Shown here piece after piece: positions 1 to 64,000 of a stretch of DNA of 64,000 nucleotides. The notes below the pieces were generated by a model. The model was not told the DNA's origin. It worked only from the letters and a program-made list of their open reading frames with translations, and ran no database searches. The stretch's first letter is position 1. Each line of letters begins with the position of its first letter. The position numbers were made by a program, and so were the translations under genes. The DNA comes from Pyruvatibacter sp. HU-CL02332 (GTDB lineage: Bacteria > Pseudomonadota > Alphaproteobacteria > CGMCC-115125), in contig NZ_BAABWK010000001.1 in assembly GCF_040362765.1 (NCBI RefSeq), positions 672,990 through 736,989 of the forward strand. Reading direction: 5' to 3'.

Positions 1-6
1 TAGACC

Positions 7-1023
7 ATGCCTCTTGCGTCTCGTCGCATACGGCAGGGTCAGGCCGACTACTGGCCCGGCTTCGTGGATGCCATGGCTACGCTGCTGCTGGTCATCATCT
101 TCCTGTTGTCGATCTTCATGCTGTCCCAGTTTTACCTGAGCCAGGCCATCACCGGTAAGGACTCAGCACTGGAGTCCCTGCGTGCACAGATCAGTCAGCT
201 GACGGATCTCCTCGCCCTTGAGCAATTGCGCACCAGCGAACTTGAAACGTCGCTCACCGCCATGACCGCATCCCTTGCCAGCGCGGAAGAAGAACAGTCA
301 CGTCTCTCCGGCCTGCTGCTCAGCGCGGAAGCGGGCGGCGATGAAGCCAACGCATTGCGCGCCGAACTGACAGAGCAGGAAAAACTGACCGCTGAAGCAC
401 AGGCGCAGGTTGAATTGTTCAACCAGCAACTGGCCGCGTTGCGCAGCCAGCTTTCAAGCCTTGAAGCCGCCCTTGAAGCCGCCGAAGCAAAAGACAAAGC
501 CAACCAGACACAGATTGCAGATCTGGGCCGCAGGCTGAACTCCGCCCTCGCCCAGAAGGTGCAGGAGCTTGCCCGCGCCCGGTCAGAATTCTTTGGCCGT
601 CTGCGCGTGGCCCTTGGCAACCGGGACGACATTCAGATCGTTGGCGACCGGTTCGTGTTTCAGTCGGAAGTGTTCTTTGATTCAGGCTCGGCGGCCCTCA
701 ATCCCGCCGGTCAGACCGAACTCAACAAGATTGCCACCGCCATTCGTGAGATCGCCGGCGACGTCCCTGATGACATCAACTGGGTCCTGCGCATCGATGG
801 CCACTCGGACTCGCAGCCGATCTCGACGCCAGAGTTTCCATCCAACTGGCACCTGTCCGCTGGCCGCGCGATTTCTGTTGTGCGCTACCTGATCGATCAG
901 GGCGTGCCGCCCAATCGGCTTCTGGCAGCAGGCTTTGGTGAGTTTCAGCCACTCGCCGACGGCGCAAGCACAGATGATCTGCGCCGCAACCGTCGGATCG
1001 AGTTCAAGCTGACCGAACGCTAG
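7..1023 (+). CDS. MotB/OmpA-like peptidoglycan-binding membrane protein
   Basis: This protein of 338 residues is likely the peptidoglycan-anchored partner of a MotA/TolQ/ExbB-type proton channel. One transmembrane helix lies near residues 20-45 and carries the motif FVDAMATLLLV, whose Asp matches the proton-carrying Asp of MotB. A long Ala/Glu/Leu-rich coiled coil follows (about 50-195), then an OmpA-like domain (about 215-338) with FFDSGSAAL and the DGHSD and NRRIEF motifs. The bases TAG at 1-3 are probably the stop codon of an upstream gene, which would be the channel subunit, so an operon is likely. It is not a true flagellar MotB as far as can be seen, because no flagellar genes are present. 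Confidence 0.85.
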   Translation: MPLASRRIRQGQADYWPGFVDAMATLLLVIIFLLSIFMLSQFYLSQAITGKDSALESLRAQISQLTDLLALEQLRTSELETSLTAMTASLASAEEEQSRLSGLLLSAEAGGDEANALRAELTEQEKLTAEAQAQVELFNQQLAALRSQLSSLEAALEAAEAKDKANQTQIADLGRRLNSALAQKVQELARARSEFFGRLRVALGNRDDIQIVGDRFVFQSEVFFDSGSAALNPAGQTELNKIATAIREIAGDVPDDINWVLRIDGHSDSQPISTPEFPSNWHLSAGRAISVVRYLIDQGVPPNRLLAAGFGEFQPLADGASTDDLRRNRRIEFKLTER

Positions 1024-1032
1024 AGCCTGCCT

Positions 1033-2070
1033 CTATGGCAGCGGGCAAACCAGCACGGCTGGGTCAAACACCGCGCCAACCACAAGCGTCTTGCCATCCA
1101 CGGCACCGACGCTTGAGCCAGAAAGCTTGCCGCTGAGATCAATCAGCACCTGTTCCACATCACCGGTTTCCGGATCAACACGGATAACCTGTGAGGGAGC
1201 AATGGCAGCCGGGTCACCGGCATGGGCGAGAAAATCAAACGCCTTTGGATGAGCACCGATCCACAGGGCACCGTCTTCGGCGATCTCGATATTGTCCGCC
1301 CCCGTCCCGACCGGCAGAACGCGTGTCTGTGTCAGAGCGCCCGTGGCCACATCACGGTCATACACGCCGACCTGATGGCGAAGAAATTCCGCGATATAGA
1401 CGGTGCCACCGTCCGCGCTGACATTGATGCCATTGGCAAAGGCCAGGCTTGAAACCGCGGTACTGCCGTTTTCACCATCCCAGTACACGGCACTGGAGAA
1501 TGGCAACGCAAAGTAGGTTTCAAACTGCGCCATGAGCCCGTCCATGAAGCCCCGATCATTGGAGGCGTAGAAAGCCTCAGCAGACACCGCCACCAGATCA
1601 TTGGGTGAGTGCATTTCATTGAAGGAGACGCCTTTGACATGGGTAAGTGCGCCACCGGCACCGACATCAAATATCTCCACCACATGACCACCAGCCTTGG
1701 GGTGATTGATGACGAAGAGACGCTTGGTACCGGCCCCGTCTGACCACAAGCTTATGCCATGCGGGCGGAAATCATCTGGCCCATCACCTGAAACAAGGAC
1801 GGGGTCCGAGCCGCCGTCAAGGCTCAGGGCATAGATGCCACCGGCTGGCAAACTGGGATCGCGCCGTTCAGCAGCGGACACAAACGCGATGCGTGTCTCC
1901 GGATCGATGGTGACATCTTCCGTCCCCGGCGCAACCTCGACACGCGTGCATTGGTCAACAAGTGTCTCTTCAAGCGACGCAAAAGCGCCGGAAACAGGCA
2001 CCATGACCCATGCAAGACGCGCGACTGCCGCAACAACCAAAAGAAGAAGAATCCAGAGAATTTTGCGCAT
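1033..2070 (-). CDS. Paraoxonase-like (PON family) arylesterase/lactonase, membrane-anchored
   Basis: A six-bladed beta-propeller hydrolase of the PON/SMP-30 superfamily, 345 residues. I place the start at the ATG at 2070 because GGGGAGGG lies just upstream; a longer frame begins at 2109 without such a site. An N-terminal hydrophobic segment (residues 4-24) acts as signal or anchor. The residues that bind calcium in PON1 can be matched: E51-D52 in TEDVTID, the Asn of SPND, the Asn of FANGI and Asp-Asn of ADNIEI. The catalytic His of RPHGIS and the His of INHP are present. Cys41 and a Cys four residues from the C-terminus match the PON1 disulfide. The natural substrate is unknown. It is a paralogue of the next gene. 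Confidence 0.8.
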   Translation of the reverse strand: MRKILWILLLLVVAAVARLAWVMVPVSGAFASLEETLVDQCTRVEVAPGTEDVTIDPETRIAFVSAAERRDPSLPAGGIYALSLDGGSDPVLVSGDGPDDFRPHGISLWSDGAGTKRLFVINHPKAGGHVVEIFDVGAGGALTHVKGVSFNEMHSPNDLVAVSAEAFYASNDRGFMDGLMAQFETYFALPFSSAVYWDGENGSTAVSSLAFANGINVSADGGTVYIAEFLRHQVGVYDRDVATGALTQTRVLPVGTGADNIEIAEDGALWIGAHPKAFDFLAHAGDPAAIAPSQVIRVDPETGDVEQVLIDLSGKLSGSSVGAVDGKTLVVGAVFDPAVLVCPLP

Positions 2071-2168
2071 AAAGCCCTCCCCGCTCATGCTGAAAGCAGG
2101 TCCATACACATGGCCTACCCAAGTCTTACATGCAGCATAGCCCAGTCAGGCCGCTACCAAGAAAAGAT

Positions 2169-3296
2169 TCAGTTCTGCCCGACGGCGGCAGACGGAGCTG
2201 CCACGTCGCCGCCCATGTCACACACCAGAACCGCTGGATCAAAAACCGCGCCTATGACCAGCAGGTTCTTGTAGGTTGCGCCAACCGAGGATGCTGAAAT
2301 TTCAGACCCGTCATCGAGATATGCTGTTGAGGCTTCTCCGCCACCACCTTCAAACTGGCGGACAACGACAATCTGACTGGGACTGAGATTGGCGGGGTCA
2401 GCAGCATGCTCACCAAACGTCGCCAATTGGGGGTGCGCCCCGATCCAAAGGGCACCGTCTTCAGCCACGTCGATATTGTCGACGCCTGTCCCCAGAAACA
2501 CCTGGTCAGAAAGCGTCAGACCACCCGTCGATGGATCACGGTCAAAGATGTGCAGCGTACGAGCCAGAAGCTCCGTCACATAGACCTTCGACATGTCACC
2601 TGAGACAGCAACACCATTGGCAAGCGCCAATTCATCCGCGACCACCTGCGACGCGCTGCCATCATGATAGACAACCGTCGTGATGGGCGAAGCAAATAGT
2701 GCCGCCAGGGTCCGGCCGTCCTGGCCCGGACGATCATGGTCGTTGGTGACATAAAAGGCCTCGGGCGACACCGCTGCCACATCATTCGGCGACATGATTA
2801 AGGGGTCGCGAACCGTACGCCGGTGGGTCAGAACATCGTCATCCGAAAGATCAAAAATCTCCACCGTGTGATCATCCCCACCAGGATGATTGACAGCCAT
2901 CAATGTGCGCGTGCCGTCCGCTGCGGTGAAAAGCGAAATGCCGTGCGGGCGGAACGCTTCGGGCATCAGCGGTGTGATCGGCCGCAGGAACAGCCCCGCT
3001 GCGTCTGCATTGAGATCCATGACATAAATGCCACCGCGCACACCGCTCGCACCGGGGTCATCACTTGACGCAAGGCGGCGGTCATAGGCCGATATATAGG
3101 CAATGCCGCGCGAGCGATCGATGGCCACATCTTCAGGGCCGGGAACACCCTGCACCCGCATGCAGCTTTCGCCGTCAAACTTGCGCGTGATCGTGGTGAA
3201 CTCGCCCATCCAGTTCATGGTGCGCACGTAAAAGGCACTTGCCAGCACCACAACCACCGCCACCAGAATAAGTGCGATCTTCAAAAACCGGTTCAT
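2169..3296 (-). CDS. Second paraoxonase-like protein, tandem paralogue
   Basis: A 375-residue PON-family propeller protein, a diverged tandem copy of the gene just downstream. The N-terminal hydrophobic helix (residues 5-24) resembles the uncleaved anchor of PON enzymes. Calcium-ligand motifs are GPEDVAID (E55, D56), SPNDVAAV, LANGVAVS and GVDNIDV. The two His motifs are FRPHGISLF and AVNHPGG. Cys45 and the Cys of FDPAVLVCD would form the family disulfide. It lies 98 bp upstream of its paralogue and 20 bp downstream of an ABC exporter gene on the same strand, so all three may be cotranscribed. An arylesterase or lactonase activity is inferred from the family; the substrate is not known. Confidence 0.8.
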   Translation of the reverse strand: MNRFLKIALILVAVVVVLASAFYVRTMNWMGEFTTITRKFDGESCMRVQGVPGPEDVAIDRSRGIAYISAYDRRLASSDDPGASGVRGGIYVMDLNADAAGLFLRPITPLMPEAFRPHGISLFTAADGTRTLMAVNHPGGDDHTVEIFDLSDDDVLTHRRTVRDPLIMSPNDVAAVSPEAFYVTNDHDRPGQDGRTLAALFASPITTVVYHDGSASQVVADELALANGVAVSGDMSKVYVTELLARTLHIFDRDPSTGGLTLSDQVFLGTGVDNIDVAEDGALWIGAHPQLATFGEHAADPANLSPSQIVVVRQFEGGGGEASTAYLDDGSEISASSVGATYKNLLVIGAVFDPAVLVCDMGGDVAAPSAAVGQN

Positions 3297-3316
3297 GCCC
3301 GCTCTCCCCTTATCCC

Positions 3317-5182
3317 CTAGCTGCCCGCAGCTGCATGGCCTGACGCCAGTTGGGATGCTTCTTTTTCTATGTCGGACAGATCCTGTGACCTATCCAGATC
3401 AAACTGCAATCGCGCAAGCCGACCATATAGACCACCTTGCGCCACAAGTTCTGCATGTGTGCCCTGCGCGACGATGCGCCCGCCATCCATAACAATGATT
3501 CTGTCTGCCTTTGTGACCGTCGCAAGACGATGCGCAATCACAAGCACCGTCCGCCCTGCCATAAGCCGGTCCAATGCAGCCTGCACCAGAGCCTCACTCT
3601 CGGAATCCAGCGCACTCGTTGCTTCATCAAGAAGCAGAATGGGAGCATCACGCAAAAGCGCCCGGGCAATCACAAGTCGCTGCCGCTGACCACCAGACAG
3701 CGTCACACCGCGCTCCCCAAGCTCCGTATCGTAGCCGTCCGGCATCTGCTGAATGAACTCGTCAGCGTGGGCAGCCTTGGCTGCTGCCAGCACTTCTGCA
3801 TCCGTCGCATCAGGACGGCCATAGGCAATGTTGTCGCGAACGCTGGTGCCGAACACAACGGTTTCCTGAGGCACAAAGGCAATGCGCCGTCGGAAGTCCT
3901 CCGGGTCAGCATTCTTGAGATCGATGCCATCAATCTTGATGCGGCCTGTCTGTGGGTCATAGAACCGCAGCAGCAGTTGAAAGACCGTGCTCTTGCCAGC
4001 CCCCGAGGGGCCCACAAGCGCCACGGTTTCCCCCGGCGATACGTCCAACGAGAAGCCGGTCATTGCGGACGCTTCAGGCCGCAACGGATAGCGGAACCCG
4101 ACATCCTCAAACGTCACCTGACCCTTGGAAGGCACGGGCAGTGCCGTCGGGTTAGCCGCAACCGGAATTTCAGACTCTGCATTCAGCAGCTCAGACAACC
4201 GCTCCGCAGCACCCGCCGCCATCTGGAACTCGCCCCAGACTTCGCTCAGAGCCGCCATGCTGGTGGCACATAGAATTGCGTAGAAGACAAACTGGGTAAG
4301 CGTTCCACCGGTCATGTCACCTTCAACCACCGCCCGAGCACCCATCCACAAAACAGCGACAATGCTTGCGAAAGCCAGTGCAATCACCACCGCCGTCATG
4401 ATCGAGCGCGCAGCGACATGACGACGAGCGGCGTCAAAGGCTTTTTCAACGACGCCTGTGTAGCGTTGCCGGTCGTGGTCCTCATGGTTGAAACTTTGCA
4501 CAACCTTGATTGCCTGCAGCGCTTCTGACGCGAATGCACCGGTGTCGGCAAGACGGTCCTGAGACGTTCTGGAGAGGCCTCGGATCAGTCGTCCAAAGCC
4601 GATGAGCGGCAGCACAATGACCGGCAGGGCCACGAGCACGAGGGCACTCAGGCCCGGCGCTGTATAAACAGCCATGGCCGATCCGCCGACGAACAAAATG
4701 GCGTTTCGCAATGCCACCGACATGCTGGACGTAAGGACGGTTCTCACCAGTGTCGTATCGGCGGTCAGGCGCGAGAGGATTTCGCCGGTCCGTACTTTTT
4801 CATAGAACTCGGGAGCAAGGGTGAGAAGATTGCCAAAAACCTTTGCCCGCAGGTCGGCGGTCACCCGCTCGCCAAGCCTGGTCACAAAGAAGTACCGAGC
4901 AGCGGACGCTATAGCCATGGCAACCGCCACAACCATCAGCAGTGCAAAAGCCCTGTCGATGGATTCTGTGCTTTCGACAGAAAAACCTTCGTCCACCACA
5001 ACCCGCATACCAACGCCAATTGCCAATGTGGCAGCGGCGGCCGCAATCAGCGCAACAAATGCTCCGAAGAGTTGCCAGGGGTAATGCGTGACCAGGGGCC
5101 ACAAACTGGCCAATGGCCCAAGACCCCGTCCACGGGGACGGCTGTCAGGATTTGGGCTCGAAATGGCTGAAGAATCGCTCAA
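3317..5182 (-). CDS. ABC exporter, fused permease and ATPase (MsbA/LmrA-like)
   Basis: A 621-residue half-transporter that would work as a homodimer in the inner membrane. Residues about 35-330 hold the six-helix ABC transmembrane domain; the rest is the ATPase with Walker [10 protein letters not shown] near residue 390, Q-loop FVPQE, an intact LSGGQRQR signature near 493, Walker [12 protein letters not shown] and the switch His in IAHRLA. The start is TTG, supported by GAGG six bases upstream; no ATG gives a better start. The substrate cannot be told from sequence; lipid-linked compounds, peptides or drugs are all possible. It precedes the two paraoxonase-like genes on the same strand. Confidence 0.88.
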
Positions 5183-5431
5183 AAACGCCTCGTTTGGCTG
5201 GACGGCAAAGGTGTTGCGGAGGCGCTGTCATATCAAAGTTGTCCCCGTCACAACATGGGGCTGCACGCCGCAACCGACAAGGCGGCACCCTCCCCATGGG
5301 GAACCCGCAGCAAGCCCTTGCCTAAAGCCCACCAAAGGGCTATACCGCGCGACTTCTACCGATGATTACCGGCTTATCGCGACGGGCGACCGTTAACGCT
5401 CAGGCGCGGACTTTTGAGAGAGAACAAGGCC

Positions 5432-5650
5432 ATGAAGCCAGATATCCACCCAGAATACCACATGATCACAGTGGTCATGAACGACGGCACCGAGTACCAG
5501 ACCAAGTCAACCTACGGCAAACCAGGCGACCGTCTGGTGCTGGACATTGACCCGACAACGCACCCGGCTTGGACCGGTGGCGAGCAGCGTCTGCTCGACC
5601 GTGGCGGACGTCTGTCCCGCTTCAAGGACAAGTACAAGGGCTTCGTTTAG
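5432..5650 (+). CDS. rpmE: 50S ribosomal protein L31
   Basis: A 72-residue L31 of the long, zinc-free bacterial type: it begins [10 protein letters not shown] and ends KDKYKGFV, and no CxxC pair is present. A TTG 18 bp upstream is in frame, but the ATG at 5432 matches the usual N-terminus and follows GAGAGAACAAGG. The protein sits on the large subunit and bridges to the small subunit. The gene stands alone, with a strong terminator 63 bp after the stop. The 249-bp leader holds small GC-rich hairpins, for example AGCCC/GGGCT near 5325-5340, but no known leader element that I recognise. Confidence 0.95.
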
Positions 5651-5712
5651 GGGCTTCGTCTAGGAGCTGCGTCCAGGCCATTTGGTCTTCGGACCAAAAC
5701 CAACCAGATACG

Positions 5713-5749
5713 AAAAAGGGCCGGTGCATTGCTGCACCGGCCCTTTTTT
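5713..5749 (+). terminator. Intrinsic terminator of rpmE, bidirectional
   Basis: Near-perfect hairpin AGGGCCGGTGCA / TGCACCGGCCCT with a TTGC loop. Six T follow on the plus strand and five A precede it, so it can also stop minus-strand transcripts coming from rcdA. Confidence 0.9.
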
Positions 5750-5768
5750 ATGCGCATACCCCTGAATG

Positions 5769-6308
5769 CTAATGCAGGCGGTCTTCGGCCTTCATTTGGC
5801 GAAAGGCGCTTTCAATCTTGGACAATTGGCGCGCCACAGCCGTCTTCGGCTCCACCTCGGACGCATCCCCATGCATCATCTTGTCGAGGCGGTCCACCCG
5901 GGCATAAAGCCGGCGTGACCGGGAAATCATGTCCGCAAGCGGATGGGGAAGCTCGTCTGCCCCCTCAATAGGCCGCGCATAGCAAAGCTCTTTGGCACCA
6001 AGCCGATACCGCTGTGTCCGTGCTTCGGTAACCGTCATTTCGTCCCGCGCGACAGCCCGCTGCACGAGCAGCCAGGATGCCACCTGCATAAGGCGTGTGG
6101 TGAGACGCATGCTTTCAGCCGCATAGGCCAGTGCGCCCTTGCGAGACAGCGTCTTGGCGTGCTCCCGCCCCTCGCCGTCCAGATAGGACGCAGCCTCTTC
6201 GACCATGCCCATACCGTCTTTGAACATCTGCTCAAACTGCGCTGTTTCTGCGAAGTTCCGCACACTGCCAAGCATGCTCACATCGTTAAGTTTGCCGTCT
6301 ACCGTGCC
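5769..6308 (-). CDS. rcdA: RcdA, adaptor for cell-cycle proteolysis of CtrA (DUF1465)
   Basis: A DUF1465 protein of 179 residues. In Caulobacter, RcdA is part of the adaptor hierarchy with CpdR and PopA that brings CtrA to ClpXP at the G1-S transition. The sequence is mostly helical, with the family-typical stretches FAETAQFEQMFKDGM, a LVQRAVA segment and a basic RSRRLYARVDRLD helix; the C-terminus is charged and probably disordered. I chose the ATG at 6308 because GTGGGG lies about six bases upstream. A GTG at 6350 would add 14 residues without a better site. It faces the candidate small RNA and DUF1192 genes, all on the minus strand. Confidence 0.85.
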   Translation of the reverse strand, partial: GTVDGKLNDVSMLGSVRNFAETAQFEQMFKDGMGMVEEAASYLDGEGREHAKTLSRKGALAYAAESMRLTTRLMQVASWLLVQRAVARDEMTVTEARTQRYRLGAKELCYARPIEGADELPHPLADMISRSRRLYARVDRLDKMMHGDASEVEPKTAVARQLSKIESAFRQMKAEDRLH

Positions 6309-6490
6309 CATCAAAAGCCCCACTGTTCCGTTCTGAACCCGTTTCGGCACAGTTCAGCGTCTGCTGCGTGCCATTCCACATGGGATTTACAAGAACGGTG
6401 CCAGCCCACCCCCCAAACTTCCTAAGGGACCAGCAATGGGCAAAATCCTAGGCCACGCGGCTGGATTCCGCAAAATCTGGGATTCTGGAC

Positions 6491-6600
6491 AAAAAAAGAG
6501 CCGCGGTTGCGCGCGGCTCTTGAAGTTCAACAGGGAGGCGTCAAATGGGTATGGCGGCAGCCACCCCAAAACCCGGGCAAACCGGATTACGCACTTAAAC
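6491..6600 (-). ncRNA. Candidate small RNA with anti-Shine-Dalgarno linker and own terminator
   Basis: On the minus strand the order is: a hairpin (6547-6566, GGGTGGC/GCC..ACCC), an unpaired linker containing GCCTCCCTG (6531-6539), then a terminator hairpin (AAGAGCCGCG/CGCGGCTCTT, 6496-6521) ending in seven T (6491-6497). This layout, a CU-rich anti-Shine-Dalgarno stretch just before a rho-independent terminator, is typical of Hfq-type trans-acting small RNAs in alphaproteobacteria. The 5' end is not fixed by sequence; about 6600 is a guess. It could instead be only the 3' UTR and terminator of the DUF1192 transcript, processed or not. Functional family not identified. Confidence 0.5.
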
Positions 6601-6625
6601 CCTAGGTGTCAGGTGCTAATAAAAG

Positions 6626-6641
6626 GTTAACAGCTGTTAAC
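6626..6641. promoter_or_regulatory. Perfect 16-bp palindrome upstream of the candidate small RNA
   Basis: GTTAACAGCTGTTAAC reads the same on both strands. It lies between the DUF1192 stop (6706) and the presumed 5' end of the small RNA, where a promoter or operator for the RNA would sit. The two TTAA blocks are spaced by 6, not the 7 of a CtrA box, so CtrA binding is not supported. Confidence 0.4.
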
Positions 6642-6705
6642 GCTATCTGCGACGATCGGGACCCAGACAGTGCCAAAACGGGTCAGCCCGAGCCCACCAG
6701 GACCA

Positions 6706-6894
6706 TTAGCCTTTGCCGAAAACAGCCTCAGCGGCAGATTTACTGTCCTGCTTGGTGGCAATCACAGCCCGCACACGAACAATCTCGCTCTCCAAAGCAC
6801 CAATGCGCTCTTCAAGCTCAGGCACGGACAGGTCCTCGATTTCAGCCTTCGTCAGGCTGAGAATAGGTGGGGGCGGAAGGTCATCATCCTGCAT
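6706..6894 (-). CDS. DUF1192 family small protein
   Basis: A 62-residue acidic protein starting MQDDDLPPPP. The core LTKAEIEDLSVPELEERI and a following helix rich in Glu and Arg are typical of the alphaproteobacterial DUF1192 family, whose function is not known. The start at 6894 is supported by GGAGG eight bases upstream. The gene is divergent from the quinone oxidoreductase gene (6991). It may be cotranscribed with, or read into, the small-RNA candidate and its terminator at 6491. Confidence 0.85.
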   Translation of the reverse strand: MQDDDLPPPPILSLTKAEIEDLSVPELEERIGALESEIVRVRAVIATKQDSKSAAEAVFGKG

Positions 6895-6990
6895 TGAAAA
6901 ATCCTCCGGCTTGAACCTTTGGCGCTGAGTTGCCAGTTTCCGTGTCACCAATTCTGTGCCCGTCCACATATCATGACAAGGCTTCACCTG

Positions 6991-7989
6991 ATGACAAACG
7001 TCCCCGCCACAATGAATGCCATTGAAATCTCGGAGTTCGGCGGCCCGGATGTGCTGAAGCTTACTGAATGTGCCACCCCTCAGCCTGCCCATGGCGAAGT
7101 GCTGATCAAGGTCGCGGCCGCAGGCGTCAATCGCGGTGACTGCGTCCAGCGCATGGGTTTCTATCCGGCCCCTCCCGGCGCCTCGGACCTTCCTGGCCTC
7201 GAAGTATCAGGAACAGTTGCAGCCATTGGCCCGGGTGTGTCCCTGTGGAAGGAAGGTGACGAGGTCTGCGCCCTGATGGCCGGTGGCGGCTACGCGGAAT
7301 ATGCCGTGGTCCACGAAGGCAGCGTGCTTCCCAAGCCCCAGGGCGTGTCACTGGTAGATGCTGCCGCCCTGCCTGAAACCATCATGACGGTCTGGACCAA
7401 TGTCTTTGAAGACGGCCAGCTGAGTCCCGGCGAAACGCTTTTGATCCATGGCGGGTCTTCAGGTATCGGCACCACGGCGATCCAGCTTGCCTCGACCCTT
7501 GGCGTCAAGGTCATCGCCACAGCGGGTAGCGCGGACAAATGCAAGGCCTGCGAAGATTTGGGCGCCGTTCGGGCCATCAATTATCGCGAAGAAGACTTCG
7601 TTGAGGTCGTCAAGGACGTGACCGACGGCAAAGGCGCTGACGTCATTCTCGATATGGTTGGCGGAGACTATGTTGCCCGCAACATCGAAGCCGCTGCCCG
7701 ACAGGGCCGCATCGTCAACATCGCCTACATGTCCGGCTCCCGGGTGGAGGTGGATCTCCTGCCGCTCATGCTTAAACGCCTGACCCTGCGTGGCTCAACG
7801 CTGCGAGCACGCGACGTGGCTGAAAAAGCAAGGCTCACCTCAGAGGTGCGGATGCATGTCTGGCCACTGATCGAGGCCGGACGCATCAAGGCCGTGGTGG
7901 ACGACACCTACCCGCTGGCAAATGCCTCAAAAGCCCACGAACGCATGGAATCCTCCGGGCATGTGGGCAAAATCCTGCTGACGCCATAG
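6991..7989 (+). CDS. NAD(P)H quinone oxidoreductase, zinc-free MDR family (PIG3-like)
   Basis: A 332-residue member of the medium-chain dehydrogenase/reductase superfamily. The N-terminal GroES-like domain carries ISEFGGPDVLKL and AAAGVNRGDC; the Rossmann domain has GGSSGIGTTAIQLA and IATAGSADK, which indicate NADPH binding. The Cys/His zinc ligands of alcohol dehydrogenases are absent. PIG3/TP53I3-type enzymes reduce quinones by one or two electrons. Several Met codons are in frame (6919, 6973, 6991, 7012); I prefer 6991, with AAGG nine bases upstream, but 7012 (MNAIEIS) is also reasonable. It is followed by a 185-bp gap before trcR. Confidence 0.85.
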   Translation: MTNVPATMNAIEISEFGGPDVLKLTECATPQPAHGEVLIKVAAAGVNRGDCVQRMGFYPAPPGASDLPGLEVSGTVAAIGPGVSLWKEGDEVCALMAGGGYAEYAVVHEGSVLPKPQGVSLVDAAALPETIMTVWTNVFEDGQLSPGETLLIHGGSSGIGTTAIQLASTLGVKVIATAGSADKCKACEDLGAVRAINYREEDFVEVVKDVTDGKGADVILDMVGGDYVARNIEAAARQGRIVNIAYMSGSRVEVDLLPLMLKRLTLRGSTLRARDVAEKARLTSEVRMHVWPLIEAGRIKAVVDDTYPLANASKAHERMESSGHVGKILLTP

Positions 7990-8083
7990 CAAAGGTGAAA
8001 ATTCGCCCGATAACGGGTCTTTCATCGCCGCGCATCTAGGCCTATAAGACAGCTAATCCCTTCAACCAATTGGATGATCAGGG

Positions 8084-8125
8084 GCCGTACCTGGGATGGT
8101 ACGGCGCGTCACGGCCTTATGCCGT
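8084..8125 (+). promoter_or_regulatory. Two tandem hairpins in the trcR leader
   Basis: GCCGTACC/GGTACGGC (8084-8105, six-base loop) is followed at once by ACGGC/GCCGT (8111-8125, five-base loop). They lie 50-90 bp upstream of the trcR start codon. There is no T run, so this is unlikely to be a terminator of the upstream gene. It may be a protein-binding or mRNA-stability element. Confidence 0.4.
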
Positions 8126-8174
8126 TTCGCACATGACCCCGCTCATCCGCGCGCAAGCGAAGGAAACCTGGAAA

Positions 8175-8966
8175 ATGACCGCTCCTCTTATGCCCAAAGC
8201 CACTGCCGTTTGGCTGGTGGACAATACCGCCCTCACCTTTGACCAGATCGCAGCCTTTTGTGGCCTGCACCCGCTGGAAGTAAAGGGCATTGCTGACGGC
8301 GACGTTGCCATGGGCATCAAGGGTCAGGACCCGGTAACCGCCGGTCAGATCACCCGCGACGAAATCAAGCGCGGCGAGGACGACACATCCTATGAGCTGA
8401 AGATTCTTGAATCGAAGCACGACCTGCCGGAGCCGAAAAAAGGCCGCAAGGGCCCGCGCTACACGCCCCTGTCCCGTCGTCAGGAGCGCCCGGACGCCAT
8501 TGCATGGCTCGTGCGCTATCACCCGGAACTCACAGACGGCCAGATCGGCAAGCTCGTTGGCACCACCAAGCCAACCATTCAGTCGATCCGCGATCGCTCT
8601 CACTGGAACATGTCCAACATCAACCCGGTTGATCCGGTGACCCTGGGCCTCTCCACGCAGATCGAGCTTGATGCCGCCGTCCAGAAAGCCGGCCGCCGCC
8701 TGGAGCGCGAAGCCAAGAAGGCCGGCAAGTCCGTGGAAGATCTCGGCAAGCTTGCCCCAGCCACACAGGCACTGGCAGACGCTGCAGCGGGCATCACGCC
8801 AGCTGGCGAAGGCGACTTTGGTCAGGTACTTGATCCATCAGCCTCAGACACTCCCGACGCATCTGATGCGCGCGACGGCGAACGTCCTGATGTTGATTCA
8901 GTCTTCTCAAGCCTTGGCGGCAGCACTGTTGCCCCTGAAGAAGACGACGACACGCCTCAGGGCTAA
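8175..8966 (+). CDS. trcR: TrcR-like cell-cycle transcriptional regulator (DUF1013)
   Basis: A 263-residue DUF1013 protein. TrcR was described in Rickettsia/Caulobacter-type alphaproteobacteria as a cell-cycle-linked DNA-binding regulator. Visible features are an N-terminal helix-turn-helix-like region (ATAVWLVDNTALTFDQIAAF), a second one around LTDGQIGKLVGTTKPTIQSI, a basic linker (PKKGRKGPRY), and an acidic low-complexity C-terminal tail after residue 215. I chose the ATG at 8175 because the conserved family N-terminus MPKATAVWLVDNTALTF begins five residues later; AAGGAA lies about 10 bp upstream. Upstream in-frame Met codons give a non-conserved extension. Confidence 0.85.
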   Translation: MTAPLMPKATAVWLVDNTALTFDQIAAFCGLHPLEVKGIADGDVAMGIKGQDPVTAGQITRDEIKRGEDDTSYELKILESKHDLPEPKKGRKGPRYTPLSRRQERPDAIAWLVRYHPELTDGQIGKLVGTTKPTIQSIRDRSHWNMSNINPVDPVTLGLSTQIELDAAVQKAGRRLEREAKKAGKSVEDLGKLAPATQALADAAAGITPAGEGDFGQVLDPSASDTPDASDARDGERPDVDSVFSSLGGSTVAPEEDDDTPQG

Positions 8967-8990
8967 TGCCGCGCAGGCTGTCCCGGAAAT

Positions 8991-9779
8991 CTAGCTCTGG
9001 CCTTCAACCGTCAGGTTGAGGGCCAGACGCCCTCCATCGGCATAAATGCATTCGCCGGTGATGTAGCTGGCGTCGTCTGACGCCAGAAAAACTGCCACCC
9101 CCGCAATTTCATCAGGTGATCCGACACGTCCCATGGGCGTACGCGACATAAGCCGTGCGCGTCCTGCGTCATCCGCATTCACGGACCGCAACATGCCCGT
9201 CGAGATAGACCCCGGCCCGATGGCATTGACCCTGATGTCATACTGAGCCAGCGAAACCGCCATGACTCGGGTGAGCTGGTTGATCGCACCTTTGGCCACC
9301 ACATAGGGCACCTGATCAGGGATCGCGACCTGAGCGTTGACGGACGACATGTTGATGATCGCCCCCTGGCGCTGGTCTTCCTCATTCTGGCGTTTCATCA
9401 CCCGCGCCACGGCCTGACCAGTAATGAAGGCGCCCGTAAGATTGACCTTCATGACCCGCTCGAAGTCAGCTTCGGTAAGATCAAGGAAGTCCGCTGAGTG
9501 AACCACCGCAGCGTTGTTGATCAGAACATCAACGCGCTCGTGCGCTTCAAGAGTGGCAGCCACAAGATTGTGCACGTCCAGCCGGTCTGACACATCGCAC
9601 GCAACAAACTGCGCATTGCCGCCTGCCTCCTGAATGACCGAAGCAGCTTCAGCACCTGCCGTCTCGTCAATATCCGCAAGCATCACCCGCGCACCTTCAC
9701 GCGCGAACCGGGCCGCACAGGCATATCCAATGCCCTGAGCCGCACCGGTAATGATCGCAACTTTGTCTCCGAGATCCAT
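8991..9779 (-). CDS. Short-chain dehydrogenase/reductase
   Basis: A 262-residue classical SDR. It has the cofactor motif TGAAQGIG near residue 12, NNAA, the catalytic Ser in INMSS and the YxxxK pair in YVVAKGA. An Asp after the second strand (LADIDE) points to NAD(H) rather than NADP(H). The start codon (9779) lies four bases after the stop of the acyl-CoA synthetase gene, so the two genes form an operon. The pairing suggests it acts on an acyl-CoA-derived or alcohol intermediate, but the substrate is unknown. Confidence 0.9.
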   Translation of the reverse strand: MDLGDKVAIITGAAQGIGYACAARFAREGARVMLADIDETAGAEAASVIQEAGGNAQFVACDVSDRLDVHNLVAATLEAHERVDVLINNAAVVHSADFLDLTEADFERVMKVNLTGAFITGQAVARVMKRQNEEDQRQGAIINMSSVNAQVAIPDQVPYVVAKGAINQLTRVMAVSLAQYDIRVNAIGPGSISTGMLRSVNADDAGRARLMSRTPMGRVGSPDEIAGVAVFLASDDASYITGECIYADGGRLALNLTVEGQS

Positions 9780-9783
9780 ACCG

Positions 9784-11709
9784 TTATGCCTTCTTGCTCG
9801 TCGCACCGGTTGCATATCCCCGCGCGGTCACCGCAGTGGTAATCTCATCCAGAATGGCCGGGTCATCAATCGTTGCCGGCATCTTCCATTCAGTGCTGTC
9901 GCAGATCTTGCTCATCGTACCACGCAGGATTTTGCCCGATCGCGTCTTTGGAAGACGCTTAACGACAATCACGCTCTTGAAGGCTGCAACCGGTCCAATT
10001 TCCTGACGTACCAGCGCAACGCAGTCGCGCTCAATATCGTCAGCGCTGCGATCACACCCGGCCTTGAGCACGACAAACCCCAATGGCAGTTGTCCTTTGA
10101 GATCATCAGCGACACCAATGACCGCACACTCTGCCACATCCGACTGCCCCGCCAGCACTTCCTCCATGCCGCCCGTGGACAGCCTGTGCCCTGCCACATT
10201 GATGATGTCATCCGTGCGCGCCATGATGAAGAGATAGCCGTCTTCATCCTTGTATCCTGCGTCAGCCGTTTTGTAGTGCCCGGGGAACTCCTCAAGATAC
10301 GCTTCTTTGAATCGATCCTCATTTTGCCAGAGGGTCGGAAGACACCCCGGCGGCAATGGCAGTTTCACGGCGATGGACCCGGTGGTGCCTGCCGCCACTT
10401 CGTGACCTGCATCATCAAGCACCCGCACGTCATAACCCGGCATGGGAACCGTCGGTGACCCATGCTTGATCGGCAGAAGCCCAAGCCCAGCCGGATTGGC
10501 AGCAATCGCCCACCCTGTTTCCGTTTGCCACCAATGGTCGATGACCGGCACTTTGAGTTGATCTTCTGCCCACTGAACCGTCGGTGGGTCAGCGCGCTCA
10601 CCTGCAAGAAAAAGCATGGTGAAATCAGACAGATCATAGTCGCCAATCAGCGCGCCCTGAGGGTCCTGCTGCTTGATGGCGCGAAAGGCCGTGGGTGCTG
10701 TGAACAGCGCCTTTACCTTGTGCTCCGAAATTACCCGCCAGAAAGCACCTGCGTCCGGTGTGCCAACAGGTTTGCCTTCGTATAGGACACTGGTGCACCC
10801 GGCCAGAAGCGGTCCGTACACGATGTAGGAATGCCCGACGACCCACCCGACGTCAGACGCGGCCCAGAACACATCTCCCGCATTCATGCCGTAGACCGCG
10901 TTCATGGACCAGTTGAGCGCCACCATGTGCCCGCCATTGTCACGCACCACGCCCTTGGGCTGTCCGGTCGTGCCGGACGTATAGAGAATGTAGAGCGGAT
11001 CCGTCGCCGCCACCGACACACAGTCCGCCCGTCGGCCATCCACTTTCGCCGTCGCGACACTATCGGCCCAGTCATGATCGCGGCCCGCCGTCATGGCAGC
11101 CATTTCCATCGGACGCTGCAGCACAAAGCAGGCGTCAGGCTTGTGAGATGATTGCTCAATCGCCGCATCAACAAGAGGCTTGTAGGGAACAACCCGGCCC
11201 GGTTCGATCCCGCAGGACGCCAACAGGATGGCCTTGGGTGTCGCGTCATCAATGCGTGTCGCCAGCTCATGCGCGGCAAAGCCACCAAACACCACCGAAT
11301 GAACAACACCCAGTCGTGCGCACGCCAGCATCGCAATGGCAGCTTCCGGGATCATCGGCATGTAGATGATGGCACGGTCACCGGCCACGAGCCCCTGCTG
11401 CTTCAGCACCGCGGCAAGGGTGGCAACTTCCTCCAGAAGCTCTGAATAGGAGTACGTCTTCTTGGTTTGTGTGACCGGGCTGTCATAAATCAGCGCGGCG
11501 CGGTCTCCATGCCCCGCCTCAACATGACGGTCGAGACAATTATACGACGTGTTGCACATGGCACCGGCAAACCAGGATCCGTTGGCCTGGGCCGACGTGT
11601 CCAGCACCGTGTCCCACTTTTTGTCCCAATGGATGTCATTTGCCGCCTTGGCCCAAAACCCTTGCGGGTCATCACGCCATGCCTGATAGCTCTCGTCGTA
11701 AGTGCTCAT
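9784..11709 (-). CDS. prpE: Propionyl-CoA synthetase (acetate/propionate-CoA ligase family)
   Basis: A 641-residue AMP-forming acyl-CoA synthetase. The N-terminal domain (FWAKAANDIHWDKKWDTVLD) is of the acetyl-CoA/propionyl-CoA synthetase type. The P-loop YTSGTTGQPKG lies near residue 245, DHWWQTETGWAI is the acyl-pocket motif with the PrpE-like WWQTE, and the catalytic Lys is in KTRSGKILRG near the C-terminus. That Lys is usually acetylated by Pat enzymes in this family. It makes propionyl-CoA (or acetyl-CoA) from the free acid, ATP and CoA. PrpE is favoured over Acs by length and motifs, but no methylcitrate genes lie nearby. It heads an operon with the SDR gene. Confidence 0.87.
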   Translation of the reverse strand: MSTYDESYQAWRDDPQGFWAKAANDIHWDKKWDTVLDTSAQANGSWFAGAMCNTSYNCLDRHVEAGHGDRAALIYDSPVTQTKKTYSYSELLEEVATLAAVLKQQGLVAGDRAIIYMPMIPEAAIAMLACARLGVVHSVVFGGFAAHELATRIDDATPKAILLASCGIEPGRVVPYKPLVDAAIEQSSHKPDACFVLQRPMEMAAMTAGRDHDWADSVATAKVDGRRADCVSVAATDPLYILYTSGTTGQPKGVVRDNGGHMVALNWSMNAVYGMNAGDVFWAASDVGWVVGHSYIVYGPLLAGCTSVLYEGKPVGTPDAGAFWRVISEHKVKALFTAPTAFRAIKQQDPQGALIGDYDLSDFTMLFLAGERADPPTVQWAEDQLKVPVIDHWWQTETGWAIAANPAGLGLLPIKHGSPTVPMPGYDVRVLDDAGHEVAAGTTGSIAVKLPLPPGCLPTLWQNEDRFKEAYLEEFPGHYKTADAGYKDEDGYLFIMARTDDIINVAGHRLSTGGMEEVLAGQSDVAECAVIGVADDLKGQLPLGFVVLKAGCDRSADDIERDCVALVRQEIGPVAAFKSVIVVKRLPKTRSGKILRGTMSKICDSTEWKMPATIDDPAILDEITTAVTARGYATGATSKKA

Positions 11710-11855
11710 AACCGTCCTGTTGTTTCCGCCCGGCGATCGCTTGCCAGCCAGCGATTTTGCGCTTTAGGGGTTTTGCCTTATAGCGGCCCAATCAATTTCC
11801 CACCGCAACAAGGGTGCATGCAAGCGCTCTTCTTACCTTGGACGCCATCCCGCAC

Positions 11856-12611
11856 ATGATCGAAGACCCGTGGTTCTACATCGCAGCCGTGCCTGCTGTA
11901 CTCATCGTTGGAATTTCCAAAGGTGGGTTTGCGGCCGGGTTCGGCATCCTCGGTGTCCCTCTTATGGCATTGGTGATATCGCCCCTTCAGGCAGCTGCCA
12001 TTTTGCTGCCCATTCTGTTGGCAATGGACGTTGTTGGCCTGTGGGCCTACCGGCGGAATTTTGACATGCCCAACCTGCGCATTCTCATCCCGGCTGCCGC
12101 TGTGGGCATCGGCATCGGTTGGATGACGGCCAGTCTGGTGCAATCCGAGCATGTGGCCTTGATTGTCGGCCTTGTAGCCCTGGCTTTCGCAGCTGACTTC
12201 TGGACCGGACAACGCCGTGAAGGTGTTCCTGGCCGCTCCGTGCGCAAAGGTGGGTTCTGGGGCGCTATCGCGGGCTTCACGAGCTTCGTGGCCCACGCAG
12301 GCGGCCCACCCTTTCAGGTCTACATGCTGCCCCAACGGCTAGACAAAACTCTCTATGTGGGAACCAGCGTGGTGTTCTTCTGGGCTGTGAACCTGATCAA
12401 GGTGCCGCCCTATCTGGCGCTGGGCCAGTTCGACACGACAAACCTGCTCACGGCCCTGGTCTTGATGCCCTTGGCACCCATTGGGATTCTTGTGGGCGTC
12501 AAATTGCACCACCTGATCCCCGAAGAGCCATTCTACAAACTCTGTTACGCAGGCGTGACGCTTGTAGGGCTAAAGCTTGTCTACGACGCGTCTATTGATC
12601 TTTTTGTTTAG
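11856..12611 (+). CDS. TauE/SafE (TSUP) family membrane exporter
   Basis: A 251-residue inner-membrane protein with about eight hydrophobic segments. The family signatures are GISKGGFAAGFGILGVPLM in the first half and GFTSFVAHAGGPPFQVYMLP in the second, the usual internal duplication of the TSUP family. Members export or import sulfite, sulfoacetate, other organosulfur anions or related anions; the substrate here is not known. The ATG at 11856 (MIEDPWFY) is preferred to an ATG at 11814 that would add a non-hydrophobic lead. The last 20 bp overlap the 3' end of the convergent marR gene. Confidence 0.87.
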   Translation: MIEDPWFYIAAVPAVLIVGISKGGFAAGFGILGVPLMALVISPLQAAAILLPILLAMDVVGLWAYRRNFDMPNLRILIPAAAVGIGIGWMTASLVQSEHVALIVGLVALAFAADFWTGQRREGVPGRSVRKGGFWGAIAGFTSFVAHAGGPPFQVYMLPQRLDKTLYVGTSVVFFWAVNLIKVPPYLALGQFDTTNLLTALVLMPLAPIGILVGVKLHHLIPEEPFYKLCYAGVTLVGLKLVYDASIDLFV

Positions 12612-13098
12612 CGGCGACTTCGCCAGCCAGTTCGCGGCTGTTGTCGAGTTCAATCCGAGCCGCCTGCAGCGTTGGTATCAATGTCGCAATCGCACTCAAA
12701 TCAAGCCGCGTCGATAATTCCGCCAACAGCGGCATCAGACTCCCTACAGCAACCTCTCGAATGTCTCGCCCTGATTGCGTGATGTCGATCTTTTTTGATC
12801 GTCCATCATCGGGATCTCTCTCAGCCACAATGAAGCCAGCTTCATCAAGACGCTTGAGCGTATTTGTCATGGTCGCACGGCTCACCTGAAATGAGCTTGC
12901 CAATTGCGCCGGTGTGCGCGGACCGCCAAGCCGCACAAAATGGTTGAGCACTGAAAATTGCGGAACGGTCAAACCCTTGGGCAGTACGCGTTCAAATGCA
13001 GTGCGTGCCAACTGATCGATGATTCCGATCTCATTGAAAAATGTGAAGAGTGTCGGGTCATTCAGTTTGGACGGTTGATTGCTTTTGTCGATGTCCAT
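12592..13098 (-). CDS. MarR family transcriptional regulator
   Basis: A 168-residue winged-helix regulator. The recognition helix region is TPAQLASSFQVSRATMTNTLKRL and the wing is AERDPDDGRSKKIDIT. It starts 25 bp after the stop of the Acg-type nitroreductase gene on the same strand, so both are probably read from the promoter at about 14290. A 36-bp inverted repeat there is the likely operator, which would make the operon autoregulated. An in-frame TTG lies nine bases upstream of the chosen ATG. The ligand is unknown; redox-active or phenolic compounds are common for the family. Confidence 0.88.
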   Translation of the reverse strand: MDIDKSNQPSKLNDPTLFTFFNEIGIIDQLARTAFERVLPKGLTVPQFSVLNHFVRLGGPRTPAQLASSFQVSRATMTNTLKRLDEAGFIVAERDPDDGRSKKIDITQSGRDIREVAVGSLMPLLAELSTRLDLSAIATLIPTLQAARIELDNSRELAGEVAAKQKDQ

Positions 13099-13122
13099 TG
13101 AACTCAAAATACAAATAAAAAA

Positions 13123-14268
13123 TCATGTGATCTTCGCATCAATCGGCCAACGTGGGCTAGGCGAAAGAGCGGGGCCGTAACCAACCCGCGCGAACATTTG
13201 CACGCGAGACCCTTGCTGGCCAAGTGTTTCATGCAACTCAGTCAGCAAAGCATCCATTTCCGGATACTCCTGAAGGGCCTGGCTCAGCGGATGAATGGCA
13301 ATGCCAAGCTGGTTGGCCTTGAGGTTCATGCGTATCCAGTCACGACCCGATGCAATCTGATCTCGTCTCGTATTTGTTGCGGTTGCAACATAGACATACC
13401 CCATGGCTGACCAGATGATGTCGCGATACATGTCGATGCCCTGAGCGTACGCAGTGGACGTCATGTCGGAGAGTTCTTCACGCGTCAAAATGCCGGCCAT
13501 GTTCAGCGCCTCAAGGAAAGCACCTCCCAAATCAATGCCATCCGGGTTGGCATTGATTTCACTCTTGCCGAACCGCATCACGTCGACGCTTTCCATGTAG
13601 GTTCTTGGCGTCTCGACCTCGATGAGATGTGCGCGCCAGCTCAGATCCTTCAATGTTTCAATTGACCCCTGGTCGTGAATGGTGCCGGTGATCGCACCAT
13701 CACCCACCACACCGACGATGCTGGACATATCTTCGCGAGCCACCGGCTTGGACATATCAAACGGCTCCTTGTTTGACCGCCGATTGAAGACCTCCGCAAA
13801 CAGAGGCGATGCGGCGACAGAACCATCCTTCACCAAAGTTACCCGTGCGATCGGCCGCCCATCGAGCACCGGCTCCGGCTCACCTTCCGGGAAGAGAGTA
13901 ACGTCAGCACGATACCCGTCGCTCGCCGCCGCCATGCGCATGAGTTCAAGGAAGCAGCCCAGACCGATCACGATCTGACGATTGAACGGGTCTGTATGGG
14001 GAAGCATCTGATCCAGGTCATAGGACAACGTGAAACTGTCCTGGCCCTCAAGGGTCACCAGCCATGGCTGCTGATTGTGCGGATTGGGGGCGAGAACCGC
14101 GTATGACAGCGCGCGCTTGCGCGGGTCTGTGTAACCGCTGCCCGCCTGCGACCAGGGCGCCAGGGCTGTTTCCGGCGTGCGGGTGGCAATGAAGCCCGCT
14201 GTCCCTGCAGCCGCAATAACAGCAGTTGATCCGACGATTCGCAAAAATTGGCGACGAGACTTGGCCAT
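13123..14268 (-). CDS. Acg-type FMN-binding nitroreductase with Tat signal
   Basis: A 381-residue protein of the Acg branch of the nitroreductase superfamily. The N-terminus KSRRQFLRIVGSTAVIAAAG is a twin-arginine signal, so it is exported folded, presumably with flavin. The pair of half-conserved nitroreductase lobes is seen in APNPHNQQPW and NRRSNKEPFDMS, and a C-terminal LGIAIHPLSQALQ segment. Mycobacterial Acg binds FMN but lacks classical nitroreductase activity, so the reaction is uncertain. The ATG at 14268 follows GGGAG by eight bases. It is the first gene of an operon with marR and lies right behind the operator-like repeat at 14284. Confidence 0.82.
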   Translation of the reverse strand: MAKSRRQFLRIVGSTAVIAAAGTAGFIATRTPETALAPWSQAGSGYTDPRKRALSYAVLAPNPHNQQPWLVTLEGQDSFTLSYDLDQMLPHTDPFNRQIVIGLGCFLELMRMAAASDGYRADVTLFPEGEPEPVLDGRPIARVTLVKDGSVAASPLFAEVFNRRSNKEPFDMSKPVAREDMSSIVGVVGDGAITGTIHDQGSIETLKDLSWRAHLIEVETPRTYMESVDVMRFGKSEINANPDGIDLGGAFLEALNMAGILTREELSDMTSTAYAQGIDMYRDIIWSAMGYVYVATATNTRRDQIASGRDWIRMNLKANQLGIAIHPLSQALQEYPEMDALLTELHETLGQQGSRVQMFARVGYGPALSPSPRWPIDAKIT

Positions 14269-14283
14269 GAGAATGCTCCCTAT

Positions 14284-14319
14284 AATTCGATATCACACTA
14301 TATAGTTTGAGATCGAATT
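14284..14319. promoter_or_regulatory. 36-bp inverted repeat, probable MarR operator
   Basis: The two 18-bp arms, AATTCGATATCACACTAT and the complement of the right half, match at 16 of 18 positions and meet without a spacer. The repeat is AT-rich and lies 16 bp upstream of the Acg-type start codon. Its size fits one or two MarR dimers. Promoter elements for the operon must overlap it, so binding would repress. Identity of the regulator (the MarR gene of the same operon) is inference. Confidence 0.65.
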
Positions 14320-14374
14320 AATACAAGGGACATCCGCTCAGATTGCTGTCCGGGCTTATGCCCAGACATGCGAA

Positions 14375-14401
14375 AAGCGCCAGACTTCCTGTCTGGCGCT
14401 T
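14375..14401 (-). terminator. Terminator after the minus-strand YdcH gene
   Basis: Perfect 11-bp stem AAGCGCCAGAC/GTCTGGCGCTT with a five-base loop, followed on the minus strand by a short T run. It would end the transcript of the YdcH gene at 14443-14625. Confidence 0.65.
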
Positions 14402-14442
14402 GCCGTACGCGTCATACTGATAGGTGCTAGAAGCCTGAAACG

Positions 14443-14625
14443 TCAGGCGGCGGTGTCTAACTCAAGGGACAATCGCTCAATTTCTTCTTTCAGCAGAAGT
14501 TTCTTCTTTTTGAGCTCTGAGATCACCAGATCGTCGCTGGCGGGACTCAGTTGTTCCTGCTCGATTTCCGTCTCTAGTAGCCGGTGCCGCTCGTGGAGTT
14601 CGTTGAGGTGCACTGATAGTGACAT
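14443..14625 (-). CDS. YdcH family protein (DUF465)
   Basis: A 60-residue protein: MSLSVHLNELHERHRLLETEI, then ISELKKKKLLLKEEIERL. This is the usual two-helix DUF465 hairpin, predicted to be a coiled coil. Function is unknown; members are abundant in alphaproteobacteria. The ATG at 14625 has GGGAGG eight bases upstream, which decides against longer frames. It is divergent from a second DUF465 gene at 14852, with 226 bp between the starts. Confidence 0.85.
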   Translation of the reverse strand: MSLSVHLNELHERHRLLETEIEQEQLSPASDDLVISELKKKKLLLKEEIERLSLELDTAA

Positions 14626-14851
14626 GCGTCGGGCCTCCCATATCTCTGTTGACGGACCATGAGTCTGACTCCAATTCACACGTCTGTTAAGCAAAATCGA
14701 CATCCCCCTCAAAACTGCCGCCAAACGGGCATAAGTCTTGGATTTTTCAATAGACACATGACCTTGCAGCCCTTCTTCGCGCACGCTAGAAGGCAACCAC
14801 ACAGCGTAGGCTTGGGGCAGACGCAGCACTCAACTGGATGCACGGAGCGGC

Positions 14852-15079
14852 ATGACTCAGGACGTTTCAACTGATGAAGCCGAAAGCGAAGACGCCCTGC
14901 GCGCAAAGCTTGTTCAGCTCCGCCAGCAGCATCGCGACATGGATGCTGCAATCGATGCACTGGAAGCAAGCGGTGCCGCAGACCCTTTACGCATTCGCCG
15001 CCTGAAGAAAATGAAGCTCGCCATTCGCGACGAGATTGGCTTCATCGAAGACCAGTTGGTACCCGACATCATTGCCTGA
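14852..15079 (+). CDS. Second YdcH family protein (DUF465)
   Basis: A 75-residue DUF465 protein with an acidic N-terminal extension (TDEAESEDA) before the two-helix core LRAKLVQLRQQHRDMDAAIDAL and RIRRLKKMKLAIRDEIGFIE. GGAG lies five bases upstream of the ATG. It is a paralogue of the minus-strand gene at 14443-14625 and ends in a hairpin terminator shared with the convergent GGDEF gene. Function unknown. Confidence 0.85.
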   Translation: MTQDVSTDEAESEDALRAKLVQLRQQHRDMDAAIDALEASGAADPLRIRRLKKMKLAIRDEIGFIEDQLVPDIIA

Positions 15080-15102
15080 GGTCTTGGGGGTGGCTTGCCG
15101 TC

Positions 15103-15124
15103 AAAAGAGCCTCTAGCTCTTTTT
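15103..15124. terminator. Bidirectional terminator between DUF465 and GGDEF genes
   Basis: Stem AAAAGAGC/GCTCTTTT with loop CTCTA; T run on the plus strand, A run on the minus side. It overlaps the last codons of the convergent GGDEF gene. Confidence 0.7.
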
Positions 15125-15862
15125 CTCGCTTTCCTGACGCCGACGCTTTGCCACATACATGGCTTCGTCAGCACGCGCGAGGGCCGTCGCCGCGTCTTCA
15201 CCTGGCTTGAACGCAACAGCACCCGGTGACACGGACACACCAATCTTGTGCCCCATGATCTCCAGCGGCGTGTCCGCAATTAGATGCATAAGGCTCTCAG
15301 CCTTTTCCATCGCATCGGCTTCATTGGCCTGCGCAAGAATGACAGCAAACTCGTCGCCACCAATGCGCCCGACAATGTCGGATTCACGCACATGCTCCAC
15401 AAGTGCACCGGCTACATACTCAAGCACCGCATCCCCGGCAGCATGACCATAGGTGTCATTCACAGTCTTGAAATTGTTGAGGTCAATGAAGACAAGGCTC
15501 GCGGGAGCACCATAGCGCTCGGAAAATGAAATCATGCGGGAGAGTTCGCGCACGAAAGCGCGCCGGTTGAGAACCGGAACCAGAGAATCCGTATCGGCCT
15601 CTTGCTGAACCGCATCAAGCCGGCCACGCATGGTTGTGAGTTCTTTGCGCAGCGCATCAACCTCGGACATCAAGGTCATGAGCGCGTCGCGCACCTTGGG
15701 TGTCACTTCGGCCTCAGGAATGCCCATGATGGAAGCGGTGTCAGAAATCTGACGGGGTGCACTGGCAGCGCTAGCCGAGCCAGCAGCGGATGCCCGCGAG
15801 GGTGAACCTGCCCCCCGCACGGATGACACGGTCCCCGGCCGCCGTGTTCCTCCAACCTTCAT
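15113..15862 (-). CDS. GGDEF diguanylate cyclase
   Basis: A 249-residue cytoplasmic protein, likely to make cyclic di-GMP from two GTP. The N-terminal 40 residues are Ser/Ala/Gly-rich and probably disordered, then a short helical stretch leads into a coiled coil (ALRKELTTMRGRLDAVQQEA) and the GGDEF domain (about 95-245). The active site GRIGGDEFAVIL is intact. RESD lies five residues before GGDEF, the position of the inhibitory I-site, so product feedback is expected. No sensory or membrane domain is present. The ATG at 15862 (MKVGGTRRPG) is preceded by GGCGGGG; a GTG at 15889 is possible. Confidence 0.85.
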   Translation of the reverse strand: MKVGGTRRPGTVSSVRGAGSPSRASAAGSASAASAPRQISDTASIMGIPEAEVTPKVRDALMTLMSEVDALRKELTTMRGRLDAVQQEADTDSLVPVLNRRAFVRELSRMISFSERYGAPASLVFIDLNNFKTVNDTYGHAAGDAVLEYVAGALVEHVRESDIVGRIGGDEFAVILAQANEADAMEKAESLMHLIADTPLEIMGHKIGVSVSPGAVAFKPGEDAATALARADEAMYVAKRRRQESEKKS

Positions 15863-16106
15863 GGTCAACCCCGCCTGTGTGTCGCCCACATATGGACGCC
15901 CTTCTGGGTGTGTCAGACGACCAATATCAGAGGCCCAACACGGTCATTAAGGCAGCAAAACATTGAAAAAGTGCCTATTGCTGCCCTTCCCACCTAAGCG
16001 AGCCACCTTAACAATTCATTTATGCCCGGTCCTAACCAAGGCAAATACGGCTCAAACTGGCACATAATTGCCCTTTAACCTCATAAACGCGGCATGCAGG
16101 CGATGC

Positions 16107-16134
16107 TTGCCATACGCCCGCCCGTGCCTATACT
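16107..16134 (+). promoter_or_regulatory. Probable purEK promoter
   Basis: TTGCCA, 16-bp spacer, TATACT, giving a start site near 16140 and a leader of about 55 bases. The leader holds a strong hairpin GCCCGGG/CCCGGGC at 16149-16167 followed by a loose T-rich stretch, which may be a weak attenuator. The rest of the 331-bp gap from 15863 shows nothing else I can support. Confidence 0.45.
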
Positions 16135-16193
16135 CCCCTGCTTTCCGCGCCCGGGCACGTCCCGGGCAGTCTTGTTTTGGGCATAGGCACTCT

Positions 16194-16700
16194 ATGAGCG
16201 AAAGCACCTCCAGCACGTCTCCACTCGTTGGCATCATCATGGGCAGCCGCTCTGACTGGCCCACCATGACCCATGCCGCAGAAGCACTGGACGCGCTCGG
16301 CGTGCCTTATGAGACGCAGGTCGTCTCAGCGCACCGCACGCCTCAGCGCCTGTATGACTATGCCACCAGCGCCAAATCGCGCGGCTTGCATGTCATCATC
16401 GCAGGCGCTGGCGGCGCGGCTCATCTGCCCGGCATGGCCGCCTCCATGACACCACTGCCCGTCCTCGGCGTGCCGGTAGAAAGCGCTGCCCTCAAAGGCC
16501 AGGATTCCCTGCTTTCCATCGTCCAGATGCCCGGTGGCATTCCCGTCGGCACCCTTGCCATCGGCAAGGCCGGTGCCAAGAACGCAGGCCTGCTGGCCGC
16601 TGCCATTCTGGCAACCACCGATGACGCCCTTGCCGCCCGGCTGGATGCCTTCCGCGCAAACCAGACAGCCAGCGTCCAAGAGACAGTCGAAGATGCCTGA
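16194..16700 (+). CDS. purE: N5-carboxyaminoimidazole ribonucleotide mutase
   Basis: A 168-residue class I PurE, which converts N5-CAIR to CAIR in purine synthesis. It has the GSRSDW phosphate-binding motif, SAHRTPQRL with the catalytic His, and [12 protein letters not shown]. The ATG at 16194 is followed by a short Ser/Thr-rich lead that is common in this family; upstream in-frame Met codons give a Cys/Arg-rich sequence that is not family-like. The last 8 bp overlap purK, so the two are translationally coupled. Confidence 0.95.
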
Positions 16701-17787
16701 TACCTCAGGCGCCCTTCCCCCCGGCAGCACAATCGGCATTCTGGGCGGCGGACAGCTGGGCCGGATGCTCGCAATGGCGGCGGCACGACTGGGCCTCAAG
16801 ACGCACATCTATTGCCCCGAAGCTGAGTGCACAGCAGCTCAGGTCGCTGACGCGACCACCACCGCCGACTATGACGATGAATCAGCCCTCAAGGCCTTTG
16901 CGGCTGCCGTCGATGTCGTGACCTACGAATTTGAAAACGTCCCGACGGATACCGCCGCCCTCCTCGCCAGGCACGTGCCCGTGCGCCCCGGCGCCCGCGC
17001 GCTTGCCGTCGCGCAGGACCGGCTTGCAGAAAAAAGCTTCATGCGCGACCTGGGCATCAAGACCGCGCCCTTCGCAGACATCACAGGACCAGCAGACCTT
17101 GCTGCTGCCCTGGGTGAGATCGGCACCCCGGCCATCCTGAAAACGCGCCGCCTGGGCTATGACGGCAAAGGCCAGGCACGCATCAACGACACAGCCGCAG
17201 CGTCCGACGCATGGGATGCCGTAAAGCACCAGGCCTCGATCCTCGAAGGCTTCGTCAATTTTGAAGCAGAAATCTCCGTCATCGTTGCACGCAGCATCGA
17301 CGGGACGACAGCGGCCTACGACCCTGCCCGGAATGACCATGAGAACCACATCCTGTCGCTCTCAACGGTCCCGTCCGGGTACTCAAACGACATCGAGGCC
17401 AAGGCCCGCGAGCTTGCCGAAAAGATCGCCGCCGAACTCGATTATGTCGGCGTCATGGGCGTCGAGCTTTTTGTTGTCGCTGGCACACAGGAGCTGGTGG
17501 TCAACGAGATTGCACCGCGCGTCCACAACTCCGGCCATTGGACACTGGAAGGCTGCACGGTAAGCCAGTTTGAGCAGCACATGCGTGCCGTCGCGGGCTG
17601 GCCACTTGGGTCGCCTGAGCGTCACTCAGATGCGCAGATGACTAATCTCATCGGTGACGATGTGGACGCCTGGCAGGACATGGCAGCTGAACCCAATGCG
17701 GGTCTGCACCTCTACGGCAAAGGCGACGCGCGCCCCGGCCGCAAGATGGGCCACATTACGCGCATCACACCCAAGACAACTCGCTGA
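16693..17787 (+). CDS. purK: N5-carboxyaminoimidazole ribonucleotide synthase
   Basis: A 364-residue ATP-grasp enzyme that makes N5-CAIR from AIR, ATP and bicarbonate, feeding PurE. The N-terminal [12 protein letters not shown] is the family signature; [20 protein letters not shown] (ATP-binding loop) and [14 protein letters not shown] are all intact. The start ATG lies inside the 3' end of purE with an 8-bp overlap. Length is normal for the family. Confidence 0.95.
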
Positions 17788-17795
17788 ATCACTGC

Positions 17796-18452
17796 CTAAC
17801 GTCCAAGCGGATAGCGCAGCCGGGACACAAGGCCCAGCGGTGATGGCAACGCACCGAGAATCTTTTCGGCTCGGCCTTTTACCTTCTCGATCTGCATCAC
17901 ATCCGCAATCCGGCGATCAAGAAACTCCCAGGTCTTCTCATGGCCCTCGGTGTCGTCGCCAAACCAAACCGCAAGCGTGCTGGAGTAGACGCCGGACAGG
18001 ATGAGACGCTTGGTATAAAAATTATAGTCCGTAGACGTATCACCTGCAGCGCGCCAGATGGCATCCAGCGTTCCATAAAGAGCGCGGACACCAGCCGTCC
18101 CTGACGTTGGAAGTGCCAGATAGGCCGTCGCACGGCGCAGGGCTTCCTTATTCCCTTCGTCCACTTCAAGGCGCGTCCGCACCGCAAAGGTAATGCGCTC
18201 ACGCACCTTCATGGACGGCAGGTCAGACTTGGCAAGCTTGCTCGCCATCCGCTTGTCGCCCTGCTGAACAAAATACAAGACCAGGTCAGCTGTCCCGCCG
18301 GGAAACGCCAACCGTGCAAGCCCACTTTCAACACCGGCTTTCTTTGCGGCATTGCGCATGCTCTTGCCGGTCCATCCATCAAACGGGACGTCCGGGAGCG
18401 CAGCCTTGAGTATCTGCGAACGCGCTTTGTCGTAGTGTTTGTCTGCGGTCAT
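17796..18452 (-). CDS. COQ9 family protein
   Basis: A 218-residue member of the COQ9 family. In mitochondria COQ9 binds lipids and presents ubiquinone precursors to the hydroxylase COQ7. The fold is TetR-like: the N-terminal helices (ARSQILKAALPDVPFDGWTGKSM) resemble a degenerate helix-turn-helix. The conserved DSTDYNFYTKR-like motif appears as TSTDYNFYTKRLILSGVY, followed by the amphipathic membrane-binding helix near the C-terminus. It is convergent with purK, 8 bp apart, and lies 43 bp upstream of def on the same strand. A UbiB-like gene lies 5 kb away. Confidence 0.88.
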   Translation of the reverse strand: MTADKHYDKARSQILKAALPDVPFDGWTGKSMRNAAKKAGVESGLARLAFPGGTADLVLYFVQQGDKRMASKLAKSDLPSMKVRERITFAVRTRLEVDEGNKEALRRATAYLALPTSGTAGVRALYGTLDAIWRAAGDTSTDYNFYTKRLILSGVYSSTLAVWFGDDTEGHEKTWEFLDRRIADVMQIEKVKGRAEKILGALPSPLGLVSRLRYPLGR

Positions 18453-18495
18453 TGTTCTGCTGCCTTTGCTGTGTCGGGCGCCCCTGCGGTCGCAC

Positions 18496-19077
18496 TCAAC
18501 CTTCGTCTTTGCTCTTGTTTATGTCTGACGGGCGGTCTCCGCCCCAGTGGCGGCCCTCCGTCTCAAAAATCAGATCCTTCAGATCATCCATCCGCTGGGG
18601 GTACAAAATGCCCTCAAGATGATCGCATTCATGGCACACGACCCGCGCATGAAAGCCCCGCGCCTCGCGCGACATGGCATTTCCCTCTATATCGAGCCCT
18701 GAATATCTTATACGGGTCGGCCTGGGAACCAGACCACGCATGCCCGGCACCGACAGGCACCCCTCCCAGCCCAGAGCGCGTTCTTCGGTCAAAATCTCGA
18801 TTCTCGGGTTAATGAGCACGGTAAGGGGCGCGGTGTGGTCAAATGCCTCGTCTGCCTCCGTTCCCTCCGGCACGCGCTCGGGCGGTGCCTGAAAAATCAC
18901 GATCTGCAGGGGTTCATGCACCTGGGGCGCAGCCAGGCCCGCCCCGTTGGCGTCAATCATTGTTTCCACCATATCCGCCACCAAATGGCGGATTTCTGGC
19001 GATTTTGGGTCCTCGACCGGTTGGGCTGGCTGCAGCAGAACCGGATGCCCCATGCGGGCTATCTTGCGAATGGTCAT
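18496..19077 (-). CDS. def: Peptide deformylase
   Basis: A 193-residue enzyme that removes the formyl group from new proteins. The three family motifs are present: GAGLAAPQ, EGCLSVPG with the metal-binding Cys, and HECDH with the two metal-binding His and catalytic Glu. The region between motifs 1 and 2 is about 15 residues longer than in E. coli Def, with an acidic insert around PEGTEADEAFDH. The ATG at 19077 gives MTIRKIARMGHPVL, the usual N-terminus; a longer frame to 19131 is not conserved. Confidence 0.93.
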   Translation of the reverse strand: MTIRKIARMGHPVLLQPAQPVEDPKSPEIRHLVADMVETMIDANGAGLAAPQVHEPLQIVIFQAPPERVPEGTEADEAFDHTAPLTVLINPRIEILTEERALGWEGCLSVPGMRGLVPRPTRIRYSGLDIEGNAMSREARGFHARVVCHECDHLEGILYPQRMDDLKDLIFETEGRHWGGDRPSDINKSKDEG

Positions 19078-19340
19078 GGCCCTTATATGGACCCGCCAGA
19101 CGCCAACGAAAAGCCAGCATCTGTGCGACATAAGGTGGACAACACCCCTGTCTTTTGGTACTTACCGCCCCTCTGGAATGCCTGACGGCATGCCCGGGGC
19201 AGGTTTTTGCGCGCTAGATGTTCCACTGACAGCGCGGCCTATCTGACCCGGACCCCGTCCAATCCAAACCGATACATACCCGTTTGCGCAGCTTTTCTGG
19301 CGCGCTGGGGTGAATTTTAAGCTCGAAGGGAGCTGAGTGC

Positions 19341-19571
19341 GTGCAAGTTCTGGTTCGCGACAACAACGTCGATCAAGCCCTGCGGGCTTTGAAGAAGAAG
19401 CTTCAGCGTGAAGGTGTGTTCCGCGAAATGAAGCTGCGCAACTACTACGAAAAGCCGTCTGAAAAGCGCGCCCGCGAAAAGGCTGAAGCCGTTCGCCGCG
19501 CCCGCAAGCTGGCCCGCAAGCGCGCCCAGCGTGAAGGTCTTCTGCCCAAAAAGGGCCGCGGCAAGCGCTAG
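19341..19571 (+). CDS. rpsU: 30S ribosomal protein S21
   Basis: A 76-residue S21 starting at GTG ([20 protein letters not shown]), with AGGGAG about eight bases upstream. The C-terminus is strongly basic. S21 takes part in initiation near the anti-Shine-Dalgarno helix. It is a single-gene unit with its own terminator at 19597. The 263 bp before it, shared with the divergent def gene, show no clear promoter to me. Confidence 0.95.
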
Positions 19572-19596
19572 TCGCGTCGCAAGACTGAAAACAATC

Positions 19597-19627
19597 AACG
19601 CCTCCGGTTTTCCGGGGGCGTTTTTTG
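19597..19627 (+). terminator. Intrinsic terminator of rpsU
   Basis: AACGCCTCCGG, four-T loop, CCGGGGGCGTT, then a run of T. Confidence 0.85.
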
Positions 19628-19668
19628 TTGCCCGGCCCACGTCCCCAGGACGTCCACCAACACAACAA

Positions 19669-19698
19669 AAAAGGCCGGAGCAATTGCTCCGGCCTTTT
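19669..19698. terminator. Terminator of the pnt operon, bidirectional
   Basis: A perfect 30-bp palindrome with arms AAAAGGCCGGAGCAA/TTGCTCCGGCCTTTT lies 24 bp after the pntB stop on the minus strand, followed there by T residues. Confidence 0.88.
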
Positions 19699-19721
19699 GT
19701 CTGTCAGCTATGTGGCGGGGA

Positions 19722-21128
19722 CTAGTTCAGACCCTTCACGATCTCTTCCACCATCTTCTTGGCGTCAGAGAACAGCATCATTGTGTTGTCGCGGAAGAAC
19801 AGTTCGTTCTCCACACCGGCGTAACCCGAGCCCATGCCGCGCTTGATGAAGAGGACGGTTGCCGCCTTCTCAACATCCAGAATGGGCATCCCGAAGATCG
19901 GGCTGGCCGTATCCGTCTTCGCAGACGGGTTGGTCACGTCGTTGGCGCCGATAACAAACGCCACATCCGCCTGTGCGAATTCCGAGTTGATGTCTTCAAG
20001 CTCGAACACTTCGTCGTAAGGCACGTTTGCTTCAGCCAGCAGCACGTTCATGTGGCCTGGCATACGACCGGCCACCGGGTGAATGGCGTATTTGACCGTC
20101 ACACCTTCAGCCTTGAGCGCATCCGCCATTTCACGCAGCGCATGCTGTGCCTGCGCCACCGCCATGCCGTACCCCGGCACGATGATCACAGACCCTGCAT
20201 TCTTCATGATGAAGGCTGCATCGTCAGCAGAGCCCTGCTTCACGGGACGGGTTTCAACAGCGCCACCGGCAGCTGCCGTTTCGCCGCCAAAGCCACCCAG
20301 GATCACCGAGAAGAACGACCGGTTCATGCCCTTACACATGATGTAGGACAGGATCGCACCCGAGGAGCCCACAAGGGCACCTGTGATGATGAGAGCCGTG
20401 TTCTCAAGGGTGAAGCCCAGCGCCGCTGCTGCCCAGCCCGAATAGGAGTTGAGCATCGACACCACCACCGGCATATCAGCACCCCCAATGGGAATGATGA
20501 GCAGGAAGCCGATGATGAAGGACAGGACCGTAATGGCCAGGAAGGCTTCAATCGTCTGGTTGGCCGGATCAAGGCACAGGAAGATCACACCACCGACGAT
20601 GGCAACTGCCAGCGCAATGTTGATGAGGTGACGTGCTGGCAGAATGATCGGTGCCCCGGACATGGTGCCCTGCAGCTTGGCAAAGGCAATGACCGAACCT
20701 GAGAAGGTGATGGCACCAATGGCCACACCCAGACCCATTTCAATGAGACTGACGATCTTGATGTTGCCCGTCACACCAATGCCGAAGGCCTCAGGTGACA
20801 TGAAGGCAGCCCAGGCCACCAGCACAGCGGCCATACCCACAAGGGAGTGGAACGCCGCAACAAGCTGTGGCATGGCCGTCATGGCAATGCGGTTGGCCGT
20901 GATGGCACCGATGCCGCCACCAATGGCAATCGCGCCAATGATGTACATCCAGACTTCACTGCTGGTGATGTCCTGACGGATGAGCGTTGTGGCAATAGCG
21001 ATGGCCATACCGACCATGCCGTACATATTGCCCTGACGGGACGTTTCAGGGCTGGAGAGCCCACGAAGCGCCATGATGAAAAGCACGCCGGAAACGAGAT
21101 AGGCGAGCGCTGCGAGATTGGCAGACAT
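19722..21128 (-). CDS. pntB: NAD(P) transhydrogenase subunit beta
   Basis: A 468-residue membrane subunit. The first 270 residues hold about nine transmembrane helices forming part of the proton channel (domain II); the soluble domain III (from about residue 290) binds NADP(H), with PGYGMAVAQAQHALREM and GRMPGHMNVLLAEA. The enzyme uses the proton gradient to make NADPH from NADH. It is the last gene of the pntAA-pntAB-pntB operon; 12 bp separate it from pntAB. Confidence 0.95.
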   Translation of the reverse strand: MSANLAALAYLVSGVLFIMALRGLSSPETSRQGNMYGMVGMAIAIATTLIRQDITSSEVWMYIIGAIAIGGGIGAITANRIAMTAMPQLVAAFHSLVGMAAVLVAWAAFMSPEAFGIGVTGNIKIVSLIEMGLGVAIGAITFSGSVIAFAKLQGTMSGAPIILPARHLINIALAVAIVGGVIFLCLDPANQTIEAFLAITVLSFIIGFLLIIPIGGADMPVVVSMLNSYSGWAAAALGFTLENTALIITGALVGSSGAILSYIMCKGMNRSFFSVILGGFGGETAAAGGAVETRPVKQGSADDAAFIMKNAGSVIIVPGYGMAVAQAQHALREMADALKAEGVTVKYAIHPVAGRMPGHMNVLLAEANVPYDEVFELEDINSEFAQADVAFVIGANDVTNPSAKTDTASPIFGMPILDVEKAATVLFIKRGMGSGYAGVENELFFRDNTMMLFSDAKKMVEEIVKGLN

Positions 21129-21140
21129 ATTTCAGGCCCC

Positions 21141-21455
21141 CTATTTCTTTTCTTTTTTCTTGTACATGGCCAGCATGCGCTGGGTGACGAGGAACCCGCC
21201 AAAGATGTTGACGCTGGCAAGCACCACGCCGGCAATACCAAGCCAGCGTGAGAAGCCCGCAGTCTCTGTTGCCGTCACATCCACCGCCACGGCGATAAGC
21301 GCACCAACGATGATCACGGAGGACACAGCGTTGGTCACCGACATCAAGGGCGTATGCAGTGCAGGCGTCACGCTCCACACCACGTAGTACCCAACGAAGA
21401 TCGCAAGAACGAAAATCGCCAGTCGGAAAATGAAGGGATCGATTGCAGCTTCCAT
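21141..21455 (-). CDS. pntAB: NAD(P) transhydrogenase subunit alpha, part 2
   Basis: A 104-residue membrane protein with three transmembrane helices, equivalent to the C-terminal part of E. coli PntA (domain II). Typical stretches are SVTNAVSSVIIVGAL and NIFGGFLVTQRMLAMYKKK. The split alpha subunit is normal in alphaproteobacteria (compare Rhodospirillum rubrum). Its ATG shares a base with the TAA of pntAA (TAATG), so translation is coupled. Confidence 0.95.
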   Translation of the reverse strand: MEAAIDPFIFRLAIFVLAIFVGYYVVWSVTPALHTPLMSVTNAVSSVIIVGALIAVAVDVTATETAGFSRWLGIAGVVLASVNIFGGFLVTQRMLAMYKKKEKK

Positions 21456-22594
21456 TAGGCCGCTCCTTCCTTAAGTGCCGGGTGCACCACCTGCCCATCT
21501 TTGGAGATGAGCGTGCCGGTGATGATTTCGTCTTCCCAGTCAATTGTGAGAGCGCCGGTTTCTTTGTCGACGAGCGGCGTAATGAAGTTCAGCAGGTTCT
21601 TGGCATACAGGCTGGACGCATCGTCAGCCAGACGACCAGGCACATTGCGGTGCCCCATGATCTTGACGCCATCAACGTCAACAATCTCACCGGGCTGAGA
21701 CAGCGGGCAGTTGCCGCCGGCTTCAACCGCGAGATCAACAATGATCGAGCCCGGCTTCATGCTGCGAACCATTTCTTCGGTCACCAGCACCGGTGCCGGA
21801 CGGCCCGGAATAAGCGCTGTTGTGATGACGATGTCCTGCTTGGCAATGGTCTCAGCCACAAGAGCGGCCTGCCGCTTCTTGTAGTCTTCGCTCATTTCCT
21901 TGGCATAACCACCAGCGGTCTCGCCTGTGTCGCCTTCATCAGGTTCCACCATCACGAATTTGCCGCCCAGGCTTTCCACCTGTTCAGCCGCCGCTGCTCG
22001 CACGTCCGTGGCGGACACAATGGCGCCCAGGCGCTTTGCTGTCGCGATGGCCTGAAGGCCCGCAACACCCGCACCCATGACGAACACGCGGGCCGGTGCA
22101 ACCGTACCAGCAGCGGTCATCATCATCGGGAAGGCCCGAGTGAAGAGTTCCGCAGCATCAATAACGGCTTTGTAGCCTGCAAGGTTGGATTGCGACGAGA
22201 GCACGTCCATCGACTGGGCACGCGTGATACGCGGCATCAGTTCCATGGCAAACGACGTGACACCGGCAGCTGCCAATGCGTCATTCGTTTCTTTGCTCTG
22301 GTGTGGGTTGAGCATGGCAGCCAGAACAGCGCCGCGCTTCATCTTTGAAATTTCATCCGCATCCGGACCGCGCACCTTGAAGATGACATCAGCGTCACCC
22401 ATGGCTGCAGCAGCATCAGCTGCAATGGTCGCTCCAGCTGCCTGAAACTCGGCGTCTGATACGGAAGAGGAAAGGCCAGCGCCCGCCTCCACGATCACAT
22501 CAATGCCGAGTGCTGTGAGTTTTTTCACCGATTCCGGCGAGGCAGCGACGCGCGTTTCGTTGTCACGCCGCTCCTTTGGGATAGCAAGCTTCAT
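21455..22594 (-). CDS. pntAA: NAD(P) transhydrogenase subunit alpha, part 1
   Basis: A 379-residue soluble subunit, domain I, which binds NAD(H). It is homologous to alanine dehydrogenase: MKLAIPKERRDNETRVA at the start, GAGVAGLQAIATAKRLGA in the Rossmann fold, and the mobile loop around GYAKEMSEDYKKRQ. It would dimerise and dock on PntB. First gene of the operon; a small aa3 oxidase subunit IV gene lies 145 bp upstream on the same strand. Confidence 0.95.
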   Translation of the reverse strand: MKLAIPKERRDNETRVAASPESVKKLTALGIDVIVEAGAGLSSSVSDAEFQAAGATIAADAAAAMGDADVIFKVRGPDADEISKMKRGAVLAAMLNPHQSKETNDALAAAGVTSFAMELMPRITRAQSMDVLSSQSNLAGYKAVIDAAELFTRAFPMMMTAAGTVAPARVFVMGAGVAGLQAIATAKRLGAIVSATDVRAAAAEQVESLGGKFVMVEPDEGDTGETAGGYAKEMSEDYKKRQAALVAETIAKQDIVITTALIPGRPAPVLVTEEMVRSMKPGSIIVDLAVEAGGNCPLSQPGEIVDVDGVKIMGHRNVPGRLADDASSLYAKNLLNFITPLVDKETGALTIDWEDEIITGTLISKDGQVVHPALKEGAA

Positions 22595-22739
22595 ATTTCT
22601 CCGCCCTGTTGGATTGGGTCCATGCCGTGCGTCCCTTTTGGAACATCACGTTTGAACGCGGACCTCTTTATTGGGCCATTGGTGGGATGAGCCTGATCGA
22701 AACGCAGCGATCAGAGCTCGCAGGCCTACGCTTCTGCCG

Positions 22740-22901
22740 CTAAAGCAGAAAAATGCCCATGAGAACAAGAATGACAATAACGGAGACTGTGCCCCATTTG
22801 GTCAGAGCAACAAAGCCGTCCCAAGTGCCAAAATGGCCCTCTGGCTCCATCTCTTTGCCCCAGGCTTCTGCTTCGAAAACTTCGTTTTTGGCGTCGGCCA
22901 T
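22740..22901 (-). CDS. aa3-type cytochrome c oxidase subunit IV (small)
   Basis: A 53-residue protein: a soluble N-terminus (MADAKNEVFEAEAWGKE), a conserved HFGTWDGFVALTKWG block, and one C-terminal transmembrane helix (VSVIVILVLMGIFLL). This is the short bacterial subunit IV family seen in Paracoccus and Rhodobacter aa3 oxidases. AAGGAGA precedes the ATG by about nine bases. It is not next to other oxidase genes here but upstream of pntAA, a placement found in other alphaproteobacteria. Confidence 0.85.
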   Translation of the reverse strand: MADAKNEVFEAEAWGKEMEPEGHFGTWDGFVALTKWGTVSVIVILVLMGIFLL

Positions 22902-23019
22902 AGGCCCCGTCTCCTTGGAAAGTGCAGGTAGTCATAAATACGTAGAATTCAGCCGGACTATAGGCGGCAAGCGGCCAATCGGGCAAGCAGTCCGCGCCTT
23001 TTCACCGTGATGAAAGACA

Positions 23020-23511
23020 TTAGCCGCGGGCCGCCAAAAGGGGCGATTCGCCGGGTCTCTCACCCAGCATTTTGAAAAGACCGGTTCCCGTCATCAAAGT
23101 TCGCCCATCGGGGCCCGCCGGATCATTGCCGCCGGTCCAGATATGCCCCCGCACCGTGATGAAATCGCCGTCCTCCCCGGTCACCGACGCATTGCCCTGG
23201 ACGAATTCGCCAAGTGCCGCCGACGACACAAAGTCCGTCACCAAGCGAACGGTGACCCAGAACCGGTGCTTCTCATAGGTGACCACGGATCCAAAGGCCA
23301 TGTCAGCAAAGGCCATGAGCATGCCGCCGTGGCAGTTCTGAAAGCCGTTTGTGTGCCGCTCTCCGACCAGAAAGCCACGCGCCCAGGTGCCATCACCACT
23401 GAACCGCTGATAGATGGGGCCCACCTGATTCCCAAAGCCACCACGCCATGTGGCCGGACTGAAGTCCTCCGGAACGCCGTCTTCATTCATTGGGGTATCA
23501 GTCTGGGTCAT
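23020..23511 (-). CDS. PaaI-like hotdog-fold thioesterase
   Basis: A 163-residue protein with a single hotdog fold. The motif HTNGFQNCHGGMLMAFADMAFG, with CHGG, is typical of the PaaI/4HBT group, in which the Asp of the helix takes part in acyl-CoA hydrolysis. The C-terminal part ends in SVTGEDGDFITVRGHIW and a short tail. The ATG at 23511 is chosen by the family N-terminus; the Shine-Dalgarno site is weak. It lies 59 bp downstream of the UbiB-like gene on the same strand and may be the third gene of that operon. The acyl-CoA substrate is unknown. Confidence 0.82.
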   Translation of the reverse strand: MTQTDTPMNEDGVPEDFSPATWRGGFGNQVGPIYQRFSGDGTWARGFLVGERHTNGFQNCHGGMLMAFADMAFGSVVTYEKHRFWVTVRLVTDFVSSAALGEFVQGNASVTGEDGDFITVRGHIWTGGNDPAGPDGRTLMTGTGLFKMLGERPGESPLLAARG

Positions 23512-23570
23512 GGATGCAGCTTGCCTGTCGCGGTGATGTAAATCCGGCAGCACACATACCCCAGTCGGGC

Positions 23571-24929
23571 CTACGCCTCCAGCGTGAGCCCGTTGGCCTT
23601 GAACTGCTTGGCCTGTCGCTTGACCAGAACATCATGATCAAACGCATCTATCTCGGCATTGAACAGATCATGGAAGTTTAACTCTGCTGCCAGATGGAGG
23701 AACACGCCGCCAAGTCCAATCGCTGCCCGGTCCATGAACACGAATTCGCGCGGCGGGGTCACCGGCCCATGTTTCTTAAGGGCTGCATGGACCTTTGTTG
23801 CTTCCTCGCGGCCATACTTGCCCGCTGACACACCGTCCGCAATCGTCCGGACCCGGTCATCCAGCAAGGGGCCATAGATGAATGATGCCCAGATATTGAG
23901 GACATCCACGAGCTCATTGTTGAGCTTCTCAAAGCCCCAGCTTTCATAGGCCGCCACCACACGGTCACGATCATCCGTCTGCAAACCGCGATACAGCTCA
24001 ACGACGCCAGCAACGAATGTCGGTGGGAATTTACGGATGCAGCCATAGTCGAGGAGATTGATCCCGTGATCTTCCCGCACGGTGTAGTTGCCCAGATGTG
24101 GGTCGCCGTGGATCACACCAAAGTGGCTGAACGGGTGCCACCAGGCGCGGAACATTGCTGCTGCAATTGAGTTGCGGTCCTCAAGCGGGGCCTCCCTGAA
24201 GTCCAGCAGGGGTTGGCCATCCAGCCAGCTCATGGTGAGCAGGCGTTTCGTTGACAGGTCAGCCACCACGTCGGGCACACGAATGGTCTCATCACCCCTG
24301 AGCATGTGCTGGTACAGCGCGATGTGCCGGGCTTCCATGTCGTAATCGAGCTCTTCGCGCAGGCGCGCGCCGATCTCCTTGGACATCTGCCGCGTATCAA
24401 TCACACCATCGATGCGGCGTTGAATAGCAAACACCATCTCAAGCTGCGTGAGATCTGCTTCCACAGCAGACTGCATGTCCGGGTATTGGAGTTTGCAAGC
24501 GACAGGCGCACCTTCCAAAGTCGTTGCCCGGTGCACCTGCCCCAAGGATGCTGCAGCGGCCGCATCACGCTCAAAGGATCCAAATTTCTTTTGCCAGTTG
24601 CGGCCGAGTTCAGATGCCATGCGTCGCTTCACAAACGGCCAGCCCATGGCAGGCGCGTTGGACTGCAACTGCGCCAGCTCAAGCGCATATTCTTCGGGTA
24701 TGGCTTCTGGAATGGTGGCCAGCATCTGCGCCACCTTCATGATGGGGCCTTTCATGCCGCCCAGCGCGTCACGCAGTTCCGCCGCCACCGCCGCATCATC
24801 GATGTCACGACCAAACAGGCGCGCACCCGCGACCTTGGCGGCTATGCCACCGACCCCACCGCCGACCTTGGCGTAGCGCTTGGCGCGCCCGGCGATGCGG
24901 TTTTCTTCATTTGTCGGGGTGTCATCCAT
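23571..24929 (-). CDS. AarF/UbiB-type (ABC1/ADCK) protein kinase-like
   Basis: A 452-residue atypical kinase of the UbiB/COQ8 family. The family-specific KxGQ motif is seen as KVAQML near residue 65, with Ala instead of Gly. The Ala-rich nucleotide loop is AAAASLGQVHRA, the ATP-binding Lys is in VACKLQYP, and HGDPHLGNY and LLDYGC are the catalytic loop and DFG-like motif. There is no C-terminal transmembrane pair like that of UbiB, so it may be a soluble family member rather than UbiB itself. A role in ubiquinone synthesis or lipid metabolism is inferred. It starts two bases after the oligopeptidase stop. Confidence 0.85.
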   Translation of the reverse strand: MDDTPTNEENRIAGRAKRYAKVGGGVGGIAAKVAGARLFGRDIDDAAVAAELRDALGGMKGPIMKVAQMLATIPEAIPEEYALELAQLQSNAPAMGWPFVKRRMASELGRNWQKKFGSFERDAAAAASLGQVHRATTLEGAPVACKLQYPDMQSAVEADLTQLEMVFAIQRRIDGVIDTRQMSKEIGARLREELDYDMEARHIALYQHMLRGDETIRVPDVVADLSTKRLLTMSWLDGQPLLDFREAPLEDRNSIAAAMFRAWWHPFSHFGVIHGDPHLGNYTVREDHGINLLDYGCIRKFPPTFVAGVVELYRGLQTDDRDRVVAAYESWGFEKLNNELVDVLNIWASFIYGPLLDDRVRTIADGVSAGKYGREEATKVHAALKKHGPVTPPREFVFMDRAAIGLGGVFLHLAAELNFHDLFNAEIDAFDHDVLVKRQAKQFKANGLTLEA

Positions 24930-24931
24930 GA

Positions 24932-26809
24932 CTAGGCCACCAGCCCTTCCAGATCGTCGATCAGACCTTCAATGACCGCCAGACCACCGGACCAGAAATC
25001 CGGATTGCGCGCATCAAGGCCAAACGGTGCCAGCAACTCGGAGTGATGCTTGGTGCCACCGGCCCGCAGCATATCAAGATAGGCCGTCGCAAAGTCTGGG
25101 TGCCCGTTCTCATAAACCCGGTAGAGAGAATTCACGAGGCAATCCCCAAACGCATAGGCATAAACATAGAACGGCGAGTGAATGAAATGCGGGATGTAGC
25201 ACCAGAAGGTTTCATAGCCTTCATTGAGCTTGATCGCCGGGCCGAGGCTCTTCGCCTGAACGTCCATCCAGATACGGCCGATATCATCGGACGTGAGTTC
25301 GCCTTCGCGGCGGCTTAAATGCACATCGCGCTCAAACATGTAAAACGCGGTCTGGCGCACAACGGTGTTGATCATGTCCTCGACTTTGGACGCGAGCATG
25401 GCTCGGCGGGACCGCTCGTCCGGTGCATCGGCCAGCAAGGCCCTGAAGGTGAGCATCTCGCCAAACACCGATGCCGTTTCAGCCAGCGTCAGCGGTGTCT
25501 GGGACAGCAGCTGCCCTTGTGGTGCGGCAAGCACCTGATGCACCCCATGCCCAAGCTCATGAGCAAGGGTCATGACATCACGCAACTTGCCTTGATAATT
25601 GAGCAGCACATAAGGGTGCGCACTGGGCACGGTGGGATGCGAAAATGCCCCCGGTGATTTGCCTGGTCGTATCTGCGCATCAATCCAGCTTGATCCGCCT
25701 GACGGCTGGAAAAACCGGCCCGCAATTTCAGCCATGTCCGGCGCAAATCCGCGATAGGCATCCAGCACTGTCGTCTTTGCATCGTCCCAGGAGAGCTTGC
25801 GCTCGTCACTGTCCGGCAAGGGCGCATTGCGGTCCCAGTAATTGAGTTGATCGACACCCACCATGCGGGCCTTCAGCGCGTAATAGCGATGAGAGACCGA
25901 TGCAAACCTGCTCTCCACCGCTGTGGCGAGGGCATCCACGACCTCCGGCTCGACCTGGTTGGACAGGTGCCGCGCCTGCGCAACATCTTCATAGCCGCGC
26001 CACCGGTCTTCTGTTTCCTTGTCCTTGGCAAGCGTGTTCGTAATCAGCGTAAAGGTGCTGACATTCTTCGCAAACGTATCTGCCAGGGACTTGGCACCCG
26101 CTTCACGTTCGGCGGGCGATGAACTGCTCAGCGTGTTGAGCGCCGGCTCGATGGGGACCTGCTCGCCATCAATGTCAAAGCGCAGCGCCGCCATGGTTTC
26201 ATCAAATAGCCGGTTCCAGGCCGCAGCCCCTGTGACGCGTTTCTCAAGCAGTAGTTTTTCGAGGTCATCCGACAGCTGGTAGGGGCGCCATGCGCGCGCA
26301 GCAGTCAACCATGGCCGATAGCGCTCAAGCTTCTCGCTGTCCGCATAGGCCTTTTCAAGATCAGCCTCTTCAATACGATTGATATCGAGCGTGAAGAACA
26401 GGATCGAACTGCTGATTCCCGTCAGCTGTTCCTGCACGTCTCCATAGAACTTGGCGTAGGCGCCATGGGTCGTGTCGGTGGCATAGACAAGCCCGGCAAA
26501 GGATCCAATCCGGCCCATGCGCTCGTCCAGGGCTTCATAGGCTCCCAACGCCTCAGCAAGGGCATCAGCGCCTGATTCACCTTCGAGAATATTGTCGATA
26601 TGGCCCGCATATGTTTTGGCGAAGGCCTCGGCTTCCGATTTGGCTGTGGCGATGTCCGCAAGGGCCGCGCTACGTCCCGCAAACGAACCCTCGCCGTCGT
26701 CAGCCCCACTCGCGGGATACAGGTCACCGAGATCCCACGCCGGCAGCGCCTCACTATCGCTGGAGTGTTTGGTGTCGGCGGTCGAAGGGCGCGATGCGGT
26801 GCTGCTCAT
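24932..26809 (-). CDS. M3 family oligoendopeptidase (PepF-like)
   Basis: A 625-residue cytoplasmic zinc peptidase of the M3B group. The active site LAHELGHGVHQ lies near residue 416, with the third zinc ligand in LAETASVFGEML. The rest is the helical PepF fold. It probably degrades short peptides. I chose the ATG at 26809, which gives a Ser/Thr-rich start; a longer frame to 26911 runs into the direct repeat at 26851-26874 and is His/Lys-rich. It heads an operon with the UbiB-like kinase and perhaps the thioesterase. Confidence 0.9.
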   Translation of the reverse strand: MSSTASRPSTADTKHSSDSEALPAWDLGDLYPASGADDGEGSFAGRSAALADIATAKSEAEAFAKTYAGHIDNILEGESGADALAEALGAYEALDERMGRIGSFAGLVYATDTTHGAYAKFYGDVQEQLTGISSSILFFTLDINRIEEADLEKAYADSEKLERYRPWLTAARAWRPYQLSDDLEKLLLEKRVTGAAAWNRLFDETMAALRFDIDGEQVPIEPALNTLSSSSPAEREAGAKSLADTFAKNVSTFTLITNTLAKDKETEDRWRGYEDVAQARHLSNQVEPEVVDALATAVESRFASVSHRYYALKARMVGVDQLNYWDRNAPLPDSDERKLSWDDAKTTVLDAYRGFAPDMAEIAGRFFQPSGGSSWIDAQIRPGKSPGAFSHPTVPSAHPYVLLNYQGKLRDVMTLAHELGHGVHQVLAAPQGQLLSQTPLTLAETASVFGEMLTFRALLADAPDERSRRAMLASKVEDMINTVVRQTAFYMFERDVHLSRREGELTSDDIGRIWMDVQAKSLGPAIKLNEGYETFWCYIPHFIHSPFYVYAYAFGDCLVNSLYRVYENGHPDFATAYLDMLRAGGTKHHSELLAPFGLDARNPDFWSGGLAVIEGLIDDLEGLVA

Positions 26810-26850
26810 TTTTGTACTCGGCTGAAAAACTGCGATAGGGCGGTCTTGGC

Positions 26851-26874
26851 GGCGGTGTTTGTGGCGGTGTTTGT
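26851..26874. repeat. Two tandem copies of a 12-bp unit
   Basis: GGCGGTGTTTGT occurs twice in direct repeat, 42 bp upstream of the oligopeptidase start codon, in its leader or promoter. The remainder of the 26810-27101 gap holds only the OmpA terminator. Confidence 0.6.
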
Positions 26875-27017
26875 GGCTGTCTTGCCCCGAACCAGACCGG
26901 GCAGGCCACACTAAGGGATATTGGCGTGGCTACCCGCACAATCAAACGGCGCGACCTCGATTTGCCAACGTGCCGCATCCCTCACGCCACCATCACCGAT
27001 CGGTAGGCAATTCCGCA

Positions 27018-27050
27018 AAGAAAAAGGCCCGGCTGCGAGAGCCGGGCCTT
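27018..27050 (-). terminator. Intrinsic terminator of the OmpA-family lipoprotein gene
   Basis: Perfect stem AAGGCCCGGCT/AGCCGGGCCTT with a five-base loop, followed on the minus strand by TTTCTTT. It lies about 50 bp after the stop. Confidence 0.85.
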
Positions 27051-27101
27051 CTTATTCTTGTCCAAGTGACCAAGGTCACTGGTGCTTATACGAACCCGCT
27101 A

Positions 27102-27974
27102 CTAGCGGACCTCGATAACCGCACGGCGGTTGAGAGGCTCACGTACACCGTCACCTGTTGGAACTGCTGGTGAAGATTCACCTTCAGCACCCACGGAACC
27201 AACGGTCACACCCTGGGCAGCGAGCGCGTTTGCAACTGCATTCGAGCGGCGCTGTGACAGGCCCTGGTTGTAAGCAACTGAACCAGAGGTGTCAGTGTGG
27301 CCAACAACGTTGACTGTCGGGTTGTTGAATTCCTTGGTGAAGTTCGCAACTTCGTCGATCACTGCCATGGCAGCTGAAGTCAGGTTGAACTTGTCAAAGC
27401 CGAAGTAGATCACGAAGTCCTGGTCTGCTGCTGCAGATTCGCACTCGGTCAGTGCTTCGTAGAAAGCGACCTTTTCAGAGGCAACGCGTTCCGGCTGAAC
27501 CGGACCACCGCGACCACCAAAGAAGGCACCGTCAACACCAAACTCGTTATCAGAAGCCTGCTCGACCCAACCGTCATAGTAACGCTGAGCTTTTGCACAT
27601 GCGCAGCCACGATCATCGCGACCACCATTGTCCAGAGCTGCGATCAGGCGGCCACGGGCCTCCTGAAGCTCAGGAAGTTCTGAGTCCAGAACCTTGCGGC
27701 CCCAGGGAACATTGGCCGGATCAAACGGCGCAACCGGACCGCCAGCAAGCGCTGCGCGACCCTTTTCAGCGAAAAGAACCGAGTGACGCCATTCGCAGTC
27801 TACATAGACTTCCGATGTCGCACGGTCCTGATACTCAGCCGCTAGGCATGAGTAAAAATCATCTCCAGAAATTTCCTGATCCAGGAAGCTTTCCACATGG
27901 AAAGTCCCACCGAGGCCGCAGCCTGCTAGACCAAAAAATGCCCCCACCGCAATTAGCCGGGATAGCGTGTTCAT
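27102..27974 (-). CDS. OmpA-family outer-membrane lipoprotein
   Basis: A 290-residue protein with a lipoprotein signal ending LAGC, so Cys19 would be lipidated. Residues 20-170 form a region without recognised domain that contains several Cys (DDFYSCLAAEY, YVDCEW, RGCACAKAQRYY), probably disulfide-bonded in the periplasm. The C-terminal 110 residues are an OmpA-like peptidoglycan-binding domain: VIYFGFDKFNLTSAA, GHTDTSGS, LSQRRSNAV, NRRAVIEVR. It resembles Pal in layout but is much longer and has no tol genes around it. GGAG seven bases before the ATG at 27974 decides the start. Confidence 0.85.
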   Translation of the reverse strand: MNTLSRLIAVGAFFGLAGCGLGGTFHVESFLDQEISGDDFYSCLAAEYQDRATSEVYVDCEWRHSVLFAEKGRAALAGGPVAPFDPANVPWGRKVLDSELPELQEARGRLIAALDNGGRDDRGCACAKAQRYYDGWVEQASDNEFGVDGAFFGGRGGPVQPERVASEKVAFYEALTECESAAADQDFVIYFGFDKFNLTSAAMAVIDEVANFTKEFNNPTVNVVGHTDTSGSVAYNQGLSQRRSNAVANALAAQGVTVGSVGAEGESSPAVPTGDGVREPLNRRAVIEVR

Positions 27975-28160
27975 CCCACTCTCCGTCATTCGAAATTTGC
28001 CTTCGCACCCCCCGAAATCGACGGGTGGCCGGGACCCGCCCGGGAACTAACCTAGTCCGCGTATCCAAGACTTTCATCGCACAAAGCCAGCCGCTGGGGC
28101 AACCGATTTCCCAGTGAAGCTGCCCGTTGAGCAACAGGAGTCACGTTTACGCAACACCCC

Positions 28161-28200
28161 GGAAAAGGCAGGTTTTTGTTAACCATAGAGTGCCTTTTCC
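28161..28200. promoter_or_regulatory. Inverted repeat with 10-bp perfect arms
   Basis: GGAAAAGGCA and TGCCTTTTCC flank a 20-bp centre that itself contains GGTT/AACC. It lies in the 436-bp gap between the divergent OmpA lipoprotein (start 27974) and sigma-54 activator (start 28411) genes. No T run follows, so it is more likely an operator or a transcribed hairpin than a terminator. I found no convincing sigma-54 promoter in this gap; several TTAACC half-sites occur. Confidence 0.45.
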
Positions 28201-28410
28201 CAGGTTGAGACAGTCAGAACCCAAGAATGGTGAAGTTGTTCCCCGATCTCTAAAACCCTCCTTAACCGCCTTGAGGCAAAGATGCCACCTCAAGACGGGC
28301 GCCTCGGCTCTATTCCAGTAGGAATGTTCGCGAAATATTCGCTTTCCGGGACCACCGCCTTGTCCAGTAACAGACAAATGCCCATCGGGCAGCGCGTTTC
28401 GGGGACCAGC

Positions 28411-29925
28411 ATGGCTAAAACGATTCTCATTGTTGACGACGATCCGGCACAGACGCGGCTGATTTCTGCCGTTGTTGAGCGTGACGGCCACCGCGTCATG
28501 ACCGCTGGTGGCGGCAATGAAGCCATTGCAACCCTTGAAGGCGCCCGCGCCGGCGAGATTGACCTTGTGGTGCTTGATCTGGTGATGCCGGAAACCGACG
28601 GTTGGGCTGTGATGGAGCGCGTGCACCCTGCCCGCCCAGAACTCCCGTTCATCGTGCTGACCGGTCACGGCGGTATCGACACAGTGGTTAAGGCCATGCA
28701 GGCTGGCGCCCGCGACTTCGTGGTAAAGCCCGCAAGTCCCGAACGTCTGCAGGTTTCCATCGCCAATGCGTTGAAACTTGAGGCTCTGGGCAAGGAAATT
28801 ACCCGCCTTAAGAAGCATTCCACCGGCCAGCTCACATTTGATGACCTGATTGCCGAGAGCCCCGCCATGCGAAAAGTGGGAAAAATCGGCGACCGCGCAG
28901 CTCAATCCAACATTCCGATCCTCATTGAAGGCGAGTCGGGTGTGGGTAAGGAAATGATCGCTCGGGCCATTCAGGGCTCCAGCGACCGTGCGGGCAGGCC
29001 TTTTGTGACCGTAAACTGCGGTGCAATTCCCGAGAATCTGGTCGAATCGATCCTTTTTGGTCACGAAAAAGGTGCTTTTACCGGCGCTACAGAGAAACAC
29101 GCTGGCAAATTCCAGGAAGCCCACGGTGGCACACTGTTCCTGGATGAAATCGGCGAACTGCCGCTGGATATGCAGGTAAAGCTGCTGCGGGCCCTGCAGG
29201 AAGGCGAAGTAGACCCTGTTGGTGCCAAAAAGCCGGTCAAGGTCGACATTCGCCTGATCTCTGCCACCAACCGCGACCTGATTCAGGCCGTGCAGGACGG
29301 CACGTTCCGCGAAGACCTCTATTACCGCCTCAATGTCTTCCCCGTCGCTGTTCCACCTCTGCGGGAACGCCGGGAGGATGTGGCTCCACTCACAGACCAC
29401 TTCATTGCCCGGTTTGCTGCCGAAGAAGGCAAGCCTATTCGCGGCATGGACGCAGACGCTCGCTCCCTGCTTGAAGGCTTTGCCTGGCCCGGCAATGTTC
29501 GCCAGCTCGAAAACGCGGTCTTCCGTGCGGTCGTTTTGTGCGACACGGACATGCTGTGCTTTGAAGACTTTCCGCAGATCGCCAGCCTGGCGGGCGCTCA
29601 GGCCCGACCCAAGCCGCGTCTGCCAGACATTCAGCCGGCGGTCCTTGGCGCAGCCATGCCTGCTGCAGCACCACAATCACAGGCGGCTTTTGCAGCAGCA
29701 CCTGCATACGCCGATGAACCAGCATACGAAGGACTGCCAAGCGACATCACGGCGCTGGATGAAAGCGGCAATCTGAAAAAACTGGAAGACATGGAGGCGG
29801 ACATGATCCGTCTGGCCATCGAGAAATACGAAGGTCACATGTCGGAAGTCGCCCGCCGTCTGGGCATCGGACGCTCAACCCTCTATCGCAAGGTCCGCGA
29901 TCTGGGCATTGAAGTCCGCGCCTGA
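28411..29925 (+). CDS. NtrC-family sigma-54-dependent response regulator
   Basis: A 504-residue activator. The receiver domain (1-125) has the acidic cluster D9-D11, the phosphoacceptor D56 in [10 protein letters not shown] and the Lys in FVVKPAS. The AAA+ domain has Walker A GESGVGKE, the sigma-54 contact loop GAFTGA, Walker [14 protein letters not shown] and the arginine finger region. An Ala/Pro/Gln-rich linker (about 415-455) leads to a Fis-type helix-turn-helix ([19 protein letters not shown]). No sensor kinase gene is adjacent, so its signal is unknown. The ATG at 28411 starts the receiver domain directly ([11 protein letters not shown]). Confidence 0.92.
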
Positions 29926-29967
29926 GGCAGCATGCCCCCAGTCAAAAGCTGGACAGTCGGAAGTTGA

Positions 29968-30219
29968 CTAGTCAGCAGCAAGACCAAGAGCCGACCGGTA
30001 CAGATCGATGATCGCTTCCTGTTCCTGGAACTCGGCCCGGTCCAGCTTGCGTTCCCGCACGACACGGCGCAGCGCCTTCACATCGTAGCCATTGCCCTTG
30101 GCTTCTGCATAAACCTCACGGATATCGCCTGCGAGCGCTGCTTTTTCTTCTTCAAGCCGCTCGATGCGTTCAACGATGGATTTGAGTTGATCGCGGGCAA
30201 CGCCGCCGGTCTGCGCCAT
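29968..30219 (-). CDS. gapR: GapR, nucleoid-associated protein (DUF2312)
   Basis: An 83-residue, fully helical protein of the DUF2312/UPF0335 family. In Caulobacter, GapR is an essential tetramer that clamps overtwisted DNA ahead of replication and transcription forks and helps topoisomerases. The N-terminal coiled coil (LKSIVERIERLEEEKAALAGDIREVY) and the basic segment GYDVKALRRVVRERKLDR are the family hallmarks. It is convergent with the sigma-54 activator gene and 90 bp downstream of the DUF1244 gene. Confidence 0.9.
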   Translation of the reverse strand: MAQTGGVARDQLKSIVERIERLEEEKAALAGDIREVYAEAKGNGYDVKALRRVVRERKLDRAEFQEQEAIIDLYRSALGLAAD

Positions 30220-30309
30220 GGTCAGCCTCTTTTGGGTTGAGGTGGTCGGGGAAAGGGCGCGGACATTAACCAGCCCGACCCCTGATCCGCAACCGCCTAT
30301 CTGACCCTT

Positions 30310-30609
30310 TTAGCTGTGGTCCTTGGCTGCACCATCAAAAGCAGCCTTCTGTGCATCGGTCGCTTCCGTCTGATACTTCGCCTTCCAGTCCGCATAGGGC
30401 ATGCCATAAACGATCTCGCGGGCAGCATCCTTAGAGATATCGACGCCCTGCTCGGCAGCGGCCTCGCCATACCAGCGCGACAGGCAATTCCGGCAAAACC
30501 CGGACAGATTCATCAAATCGATGTTTTGCACATCGGTGCGTTCCTGCAGATGCGCCACGAGACGGCGAAACGCAGCCGCTTCAAGTTCGGTTTTCTGATC
30601 GGCGGACAT
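30310..30609 (-). CDS. DUF1244 family protein
   Basis: A 99-residue soluble, helical protein. The conserved core is VQNIDLMNLSGFCRNCLSRWY, with two Cys three residues apart, and VYGMPYADWKAKYQ. The family is widespread in proteobacteria and has no assigned function. The two Cys could bind metal or form a disulfide. It lies 34 bp downstream of a possible small membrane protein and upstream of gapR on the same strand. Confidence 0.85.
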   Translation of the reverse strand: MSADQKTELEAAAFRRLVAHLQERTDVQNIDLMNLSGFCRNCLSRWYGEAAAEQGVDISKDAAREIVYGMPYADWKAKYQTEATDAQKAAFDGAAKDHS

Positions 30610-30643
30610 TTTCGTTCTCCAGTTCCCGCGTCATGTGCTGGGG

Positions 30644-30805
30644 TCAACGCAAAAGCGTGACCAACACAAAGCTAATTATCATGAGCAAATACCACGAACC
30701 GAGCTTCTGCATCGATCCCAGCGACCACATTGCGGTTTCATCTTGACGTTTGATATGGGCACAGCAATGCCCGTCACAAGGCCACGCTGTTGCCCGCAAG
30801 CCCAT
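30644..30805 (-). CDS. Possible 53-residue single-span membrane protein with Cys/His N-terminus
   Basis: A small open frame in the gap between the carboxylate-amine ligase and DUF1244 genes. It reads with three Cys and two His near the start (PCDGHCCAHIKRQDE), then WSLGSMQKLGSW, then one hydrophobic helix (YLLMIISFVLVTLLR) at the C-terminus. The order polar head, amphipathic linker and membrane helix, and codon use like the neighbours, favour a real gene. Against it, no clear Shine-Dalgarno site precedes the ATG. I do not recognise the family. An ATG at residue 30 would give a 24-residue form. Confidence 0.45.
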   Translation of the reverse strand: MGLRATAWPCDGHCCAHIKRQDETAMWSLGSMQKLGSWYLLMIISFVLVTLLR

Positions 30806-30823
30806 GAAAGCACGATTTAAAAT

Positions 30824-31969
30824 TCAGGGTGCGACTGTGCCAATACCCCGCGCGGTCTCATCAATCAGATGATCCACTACAGCCCGCAGAGCTGCATCAT
30901 GGTCAGCCCCGGTGGCCCGCGCCTCATCATAGGCAACCCGCTGCGCCTGCGAGCTGGTGCCGCGCCGGGCAATTGTCGCCACATGCATTAGTTCGTCCGT
31001 GCAGCCAAGCTCTCTGGCTTCTTCCTGAAGCAGTCCCACAAGTTCATCGGACAGATCACCGAAAGACACCATTTTACCCTGGCCAAAATCCGCCATGTCG
31101 CGCGTCACGCCATACCGCTGGGCCCGCCAGCGATTTTCTTCGATCAGAATGCGCGGATAGACGCGCCACCGCTGGTTCTTTTCGCGCAGGGTGAACAGCA
31201 TCGAGAGCAGACACTGATAAAGCGCCGCCAGGGCAACAGCGTCTTCTATCCGTGTACAGACATCCGCCACCCGCGCTTCAAGCGTCGGCCACCGCACGGA
31301 CGGCCGGATGTCCCACCAGATCTTGCTGGCATCTTCGATGGCACCAACTTCCACCAGTCGCGAAACCACCCGCTGATATTCAGGCCAGCTGTCGAATGAG
31401 TCCGGCACACCCGTGCGCGGCAGCGCGTCAAACACCGTCAACCGGTAAGACGCCATGCCCGTATCTTCGCCCTGCCAGTAGGGAGACGACGCTGACAGGG
31501 CCAGAATGTGCGGCAGGAAATAACTGACCTGGTTCATCAGATCGATGCGCAGGTCATCGTCCTCAATGCCACAGTGGATGTGCATGCCGCAGATCAGCAA
31601 CCGCCGGACGGTGCCTGCCAGATCCTTGGCAATCTGATCGTAGCGCGCCTTTTCCGTGTGGTGCTGTTCGGACCATTTGGCAAAGGGGTGCGTGCTGGCT
31701 GCGATCGGCGCATATCCATATTCCGCAGCCACTTCGCACACAGCACCCCGAAGCCTTTTCAAGTCCGCGCGCACATCAGCCGGGGTTTCACAAATACCGG
31801 TGCCAATCTCAACCTGACTTTGGAGGAACTCCGGCGACACCTGCGTGCCAATGGCGTCAGACATTCTCGGCAACAGATCCGCCGGCGGCTCGGATACAAG
31901 ATCACGCGTTTCCTTGTTGACCAGAAGATATTCTTCCTCAACGCCCAGAGTGAACGCAGGTCTTTTCAT
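30824..31969 (-). CDS. Carboxylate-amine ligase (YbdK/GCS2 family)
   Basis: A 381-residue member of the glutamate-cysteine ligase type 2 superfamily. The start MKRPAFTLGVEEEYLLVN carries the GVEEE metal-binding motif; CGMHIHCGI and the Arg-rich PRILIEENRWRAQRYG are also typical. YbdK has weak glutamate-cysteine ligase activity, but the true amine partner in most members is not known. The ATG overlaps the stop of the N-formylglutamate amidohydrolase gene by four bases (ATGA), so the two proteins are made together and may act in one pathway. Confidence 0.87.
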   Translation of the reverse strand: MKRPAFTLGVEEEYLLVNKETRDLVSEPPADLLPRMSDAIGTQVSPEFLQSQVEIGTGICETPADVRADLKRLRGAVCEVAAEYGYAPIAASTHPFAKWSEQHHTEKARYDQIAKDLAGTVRRLLICGMHIHCGIEDDDLRIDLMNQVSYFLPHILALSASSPYWQGEDTGMASYRLTVFDALPRTGVPDSFDSWPEYQRVVSRLVEVGAIEDASKIWWDIRPSVRWPTLEARVADVCTRIEDAVALAALYQCLLSMLFTLREKNQRWRVYPRILIEENRWRAQRYGVTRDMADFGQGKMVSFGDLSDELVGLLQEEARELGCTDELMHVATIARRGTSSQAQRVAYDEARATGADHDAALRAVVDHLIDETARGIGTVAP

Positions 31970-32805
31970 TGTGCTGCACCCTTTGCTTGGTCGTCTGTAT
32001 GCGATCCAAAATACTCGACGGCATTGATGCCGGGAGATGTCTTGAGAATATCCAAGAGGATACGCGCCAGACGCTCCGCCCACTCCTGCGCACCCCCATG
32101 GGTGTCGATCAGGTCCTGCCGGATCTCTATGATGGAATGCGGCAACCCGCGCTGGGTGCCATGCCTGTACATCGTGTCGCCCCGCAATTGTCCTTTGTAG
32201 GGTTCATTGTCCCCAACAACCATGCCCGGCTCCATGCGCAGGGCCGACAAAAGAGCATGCGGCAGCCGATGGTCCTTGTCCCACAAAACACCCGAGTGCC
32301 AAGGCCGGGGATGCCCCCGCCACACAGGCGTGAAGCTGTGAAGCGAGACCACCAGCGGCGCCTCGCCTGTCGCGACCACCCGATCAATCATGGCCGTCAC
32401 CGCATCATGATAAGGCTGCCAGCAGGTTGCCCGTCGACGGTCCACTTCGTCAGGGGTGACATGACGATTGCCCGGTATGATCGCACCGTCAGACAGTTTC
32501 ATGACCAATGTTGGATCATCCGCCGCTCGGTTTGGATCAATCAGCAGCCGTGAAAAGCCCGACAGGACGGCAGGCGCTTGCAGGAGGTCCGCCAGGCGGC
32601 GCGTCACGTCAGCTGCCCCCACATCCCATCCGATGTGCCGCTCCAGGTCTGTTGGAGGCAGACCCAGCGTTCCATACTCGGCGGGCAGGGCATTGGAGGC
32701 GTGATCGCACAGCAAGACCACAGGCCCCACCGCACCCTCATTCACCAGGTGGAATGGCTGAAACGGCACTTCGGGCTTGGTCGACGAGATCGCGGCATGA
32801 GACAT
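31966..32805 (-). CDS. N-formylglutamate amidohydrolase
   Basis: A 279-residue zinc hydrolase of the FGase family (HutG2-like). Visible motifs are LLCDHASNALP, HIGWDVGA, LLIDPNR, SLHSFTPVW and EIRQDLI. It would split N-formyl-L-glutamate into formate and glutamate, the last step of one histidine-degradation route, but no hut genes are present here. The start is the ATG at 32805, which lies seven bases after a perfect TATAAT, so the mRNA is probably leaderless. It is translationally coupled to the carboxylate-amine ligase. Confidence 0.85.
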   Translation of the reverse strand: MSHAAISSTKPEVPFQPFHLVNEGAVGPVVLLCDHASNALPAEYGTLGLPPTDLERHIGWDVGAADVTRRLADLLQAPAVLSGFSRLLIDPNRAADDPTLVMKLSDGAIIPGNRHVTPDEVDRRRATCWQPYHDAVTAMIDRVVATGEAPLVVSLHSFTPVWRGHPRPWHSGVLWDKDHRLPHALLSALRMEPGMVVGDNEPYKGQLRGDTMYRHGTQRGLPHSIIEIRQDLIDTHGGAQEWAERLARILLDILKTSPGINAVEYFGSHTDDQAKGAAQ

Positions 32806-32812
32806 AACGCCA

Positions 32813-32841
32813 ATTATACGAGACCCCACGGGAACTGACAG
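32813..32841 (-). promoter_or_regulatory. Probable leaderless promoter of the amidohydrolase/ligase operon
   Basis: On the minus strand CTGTCA, 17-bp spacer, TATAAT, then seven bases to the ATG at 32805. Initiation at the usual distance would fall on the A of the start codon. No Shine-Dalgarno site is present, consistent with a leaderless message. Confidence 0.5.
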
Positions 32842-32920
32842 CCCGCTTGAGCGGTGATAGCGTGCCTTGGGCACCAACAGGTGACTCACTTTTAAGGACT
32901 GACAGGATATTTAGACCCGT

Positions 32921-33397
32921 ATGAGACAGCTTTTTGCGAAACTCTTCCTGTCGGTCATTGTTGCGTGTGGCGGCCTGATTGGCCTCACGGCCACAGCCTC
33001 AGCCAGTCTGGACGTGTGCAATGAGTCCACAAGCCGTGTCGGTGTCGCGCTTGGCTACTACAGCCAGGATGTCTGGGTATCTGAAGGCTGGTGGCACATA
33101 GACGGCGGCGACTGCGCCCCGGTCATCCAAAGTGACCTCACCGCGCGCTACTATTATCTGTTCGCAATCGACTTTGATGCTGGCGGCGGCTGGTCTGGCC
33201 TCTCGACCCTGTGCGTTGCCCCGGGCGAGTTCACCATCTCTGGACGCAATGATTGTGAAACACGCGGCCACCACACCGCCGGCTTCATGGAAGTGGATAC
33301 ATCCCGGTCGCCTGACTGGACAGTTCGGCTGGACGAAGCAACCCGCACCCCTGATCCAAGCGCCACACTTGGCAACCTGACCAAAGAGGTGAACTGA
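32921..33397 (+). CDS. Secreted DUF1036 protein
   Basis: A 158-residue protein with a signal peptide ending near ATASA. The mature part matches the DUF1036 family: VCNESTSRVGVALGYY, SEGWWHIDGGDCAPV and a conserved ARYYYLFAIDF. The four Cys of the mature domain probably form disulfides. The family is common in alphaproteobacteria and has no known function. It ends three bases before the pyruvate kinase start, so the two genes are cotranscribed, an odd pairing of a periplasmic protein with a glycolytic enzyme. Confidence 0.85.
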   Translation: MRQLFAKLFLSVIVACGGLIGLTATASASLDVCNESTSRVGVALGYYSQDVWVSEGWWHIDGGDCAPVIQSDLTARYYYLFAIDFDAGGGWSGLSTLCVAPGEFTISGRNDCETRGHHTAGFMEVDTSRSPDWTVRLDEATRTPDPSATLGNLTKEVN

Positions 33398-33400
33398 CCC

Positions 33401-34834
33401 GTGCGCCATCGCAATGTTCGTGTGCTCGCCACGCTGGGACCAGCCTCTGACACATTTGAAATGGTCTCAAAGCTTTATGAGTCAGGTGCAGACGCCTTTC
33501 GCCTGAACATGAGCCACTCGGACCATGCGGGCCTTGCCAGACGCGTTGCCATGCTGCGGGAGCTGGAACGGTCCGTTGAACACCCGATTTCTATCCTGGT
33601 TGACCTGCAAGGTCCCAAGCTGCGCGTTGGCGATATGGGCGAGGATGGCGTCGTTCTGGAGAACGGCCAGACCTTCACACTCGATCTGGACGACGCACCG
33701 GGCAGTAAGAGCCGCGCGCCATTGCCCCACCCTGAAATTCTGAAAGTCGCCGAGCCAGGGCATCACCTGCTGCTGGACGATGGCAAGATCAACCTGCGCG
33801 TGGAAGAGACGGACGGGTCGAGCCTCACCACCACAGTTGTTGCAGGCGGCAAACTGACATCTCGCAAGGGCGTCAACATTCCCGATGCCGTGCTGCCGAT
33901 CCCTGCCCTCACCGCCAAGGACCGCAGTGACCTTGAAGCGGCCCTTAATCTCGACATTGACTGGATCGCCCTGTCATTCGTCCAGTCCGCCCAAGACGTA
34001 GCCGAAACCAAAAAGCTGGCCCGTGGTCGCGCCGCCGTTATGGCAAAGATAGAAAAGCCCTCCGCCATCAATGACCTGGATGCCATCCTCGATATTTCCG
34101 ACGGGTTGATGGTTGCCCGAGGTGATCTGGGCGTGGAATGCCCGGTTGAAACAGTACCCGGCCTGCAAAAACGCATCACGCGTGCCGCCCGGCGCGCCGG
34201 CAAGCCCGTGGTCGTGGCAACGCAGATGCTCGAAAGCATGATCCAGAACCCCGTGCCGACCCGCGCGGAAGTGTCAGACGTCGCCACGGCAGTGTTTGAA
34301 GGGGCCGATGCAGTCATGCTCTCTGCAGAATCGGCGGCTGGTGACTACCCGGTCGAGGCCGTTGCGATGATGAACAGCATCGCTGAATCCATCGAGACCG
34401 ACCCTAACTATGGCCAGATCATCAACGCCCAACGTACAGAACCCGAGCCCACAGGCCCTGATGCCTTGAGCAAGGCTGCGCGCACTGTTGCCGAAACACT
34501 CAATGCGGCAGCCATTGTTTGCTACACAACATCGGGATCAACCGGCATGCGGGCCGCCCGCGAACGCAGCAATGTGCCCGTGCTGGCGCTAACACCACAC
34601 GCGCCCACAGCCCGGCGACTGTCTTTGGTGTGGGGCCTTAACTGCGTGATGACAGAAGACGCACGCGACTTGGATGACATGGTGGACCGTGCCGGACGCC
34701 TTGCGTTTCAGCAGGGTATGGCGCGCGTAGGCGATCGCATTGTCATCATGGCTGGCGTGCCCCTCGGCACGCCAGGCGCGACCAACATGCTGCGCGTCGC
34801 ATTCGTTGCAGACAGCGCAGCCAACCACCCTTAG
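33401..34834 (+). CDS. pyk: Pyruvate kinase
   Basis: A 477-residue enzyme that transfers phosphate from phosphoenolpyruvate to ADP. It starts at GTG (MRHRNVRVLATLGPAS) three bases after the DUF1036 stop; GAGGTG lies 11 bases upstream. Seen motifs are FRLNMSHSD, VDLQGPKLR, MAKIEKPSAINDLD (catalytic Lys and metal-binding Glu) and MVARGDLGVE. The C-terminal domain carries the effector site region SGSTGMRAARERSNVPVLALT. Length is normal. Confidence 0.95.
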   Translation: MRHRNVRVLATLGPASDTFEMVSKLYESGADAFRLNMSHSDHAGLARRVAMLRELERSVEHPISILVDLQGPKLRVGDMGEDGVVLENGQTFTLDLDDAPGSKSRAPLPHPEILKVAEPGHHLLLDDGKINLRVEETDGSSLTTTVVAGGKLTSRKGVNIPDAVLPIPALTAKDRSDLEAALNLDIDWIALSFVQSAQDVAETKKLARGRAAVMAKIEKPSAINDLDAILDISDGLMVARGDLGVECPVETVPGLQKRITRAARRAGKPVVVATQMLESMIQNPVPTRAEVSDVATAVFEGADAVMLSAESAAGDYPVEAVAMMNSIAESIETDPNYGQIINAQRTEPEPTGPDALSKAARTVAETLNAAAIVCYTTSGSTGMRAARERSNVPVLALTPHAPTARRLSLVWGLNCVMTEDARDLDDMVDRAGRLAFQQGMARVGDRIVIMAGVPLGTPGATNMLRVAFVADSAANHP

Positions 34835-34849
34835 ACGCGGCCGCTGAAC

Positions 34850-35851
34850 TTACTGAACTTCAGCGAGTGTCTGACCTTCTTCCACAATCCTCAGGCCAGC
34901 CTGTGGTGCGTCGCCACGTGCCAGCCGGTCAATGGCATCAAGCACAATGTCGGGACGCGCATAGTGTGGCATATGACCCGTACCGCGCAGGCGAATGAGC
35001 TCAGATCCCTCAATGGCATCATGCAGCGGCTCGGAATGGATACCAAAGCCGACCGACCGGTCCCCGCCACCATGCACGATGATCGTGGGCACTTTGACCT
35101 CAGAATAGCGCTCCGACTGACGCGCCAGAGCTGACTTGAGATTACTCACATCAACCGAGTTATTACTGAAGTTGCCCGGGCGGAACAGCAGGTCCAGACC
35201 TATTTTCTCAGAGTAACTGTCCGGAGCGACATCAGGGTAGAAGTTGCCCACCACGCCCGGCTCCTTGAGTTGTTGCCCCGCAGGCACCATCAGCGTGCGG
35301 AGGAAAAATCCTCCAACCACAGGCGTCTGAACAATGCCGTGATACCACGCAACGCCGCCCTGCCAGGGATAGGTAGCGCCCGACATCGGAACAAGACCGA
35401 TCAGATCATCAGGATGGTTCAGCGCATAGGCCATCACAACAGCCCCACCCCATGAGTGCCCCAGGATTACGTGCTTGCCTACACCGAGTTTCTCCAGCGC
35501 GCCATTGACGAGGCGCGCCTGCACGGCTGGATCATGAACATCATCAAGCGGTCCGCGCTCACTCCAGCCATGGCCGGGGCGATCGAAGGCAATAACGCGA
35601 TGGGTCTTGGCAATGTCATCAAGAATGGACGTCGCAAAGTCCCGCAGATTGCCACTCGCGCCATGCACCAGAACAATCGGCACGCCTTGACCCTTGTCGA
35701 CGTAGTGCAGCTTGGTGCCCTCTACCTCAACAAACTCACCCAGTGGCGGAAAGCGAGCCTCAGTCTGAGACCCGAACCAAAGCGTGTAGACGTAAAGCCC
35801 ACCAAAAACTGCAACCAGCAGAAAAAGCACGGTGCCCATAACCCGTCCCAT
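34850..35851 (-). CDS. Alpha/beta hydrolase, membrane-anchored
   Basis: A 333-residue hydrolase. An N-terminal hydrophobic helix (about residues 3-24) anchors or exports it. The oxyanion motif LVHGASGN, the nucleophile elbow GHSWGG, a later Asp and the C-terminal His in GTGHMPHY complete the catalytic triad. It is of the epoxide hydrolase/haloperoxidase-like branch, substrate unknown. The ATG at 35851 is supported by GGGG six bases upstream. It lies 15 bp from the pyruvate kinase stop, convergent. Confidence 0.82.
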   Translation of the reverse strand: MGRVMGTVLFLLVAVFGGLYVYTLWFGSQTEARFPPLGEFVEVEGTKLHYVDKGQGVPIVLVHGASGNLRDFATSILDDIAKTHRVIAFDRPGHGWSERGPLDDVHDPAVQARLVNGALEKLGVGKHVILGHSWGGAVVMAYALNHPDDLIGLVPMSGATYPWQGGVAWYHGIVQTPVVGGFFLRTLMVPAGQQLKEPGVVGNFYPDVAPDSYSEKIGLDLLFRPGNFSNNSVDVSNLKSALARQSERYSEVKVPTIIVHGGGDRSVGFGIHSEPLHDAIEGSELIRLRGTGHMPHYARPDIVLDAIDRLARGDAPQAGLRIVEEGQTLAEVQ

Positions 35852-35929
35852 GATAACCCCAACAAAAATGAAATATCTGATCGTCCGGATACTGACAGCA
35901 CCCAAACGCGACCCTATTGATGTGCCCTC

Positions 35930-36499
35930 TTAGATGCCCCGTCCTTCGACATCCACCTTCAGCCGTTCGATTGCCGCTTCGGCCCCTTCAAGCTGCGGAT
36001 TGATTTCAAATGCGGCCCGATAGGCACCCAGCGCCGGCTCCTTGCGATCCAGATCATCGAACATGACCGCAAGACCCATGAGTGCAGCCCAATGGCGCGG
36101 TTCGCGCGCCAGCACCTGCGTCACGTCAGCGATGGCAGCATCATAGTCATTGATGACGTAATAGAGCGTCGCCCGCTTGTTCCAGGCCTCTGCGTAGTCC
36201 GGCTCAATCTCGATGGCTGTCGAGAACATATCCAGCGCAACAGCGTATTCCTGCGCCTCAAGCGCCTTGAGCCCCCGCAGCATGATGAGGTCAAGCGTCG
36301 GACTGCCTGAGTCGGACCACTGCCGCCAGATTTCATCCTCAATCAATGCTGCTTCGGCAGGACTTTGTGCCTTGGCCAGTTGATCGAACAGACGATCCAG
36401 CTCGGCAGAGGATGCTGCCAAGGCTGGAAATGCGCCCGTTGCAAAAACGATCAGAATCGCCTGCAAAGCCACACGAAACCGTGTCGGAAGAAAAGTCAT
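35930..36499 (-). CDS. Exported tetratricopeptide-repeat protein
   Basis: A 189-residue protein with a signal peptide ending in ALA. About three TPR units follow, for example LEAQEYAVALDMFSTAIEIEPDYAEAWNKRA and DYDAAIADVTQVLAREP (partial segments). Such proteins act as periplasmic scaffolds; no partner is visible. It lies 78 bp upstream of the hydrolase start on the same strand. Confidence 0.82.
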   Translation of the reverse strand: MTFLPTRFRVALQAILIVFATGAFPALAASSAELDRLFDQLAKAQSPAEAALIEDEIWRQWSDSGSPTLDLIMLRGLKALEAQEYAVALDMFSTAIEIEPDYAEAWNKRATLYYVINDYDAAIADVTQVLAREPRHWAALMGLAVMFDDLDRKEPALGAYRAAFEINPQLEGAEAAIERLKVDVEGRGI

Positions 36500-36564
36500 A
36501 CAGAAGTATATGTCCCTCAGGACCCCGTTGGCGAGTTACCGAACGGACAACAAGCTGTGAGCAC

Positions 36565-37620
36565 TCAGGCGTTGAGGTCTTCTCGCCGCACCCCGTCAAA
36601 CTCGGTGATGAAGTCAGCTCCATAGGCATTAGACGGTGTCTGGAAGCCGATCTTGACGTTACCGGCAGCTGCCCGCTGGGCGATTTCAAGCCCGGTTTCT
36701 GCTGTCAGAGTATAGCCTTCAGGTGTTTCCAGCCGACTGCGAACCACATTGCCGGCGCTGTCGGTTGCTTCACCTACAAGCGTCGTGAAGGAAGCTGCGC
36801 GCTGCTCATCGGTTGGTCCTTCGGGCATGCGCTCGATCTGCTTTTTGAGGAACCGTTGTACAGGCCCCGTTCCCATCACCCAGCGCGCCGCAGGCCCAAG
36901 GCCCGCCATCCGCTCCATGTCCTTGCTGGCTTCAAAGTAAATGGTGATGTCGGGAATGCCTGTAGAGTGATATGCGGTTGAAACATCACCCCACCCCACA
37001 GCAATCGAGTTACTTTCGCCTTTGCCATAATCCATTGTCCGACGCGGCGTCTTGCCAAGGGCAACAATCTTCTCACCGCGGCGCACCCGCGTGCCGGTCG
37101 AAATGCTTTCGACCATCGTCTTGCCGGTGCCGTGAGACATGTTGCCCATGCCCGCAATGCCCATCTCCAGGCGCTCTGCTTCCGGCAGCCGACGCTTCAT
37201 ATGCGCCGCCAGACAATCACTGGGAACGACATCAAAACCAACGCCCGGCAAAACCATGATGCCGGCCTTGCGCGCTTCCTCATCGCGGGCAGCGCAGGCC
37301 TCAAACACATCAATCTCGCCAGTGATATCCAGATAGTGGGTTTTTGTCCGGATGCAGGCATCAAGCATTGGCTTGGAAGTTGCCGAGAATGGCCCGGCGA
37401 TGTGCAAGACCGCGTCCACCTTCTCCAGTGCCTTGTCCAGCGCATTGGGCCGGTCGAGCGAAATGGCGGCCCATTCAAGCCCCAATGGTTCGGCGATCGC
37501 CTGAACCTTGGACGCATTACGCCCCGCCAATATGGGCTTCAGGCCTTTTTGCGCTGCTACCCGTGCTGTGAGCTTGCCGGTGTAACCGGTCGCCCCGTAA
37601 ATCATGAATCTGCCAGACAT
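36565..37620 (-). CDS. Saccharopine dehydrogenase-like / trans-acting enoyl reductase family
   Basis: A 351-residue Rossmann-fold protein. MIYGATGYTGKLTAR is the NADP-binding start, then LAGRNASKVQAIA and the AGPF motif shared with mycobacterial trans-acting enoyl reductase Rv2953. GVGFDVVPSDC is also family-typical. These proteins may reduce unsaturated or polyketide-like lipids; lysine metabolism is unlikely. The ATG at 37620 is the conserved N-terminus. Substrate unknown. Confidence 0.8.
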   Translation of the reverse strand: MSGRFMIYGATGYTGKLTARVAAQKGLKPILAGRNASKVQAIAEPLGLEWAAISLDRPNALDKALEKVDAVLHIAGPFSATSKPMLDACIRTKTHYLDITGEIDVFEACAARDEEARKAGIMVLPGVGFDVVPSDCLAAHMKRRLPEAERLEMGIAGMGNMSHGTGKTMVESISTGTRVRRGEKIVALGKTPRRTMDYGKGESNSIAVGWGDVSTAYHSTGIPDITIYFEASKDMERMAGLGPAARWVMGTGPVQRFLKKQIERMPEGPTDEQRAASFTTLVGEATDSAGNVVRSRLETPEGYTLTAETGLEIAQRAAAGNVKIGFQTPSNAYGADFITEFDGVRREDLNA

Positions 37621-37738
37621 CGTATCCCCGCCCCCAAAACAGGCCGCACAGGACATCCCCTGTCGCGGCCCATGACTGTTTCTTGAAAGGATCGTGACGT
37701 GTCCCGCCCAGCTGGGCAAGGGCTGCCGCACAACAGAT

Positions 37739-38368
37739 CTAGAGCAATCCGACAGCCGCCAATCGGGTGCGCAGATGGTCGGCTGACAGGAACTGATGCC
37801 CGATCATGCCGGCCTGGGTGGCAGCATCAGCATTCCCGGCAAGATCATCAACAAACAGCGCTTCACCAGCTTCAAGCCCGAACTGCTCAAGCGCCAGTTT
37901 GTAGATTGCAGGGTCAGGCTTCCTGAGCTGCACCTGCCCGGAAACAACAATGCCGCGAAAATGGTCCAGGAACGCATAGTCATCCGCATGGGGATGGGCC
38001 GGCGGCCAGGTCTGAGCGGGCCAATTGCTCAGGGCAAAGACCGGCACATCGCGCGCGACAAGCTCTTCAAGCACCGCCACGGTCTCAGGGATTGGCCCCA
38101 TGACGGCTTTTTGCCAGTCCGTGGCCATCGCATCCAGTGCTGGTGCAAAGTGAGGATAGTCTCGCTTGTAGGGCGCCAATGTCTCTTCAAACGGCGCAAG
38201 CGTGTCATGGCACGCGTGATGGGCGCGCCAGAAAACCTCCGCCAGGAAGGCCTCCAACACGCCACGCGTTGCAAAATGCTGGTGAAAAATCAGGCGGGGG
38301 TCCCAGTCGATCAGGACACCACCAAGGTCGAAAACAACCGCTTTCACGCTTCCCGTCTCATGAGACAT
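37739..38368 (-). CDS. HAD-IA family phosphatase
   Basis: A 209-residue haloacid-dehalogenase-superfamily hydrolase. Motif I is VVFDLGGVLIDWD with a second residue Gly-Gly rather than the Asp-x-Asp of many phosphatases (as in YihX-like HAD-IA proteins); motif II is FALSNW; motif III is the Lys of LRKPDPAIY; motif IV is LFVDDLAGN. A helical cap sits between motifs I and II. It could be a sugar phosphatase or an alpha-D-glucose-1-phosphatase-like enzyme. It lies 14 bp downstream of rpmJ, and they may share a message. Confidence 0.85.
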   Translation of the reverse strand: MSHETGSVKAVVFDLGGVLIDWDPRLIFHQHFATRGVLEAFLAEVFWRAHHACHDTLAPFEETLAPYKRDYPHFAPALDAMATDWQKAVMGPIPETVAVLEELVARDVPVFALSNWPAQTWPPAHPHADDYAFLDHFRGIVVSGQVQLRKPDPAIYKLALEQFGLEAGEALFVDDLAGNADAATQAGMIGHQFLSADHLRTRLAAVGLL

Positions 38369-38382
38369 CAGCGTGAGAGCCC

Positions 38383-38508
38383 TTAGCCCTGGCGGGCTTT
38401 GAAGCGCGGGTTGACCTTGTTAATGACGTAAAGGCGGCCTTTACGGCGCACGATACGGCAGTTTTTGTCGCGCTTGGCCAGCGACTTGAGCGAATTGCGG
38501 ACTTTCAT
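38383..38508 (-). CDS. rpmJ: 50S ribosomal protein L36, zinc-free type
   Basis: A 41-residue L36: [20 protein letters not shown], then [20 protein letters not shown]. Only one Cys remains, so it is the zinc-free (ykgO-like) form normal in alphaproteobacteria, matching the zinc-free L31 also seen in this window. No strong Shine-Dalgarno site is seen. The 282-bp region upstream contains a GC hairpin GCCGGG/CCCGGC (38567-38582) followed on the minus strand by TTTTCC, perhaps part of the leader. Confidence 0.93.
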
Positions 38509-38790
38509 CGGATCGGATCGCTTGTATCTTGGCGCCGAGTAACCGGCAGCTCATGAAAACGGAAAAGCCGGGAAATCCCGGCCAGTTGGCGCGGAAAATA
38601 ACAGTACAGCCCCTCATGTCAACCACCTGAGCCAAGACTCATCTTCACAGCAGGCCTGTGCTGCATTTCCAATGCCGCACCTAGCCATATTGCTATGTCA
38701 TCAGGTAAAGGTGACGCCCAGTCAGGAATTATGGTGGCACCCGCTCCCCGCGGCGCATTCATGCCCCCCATAAGGTGAGTACCCTATCCC

Positions 38791-39807
38791 ATGAGTTACG
38801 AAGAGCGTCCACAAAACGCCAATAAGCCCGAAGGTCCGCCCTCCAACGCGCCCCTCGAAGAGCCGCTGGTCGAAATCAAAGAGCCACCCCTTTGGTTTAC
38901 CCGGGCGCTTGCGGCACCGCGCGAGAGCCGTCACGTGACGGTAGACGGCACGCCGATTCACTACCTTTTGTGGGGTGCGCCCAAAGAGGGCGAAGCGCCC
39001 AAGCCGGGAATCGTTTTCGTTCATGGCAATGGCGCCCACGCCATGTGGTTCGCCCACATCGCGCCGTTCCTGTCGGAGCAGTTTCAGGTTGCCTCAATGG
39101 ATCTGGGCGGCATGGGGGAAAGTGGATGGCGACCGGAACGCTACACCCGCGAAAGCTATGCTGAGGAAATCATTTCGGTCGTGCGCGACGCCAACATGAC
39201 GCCCGGCTACGTGGTCGGCCACTCCTTCGGCGGCTTCGTATCGCTGATTGCAGCTTCGACCTATGGCGAGGAACTGGGCGGCTTCATCCAAGTCGACTTT
39301 GGTGTGCGCCCCAAAGGCGAGCATGAAGAATGGTTCAAGGACAATCCGCCACCTCGTCCCACCCGCGTCTATCCGGACTACGAAACTGCCCTTGGCCGTT
39401 TTCGCCTGGCACCGGACCAACCACTGGCCAATCGCTTCATCTTTGACTTCATCGCCAAGGAAAGCCTGCGCGAGGCAACCCCAGAGCCCGACCATCTCGG
39501 CCGGACATCAGAAGCTGCCGGCTGGACATGGAAATTCGATCCGAAAATCTTCTACGGGCTGGTGCTGGGGGCAGACCTCAATGAGCGCTTTGCTGACATG
39601 GCCTGCCGCAAGGCGGTCGTCATGGGCGGCCTGTCATGGAATGGCCAGCAGGAAGTCATGGACCACCACCGCAAAGTCGGTGGAGACGCAACGCCCATCT
39701 TCTCAATCCCCGAAGCCCGCCACCACGTCATGCTCGATCAGCCCCACGCATTCACCATGGCCATACAAGGCCTGGTGACAGCATGGGAAGCAGAGCGGCT
39801 GGCTTAG
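38791..39807 (+). CDS. Alpha/beta hydrolase
   Basis: A 338-residue soluble hydrolase. The oxyanion motif is FVHGNGAHA, the nucleophile elbow VGHSFGG, and the C-terminal His is in EARHHVMLDQP. The N-terminal 45 residues are Pro/Glu-rich and probably disordered. The cap region is long and rich in aromatic residues. Family assignment beyond alpha/beta fold (epoxide hydrolase-like) is not possible by eye. It is convergent with the MFS gene, 9 bp apart. Confidence 0.82.
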   Translation: MSYEERPQNANKPEGPPSNAPLEEPLVEIKEPPLWFTRALAAPRESRHVTVDGTPIHYLLWGAPKEGEAPKPGIVFVHGNGAHAMWFAHIAPFLSEQFQVASMDLGGMGESGWRPERYTRESYAEEIISVVRDANMTPGYVVGHSFGGFVSLIAASTYGEELGGFIQVDFGVRPKGEHEEWFKDNPPPRPTRVYPDYETALGRFRLAPDQPLANRFIFDFIAKESLREATPEPDHLGRTSEAAGWTWKFDPKIFYGLVLGADLNERFADMACRKAVVMGGLSWNGQQEVMDHHRKVGGDATPIFSIPEARHHVMLDQPHAFTMAIQGLVTAWEAERLA

Positions 39808-39816
39808 CAATCGGAC

Positions 39817-41136
39817 TTAGCCCTTGGGCACCACGTCGCCGTCGTGGTCATCTTCATCGTCGTCATATCCAGCGCGTACGGACGAGACGAGCGGATGCAG
39901 CACGATGAAAATGCCCATGATCACCATCAGGCAGGCGGCAAGAATAAACGGTGCCTGCGGCATGATCTGATAGAGCGGCAGGGCAACAAATGGATTCACC
40001 ACATGGCCCATGGCAGCGGTCGAGCCGATATACCCGGCAATGGATCCCTGCTCGTCAGGCTCGACGCTCAAGGACGCAGCCGCAGACAGACCCGGACGCA
40101 GCAATCCAAATCCAAGGCCGGAGGCCACAAGTGCCATGACCAGTGTGGCGTAGTTGCCGCCAGTGATCATCAGTCCAAAGGCGACGATCATGATCAGCGT
40201 GCCACTGCGCAACATGGTCTGCACCGACAGGTTCATCCGCTGAATAAGCACCAGCTGTGCAAACAGCGTCGACATCGCCATGGCCATCATGCCGACGCCG
40301 ACCATCTGTGCAGCGTCTTCTACGCTCAGAGACAAGGTGTCCTGAAAGTAGAAGGCTGATACCTGCACAACGATGGACTGTCCCATCGCCATCAGCACTC
40401 CGACGATAAGAAACGGCCAGACCCGACTATCCTTGATCTTCAAGCGGTTCTTCTTGTCCTGACGCTCGCGCGGACGGGTCCGCTCAGGCAGCAGTACCCA
40501 GATCGCAATCGCGCTGGCAAAGGCTAGGGATCCCACAACAAAGAAAGGCGCGAGAAGCCCAAACACGATGAGCGCCGCGGCAACGCCCGGTCCAATAACA
40601 GTACCCATGCCGAATGCCGCGCCGATGGTAGCAACACCCGATGCCCGCTCCGCCCGGGTCGTCCGGTCAGCCACATAGGCCTGACTGGCCGGCATGGTGC
40701 CGGACCCAAACGCGCCGAAGATCGCACGCACGCCCACCAGCAAAGGGAACAACAGGGCCAGACCAATCATCCCCTGCATGCCCATCCAGATGAACACGGC
40801 GAAGCCAATGGTCGATGTGCCAAACCCGCAAAGTCCAATCAGCATGATCGGCTTGCGGCCCCACACATCACTGGTGCGTCCCCAGAACGGACTGGTGACA
40901 ACCCAAAGCAAAGCTGAAAGAGAGAAAATCGCGCCGACCTGGACTTCAGTCAGCCCAAGATCGCGCGCCACCGGCGGCAGGACGGCAAAAAACAGGGATT
41001 GCCCCATGCCCAGACACAGCAGGCAGAAGAACAGAATACCAAAGGCGCGCTTACGCTCTCCAGGCGTCGTCTGCTGCAGCGCAGACAAGTCTTCTGCAGG
41101 CGCAGATTCGGATTGTTGATCTTTGTTTGAGGTCAT
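39817..41136 (-). CDS. MFS transporter
   Basis: A 439-residue inner-membrane carrier with twelve predicted helices. The cytoplasmic loop motif GRTSDVWGRKP between helices 2 and 3 is the MFS motif A. A central basic loop (ERTRPRERQDKKNRLKIKD) separates the two halves and an acidic tail (DDDEDDHDGD) ends the protein. It resembles TetA/multidrug drug-proton antiporters. The substrate is not known. Confidence 0.87.
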   Translation of the reverse strand: MTSNKDQQSESAPAEDLSALQQTTPGERKRAFGILFFCLLCLGMGQSLFFAVLPPVARDLGLTEVQVGAIFSLSALLWVVTSPFWGRTSDVWGRKPIMLIGLCGFGTSTIGFAVFIWMGMQGMIGLALLFPLLVGVRAIFGAFGSGTMPASQAYVADRTTRAERASGVATIGAAFGMGTVIGPGVAAALIVFGLLAPFFVVGSLAFASAIAIWVLLPERTRPRERQDKKNRLKIKDSRVWPFLIVGVLMAMGQSIVVQVSAFYFQDTLSLSVEDAAQMVGVGMMAMAMSTLFAQLVLIQRMNLSVQTMLRSGTLIMIVAFGLMITGGNYATLVMALVASGLGFGLLRPGLSAAASLSVEPDEQGSIAGYIGSTAAMGHVVNPFVALPLYQIMPQAPFILAACLMVIMGIFIVLHPLVSSVRAGYDDDEDDHDGDVVPKG

Positions 41137-41262
41137 CAGCCTTGCCGAATGGGTCCGCCTACATAGCTCACGTCACAGGGGACGGTCCACATATGGGGCG
41201 GAATGGCAGTTATTCACCCCGCCCGGTCAAGCAGACATAAAGCAAATAGCGAAAGAACAGAC

Positions 41263-41991
41263 ATGAGCGCACCATTCCTGATTTTCGGCGCCACCGGCGG
41301 CGTGGGGTCGGCATTGGCATCCAAACTTAATGCCAAAGGGCTCCCGCTTGTGCTCACTGGCCGCGATGAAGAGGCTTTGTCCAACTCAGCAGATCAACTT
41401 GGCGCCCGTCACCTGGTGGGTGATGTGACGCGAGATGATGACCTGACACGCATTGTCGAACAGGCCACAACCGACGATGGCCTCGCCGGCCTGGCCTTTT
41501 GCGTTGGGTCCATCGACCTGAAACCATTGCGGCGCATTACCGGCGACGATCTGACTGCAGCTTTTCAGCTAAACGCTGTTTCAGCAGCACTCGCCATTCA
41601 AAAGGCCGCTCCGGCATTGAAGAAGGCAAAAGGGTCTGTGGTCCTGTTTTCAACCATCGCCGTAGACCAGGGTTTCACCAACCATGCCATCGTTTCTGCG
41701 GCAAAGGGTGCGGTAGAAGGATTGGGGCGAGCCCTTGCAGCGGACCTCGCACCGGACATTCGCGTAAACATCGTGGCCCCCAGCTTGATGGACACACAAC
41801 TCGCCGCCTCGATCACCCAATCAGAAGCCATGGCCCAGGGCATAGCGAAATTGCATCCCATTCCACGCCTTGGCGAAGCCGAGGATGCGGCAGCCCTTGC
41901 AGCATTTTTGCTGACGGATGAAAGCCCCTGGATCACCGGCCAGGTCATGCGCGTTGATGGTGGTCGCAGTCATCTGCGTACCAAGGGATAA
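41263..41991 (+). CDS. Atypical SDR family protein lacking the catalytic Tyr
   Basis: A 242-residue Rossmann protein. FGATGGVGSALASKL is the cofactor motif and VVLFSTIAV has the catalytic Ser. Where the YxxxK motif should be, the sequence reads VSAAKG, with Val in place of Tyr and a preceding NHAI. The C-terminus (WITGQVMRVDGG) is a normal SDR ending. It ends 8 bp before the photolyase gene, so they form an operon. Loss of Tyr suggests a non-reductase or an altered mechanism. Confidence 0.82.
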   Translation: MSAPFLIFGATGGVGSALASKLNAKGLPLVLTGRDEEALSNSADQLGARHLVGDVTRDDDLTRIVEQATTDDGLAGLAFCVGSIDLKPLRRITGDDLTAAFQLNAVSAALAIQKAAPALKKAKGSVVLFSTIAVDQGFTNHAIVSAAKGAVEGLGRALAADLAPDIRVNIVAPSLMDTQLAASITQSEAMAQGIAKLHPIPRLGEAEDAAALAAFLLTDESPWITGQVMRVDGGRSHLRTKG

Positions 41992-41999
41992 GCAGAAGC

Positions 42000-43532
42000 A
42001 TGGCGACAGTCCGCCTCATTCTCGGCGACCAGCTCAGCCCCGCCATGTCGTCACTTGCCGACATTGATCCCGACACAGACACGGTCTTGCTCGCTGAGGT
42101 TATGGCCGAGTGCACCTATGTGAAGCACCACAAGAAGAAGATCGTCTTCGTTCTGTCCGCCATGCGCCATTTCGCCCACGAACTGGAAGATCAGGGATAC
42201 AATGTCGATTACGTCAAGCTGACCGACAGGGGCAACACGGGCACCCTGAAGGGCGAAGCTGAACGCGCGCTCAAAAGACACAAGGCAAACCGTCTGGTCG
42301 TAACGCGTTCCGGTGAGTTCCGCCTCGCAGAAGACATGGAAACCTGGTGCACCGACCTGGGTGTCGATGTTGAGCTACGCGACGACGATCGTTTCCTGTG
42401 CAAATTGGACGAGTTCAACGAGTGGGCAGAGGGGCGCAAGGAACTGCGCATGGAGTATTTCTATCGGGAGATGCGCCGCAAGACGTCCTTCCTGATGGAC
42501 CAGAATGAAAAGCCCGAGGGCGGGCAATGGAACTTCGACAAAGACAACCGCAAACCGATCAAAGGTGATCTGGACTTTCCCGGCCCCTCAAAGTTCACCC
42601 CGGACGAGATCACCCAAGAGGTCATTGACCTCGTGAACAGCGAATTTGCTGATCACTTCGGACAGTCGGACGGTTTCACCTTCGCCACCACACGATCGCA
42701 GGCCGAGGACGCGCTACGCCATTTCATCCAGCATGCCCTGCCACGCTTTGGCGACTATCAGGATGCGATGACGGATAAAGACCCGCATCTGTTTCACAGC
42801 GTCATATCAACTTACCTGAATGCGGGACTGCTGGACGCCCACGCTGTATGTGCTGCCGCAGAAAACGCTTACAAAAACGGCGACGCCCCTCTCAATGCCG
42901 TCGAGGGCTTCATCAGGCAGATAATCGGTTGGCGAGAATTTGTCCGCGGCATCTATTGGCGCGAAATGCCCGACTACAAGACACGCAACACCCTGAATGC
43001 CACCACGCCCCTGCCGGAGTTCTTCTGGACCGGCGACACCAAAATGGCGTGCATGGCCCAAGCCATTGGCCAGACCCGTGACCACGCTTACGCCCACCAC
43101 ATTCAACGGCTGATGGTCACCGGTAACTTCGCCCTCATCGCCGGCCTGGACCCTGATGAAGTCAATGACTGGTACATGCGCGTTTACTCAGATGCCTATG
43201 AATGGGTGGAACTGCCCAACACCCACGGCATGGCCATATGGGCCGATGGTGGTGTGGTCGGGTCCAAGCCCTATGCCGCGAGCGGCAAATATATCGACCG
43301 CATGTCTGACCACTGCTCAAACTGCGCCTATAGCGTCAAGGAACAGACAGGCGAAACGGCATGCCCCTTCAATGCGCTGTACTGGGATTTTCTCGCTCGC
43401 CACGAAGAGCGCTTCAAAAAGAACGGTCGGATGGGGCTGGTCATGAAGTCGTTGGAGCGCATGAACTCACAAAAGCTCGACGCCACCCGCCAACGCGCCG
43501 CTGACATACTCAAGAACCTGGACGTGGTTTAG
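42000..43532 (+). CDS. phrB: Iron-sulfur bacterial cryptochrome/photolyase (PhrB-like, 6-4 repair)
   Basis: A 510-residue FeS-BCP protein. The N-terminal alpha/beta domain starts RLILGDQLSP, binding the ribolumazine antenna; the C-terminal helical part binds FAD. Four Cys at 351, 439, 442 and 455 match, shifted by one, the 4Fe-4S ligands C350, C438, C441 and C454 of Agrobacterium PhrB. PhrB repairs (6-4) photoproducts with light. The gene follows an atypical SDR, and its last 23 bp overlap an antisense DUF2256 gene. Confidence 0.92.
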   Translation: MATVRLILGDQLSPAMSSLADIDPDTDTVLLAEVMAECTYVKHHKKKIVFVLSAMRHFAHELEDQGYNVDYVKLTDRGNTGTLKGEAERALKRHKANRLVVTRSGEFRLAEDMETWCTDLGVDVELRDDDRFLCKLDEFNEWAEGRKELRMEYFYREMRRKTSFLMDQNEKPEGGQWNFDKDNRKPIKGDLDFPGPSKFTPDEITQEVIDLVNSEFADHFGQSDGFTFATTRSQAEDALRHFIQHALPRFGDYQDAMTDKDPHLFHSVISTYLNAGLLDAHAVCAAAENAYKNGDAPLNAVEGFIRQIIGWREFVRGIYWREMPDYKTRNTLNATTPLPEFFWTGDTKMACMAQAIGQTRDHAYAHHIQRLMVTGNFALIAGLDPDEVNDWYMRVYSDAYEWVELPNTHGMAIWADGGVVGSKPYAASGKYIDRMSDHCSNCAYSVKEQTGETACPFNALYWDFLARHEERFKKNGRMGLVMKSLERMNSQKLDATRQRAADILKNLDVV

Positions 43533-43662
43533 CCCGCGCACGCCGACATCGCTCGGAGCAATATCGGACATCCTCCCAGACATCCGCCCACTTGCGACGC
43601 CAGCTAAATGGGCGACCGCACGCGGCACAGTCCTTTGTTGGCAGGTCATGTTTCTTGCGCAT
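43510..43662 (-). CDS. DUF2256 zinc-ribbon-like small protein
   Basis: A 50-residue protein starting MRKKHDLPTKDCAACGRPF, followed by WRRKWADVWEDVRYCSERCRR. The CxxC and CxxxC pairs suggest one zinc site. DUF2256 proteins are often found beside or fused to Fe-S photolyase genes. The start at 43662 follows the conserved family N-terminus. It is convergent with phrB and overlaps its 3' end by 23 bp, so the tail after the zinc-ribbon (KPRPGS) is coded by antisense of the phrB C-terminus. Confidence 0.82.
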   Translation of the reverse strand: MRKKHDLPTKDCAACGRPFSWRRKWADVWEDVRYCSERCRRARAKPRPGS

Positions 43663-43706
43663 GTCTCAGAACTTGGATCATCACCGGTCCGAGGCAAGCG
43701 CTTTGG

Positions 43707-44462
43707 CTAAGCCGCCGCCGTCACCGGTGCACGATGCCGCGCATACATGGTCCGAACCCACTGGACACCATGATGATCTGCAAACTGATCAAGATAGGCC
43801 TGCACACTCGGCGCCACAGGTCGTGGCTTCATCATGTCTGCATAGTCCAGCTGAACAGATGGCGCGAGAATGGCAGCGGCCGTGAGATCGGCAATTGTGA
43901 ACTGGTCACCAACGAGGTACCCGGTGTCACGGGTTTGCGCCGCTACAAAGTCAAAGGCCTGTCGGGTCAGGGCATTGCCTTCTTCCAGAGCATCCGGGTG
44001 AATGTCCATGGACCTGCGCATCACCCCTTTCACAAGCGGCAGCATGCGCCGATAGATGAACCGCTTCGTAGGCGTTTGCCCCTGAGCAAACATCGAGCAC
44101 AGATAGTCCGGCTCATCGATCAGGTGAACAAAAAGCGAGCGACGTTCCTTGACCGCAATGTCGCCGTCAAATTTCTCAACCAGATCCATGGCCTGTTTCC
44201 GGGCGTCTTCATCGGCAGGCAACAGGGCTGGCTGCGGGAAACGCTTTTCCAGCTCCAGAACAATGTCCGTAGATCCCGCAAGGACATCTCCCTCGCCAAA
44301 CCGGATGACGGGCGTTTGCGTCTGCCCTGAAAGTTTCTTGATCTTGCCTGCATGGGGCCCGGGCATATAGGGAATGCGGGTATGGGGTATACCCTTGTAA
44401 TCCAGCGCCCAACGCGCTTTTTCATTATAGTGCGACATGGGAAACATATGCAGTTCAATCAT
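43707..44462 (-). CDS. Glutathione S-transferase family protein
   Basis: A 251-residue GST-fold protein. The thioredoxin-like N-terminus begins LHMFPMSHYNEKARWALDYKG, with PVIRF (cis-Pro) and GSTDIVLELEKRF (glutathione-binding Ser). The C-terminal helical domain has GDQFTIADLTAAAILAP, the usual N-capping box. It is divergent from a tetR gene, 116 bp apart, with a palindromic motif between; the TetR probably controls it. Confidence 0.85.
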   Translation of the reverse strand: MIELHMFPMSHYNEKARWALDYKGIPHTRIPYMPGPHAGKIKKLSGQTQTPVIRFGEGDVLAGSTDIVLELEKRFPQPALLPADEDARKQAMDLVEKFDGDIAVKERRSLFVHLIDEPDYLCSMFAQGQTPTKRFIYRRMLPLVKGVMRRSMDIHPDALEEGNALTRQAFDFVAAQTRDTGYLVGDQFTIADLTAAAILAPSVQLDYADMMKPRPVAPSVQAYLDQFADHHGVQWVRTMYARHRAPVTAAA

Positions 44463-44526
44463 CGACCCGTCCTTCTGCCGTCAACAAACCAAGCCATATG
44501 CAGTGGCTTGATTTTCGGTCATCATC

Positions 44527-44546
44527 TATTAAATTATGACCATAAT
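44527..44546. promoter_or_regulatory. Operator-like motif between gst and tetR, shared with DUF2461 promoter
   Basis: TATTAAATTATGACCATAAT. The right part ATTATG-AC-CATAAT is an inverted repeat. A copy differing at one base lies at 52808-52827. A GGTCAT/ATGACC pair also spans the region 44518-44542. Likely the TetR binding site. Confidence 0.5.
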
Positions 44547-44578
44547 CTTATACCTGTTTTGGAGGCCGCGTAAAGCGC

Positions 44579-45166
44579 ATGCGATATCCCCCCGGCCATA
44601 AGGAAGAAACCCGCGCCCGCATTGTGCAGGCAGCGGCGGACCTTTTCAGAACCCGCGGCTATGAAGGCGTTGGTGTCCAGGACATCATGAAGGAAGCAGG
44701 CCTCACCCATGGCGGGTTCTACGGCCACTTCAAATCCAAGCAGCATCTCTTTCAATCAGTAATGGGCCTTGAGGCCGACTTCCTGCGCCGCATGCGTGCG
44801 CGAACCGGCACCACCGGCAAGGCACTGCGGGACGAAGCCAAAGACATTTGCACAGGCTACCTTGAACCGGCCCACATGGACGCCATCAGCAAGGGATGCC
44901 CCATGGCCTCTCTCGCCGTAGATGCCGCCCGCGCGGACACCAAAACGCGCAAGGAGTTCGCCAGGGGATTGAGCGATCTGGAGCGAGAGTTTGCTCGTGG
45001 CCTCACGTCATCAGGGGAACCGGATTCGCGGGCGCTGGCTGCCATCGCACTCGCCGTTGGAGGCTTTATCCTTGGCCGTGCGTCAGGAGACAAAGACCTG
45101 CAGACAGCAATAATGTCAGCATCACGCGACGAAATTGCCAACCTGCTCGACCGCTCGAAACCTTAG
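44579..45166 (+). CDS. TetR family transcriptional regulator
   Basis: A 195-residue repressor. The helix-turn-helix GVQDIMKEAGLTHGGFYGHFKSKQ (seen as two short segments) is close to the AcrR/NemR-like consensus. The ligand-binding part contains KGCPMASLAVDAA, a conserved GCP motif of TetR proteins that sense electrophiles. It is divergent from gst and 64 bp upstream of an acyl-CoA dehydrogenase gene on the same strand. It may regulate both and the DUF2461 gene through the shared motif. Confidence 0.88.
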   Translation: MRYPPGHKEETRARIVQAAADLFRTRGYEGVGVQDIMKEAGLTHGGFYGHFKSKQHLFQSVMGLEADFLRRMRARTGTTGKALRDEAKDICTGYLEPAHMDAISKGCPMASLAVDAARADTKTRKEFARGLSDLEREFARGLTSSGEPDSRALAAIALAVGGFILGRASGDKDLQTAIMSASRDEIANLLDRSKP

Positions 45167-45196
45167 GCGAGACGACGCCCATATCCCGCGATAGAG

Positions 45197-45224
45197 TGCT
45201 CCCGAAATCAATATATCGGGAGCA
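45197..45224 (+). promoter_or_regulatory. Hairpin overlapping the ribosome-binding site of the acyl-CoA dehydrogenase
   Basis: Perfect 9-bp arms TGCTCCCGA and TCGGGAGCA with a 10-base AT-rich loop. The right arm contains GGGAG, the likely ribosome-binding site for the ATG at 45231. In RNA the site would be closed; in DNA the palindrome could be an operator. Confidence 0.5.
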
Positions 45225-45230
45225 GCACCT

Positions 45231-46463
45231 ATGGATCTCGCCCTCACCAAAGAGCACGACGCCTTCCGCGACGAAGTCCGGACATTTTTGAACGACAATC
45301 TGGACGAAGACCTCAAGCGCGCCGGCCGTCTGGGCACCAGCGTATATGCCGACTACGACGTCACCATGCGCTGGCACAAGATCCTGAACCGCAAAGGCTG
45401 GCTCGTCCCCGCATGGCCGGTTGAATATGGCGGCACGGGCTGGGACCTGATGCGCCAGTACATCTGGGCCAGCGAAACATCCAAGGCCGGAGCCCCGTCC
45501 CTGTCGCCCATGGGCGTGGGAATGATCGGGCCCGCTCTCATTGGCTACGGCACCAAGGAACAAAAGGATTATTACCTGCCACGCATCCGGGAGGGTGAAG
45601 ACTTTTGGTGCCAGGGATATTCCGAACCCGGATCAGGGTCAGACCTCGCCTCCCTGCAGATGAAAGCGGAAGACAAGGGTGATCACTTTGTGTGTTCAGG
45701 AGCCAAGATCTGGACGACCCACGCCAATTATGCCAATCGCATTTTCTGCCTTGTCCGCACGGACGGCTCCAGCAAGCCTCAGGAAGGCATCACGTTTGTC
45801 CTTATGGACATGGATCAGCCCGGCGTAACGGTTGACCCACTTTTGATGCTCACCGGCGAGCACATCCAGAACCAGATTTTCTTCGAGAACGTCAAAGTTC
45901 CAAAGGAGAATGTGGTTGGAGAGGTCGGCAAGGGCTGGACCGTTGCCAAATATCTGCTCCAGTTCGAGCGTGGCAATGCCTATGCGCCGGGTTTGTATTC
46001 CCGTCTTGAGCGCATTCGCGCAGGCGCAGCCGATGAAAACGCGGGCACAGGCACCCGTCTGATTGACGAGCCCGGCTTTGCAACCAAGCTGGCCGAAGCC
46101 GAAGTTGAAATTGCCACCCTCGAATTCACAGAACATCGCATTCTGTCAGCGCTCGCGGCCGGAGACCCTCCCGGTGCGGAGTCTTCAATGCTCAAGACGC
46201 GCGGCACCGAGGTGAGTCAGCGTCTGACTGAAATTGCCATTGAAGCAGCGGCCTTTTATGGGGCGCCGTTTCAACCGCAATACACAAGTCCAGGCGGCCC
46301 CGTACCAAGTGCCCCCGTCCGCGACGGCAATCTGCCGCCTGTGGGGCCCGAGCGTTGGGTCACGGCTGTCCCCAAATACCTGAATGACCGAGCTGGCTCT
46401 ATCTATGCCGGATCAAACGAGATTCAGCGCAATATCATGGCAAAGGCGGTGCTGGGGCTGTAG
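45231..46463 (+). CDS. Acyl-CoA dehydrogenase
   Basis: A 410-residue FAD enzyme. Motifs are WPVEYGGTGWD, CQGYSEPGSGSDLASLQ (FAD and substrate loop), WTTHANYA and the C-terminal YAGSNEIQRNIMAKAVLGL. The catalytic base cannot be placed by eye. The insert around PVRDGNLPPVGPERW resembles ACADs of unusual acyl-CoAs in Parvibaculum and actinobacteria (cholesterol or branched chains). Immediately downstream of tetR, with a hairpin over its ribosome-binding site. Confidence 0.9.
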   Translation: MDLALTKEHDAFRDEVRTFLNDNLDEDLKRAGRLGTSVYADYDVTMRWHKILNRKGWLVPAWPVEYGGTGWDLMRQYIWASETSKAGAPSLSPMGVGMIGPALIGYGTKEQKDYYLPRIREGEDFWCQGYSEPGSGSDLASLQMKAEDKGDHFVCSGAKIWTTHANYANRIFCLVRTDGSSKPQEGITFVLMDMDQPGVTVDPLLMLTGEHIQNQIFFENVKVPKENVVGEVGKGWTVAKYLLQFERGNAYAPGLYSRLERIRAGAADENAGTGTRLIDEPGFATKLAEAEVEIATLEFTEHRILSALAAGDPPGAESSMLKTRGTEVSQRLTEIAIEAAAFYGAPFQPQYTSPGGPVPSAPVRDGNLPPVGPERWVTAVPKYLNDRAGSIYAGSNEIQRNIMAKAVLGL

Positions 46464-46516
46464 GCTCCGGCCTCTGTAGGCAAATCTGCCTGCGTTCTGC
46501 CTGAGGCTTCTAGAGA

Positions 46517-47938
46517 ATGACTGCCATCCTTGATTGGCTCAATGAATACGAGTCCGCCCTTTCAGCCATCGCCGCCCTCATTCTGATCGGCACCGTGGCT
46601 GCAACGGTCGGACGAAACTGGCTGGTCAAAAACCGGACGTCGGGCGCGAACCCAGGCCCGTCAGCCGCTGCATCCCCAAATGCTCAGCAGCCCAGTACGG
46701 TCAGTGATCGCCCATCTATTGCGGTTCTGCCTTTCGAGAATACTTCCGGCGATCCATCCAAAGAAGCGGTAGCAGACGGCCTCACGAGCGAAATCATCGC
46801 CGGCCTGTCAGCCAACCGACATCTGTTCGTCATCGCCCGCAATTCCTGCTTCACCTACAAGGGCCGCAGTGTGGACGTGCGCGAGGTCTCACGCGAACTT
46901 GGCGTGCGATATGTCCTTGAAGGCACCGTTCGCACCCGGGATGATCGCGTGCGCGTCAGCGCTCAATTGATTGATGCCACCAATGGCGCGACCGCGTGGT
47001 CGCAGCGCTTTGACGTGCCCATTGATGACCTCTTTGAGTTGGACGACGTCGTGACAGCAGACATCGTCGCAGCTCTTATCCCCGAACTGCGTCGGGCAGA
47101 AGCCGCCCGCGCACGAGAAAACCCGGTCGGCCTCGACATCTGGTCGCGCGTGAACTCGGCATGGCTGGACCTGCAAAATGACCTTGCCAACCAGAATAAT
47201 GCGAAGGACGTCATTCAGCGTCTGGAAGCTATTCTAGAAGAGGCACCCGAGTTTGCACTGGCCCATGGCGTGCTGGCACACGCCTATTCTCTCGCCTTCC
47301 AGCTCGGCGATGAGGAAACAAAGTCCACACAGGATCTCAAGGCCAAAACGACAGAACACCTGCAACGGGCTATCGCCCTGGACCCGGACGACCCGGCCAT
47401 TCGCCATCTGGCCGGTGCGGCACTTTCAAATTACCGCGAAAGCGATGAGGCACGCCGCTCCTATCAAAAGGCGCTTGATCTCAACCCGGACTATGCCCCT
47501 GCCCTGGGAAGCCTTGGCGTGTCGCTTATCTACGCTGGCCGCACACAGGAAGCCATTGAACATATCGAACGGGCGCTTCGCCTCTCACCACGTGAACCGC
47601 AGGCTTACCACTGGCAGTCACATCTCGCCCTTGCTCACAATGTGCTTGGGAATCCCGCACTTGCCCTTGACTATGCGAAGACAGCATATGAGCGTCGCCC
47701 CACAATGATGGGCAGGGTCTCTCTCATCATGGCAAACGCTCTGCTGGGCAACACCGCAGAAGCGACGGTCTATGCCAACGAACTTAAGTCTGTCATGTCA
47801 TCCACAATGACCAGAGCCAGCTACACGGAACTGCTCAATCAACTGGTGCAGGATGAGGATCGGTACCGCGAACTGCGTGACGCAATCGAGCCTTACCTGA
47901 ACGATGAATATGTAGATGCGGAACAGACCGAGGCTTAG
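46517..47938 (+). CDS. Membrane TolB/FlgO-like domain protein with TPR repeats
   Basis: A 473-residue protein. One transmembrane helix (residues 14-32) precedes a Ser/Ala/Pro linker. The domain IAVLPFENTSGDPSKEAVADGLTSEII (seen in short segments) to about residue 190 is the FlgO/TolB N-terminal-like domain that is usually fused to CadC-type HTH or guanylate cyclase domains. Four or more TPR units fill residues 230-440. Here no DNA-binding or cyclase domain is present. It is convergent with the next gene, with a 4-bp overlap. Function unknown. Confidence 0.82.
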   Translation: MTAILDWLNEYESALSAIAALILIGTVAATVGRNWLVKNRTSGANPGPSAAASPNAQQPSTVSDRPSIAVLPFENTSGDPSKEAVADGLTSEIIAGLSANRHLFVIARNSCFTYKGRSVDVREVSRELGVRYVLEGTVRTRDDRVRVSAQLIDATNGATAWSQRFDVPIDDLFELDDVVTADIVAALIPELRRAEAARARENPVGLDIWSRVNSAWLDLQNDLANQNNAKDVIQRLEAILEEAPEFALAHGVLAHAYSLAFQLGDEETKSTQDLKAKTTEHLQRAIALDPDDPAIRHLAGAALSNYRESDEARRSYQKALDLNPDYAPALGSLGVSLIYAGRTQEAIEHIERALRLSPREPQAYHWQSHLALAHNVLGNPALALDYAKTAYERRPTMMGRVSLIMANALLGNTAEATVYANELKSVMSSTMTRASYTELLNQLVQDEDRYRELRDAIEPYLNDEYVDAEQTEA

Positions 47939-49044
47939 CCTAGCGCTGCATCGACCATCCGCTCAACAAAAGCACCGCCAAGCCACGAACTCACCGGAAT
48001 AGCCAGATAAAGCCCAAATTGCGCAATGGTTGGCGCACTGATGGGTGTTTCCTGTGCCTTCTCCAGCCTGTCTTCATAAGCAAGAAGCGCCCCCATCTGG
48101 GCCAGACGCGGGTCATCTGCCTCTCGCACCTTTGTTTCGCTTGCCGCATCCAGCGCATTGAGATGCAGATGCGCAATCACTGCCCTGACCTCGGCAAGCG
48201 CAGTGTCCTTGGACCGACGAATGACACGCCGGCCAGCCATCGCCGGGGTTATTGCCGCAAGCCCACCAAGGATCGCGATGCAGGCCATGAAAACCAGAAT
48301 GACGGTCGCTTCAATGTTGGTATCAAGCACAAAGAGCACGCCAATTGCTGCCCCGATCATCCAGATAAATGACGTATGCAGTCCCGCATTGACCAAGGGG
48401 CGCAATTTGTCGGCATCCAGCGGCCCCACTTCCAGCCGCGCAACCGTCTCCGTCAACAAGCGTCGCGCGCCAGTGACCATTTGATAGGAAGCCTTGGAGA
48501 GGCTTGCGATCAAAAAGGGTACAATGATCAAGAACCAGCCTGCTGCCCAGTAGGCCGACGGAGGTAGGTCCGTGTCCCAGGAGCTTGGTTGACCTGACAT
48601 AAGCGACCAGGCGCCAGGCACGGAAAAGACCGGGATCAGCAATCCAAAGCACCACCCAAGTGACGAAGCGACAAGCCGCCCGGTCTTGTCTCCGGCAGCT
48701 GACCGAACATAAAGATCACGCAGCCCCGCGCGATCCAGGGATGGGGTGATCTCTGCCAGGGACGTGATGTCTCCCAAGTGGCGCACCTGAGCGTAAGGAA
48801 GAGCAAAGACCGTAAAGCCCGCAAGAAGCGACGTGACAATGGCAGCCCAGCTGTAGGGGTCCAGCGGAATACTGGAGTCACGCAACTCAAGTTGGATGGG
48901 CAACAGGCCAAAGGCATAGCCGGGAACAAAATAGGTGGCAGCAACAAGCACTGAGACAATCGGCGCTGCCATAGCGGGCGAAACACCCAAAAAGCGCACC
49001 AGTTTTGCTTCCCATGAGAAAGCCAGATCCTTGGGTACTCTCAT
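47935..49044 (-). CDS. Multi-span inner-membrane protein of unknown family
   Basis: A 369-residue protein with about seven to eight hydrophobic segments, for example [19 protein letters not shown] and [20 protein letters not shown] cytoplasmic region rich in charge ([27 protein letters not shown]) lies near the C-terminus. I do not recognise the family. The ATG at 49044 (MRVPKDLAF) follows AGGGGAC; an in-frame start at 49122 would add a Cys/Arg-rich lead. Its 3' end overlaps the TPR gene by 4 bp. Confidence 0.7.
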
Positions 49045-49206
49045 CCGGTCCACGTCCCCTTTATGGTTCAGCCAAAGCGCTCCAGCACTGCGTTCAAGCG
49101 CCAAGCGTTTGCATTCTTGCAAAGCCTACAAAGAAGCCTTGCACAAACCCAGTGCTGTCTTAAGACTGCGCCTCGAAAGCTTTACCCGCCACTGACGGAC
49201 ACTTCC

Positions 49207-49887
49207 ATGCACATAGATGATGCCATCCGTACACGCCGTTCCATACGTGCGTTCAAATCCGATCCTGTACCGCGGGACATCATAGACGATCTGCTGGACG
49301 TTGCCCGTCAGGCACCAAGCGGCACCAATGTACAGCCCTGGCATATTCATGTGGTGATGGGAGACGCGCGCAACAAGCTGGTGGATGCCGTTCTTCAGCA
49401 CCGAGAAACACATCGCAAGGACGGTGCTCCGGATTCGTTTTCCGAGTTTCCCCGCGCCAGCAAGCGCAAGGAACCCTACACCACGCGCATGCGCACCCTC
49501 GGCAAAGCCATGTATGGCCTTCTTGAAATTCCCAAAGGCGACCAGGAAGCCAACTGGCGCCAGTGGGCACGCAACTATGAATTTTTCGATGCCCCGGTGG
49601 GATTGCTGTTCACCATCGACAAGGATCTTGAATATTCAAGCTGGGTCGACATGGGGATCATGCTTCAAACGATCATGCTGGCAGCACGCGCCCGTGGCCT
49701 TGACACCTGCGCACAGGGCGCCTGGAACAATTTCTGGACAGTCACGAAAGGCGTTCTGAATATTCCCGATACGGAATATGTCGTCTGCGGTATGTCACTT
49801 GGATATGCAGACGAGAACGCACCAGTGAACACACTTGTTGCAGAGCGTGAACCGGTTTCAGAGTTCGTGACGTTTCACGAAGACTAG
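49207..49887 (+). CDS. Nitroreductase family FMN oxidoreductase
   Basis: A 226-residue nitroreductase. It begins [20 protein letters not shown], then [16 protein letters not shown] (FMN contact) and ends [16 protein letters not shown]. The family uses FMN and NAD(P)H to reduce nitro compounds, quinones or enones. The start at 49207 is the conserved N-terminus; upstream in-frame Met codons read a different, basic sequence overlapping the divergent membrane-protein gene. Confidence 0.87.
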
Positions 49888-49893
49888 GCCGCG

Positions 49894-50289
49894 CTAGAAA
49901 CCCGACCGCTGAATACGATTGGCGCGAAAGCGAAACGCACGGTCAATGGCAGGTCCGCCGAGGCTCTGCCCAAATGCCGCGTCACGCGCCTGCCGAAACG
50001 CAATGTCTCCGTCGGCGCCATCACCTCGACGCGTGCTACCCGTCACGATGAAAAAGCCGCCACCACTGGAGCAGCAATGGCTGCCAAAGGTATTGCCGAC
50101 GCCACCGCTGAGGCTGCCAAGAGCCATATGACCATTGAGACTGGGTGTCTGAGGTTGGACAGGCACATAAACCTCAGCATCCGCCCCCGACATCTGCCAG
50201 CTTCGGTTGGTGTCACCAGCCTGAGCTGAGGATGCAAAAGCGCCTGCGGCGAAAGCCACGGTCGCGATCAGTGATGCAAATGCTTTCAT
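49894..50289 (-). CDS. Secreted hypothetical protein with Gly-rich core
   Basis: A 131-residue protein with a clear signal peptide (MKAFASLIATVAFAAGAFAS, cut after AQA). The mature part has a Gly/Ser-rich segment with a Cys-Cys pair (GSHCCSSGGGFFIVTGS) and a basic C-terminus (FRFRANRIQRSGF). AAAGGGTGG precedes the ATG. I recognise no family. Real expression is likely because signal peptide, ribosome-binding site and length fit, but the role is unknown. Confidence 0.6.
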   Translation of the reverse strand: MKAFASLIATVAFAAGAFASSAQAGDTNRSWQMSGADAEVYVPVQPQTPSLNGHMALGSLSGGVGNTFGSHCCSSGGGFFIVTGSTRRGDGADGDIAFRQARDAAFGQSLGGPAIDRAFRFRANRIQRSGF

Positions 50290-50370
50290 GGGTCCACCCT
50301 TTCAGCGGGTACCGGTCAAGATCTTAACATATGCAATGCGGCGCGGAATTCCCACTTTGGCACAGCACAT

Positions 50371-50396
50371 GGTTAAGATCGGACGTCAAATTAACC
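50371..50396. promoter_or_regulatory. GGTTAA/TTAACC inverted repeat upstream of DUF35 gene
   Basis: Arms GGTTAA and TTAACC with a 14-bp centre, about 80 bp upstream of the DUF35 start and 82 bp from the divergent secreted-protein start. Possible operator in a shared promoter region. Confidence 0.35.
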
Positions 50397-50475
50397 TTCT
50401 GTTGAGTATGTGCTCCGGCCCGTTATCCTCCCGCCCGTCAAAACATTGTTGATAAGTCTGAAGGGAGGGCCCGGT

Positions 50476-50901
50476 ATGCCCGCACCAAAACAGTTTCTAC
50501 CCCAGCCAACGCCGGAGACGGCGCATTTCTGGGAAGGTGCAAAGGCAGGTGAACTTCGCCTGCAAAGATGCAGCGCCTGCAACCATGCCTACTTCCCGCC
50601 GCGCCCCTTCTGTCCCGATTGCGGCTCAAGGGATGTTGCCGTGTTCAAGGCAAGCGGCGACGCCAAGCTCTATTCCTATGTCATCAACCACCGTCCGCGC
50701 CCGGACTTTGGAGAGGAGCCGCATTCCATTGCCGTGGTTGAACTCGCCGAAGGCCCGCGCATGATGACCAACATTGTGGGCTGCCCCCAGACGCCTGAGG
50801 CACTGCAGCTGGACATGCCCCTCAAGGTGACGTTCGAGGATAAGTCTGACGACATCGCCCTGCCAAAATTCACGCCCGCAGATAGCCAGGCGGGAGCATA
50901 A
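50476..50901 (+). CDS. DUF35 OB-fold/zinc-ribbon acyl-CoA-associated protein
   Basis: A 141-residue protein. A helix (ETAHFWEGAKAGELRLQRC) leads into a rubredoxin-like zinc-ribbon with CSACN and CPDCG, then an OB fold. DUF35 proteins pair with thiolases or thiolase-like aldolases and hold the CoA substrate, as in ChsH2-Ltp2. The start follows GGGAGGG. It ends 2 bp before the thiolase gene. Confidence 0.88.
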   Translation: MPAPKQFLPQPTPETAHFWEGAKAGELRLQRCSACNHAYFPPRPFCPDCGSRDVAVFKASGDAKLYSYVINHRPRPDFGEEPHSIAVVELAEGPRMMTNIVGCPQTPEALQLDMPLKVTFEDKSDDIALPKFTPADSQAGA

Positions 50902-50903
50902 TC

Positions 50904-52049
50904 ATGGGACAGAAAACAACAGCGATCGTCGGCGCGGCTGAAACAACCGACCTTGGCAAGATACCGCATCTGTCAGAGCTGATGCTGCATGCGGATGCAG
51001 CGCTCAATGCCCTTGACGATGCAGGCCTCAAAATCTCCGACATTGACGGCGTTGCCACCGCCGGCGAGAACCCCGGCACCCTCGCCTACTATCTGGGCAT
51101 CACGCCCACCTGGGTGGACGGCACATCCGTCGGCGGCTGTTCCTTCATGCTGCATGTGCGCCATGCCATGGCCGCCATTGAAGCAGGATTGTGCACAACG
51201 GTGCTCGTCACCCACGGTGAAAGCGGCAAGAGCCGGGTCGGCGTCAACCGCGGCGGCGGTCGTGGTCCTACCAGTCTCAACGGCCAGTTTGAAGTGCCCT
51301 ATGGCGTCATGGGACCGCCCTCCATGTTCACGATCCCGGTGCTGCGATATCTGAAGGACACCGGCACCACCATGGAGCAGCTCGCGTCAGTGGCCGTCGT
51401 TCAACGTGAATGGGCCGCAAAGAACCCGCGCGCCTATATGAAGGACCCGATCAATGTTGATGATGTTCTCAACTCCCGGATGATCGCATGGCCCTTCCGG
51501 CTTCTCATGTGTTGCCTCGTGACCGATGGCGGTGGTGCGTTGATCATAACGTCAGCAGACCGCGCCAAGGATTTTCCCAACAAGCCGGTTTACATCCTTG
51601 GCACCGGCGAAAGCACTGAAACCCCCATGGTCAGTCAGATGGAGGACTTCACCACGTCACGCGCCTTCCGCGTGGCAGGTCCCGCGGCCTTGGCATCCGC
51701 AGGCGTGAGTCACAACGATATTGACCATCTGATGATCTATGACGCCTTTGCACACCTGCCGCTCTATGGCCTTGAGGATCTTGGGTTCTGCGACCGCGGT
51801 GAGGCTGGTGCCTTCATAGCGGAAGGCAACACCCGCCCGGGTGGCAAACTGCCCCTCAACACCAATGGGGGTGGTCTCTCCTACATGCATTCAGGCATGT
51901 ACGGCATGTATGCCCTGCAGGAGAGCGTGCGGCAGATGCGCGGCATAGCGCCCGCACAGGTGGAGGGTGCTGAAATCTCTATGTGTCACGGCGTCGGCGG
52001 CATGTTTGCAGCCTCCGGCTCCATCATCATGTCGAATGTCGCGCCATAA
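50904..52049 (+). CDS. Thiolase-family protein (SCP-x/Ltp2-like)
   Basis: A 381-residue thiolase-fold protein. Motifs are IVGAAETTDLGKIP, TSVGGCSFMLHVRHAM with Cys79 near the position of the thiolase nucleophile, and C-terminal SMCHGVGGMFAASGS. NTNGGGLSYMHSG holds the catalytic-type His. It may be a thiolase or a retro-aldolase acting on sterol or fatty-acid side chains with its DUF35 partner. The two are cotranscribed. Confidence 0.85.
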   Translation: MGQKTTAIVGAAETTDLGKIPHLSELMLHADAALNALDDAGLKISDIDGVATAGENPGTLAYYLGITPTWVDGTSVGGCSFMLHVRHAMAAIEAGLCTTVLVTHGESGKSRVGVNRGGGRGPTSLNGQFEVPYGVMGPPSMFTIPVLRYLKDTGTTMEQLASVAVVQREWAAKNPRAYMKDPINVDDVLNSRMIAWPFRLLMCCLVTDGGGALIITSADRAKDFPNKPVYILGTGESTETPMVSQMEDFTTSRAFRVAGPAALASAGVSHNDIDHLMIYDAFAHLPLYGLEDLGFCDRGEAGAFIAEGNTRPGGKLPLNTNGGGLSYMHSGMYGMYALQESVRQMRGIAPAQVEGAEISMCHGVGGMFAASGSIIMSNVAP

Positions 52050-52081
52050 CAAATGGCCTGAAGCTCCCAATAGCCTATAGC

Positions 52082-52801
52082 TCAGTGTGCTGATCCAATG
52101 GTTTTGGACAGCCACTGAGCCACGGGCTTCAAGGTCTTCAATCGACCACACACAAAGTCCACAGCGGTCGGCGTGAACAGCTGTTTTGGATGAGGCTCCT
52201 GCGTACCCATGTGAAAGCCAGAGTGGCGGATCAAATCTGCTTGAATGCCACCGGCTTCTTTCACGGCTGGGTATCCGCGCGGCACTGTCTTGTATTTGGG
52301 CGTCCCACGTTCCCAGCCGCCTGCCTCATGCGCCTTGGATATGATGGATGCAAACGCCTTTGCCTTTTTTGGATCCGCAATCGTGTCTCGATAGGTCTTA
52401 AGGCCGGTCGGCCCGAAATCCATCATGCCGCATCCAAGATGCAGCTGCGTTGGTGAAATGCGGAACCACAGGGCCGGCGACTTACGGTCAAACGCATCTC
52501 CCACCGGAAACATGAGAGACAGATGCGGTTTGTAAGGCGTCTTGTCCTTGGAGAACCGAACATCCTTGTTGATGCGCATGATCGATCCGTTCACCCGCGC
52601 TTCTGCATTGGCTCCAGGAACCGCCTTCGCCAAGGGTCCTGCCATAGCCGCAACAAACGCTTTGGCCGGACCAATATACAGGTCGTCGTACTCGGCTCGA
52701 TGTGCATCAAACCAAGCCTTTTTATTGTTTGCCTGTAGCTCAGACAAAAATGTTGGAAGACCTTCGGGAAAACCATCAAACTGAGAAGACACCAGTACCA
52801 T
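52082..52801 (-). CDS. DUF2461 family protein
   Basis: A 239-residue protein. FDGFPEGLPTFLSELQANNKKAWF and RINKDVRFSKDKTPYKPHLSLMF are typical of DUF2461 (TIGR02453). Function not known. AGAGG lies very close to the ATG at 52801; a GTG nine bases inside would have better spacing, so the start may be 52792. The motif shared with the gst/tetR promoter lies 6 bp upstream of the ATG. Confidence 0.82.
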   Translation of the reverse strand: MVLVSSQFDGFPEGLPTFLSELQANNKKAWFDAHRAEYDDLYIGPAKAFVAAMAGPLAKAVPGANAEARVNGSIMRINKDVRFSKDKTPYKPHLSLMFPVGDAFDRKSPALWFRISPTQLHLGCGMMDFGPTGLKTYRDTIADPKKAKAFASIISKAHEAGGWERGTPKYKTVPRGYPAVKEAGGIQADLIRHSGFHMGTQEPHPKQLFTPTAVDFVCGRLKTLKPVAQWLSKTIGSAH

Positions 52802-52807
52802 TCCTCT

Positions 52808-52827
52808 TATTAGATTATGACCATAAT
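52808..52827. promoter_or_regulatory. Copy of the gst/tetR operator motif before DUF2461
   Basis: TATTAGATTATGACCATAAT, 19 of 20 bases identical to 44527-44546, with the same ATTATG-AC-CATAAT inverted repeat. It overlaps the expected core promoter and ribosome-binding site of the DUF2461 gene. Confidence 0.5.
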
Positions 52828-52919
52828 TCAACAAGAGCAAACCGATGTCCAGCCAGATTTGCAGTCGCAAGACTGACCGCAATCGAAGGCAAACTGGAGT
52901 GACTATGAAACGGTGAACG

Positions 52920-54263
52920 CTAGCGCTCGGAGAATGCCGTATCGAGGGAGCGGAACACCGGCTTGAGCAGGTAACGCACGATCGACTTCGAGCCGGTTAC
53001 GATTTCCGCATTGACCACCATGCCCGGCAGCACCAGATGCTTGGCAAGCTCGCTACCCACAAAATTGCGGTCCAGCTTGATGGTCGCGTGATAGAAATGC
53101 TCCCCGCGCTCATCCTCAAATGTAGAAGCAGAAATTTTGCTTACACTGCCTTCAAGCGCACCGAAACGCGCAGGATCATAGGTCGTGACACGCACAAGCG
53201 CGCGGTCACCAACAGACACATGACCAATGTCCTTGGGATCAACCTCAACCTGAGCAACAAGCTCATCATCAAGAGGTACGATTTCCAGAACCGGATCGCC
53301 CGGCCGCACAACATCACCAACTGACTTGACCGTCAGGCCTTTCACAATGCCACGCGCAGGTGCACGCAAGGCCAGGCGCTTTACGCGATCCTGGGCTTTT
53401 GCAATCTGATTGTTCACTTCTTCAAGTTCGCCAAGAGCCCGTGCCCGGTCGCGCTTGGCTTCATCAAGCAGTCGGGCATCAATTTCCTTGAGGCTAAGCT
53501 CGGACTCGAGCATGGCCTGCTCCACTTCAGCGACCCGCCCCTGTGTTGTGATCAGTTCACCGCGTGTCTGCTCAACCGCCCGCTGGCTTTCAAGAAAAGC
53601 AATGCGGGACACAAGCCCTTTTTCAAGAAGACCACGACGCATATCCATCTGTTCTTCAAGAATGCTGACTTGTGTCTCAAGGTTTGTGACGCGCCGTTCC
53701 AGCGATGACAGTTCAGCCTTACGCTGCGCGATACGTGAACGCGCAACGCCGCGCTGCTCGGCGCGGGATGCTACCTGCAGTTCCCAGGCTTCCATCTGCT
53801 CGTGTGCAAGATGCCGGAACTCGGGATCTACTTCGAACGCAGGCTCCTGCTCATTCACAAAGGCTTCCTGACGCTCGGCAGTGAGCTCAAGAGACGCGGC
53901 CTTTGCGCGAGCCTGATCAAGATCCGCACCAGCAAGCGCTGGCTGGAACTGAACCAGTGCGTCACCTGCTTCCACAAGTGCGCCATTGCTCACCAGAATG
54001 TCGCCGACAATCCCGCCTTCAAGATGTTTGACTGTCAGCACCGACCCGGCCGGTTCTACCTGGCCCGCAGCAACCGCAAGCTCGCGAACAGTCGTCAAAG
54101 ATGCCCAGACAATAGCCATCCCGACAAACAGACTGACGACCGTAAGAATGAGGCTCGCAACCCGTGGCGCTTTGCCTTCCTCAAGCGCAAGCGGCAACGC
54201 CAGGAGTTTTTCATCCGGCGCACCTAGCATACGGCGCTTAAGTCTATGAAGACCCAGTTTCAC
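52920..54263 (-). CDS. HlyD-family type I secretion adaptor
   Basis: A 447-residue membrane fusion protein, the periplasmic adaptor of a type I secretion system. A single transmembrane helix (about 37-58) is followed by the lipoyl-like half VKHLEGGIVGDILVSNGALV, a long coiled coil (about 125-290) that would reach the TolC channel, the second lipoyl half (RLALRAPARGIVKGL) and the beta-barrel with the C-terminal PGMVVNAEIVTGSKS motif of the family. The start is GTG, two bases after the stop of the ABC gene. No TolC homologue is in the window. Confidence 0.93.
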   Translation of the reverse strand: MKLGLHRLKRRMLGAPDEKLLALPLALEEGKAPRVASLILTVVSLFVGMAIVWASLTTVRELAVAAGQVEPAGSVLTVKHLEGGIVGDILVSNGALVEAGDALVQFQPALAGADLDQARAKAASLELTAERQEAFVNEQEPAFEVDPEFRHLAHEQMEAWELQVASRAEQRGVARSRIAQRKAELSSLERRVTNLETQVSILEEQMDMRRGLLEKGLVSRIAFLESQRAVEQTRGELITTQGRVAEVEQAMLESELSLKEIDARLLDEAKRDRARALGELEEVNNQIAKAQDRVKRLALRAPARGIVKGLTVKSVGDVVRPGDPVLEIVPLDDELVAQVEVDPKDIGHVSVGDRALVRVTTYDPARFGALEGSVSKISASTFEDERGEHFYHATIKLDRNFVGSELAKHLVLPGMVVNAEIVTGSKSIVRYLLKPVFRSLDTAFSER

Positions 54264-54265
54264 GT

Positions 54266-56407
54266 CTAGCCCCCGAACAATTCGGCAAGCACCTGGTCAG
54301 GTGGCCCATCAAGCGCCACACGACCCTGGTCAATTACAACAACACGATCAGCTATCTTCATATGGGAAGGGCGTTGAGTAACCATTAAAACTGTAGCGTT
54401 CCCCTTAAGTTTTGCGAGTTTTGCCCGCAAAAGCTCGTCCCCTTCGTCGTCCAGGTTGTTGGCTGGCTCATCAAGAAGGTAAATGGGCGCGTTCTTGACG
54501 TAGGCACGGGCCAGCGCAAAGCGCTGCTTCATGCCGTCAGCCATCCGCCGCTGGAACTGATCGGTCATCCGCGTCTCAAGCCCCTCAGGGAGCGAGGCCA
54601 CGAATTCGCCAAGGCCCGCATCTTTCAATGCGTTCTGAATGTCGTCTTCGCTGGCTGTGGGCTGCGCCAGGCGCATGTTCTGCGCCAATGTCCCATGGAA
54701 CACAGATGTGCGCTGCGCCACATATCCAATGGACTGACGAAGATCGCCCTTGTCGAGCTGGCGAAGGTCATTGCCGTCAATGCTCACTGCGCCAGCCTGC
54801 GGCATGTAAAGCGCCGAACAGATCTTGAGGATGGTCGATTTGCCAGACCCGCTTGAGCCCGTAATCGCGATCATCTCGCCGGGCTTCACTGCGAAGTCCA
54901 CTCCGACCAGCGCCGGCTCGGCGCGAGGCGTGTATCGGAAGCTCACTTTGCCAAAGGCGATACGGCCCTTGAAGCTGCGATAGAACGATTGCTGCTGCCC
55001 GGGTTCGCGTTCAACCTGAATACGCATCAACTGATTGACCTGGGCCAGCGACTGCTTGACCTGCTCAATGCGGTTGATCCCAAGAAACGCTGCCTGAATA
55101 GGCGCGAGAAGCCGCCAGACCAATGCCATGGTGGCGATCAACGCACCAATGGTCATCATCTCTTCCATGACCATCAGGGTGCCAACGGCCAGCGTCGCAA
55201 CACCTGACGCCATCATCATGGACTGACTCAAGGTCTGAACAATGACACCAAGATGCGACACAGAATGATGAGCCGCCGCCCCCTTGGCTGAGATGTCTCT
55301 GAAACGCGTTTTCCAGTGCAGACCATTGCCTGACTGACGAACCACACGCTGGTTCTCGATGGTTTCAATCAGGAATGCCTGACGCGCAGATCGCGCCTCA
55401 CCCAGCTTGGCAACACGCGACTTGCTGATGGGCCATGTCACAAGCCCAAGAATGGTGAAGCCCACAATGAGCGCCACGGGCACAAACCCAATGACGCCGC
55501 CGATCATGAAGACCGTCACGAGGAACATGAGCAGGAACGGCAGGTCGAGTGCCGAAGCCGCCAGTGGCCCGGTAAAAACCTCGCGGACGGTTTCAAACTG
55601 TTTGAGACGTGCGATCTGTGCACCTATGGGCGCACGCTCTGTCATGCTGACGGGCATGTTGAGCAGCTTCTGAAAGGCAGCAGCCCCAATGAGCATATCG
55701 AGCCGCGCACCGACATAAGCCAGCATCTGCCCGCGCACCAGCCGCAACCCGCCGTCAGCCATGACGGCCAGCAGTACGCCACCCAGGAAGAATGCCAATG
55801 TCTCTGGCGACCGTGTGGCCACCACCTTGTCGTACACGCCCATGATAAAGAGCGGCACGACCACAGCAAAAATGTTGATGACAAATGTCAAGGCAATGGC
55901 CTGCCAGATGACCGCCTTGAACCGTTTGATCACATCGCCCAGCCAATTGCGCTGGGCCGCCTTTTCCTGCTCCTCGAGGGACTCGCTGGCTTTGCGAATA
56001 TAGTACGCCGTGCCGAGTGTCCTGCTGGCAGAAACCTCAACAACATCCCCCAGCACACCGTCGAGCACCGTCAGCATGTCCCCATTGCGCTCGAGCACAA
56101 GGCCAGCCGTTTTGCCGTCCTGCTCAAAGAGACACGGCAAAAGCTCCGCACGCAGATCAGACAGCGTGGTCCGCTCAGGCACAGTCACGTAGTGCAGATT
56201 GGCCAACACCATCCGCAGATCGGCAAGGTCGAGAGAGTCCGCAAAGTGCGGCAGTGCTTCTGCCAAATGACGCGCTTCGCCACGCCAGCCCAGCGCATGA
56301 AGCAGCGGCACCAGACAGGCGCCCGTGGCGGATGTGGGTTGAAAGCTGGATATCGCGCCGCCATGCAACAGATTTTCAAGACGGGGCGCGGACGCATGCG
56401 TACTCAT
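54266..56407 (-). CDS. Type I secretion ABC transporter with C39-like domain, degenerate ATPase motifs
   Basis: A 713-residue ABC half-transporter. Residues 1-130 resemble a C39-like domain (TSATGACLVPLLHALGW) that binds but does not cut substrate. Six helices follow, then the ATPase: Walker A GSSGSGKST is intact and Walker B is LLDEP, but the signature reads RMADGMKQR instead of LSGGQ, and the switch His is replaced in VTQRPSH. With the unlike partner encoded upstream, a heterodimer with one weak ATP site is expected. Its ATG overlaps the upstream stop by four bases. Confidence 0.88.
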   Translation of the reverse strand: MSTHASAPRLENLLHGGAISSFQPTSATGACLVPLLHALGWRGEARHLAEALPHFADSLDLADLRMVLANLHYVTVPERTTLSDLRAELLPCLFEQDGKTAGLVLERNGDMLTVLDGVLGDVVEVSASRTLGTAYYIRKASESLEEQEKAAQRNWLGDVIKRFKAVIWQAIALTFVINIFAVVVPLFIMGVYDKVVATRSPETLAFFLGGVLLAVMADGGLRLVRGQMLAYVGARLDMLIGAAAFQKLLNMPVSMTERAPIGAQIARLKQFETVREVFTGPLAASALDLPFLLMFLVTVFMIGGVIGFVPVALIVGFTILGLVTWPISKSRVAKLGEARSARQAFLIETIENQRVVRQSGNGLHWKTRFRDISAKGAAAHHSVSHLGVIVQTLSQSMMMASGVATLAVGTLMVMEEMMTIGALIATMALVWRLLAPIQAAFLGINRIEQVKQSLAQVNQLMRIQVEREPGQQQSFYRSFKGRIAFGKVSFRYTPRAEPALVGVDFAVKPGEMIAITGSSGSGKSTILKICSALYMPQAGAVSIDGNDLRQLDKGDLRQSIGYVAQRTSVFHGTLAQNMRLAQPTASEDDIQNALKDAGLGEFVASLPEGLETRMTDQFQRRMADGMKQRFALARAYVKNAPIYLLDEPANNLDDEGDELLRAKLAKLKGNATVLMVTQRPSHMKIADRVVVIDQGRVALDGPPDQVLAELFGG

Positions 56408-58284
56408 GCAGCACCTCCTGCCTGAACGGCGGCTTCCTGAGCTGTCTCTTCAGCGCCTTGCGCAGCAGCGTCGTCTGCTTCGATGTCGACTTCAGGGTCA
56501 GTACCCTGCCGTTGCGGTGTAAACTCGTGGTTGAGACGCGCGCGGCCCTTGCGGATGGAAATCACGCGATCAGCAAGCCGAATAAGCGACGGCCTGTGGC
56601 TGACGGCAATGATTGTGATCTTGCCCTTGAGCGCCATCAAAGCCTCGGTCAGCTGCGTATCCGCCTTGCGATCAAGCCCTGCATTGGCTTCATCAAAGAG
56701 AAGAATACGCGCGTCACGGGCAAGCGCGCGGGCAATCACAATACGCTGCATCATCCCGCCGGGCAGTTCGTCAGAGATGCCCTGACTGACCTCGGTGTCA
56801 TACCCCTGCGGCAGCCGATGAATGTCTTCCTCCAGGCCGATCATCCGCGCTGCTTCGCGGGCACGGTCAATGGCATCGCCTTCGCGAAACATTGTGAGAT
56901 TTTCCAGAATGGTGCCTTTGAAGAGTGTCGCCATGGCGGGCATGTAGGCAATGTCCATCGCCAGGTCGTCGCGCCTGGGACCACTCGCTTCATGCTGATC
57001 AATGAAGACCTGGCCATCGTCCGGGGAAAGCTCACCCATAATCATCTTGAGAAGCGTTGATTTGCCGTCGCCTTCCGGACCGGTAATCGCAAGCATTTCA
57101 CCGGGCTTCACGATGAGACTGAACTTGTCGAGAATGGCACTATCCTCGCCATAGCCAAATGACACGTCACGGAAAGACACGTGGCCTTCCAGGTCCGCAA
57201 TATGCTGCGGCTCAGCCTCAGGTGCTGCATCCATTTCCTGAAGCTCTGCGACCTGCGCCCGCGCAACATCAAGGCTCTGGAGCTGCGTCCACACGCTCAT
57301 GCCTTTAAGCAGCGGCTGCAGCGCGCGGCCACCCAGCAAAGTGCAGGCAGCCAGACCACCCACGGACAACGTTCCACCGATCACCAGCAACGCGCCGGCG
57401 GAAACAATCAGGATCATCGTGAGGTTGGAAATGATGCCGCCGATAGTCTGAACGAGATTGCCCAGAACAATGGATTTGTACGCTGACCCGGCGCCCGTGC
57501 TCTGCAGCCGCTCATAGCGGCGCTGCATCTGCGGCTCCATGGCCATGCTCTTGATCGTCTGAATGCCAGACAGCGCTTCGATGATGAAGCTGTAACGACG
57601 GTCATCAAGCTCAGCCCTCTGGGCCTGGCGCTCCTTGAGCGCACGGCCGGCAAAGATGGATACCACAGCCAGCAAAGCAATCATGGCCAGAGGTACAAGT
57701 ACCACCGGCCCACCAATCACAAAAATCAGTCCAAGGAAGATAAACAGGAACGGCAGATCCACCAGCAACAGCCGGGACTGCCCACCGTAAAACTCTCGCA
57801 GCGTGTCAATGGCCTGCAATCGATCGAGATGCACGCCAGGAGGCGCCTTCTCGATCTCCGAAGGACTTGCATAGAGGAAGCGCCCAACAAGCTCTGTTGC
57901 TGTTCGATGTTCAAACTGCGCCGCCGCCCAGCCCACAACATGCGCACGGGCAATTTTGAGAGTCGCATCCAGCACAAGCACAACGGCCAGCCCGCCCAGA
58001 AGCAGCCCGAAAGTGCCAAGCGCTTCGTTAGGCAGAATGCGATCATAAACTTGCAGGATGACCATCGGCAGGCCCAGAGCCAGCACATTGATGGCAAGCG
58101 AAGACAACCAGACAGCACGGCTCAGCCGAGGCGGCACGACACCGCTCTCGCTGTCCTCAGCCCCAAAGCCCATTTTCCGCATAAGACCTTGCTTAGCGGC
58201 AGGCGGGGTATCGGCTGCTTGCTCTTCCACAGACAGAAAATCCAATTCGGGCTCTCTCGATCCCCGATTGGTAAACGCGAACAT
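56404..58284 (-). CDS. Type I secretion ABC transporter, partner half
   Basis: A 626-residue ABC half-transporter, first gene of the exporter operon. After a charged 60-residue N-terminus come six helices (PrtD/LapB-like) and an ATPase with Walker A GPEGDGKST, signature ELPGGMMQR, Walker B LLFDEANAGLD and an intact switch His in VSHRPS. The Q-loop Gln is not seen (IAYMPAMATLF). A long Glu/Ala-rich tail ends the protein. Start ATG 58284 has only a weak ribosome-binding site. Divergent from the giant adhesin. Confidence 0.87.
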   Translation of the reverse strand: MFAFTNRGSREPELDFLSVEEQAADTPPAAKQGLMRKMGFGAEDSESGVVPPRLSRAVWLSSLAINVLALGLPMVILQVYDRILPNEALGTFGLLLGGLAVVLVLDATLKIARAHVVGWAAAQFEHRTATELVGRFLYASPSEIEKAPPGVHLDRLQAIDTLREFYGGQSRLLLVDLPFLFIFLGLIFVIGGPVVLVPLAMIALLAVVSIFAGRALKERQAQRAELDDRRYSFIIEALSGIQTIKSMAMEPQMQRRYERLQSTGAGSAYKSIVLGNLVQTIGGIISNLTMILIVSAGALLVIGGTLSVGGLAACTLLGGRALQPLLKGMSVWTQLQSLDVARAQVAELQEMDAAPEAEPQHIADLEGHVSFRDVSFGYGEDSAILDKFSLIVKPGEMLAITGPEGDGKSTLLKMIMGELSPDDGQVFIDQHEASGPRRDDLAMDIAYMPAMATLFKGTILENLTMFREGDAIDRAREAARMIGLEEDIHRLPQGYDTEVSQGISDELPGGMMQRIVIARALARDARILLFDEANAGLDRKADTQLTEALMALKGKITIIAVSHRPSLIRLADRVISIRKGRARLNHEFTPQRQGTDPEVDIEADDAAAQGAEETAQEAAVQAGGAA

Positions 58285-58573
58285 TTTCAACTTAGTTAAT
58301 TCAAATTTTAATGACCGCGGAATCAGGCCAAAAACACACACCCTGTGAGTTGCGGAAACTAGTAAATACACGCAATAGGCGAGAAATCGTCCCCCCGATC
58401 TTTACCAGTTCCTTAAAGCAAGACTTAACCGGTGTTGTTTCAAACTCTTCTCAACACTGAGGGAAGTTGCGTCCGCCGTTTGCCGAGCGCTTTTCGGCAC
58501 AAGCGCACCTCCTCTCACAAAACGTCACCCCAGAAAGTTTCGGGCGACGGATGTATTGAACAGGAGTTCGAGT
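58285..58573. promoter_or_regulatory. Divergent promoter region of exporter operon and adhesin
   Basis: The 289 bp are AT-richer near the exporter. Seen are TTAA blocks at 58413-58428 with spacing of 8 (near but not equal to a CtrA box) and a small hairpin TGCCGA/TCGGCA at 58481-58499 in the adhesin leader. No clear -35/-10 pair could be fixed. Confidence 0.4.
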
Positions 58574-61500
58574 ATGGCTGACGGTCAGGAAACCAACAGC
58601 ACGCCCACCCCTAAGAAAGACAGCGACGCTGCTGAAGCGTTCCGTCTGGATAGCGCGAACGCGACTGCCCGCGATGAGGCAGTAGAGCGGGCACGCGACT
58701 ATGGGTCTCTCGATGTCCTGCAGGGCGAAAGCGACCCTGCAAACCCGAATATTCATACAGGTACACGTGTCCCCATTGATCCGGGTACATCTGACGGCGT
58801 GGTCGGCGCACCGGATACTGACGCAAGTTTCGTCGGCTCAAGCATCACCGCTGAAGGCACGTCCACCAGCGACAACAATGGCAATCTTGGCAATACGCGC
58901 GGCGTGGCGTCCTTCACCGAAACACCGGTTGAAGCAACAGACGTTCCTCCCGCAGCCACCCTTGAGAACACAGACCTTGATGACACGCTGACCACAGGCA
59001 TTTCGACCCTGGAAGCGCTGACAGATCGCATTGCGCGCCTGGCCGACAACCCGAATGGCGGACAGGATTCTGCCGTCGACCCACAGGCAGCTGCCGCACA
59101 AGATGCGTCCCAGGCGCCGGTCGTACCGGAAAACGATGGTGACGAGGAAATCGTCAACCGCCCGCCAACAGACATTCTGCTCGACAATGCCGGCGTCGTT
59201 GAAAACGCAGCGCCAGGCACAGTGGTGGCGGTTCTCAGCGCAATTGACCCGGATTCAGGTGAAGTCTTCACCTATGAGATCGTCGGCTCATCGGACATGT
59301 TCGAGATTGTCGGCAATGCCGTTCTCGTCAAGGAAGGCGCGGTCCTCGATCATGAGGCATTGGCCTCTGTTGACCTGCCCCTGCGCGTGACGGACAGCTC
59401 AGGCAATGTCTATTTCGAGACGGTGACCCTGGACATCGTGGACGTCAACGAAGTTGCGACCGACATCGCACTGGACGCCACTGTTGTTACAGAGAATGCC
59501 GCCGGCGCTGTCATTGGTACACTTTCCACCACAGACCAGGACGCAGGTGACACGCACACCTATGCTGTGTCTGATGATCGCTTTGAAGTGGTCGGCGGTC
59601 AGCTCAAGCTCAAAGACGGCGTTGCACTTGACCATGAAGCAGCCGACACAATTTCCATCGACGTGACAACCACCGACGCCGGAGGCCTGTCATACACAGA
59701 AACCTTCTCTGTCGTTGTCGATGACATCAATGAAGTCGCGATTGATATTACGCTCGACAACACTAGTGTTGCTGAAAATGCTGCAGGCGCTGTGGTTGGC
59801 ACCCTGTCCACAACAGATCCCGACGCTGGCGACACCCATAGCTATTCTGTGTCTGATGCCCGCTTTGAAGTCGTCGACGGCGAACTTAAGCTCAAGGACG
59901 GCGTCGCGCTCGACCATGAAGCCGGCGACAGCGTGTCCATCGACGTCACGACAACCGATGCAGGCGGCCTGAGCCGTACCGAGACGTTCAACATCTCTGT
60001 TGGGGACGTCAATGAAGTTGCGACGGATATCGCCCTCGACAACACCTCCGTTTCCGAAAACGCAGCTGGCGCCGTGATCGGCAACCTGTCCACCACAGAT
60101 GTCGATGATGGTGACACGCACAGCTATGCGGTTTCTGACGCTCGCTTCGAGGTTGTTGACGGCCAGCTGAAACTGAAAGACGGCGTCGCGCTCGACCATG
60201 AAGCTGGCGACAGCGTGTCCATTGACGTAACAACAACTGATGCTGGTGGCCTGTCGCGTACCGAGACGTTCAACATCTCGGTTGGCGACGTGAATGAAGT
60301 CGCCACAGACATCGCGCTCGACAACACGTCAGTGGCCGAAAACGCGGCTGGCGCAGTAATCGGCAACCTGTCCACGACAGATGTCGATGATGGCGACACT
60401 CACAGCTATGCCGTGTCTGACGCCCGCTTTGAAGTGGTTGATGGTCAGCTGAAGCTCAAGGACGGCGTCTCGCTCGATCATGAAGCAGGCGACAGCGTTG
60501 CCATCGACGTAACGACCACCGACGCAGGTGGCCTGAGCCGCACCGAGACGTTCAACATCTCTGTGGGCGACGTAAATGAAGTCGCCACCGATATCGCGCT
60601 CGACAACGCGTCTGTGGCCGAAAACGCGGCTGGCGCTGTGATCGGCAACCTGTCCACGACAGATGTCGATGATGGCGACACCCACAGCTATGCGGTTTCT
60701 GACGCTCGGTTCGAAGTGGTTGACGGCCAGCTGAAGCTGAAAGACGGCGTCACGCTCGACCATGAAGCTGGCGACAGCGTATCCATCGACGTCACAACCA
60801 CCGATGCAGGCGGTCTGTCACGCACGGAGACATTCAACATCTCCGTTGGCGATGAAAACGAAGTTGCAACAGATATCGCGCTCGACAACACGTCAGTGGC
60901 CGAAAACGCTGCCGGTGCCGTCGTTGGAGCACTTTCCACAACGGACGTAGATGATGGCGATACCCATACCTACACCGTGTCCGACGCGCGCTTCGAGGTT
61001 GTTGACGGAAACCTGAAGCTCAAGGACGGCGTGTCTCTCGATCACGAGACCACCGACAGCGTATCTCTCGATGTCACCACCACAGATGCCGGTGGCCTGA
61101 GCCGTACGGAAACCTTCACCATTTCTGTTGGTGACGTAAACGAAGCGCCAATGGACATTGCGCTGGATGACGCCACATTTGCTCCTGCCGATTTTTCAGG
61201 ACAGGACGGTGACAGCTCCGGCACAAGCATCAGCGACCGCGGCCTTGAAACAGACCAGGCCGTCGTCTCAATTTCATTTACGACAGCTGACAATACGAGC
61301 GGCGCGCAGACCCTGTTTGAGACAGGCGGCAGCGGCACCGGCCTCAACATCGTCATCGAGGACGGTCAGCTCAACGTGTATGCAGGCTCCGGTAACAATC
61401 TCGAACTGAGCGTGCCGATTGACGGCGAGACCTCCTACAACATGGCGCTGGAGCTGGACAAGACGAGCAACACGCTCAAGCTCCTTCTGTCCGATGATCT

Positions 61501-64000
61501 GAGCCCCGGCGAGATGACGGAGGCCAACAGCCTTGCCGCCTCAAAAACCGACTGGACTGATACAGACTGGGACGGTGGCGACGATCTGGGTATTGGTAAT
61601 GCAGCAGGCAGCACCCAGGGTAACACTGGCGGTGACTTCCTTGGCACCATCGACGGGCCGGGCGTTCGCGTATTCTCTGATTCAGATCTCAATGACGTCA
61701 TCCAGCTGGAACAGTCCAACGCGTCCATCAACGAAAATGATGCAGGCGCCGTTGTGGGAGATCTGTCTACAACTGATGTGGATGCTGGTGATACACACAC
61801 CTACACAGTCTCCGACAACCGCTTTGAGGTCGTGGACGGACAGCTGAAGCTCAAGGACGGTGTCTCACTGGACCATGAAACCGAAAGCACGGTTTCCATG
61901 GATGTAACCACCACCGATTCAGGTGGCCTGACACACACCGAAACCTTCACGATTGCAATCGATGATGTGAACGAAGCACCCGTTGATATCACGCTCAGCG
62001 ACCCCGACTACATCCGCGCTGACTACAACGGCCAGGATGGCGACAGCTCCTCCGACAGCATCAGCGATCGGGGTCTTGAAACGGATTCAGCCGTCGTCGC
62101 TGTTTCATTCACAACCTCAGAAGACACCAGCGGCGCGCAGACCCTGTTCGAAACAGGCGGTGGCGGCACCGGCCTCAACGTCGTGATCGAGGATGGTCAG
62201 CTCAACGTCTATGCAGGGTCAGGAAACAACCTGGAACTGAGCGTGCCCATTGACGGCGCCACATCCTACAACCTGGCCCTGGAGCTCGACAAAGCCAGCA
62301 ATACACTGAAACTCCTGCTTTCAGACGAGCTGTCCCCCGGCGACATGACCGAGGCGAATAGCCTGGTTGCATCCAAGACAGACTGGAACGACAGCGATTG
62401 GGACGGTGGCGACACAATGAGTGTCGGCCATACGACCAGCAGCACCCAGGGCAGTGTCGGCGGCGAGTTTCTTGGCACCATTGACGGACCCGGTGTCCGC
62501 GTGTTTGCCAATGCTGATCTGGACTCCATCAAGGCAAATAGTGTCGGCGGTACTGTTGACGAGAATGATGCCGGTGCTGTGATTGGCAAGCTTTCCACAA
62601 CGGATGTGGATGCTGGCGATAGCCACTCATACTCCGTGTCCGACGCTCGCTTTGAAGTTGTCGGTGGCCAGCTGAAGCTGAAAGATGGCGTATCCCTGGA
62701 CCACGAAACAGCTGAAAGCGTTTCCATCGACGTCACAACCACCGACGCTGGCGGCCTGTCGCACACAGAAACATTCACCGTCACCGTCGGCGATGCAAAC
62801 GAAGTTGCAACAGACATCAGCCTCGACAACACCACCGTCGCTGAAAATGCTGCTGGCGCCGTGGTCGGCACCCTGTCCACGACTGATGTAGATGATGGAG
62901 ATACCCATAGCTATGCCGTTTCCGACAACCGCTTTGAGGTCGTTGATGGCGAACTGAAGCTGAAAGACGGCGTGTCCCTGGACCATGAAGCAGGCGACAG
63001 CGTTTCCATCGACGTCACCACCACCGACGCGGGCGGCCTGAGCCGCACTGAGACATTCAACATCTCTGTGGGCGACCTGAATGAAGTCGCCACAGACATT
63101 GCGCTCGACAACACCTCCGTTGCTGAAAACGCGGCGGGTGCCGTGATCGGTAACCTGTCAACGACAGATGTCGATGATGGAGACACCCATAGCTATGCAG
63201 TGTCCGACAACCGGTTTGAAGTTGTTGATGGCCAGCTGAAGCTGAAAGACGGTGTCGCACTGGACCACGAGTCTGGCGACAGCGTGTCCATCAACGTCAC
63301 CACGACGGATGCTGGCGGCCTGTCACGCACAGAGACATTCAACATCTCTGTTGGCGACGAAAACGAAGTCGCAACAGACATTGCCTTGGACAATACATCC
63401 GTCGCCGAGAATGCGGCGGGTGCTGTCGTTGGTGCACTTTCCACAACAGACGTGGATGATGGCGACACCCATACGTACAGCGTGTCCGACGCGCGCTTCG
63501 AGGTTGTCGACGGCAATCTGAAGCTCAAGGACGGCGTATCGCTGGACCATGAAGCTGGCGACAGCATTTCCCTCGATGTCACCACTACAGATGCAGGTGG
63601 TCTGTCCCGGACAGAGAGCTTTGACATTGCAGTTGGCGACGTCAACGAAGTTGCGACGGACATTGCACTCGATAATACATCCGTTGCAGAGAACGCAGCC
63701 GGCGCTGTTGTTGGGACCCTGTCCACAACTGACGCAGACGATGGCGACACGCACAGCTATGCCGTGTCCGACAATCGCTTTGAGGTCGTGGATGGCGAAC
63801 TGAAGCTCAAGGACGGTGTCGCGCTCGACCACGAAGCTGGCGACAGCATCTCCATCGACGTGACAACCACGGATGCAGGTGGCCTGAGCCGCACGGAGAC
63901 GTTCAACATTTCCGTGGGTGACGCAAACGAAGTAGCCACCGACATTGCGTTGGACAATACGTCCGTTGCTGAAAACGCCGCTGGCGCTGTGGTCGGCACC
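58574..64000 (+). CDS. Giant cadherin-repeat surface adhesin, 5' part (runs off window)
   Basis: An open frame of 1809 codons with no stop before the window edge. AGGAG lies seven bases before the ATG. Residues 1-195 are low-complexity and acidic (MADGQETNSTPTPKK...), with no cleavable signal, as expected for a type I substrate whose signal is at the C-terminus. From 59165 on, at least 14 cadherin-like repeats follow, with DxNE linker and LDHE motifs that bind calcium. Two LamG-like modules interrupt the array. It faces a type I exporter operon, so it is most likely its substrate, a LapA/BapA-like biofilm adhesin. Confidence 0.88.
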   Translation, partial: MADGQETNSTPTPKKDSDAAEAFRLDSANATARDEAVERARDYGSLDVLQGESDPANPNIHTGTRVPIDPGTSDGVVGAPDTDASFVGSSITAEGTSTSDNNGNLGNTRGVASFTETPVEATDVPPAATLENTDLDDTLTTGISTLEALTDRIARLADNPNGGQDSAVDPQAAAAQDASQAPVVPENDGDEEIVNRPPTDILLDNAGVVENAAPGTVVAVLSAIDPDSGEVFTYEIVGSSDMFEIVGNAVLVKEGAVLDHEALASVDLPLRVTDSSGNVYFETVTLDIVDVNEVATDIALDATVVTENAAGAVIGTLSTTDQDAGDTHTYAVSDDRFEVVGGQLKLKDGVALDHEAADTISIDVTTTDAGGLSYTETFSVVVDDINEVAIDITLDNTSVAENAAGAVVGTLSTTDPDAGDTHSYSVSDARFEVVDGELKLKDGVALDHEAGDSVSIDVTTTDAGGLSRTETFNISVGDVNEVATDIALDNTSVSENAAGAVIGNLSTTDVDDGDTHSYAVSDARFEVVDGQLKLKDGVALDHEAGDSVSIDVTTTDAGGLSRTETFNISVGDVNEVATDIALDNTSVAENAAGAVIGNLSTTDVDDGDTHSYAVSDARFEVVDGQLKLKDGVSLDHEAGDSVAIDVTTTDAGGLSRTETFNISVGDVNEVATDIALDNASVAENAAGAVIGNLSTTDVDDGDTHSYAVSDARFEVVDGQLKLKDGVTLDHEAGDSVSIDVTTTDAGGLSRTETFNISVGDENEVATDIALDNTSVAENAAGAVVGALSTTDVDDGDTHTYTVSDARFEVVDGNLKLKDGVSLDHETTDSVSLDVTTTDAGGLSRTETFTISVGDVNEAPMDIALDDATFAPADFSGQDGDSSGTSISDRGLETDQAVVSISFTTADNTSGAQTLFETGGSGTGLNIVIEDGQLNVYAGSGNNLELSVPIDGETSYNMALELDKTSNTLKLLLSDDLSPGEMTEANSLAASKTDWTDTDWDGGDDLGIGNAAGSTQGNTGGDFLGTIDGPGVRVFSDSDLNDVIQLEQSNASINENDAGAVVGDLSTTDVDAGDTHTYTVSDNRFEVVDGQLKLKDGVSLDHETESTVSMDVTTTDSGGLTHTETFTIAIDDVNEAPVDITLSDPDYIRADYNGQDGDSSSDSISDRGLETDSAVVAVSFTTSEDTSGAQTLFETGGGGTGLNVVIEDGQLNVYAGSGNNLELSVPIDGATSYNLALELDKASNTLKLLLSDELSPGDMTEANSLVASKTDWNDSDWDGGDTMSVGHTTSSTQGSVGGEFLGTIDGPGVRVFANADLDSIKANSVGGTVDENDAGAVIGKLSTTDVDAGDSHSYSVSDARFEVVGGQLKLKDGVSLDHETAESVSIDVTTTDAGGLSHTETFTVTVGDANEVATDISLDNTTVAENAAGAVVGTLSTTDVDDGDTHSYAVSDNRFEVVDGELKLKDGVSLDHEAGDSVSIDVTTTDAGGLSRTETFNISVGDLNEVATDIALDNTSVAENAAGAVIGNLSTTDVDDGDTHSYAVSDNRFEVVDGQLKLKDGVALDHESGDSVSINVTTTDAGGLSRTETFNISVGDENEVATDIALDNTSVAENAAGAVVGALSTTDVDDGDTHTYSVSDARFEVVDGNLKLKDGVSLDHEAGDSISLDVTTTDAGGLSRTESFDIAVGDVNEVATDIALDNTSVAENAAGAVVGTLSTTDADDGDTHSYAVSDNRFEVVDGELKLKDGVALDHEAGDSISIDVTTTDAGGLSRTETFNISVGDANEVATDIALDNTSVAENAAGAVVGT
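61148..61696 (+). other. First LamG-like module inside the adhesin
   Basis: 183 residues without cadherin motifs, replacing a repeat boundary. It contains SISDRGLETDQAVVSISFTT, LFETGGSGTGLNIVIEDGQL and LELDKTSNTLKLLLSD, the jelly-roll pattern of laminin-G/concanavalin-like lectin domains. Likely sugar or protein binding. Confidence 0.65.
61979..62524 (+). other. Second LamG-like module, near-copy of the first
   Basis: 182 residues, clearly duplicated from the first module: RADYNGQDGDSS, SISDRGLETDSAVVAVSFTT, LFETGGGGTGLNVVIEDGQL. It is followed by one cadherin-like repeat, so the duplicated unit is LamG plus cadherin (about 830 bp). Confidence 0.65.

What the first reader, a model, noticed from the sequence alone, without database searches (positions are those of the whole stretch)
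54266..58284. Asymmetric ABC pair with one degenerate ATP site
The 713-residue half lacks a normal signature (RMADGMKQR) and the switch His (Gln instead), while the 626-residue half has LPGGM and an intact His but no clear Q-loop Gln. Type I exporters are usually homodimers. The overlap ATGA between genes suggests equal synthesis, so a heterodimer with one catalytic and one structural site is likely.
Basis: partly seen in the sequence, partly recalled or inferred. Interest (0 to 1): 0.55.

Follow-up and report, generated by a model that had tools for sequence, protein, structure and literature searches.

The report
Two-part secretion pump with unequal halves
Two neighbouring genes encode the two different halves of what is very likely one ATP-driven protein-secretion pump, probably for a giant adhesive surface protein; in this pump family one ATP site is usually more damaged than the other, and here both carry changes.

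Summary
The genes encode the ABC part of a type I secretion system (T1SS): B (626 aa, no C39-like domain), A (713 aa, with one), then HlyD, divergent from a 3,983-aa cadherin/RTX protein, the likely substrate. The heterodimer is well supported: in 46 of 46 distinct alphaproteobacterial loci examined B is followed by A, and B-A fusions occur in 18 same-phylum loci, two alphaproteobacterial loci and four Azospirillum plasmids. The asymmetry is family-wide: the site made of A's core and B's signature is intact in 64 of 79 pairs, the other site in 6; in 26 later pairs from one order, 9 and 2, with neither intact in 17. So the 713 half, which looks worse, supplies the usually better-kept core. In the window's genus both sites deviate (A: switch His to Gln; B: Q-loop Gln to Ala), so 'one catalytic, one structural' fits the family better than this pair. 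Heterodimeric exporters with a degenerate site (TmrAB, called a T1SS in one review) and two-ABC T1SS (RtxB/RtxE) are known. The fused or overlapping, single-C39-domain form beside HlyD and a giant adhesin is a new variant of a known kind.

The parts
56404..58284 (-). B: 626-aa ABC half exporter without the N-terminal C39-like domain; first gene of the operon
   Evidence: ORF; PF00664 and PF00005; TIGR03375 410 bits, below its cut-off of 693
54266..56407 (-). A: 713-aa ABC half exporter with a C39-like domain (CLD)
   Evidence: ORF; TIGR03375 510 bits, below cut-off; AlphaFold2 pLDDT 80.6, pTM 0.58; best PDB match HlyB 8dck_A over 692 columns
56404..56407 (-). ATGA start/stop overlap of B and A
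   Evidence: sequence; a 4-base start/stop overlap in 52 of 63 separate pairs
52920..54263 (-). HlyD-type membrane fusion protein, third gene of the operon
   Evidence: TIGR01843 346 bits over cut-off 208.65
58556..64000 (+). N-terminal part of a divergent 3,983-aa cadherin/RTX protein, the likely substrate; runs on past the window (L107 546-12497)
   Evidence: open frame; Cadherin 1.7e-82 and HemolysinCabind 8.2e-26 near the C terminus
54521..54547 (-). A signature region RMADGMKQR (A residues 621-629)
54374..54376 (-). A switch position, Gln678 in place of His
56752..56766 (-). B signature LPGGM (B residues 507-511)
56935..56937 (-). B Q-loop position, Ala450 in place of Gln
56596..56598 (-). 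B switch His563, intact

Best explanation
A and B together form one heterodimeric ABC exporter that works with the neighbouring HlyD-type adaptor and an unlinked TolC-type outer-membrane channel to secrete the divergently encoded 3,983-aa cadherin/RTX protein. A carries the only C39-like domain of the dimer, inferred to bind substrate and HlyD; B lacks it. ATP site 1 (A's Walker A/B, Q-loop and H-loop with B's signature) is the likely ancestral catalytic site. Site 2 (B's core with A's signature) is degenerate in most relatives and probably binds ATP mainly to hold the halves together. In the window's genus site 1 has changed too (His to Gln), so it is probably slower or altered but still active. 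Shown: genes, motifs, operon, fusions, family-wide asymmetry, substrate domains. Inferred: dimer assembly, which site hydrolyses ATP, substrate identity, choice of outer-membrane channel.
For: B is followed by A on the same strand in 46 of 46 distinct alphaproteobacterial loci examined, and HlyD is present in 41 of 46; the other five end at or near a contig edge. Natural B-A fusions of 1292-1386 aa in 18 same-phylum loci, in L094 and L328, and as one annotated CDS on four Azospirillum plasmid records titled complete, beside HlyD and a giant divergent Ig-like protein. AlphaFold2 of a fusion (1200 residues, pLDDT 73.5, pTM 0.57) finds full-length P-glycoprotein first, top five hits TM 0.66-0.68 over about 1,230 columns. 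Site 1 intact 64 of 79, site 2 intact 6 of 79; site 2 worse in 66, equal 10, site 1 worse 3; collapsed at 60% identity 32 / 7 / 3 of 42. Later 26 pairs of one order: site 2 worse 15, equal 10, site 1 worse 1. A keeps Walker B Glu in 77 of 79, B in 64; switch His A 69, B 29. dN/dS window against L069 about 0.02 (A) and 0.05 (B). Substrate has cadherin and RTX domains. Gln at the switch position occurs in 2 of 30 LssB-type controls whose other scored residues are canonical, and in ABCC1 Gln or Asn there kept transport (PMC7756269, passage).
Against: No direct evidence that the halves bind each other or that either hydrolyses ATP. In the window's genus both sites score one core defect each, so site 1 is not plainly better. 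HlyB H662A has <0.1% ATPase (PMC9751043 and PMC6222333, passages), though Ala is harsher than Gln. B's signature has Pro instead of Ser in 37 of 43 alphaproteobacterial pairs, so even site 1 is not textbook. Site 1 is the worse one in 3 of 79 pairs and in several of the 19 follow-up pairs. A substrate-like neighbour was seen in 38 of 63 loci with a rough composition test; 24 had none in the flanks fetched and one had short flanks.
Confidence: 0.69

Rival explanations
1. Heterodimer with reversed or ambiguous polarity in the window's genus: B's core, which keeps both Glu and His, does the hydrolysis, and A's His-less core has become the structural site.
For: B keeps Walker A Lys, Walker B Glu and switch His while A has lost His. 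In the related group around L241/L242 A has lost Lys or Glu in many members while B often keeps Glu and, in the L241 part, His.
Against: The window's B has lost the Q-loop Gln and would use A's altered signature MADGM. The relatives L002, L071, L072 and L073 keep A's Lys, Gln, Glu and His intact. In the L241 part B's Walker A Lys is mostly Arg, which speaks against B as the catalytic half there.
Confidence: 0.2
2. Two independent homodimeric T1SS exporters encoded side by side, each working alone.
For: Each half has a full transmembrane and nucleotide-binding domain.
Against: 46 of 46 adjacency, natural fusions in several groups, one HlyD in the window's operon, and complementary losses: an A homodimer would lack a good signature, a B homodimer in many relatives would lack Glu or His.
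Confidence: 0.04
3. Decaying, non-functional transporter.
For: Motif losses in both halves; one relative (L085) has a broken B gene and one fused gene (L210) is broken.
Against: Strong purifying selection, all three genes open in three full-length genus loci (window, L069, L070), open reading frames across many lineages with similar losses.
Confidence: 0.04

Closest known systems
HlyB/HlyD T1SS (and LssB/LapB-type exporters, TIGR03375)
   Same: Best sequence family for both halves, C39-like domain plus ABC fold in A (8dck is the top fold match), HlyD next door, RTX-bearing neighbour.
   Different: HlyB works as dimers of one protein, each chain with a C39-like domain; here two different halves, one such domain per dimer, non-canonical sites; both halves score below the family cut-off. 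[quoted passage not shown]
MARTX four-component T1SS with RtxB and RtxE
   Same: Two related ABC proteins, both needed for secretion, proposed heterodimer (PMC3034196 and PMC4316617, passages).
   Different: There the two ABC genes flank the adaptor gene (PMC4316617 passage); here B and A are adjacent, overlapping or fused, with the adaptor last; the neighbour here is a cadherin/RTX protein. The RtxB/RtxE sequences were not compared.
TmrAB of Thermus thermophilus
   Same: Heterodimer with one degenerate site; a review calls it the organism's only T1SS (PMC8277102, passages). Among the fold matches of A.
   Different: Described there as multidrug resistance proteins that can replace the TAP peptide transporter; that passage does not mention a C39-like domain, gene fusion or a giant adhesin. 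No direct sequence comparison was made.
Other heterodimeric or full-length exporters with a degenerate site (TM287/288, BmrCD; human full transporters)
   Same: Two unequal halves, composite sites, loss concentrated in one site. In the fusions the weak site is the one with NBD1's core and NBD2's signature; in human full-length proteins the degenerate site is always NBS1, with NBD2's signature changed (PMC7756269, section 7).
   Different: Not T1SS parts paired with HlyD and a giant adhesin (recalled); here some lineages have replaced key residues in both sites.

Membership tests
Type I secretion system ABC exporter (LssB/LapB type, TIGR03375) | Score over the curated cut-off (693 bits) | tested here: not met
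   A 510 bits, B 410 bits; best family for both, but below cut-off
Type I secretion system ABC exporter (LssB/LapB type, TIGR03375) | Half-exporter fold with C39-like domain | tested here: met
   A: PF00664 + PF00005, fold match to HlyB over 692 columns. B lacks the N-terminal domain.
Type I secretion system (in general) | HlyD-type adaptor in the operon | tested here: met
   TIGR01843 346 bits over cut-off 208.65; 41 of 46 relatives, the other five at or near contig ends
Type I secretion system (in general) | TolC-type outer-membrane channel in the genome | tested here: met
   Two ~500-aa frames with four PF02321 matches, not linked to the operon
Type I secretion system (in general) | Large RTX-type substrate encoded nearby | tested here: met
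   3,983-aa divergent protein with cadherin and RTX domains; secretion itself not shown
Heterodimeric ABC exporter with degenerate site | Two different halves that act together | tested here: met
   By inference from adjacency, natural fusions and two sequence groups; physical interaction not testable here
Heterodimeric ABC exporter with degenerate site | One consensus and one degenerate composite site | tested here: inconclusive
   A family tendency (64 of 79 against 6 of 79; 9 of 26 against 2 of 26); in the window each site has one core change
MARTX-type four-component T1SS (RtxB/RtxE) | Two ABC genes flanking the adaptor gene, MARTX substrate | tested here: not met
   Order here is B-A-HlyD; the neighbour has cadherin and RTX Pfam domains
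MARTX-type four-component T1SS (RtxB/RtxE) | Sequence clade of RtxB and RtxE | not tested
   Those sequences were deliberately not fetched

The most novel reading that the evidence does not exclude
ATPase erosion in this T1SS family goes beyond one site. In the window's genus neither site is canonical, and in related lineages (L241, L311-L313, L315, L317 have the Walker A Lys replaced in both halves; L310, L320, L324, L328 the Walker B Glu in both) the exporter may hardly hydrolyse ATP, acting as a nucleotide-gated channel whose export is driven by something else, such as the proton motive force or folding of the secreted repeats outside the cell. At the same time the single-C39-domain heterodimer and its fused forms fix genetically an asymmetry that HlyB homodimers only adopt structurally.
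Probability: 0.2. Interest if true: 0.8.

Novelty: new variant of a known kind. Interest (0 to 1): 0.53.

Why it matters
[quoted passage not shown] A widespread family in which the two protomers are separate genes, or one fused gene with a single C39-like domain, lets each protomer's role (substrate and HlyD contact, ATP hydrolysis, clamping) be tested by single-gene changes, which a homodimer does not allow. Lineages with key ATPase residues replaced in both halves make it testable how much ATP hydrolysis giant-adhesin export really needs.

Tried and rejected
Local mutation only: rejected for the altered A signature and B Q-loop (shared by relatives), kept for A's His-to-Gln. Besides the window's genus, Gln at that position is found in L094, L321, L322, part of the L241 group and five pairs. 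On a tree of 100 A rows and 6 controls the His/Gln label needs 5 changes, one of them in a control.

Two homodimers and pseudogene decay: rejected, see rivals.

Alignment A3 (fused plus separate halves) was not used: the low identity of the B rows suggested they had aligned to the A half; A4 (fusions only) was used for the prediction.

Left out of the pair counts: L226, L244 and L246 (A-like single genes); L329 (ordinary LssB-type gene); L085 (B broken) and L210 (fusion broken); L041, L075 and L095 (cut by contig ends); L001 and L003 (duplicates of L041 and L073); L290, L292, L298 and L306 (incomplete). L010-L033 (weak matches) and 18 of the 58 places were not fetched or examined as loci of their own; two of those 18 are the A genes beside B in L076 and L079.

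Placement of L241/L242 near the window: the tree tool warned of long branches; the separate, larger trees of A and of B keep the grouping, but I treat it with caution.

Literature: of the searches (open-licence PMC only), most papers were seen as listings. I recognised no paper describing this fused, single-C39-domain T1SS family, but PMC8277102 (passages) does call the degenerate-site heterodimer TmrAB a T1SS. The RtxB/RtxE primary paper is not held.
Full report
What is there. On the minus strand lie, in order of transcription, B (626 aa, 58284..56404), A (713 aa, 56407..54266) and a HlyD-type adaptor (54263..52920); B and A overlap by ATGA. A and B both match the T1SS exporter family TIGR03375 best, below its cut-off; HlyD passes its own cut-off. 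A has a C39-like N-terminal domain, B does not: the AlphaFold2 model of A (pLDDT 80.6, pTM 0.58) matches HlyB 8dck_A over 692 columns. Divergent from B is a 3,983-aa frame that starts at 58556 and ends beyond the window, with cadherin repeats and a C-terminal RTX block. The genome also has two unlinked TolC-type genes and a separate PrtD-type exporter over its family cut-off. The nearest named relative found is a Candidatus Phaeomarinobacter MAG (L001, 91%).

Motifs. ATP sites are composite: one half's Walker A, Walker B, Q-loop and H-loop with the other half's signature (PMC7756269, passage). Site 1 is A's core with B's signature; site 2 is B's core with A's signature. In the window site 1 has A's switch Gln, and site 2 has B's Q-loop Ala with A's altered signature; both Walker B Glu are present. 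In my scoring a site counts as intact if the core has Lys, Gln, Glu and His and the partner signature its second Gly; other signature positions are not scored.

Family. In Alphaproteobacteria, 54 of 385 genomes matched B at E <= 1e-80, at 58 places; the weaker places look like ordinary exporters, and I fetched the best 40 places. Together with the loci this gives 46 distinct loci beside the window. In 46 of 46 B is followed by A on the same strand; HlyD is found in 41, and the other five end at or near a contig edge. B is about 560-640 aa in most loci and A about 700-760 aa. A start/stop overlap of four bases is present in 52 of 63 separate pairs, some from outside the class. On unrooted trees all B rows fall on one side of one branch and all A rows on one side of another, apart from 57 control exporters; with more rows the same.

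Fusions. In a phylum-wide search (214 of 398 genomes with a match at a loose threshold, many of them ordinary exporters) I fetched 20 loci chosen for long open frames; 18 hold an intact B-A fusion, one (L210) is broken and one (L226) is not a fusion. L094 and L328 are fusions in Alphaproteobacteria. Four Azospirillum plasmid records titled complete carry one annotated CDS of 1354-1378 aa, without internal stop, that covers both halves, next to HlyD and a giant divergent Ig-like protein. A fusion model (pLDDT 73.5, pTM 0.57, first 92 residues left off) has full-length P-glycoprotein structures as its best matches, the top five with TM 0.66-0.68; many lower-ranked, mostly inward-facing ones score 0.37-0.55. 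Fusion is the strongest evidence that A and B work as one transporter.

Asymmetry. In 79 complete pairs, collected without regard to motifs (though 18 were chosen for long frames), site 1 is intact in 64 and site 2 in 6; site 2 has more losses in 66, equal in 10, site 1 more in 3. Collapsing relatives at 60% identity gives 32, 7 and 3 of 42. Of 57 controls none lost Lys, Q-loop Gln, Glu or the second Gly, and three had a non-His switch residue; the LssB-type controls were the 30 best-scoring, and three of the 27 PrtD-type ones lie under the family cut-off. In all 18 same-phylum fusions site 1 is intact and B's switch His is lost. The four Azospirillum fusions keep A's Lys, Gln, Glu and His and B's second signature Gly; their B core has Q-loop Glu and switch Ser. 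In human full-length proteins the degenerate site is always NBS1 (PMC7756269, section 7); in the B-A fusions the weak site is likewise the one with NBD1's core.

A check that goes partly against this. When re-checking I scored the 30 best-ranked loci that one search had returned from the order of the odd pair L242; 26 could be scored. Site 1 is intact in 9, site 2 in 2, neither in 17; site 2 is worse in 15, equal in 10, site 1 worse in 1. The direction of the asymmetry holds, but an intact site 1 is not the rule in that order. One of the 26 (L291) is the same locus as L328.

The window's own pair. It is one of 10 of 79 equal cases. A's His-to-Gln is found in the three full-length loci of the genus and not in relatives L002, L071, L072 and L073. 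Gln there may be tolerated: two of 30 LssB-type controls have it with the other scored residues canonical, and ABCC1 with Gln or Asn at that position kept transport (PMC7756269, passage). Against this, HlyB H662A has under 0.1% activity. Both genes are under strong purifying selection (window against L069: dN/dS about 0.02 for A and 0.05 for B).

Beyond one site. Neither site is intact in 14 of the 79 and 17 of the 26. A follow-up set of 19 pairs was fetched because it comes from the orders of the odd pairs L241 and L242 and, in the second order, mostly from the lower-ranked matches, so it is not a fair sample: 19 of 19 have neither site intact. In 98 pairs (79 plus 19), six have the Walker A Lys replaced in both halves (in B by Arg, which may still bind ATP) and four the Walker B Glu in both. 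These genes remain open, L241 against L311 shows dN about 0.21 and dS about 1.3 for A, and L241 still sits beside a divergent cadherin-repeat protein. On larger trees these lineages group with the window's clade; some branches are long, so the grouping is provisional.

Mechanism, with status. Shown: operon, motifs, fusions, asymmetry, substrate domains. Inferred: A and B form one exporter; A's C39-like domain contacts substrate and HlyD, as in HlyB (PMC11026475, passages); site 1 hydrolyses ATP and site 2 mainly clamps; HlyD and a TolC homologue complete the channel. [quoted passage not shown]

Novelty. Heterodimeric exporters with a degenerate site are well known; one, TmrAB, is called a T1SS in a review (PMC8277102, passages), and RtxB/RtxE is a T1SS with two ABC proteins that may form a heterodimer (PMC3034196, PMC4316617, passages). 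I found no description of this fused, single-C39-domain family beside HlyD and giant adhesins in the searches, which cover open-licence papers only. Taking TmrAB into account I set interest a little lower than I first had it.

Noticed in passing
L100, L101, L103-L106: In these six pairs, from genomes of about 1.4-2.4 Mb, A has an inserted residue after the Walker B Glu (such as DELP..LN instead of DEP..LD), and B has Asn or His at the Walker B Glu position and Asp or Asn at the switch position: a distinct, strongly eroded subtype.
   Followed up: partly
L207, L210-L217, L221-L223: In 12 of the 19 fused loci (one of them broken) two HlyD-type adaptor genes are seen, one on each side of the fusion.
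   Followed up: no
L085 6325-8019; L210 6435-10426: A broken B gene in one relative and a broken fused gene in another; the neighbouring transporter genes seen are open.
   Followed up: no
L247, L330, L331, L332: Azospirillum plasmids carry the fused exporter annotated only as 'ATP-binding cassette domain-containing protein', beside divergent Ig-like proteins encoded by genes of about 14-16.5 kb.
   Followed up: partly
LssB-type controls L152 and L158; PrtD-type control L121: T1SS exporters with Gln or Asn at the switch-His position and the other scored residues canonical.
   Followed up: no
L299-L301, L304: Pairs with Asp in place of B's Walker A Lys and Asp and Gln at A's Q-loop and switch positions: another lineage with both sites changed.
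   Followed up: no
window 42000-43532; 50410-50901: A deoxyribodipyrimidine photolyase-related protein (PF04244), and a ChsH2-type zinc-ribbon/OB protein just upstream of a thiolase-like gene (the last name recalled); ordinary.
   Followed up: no
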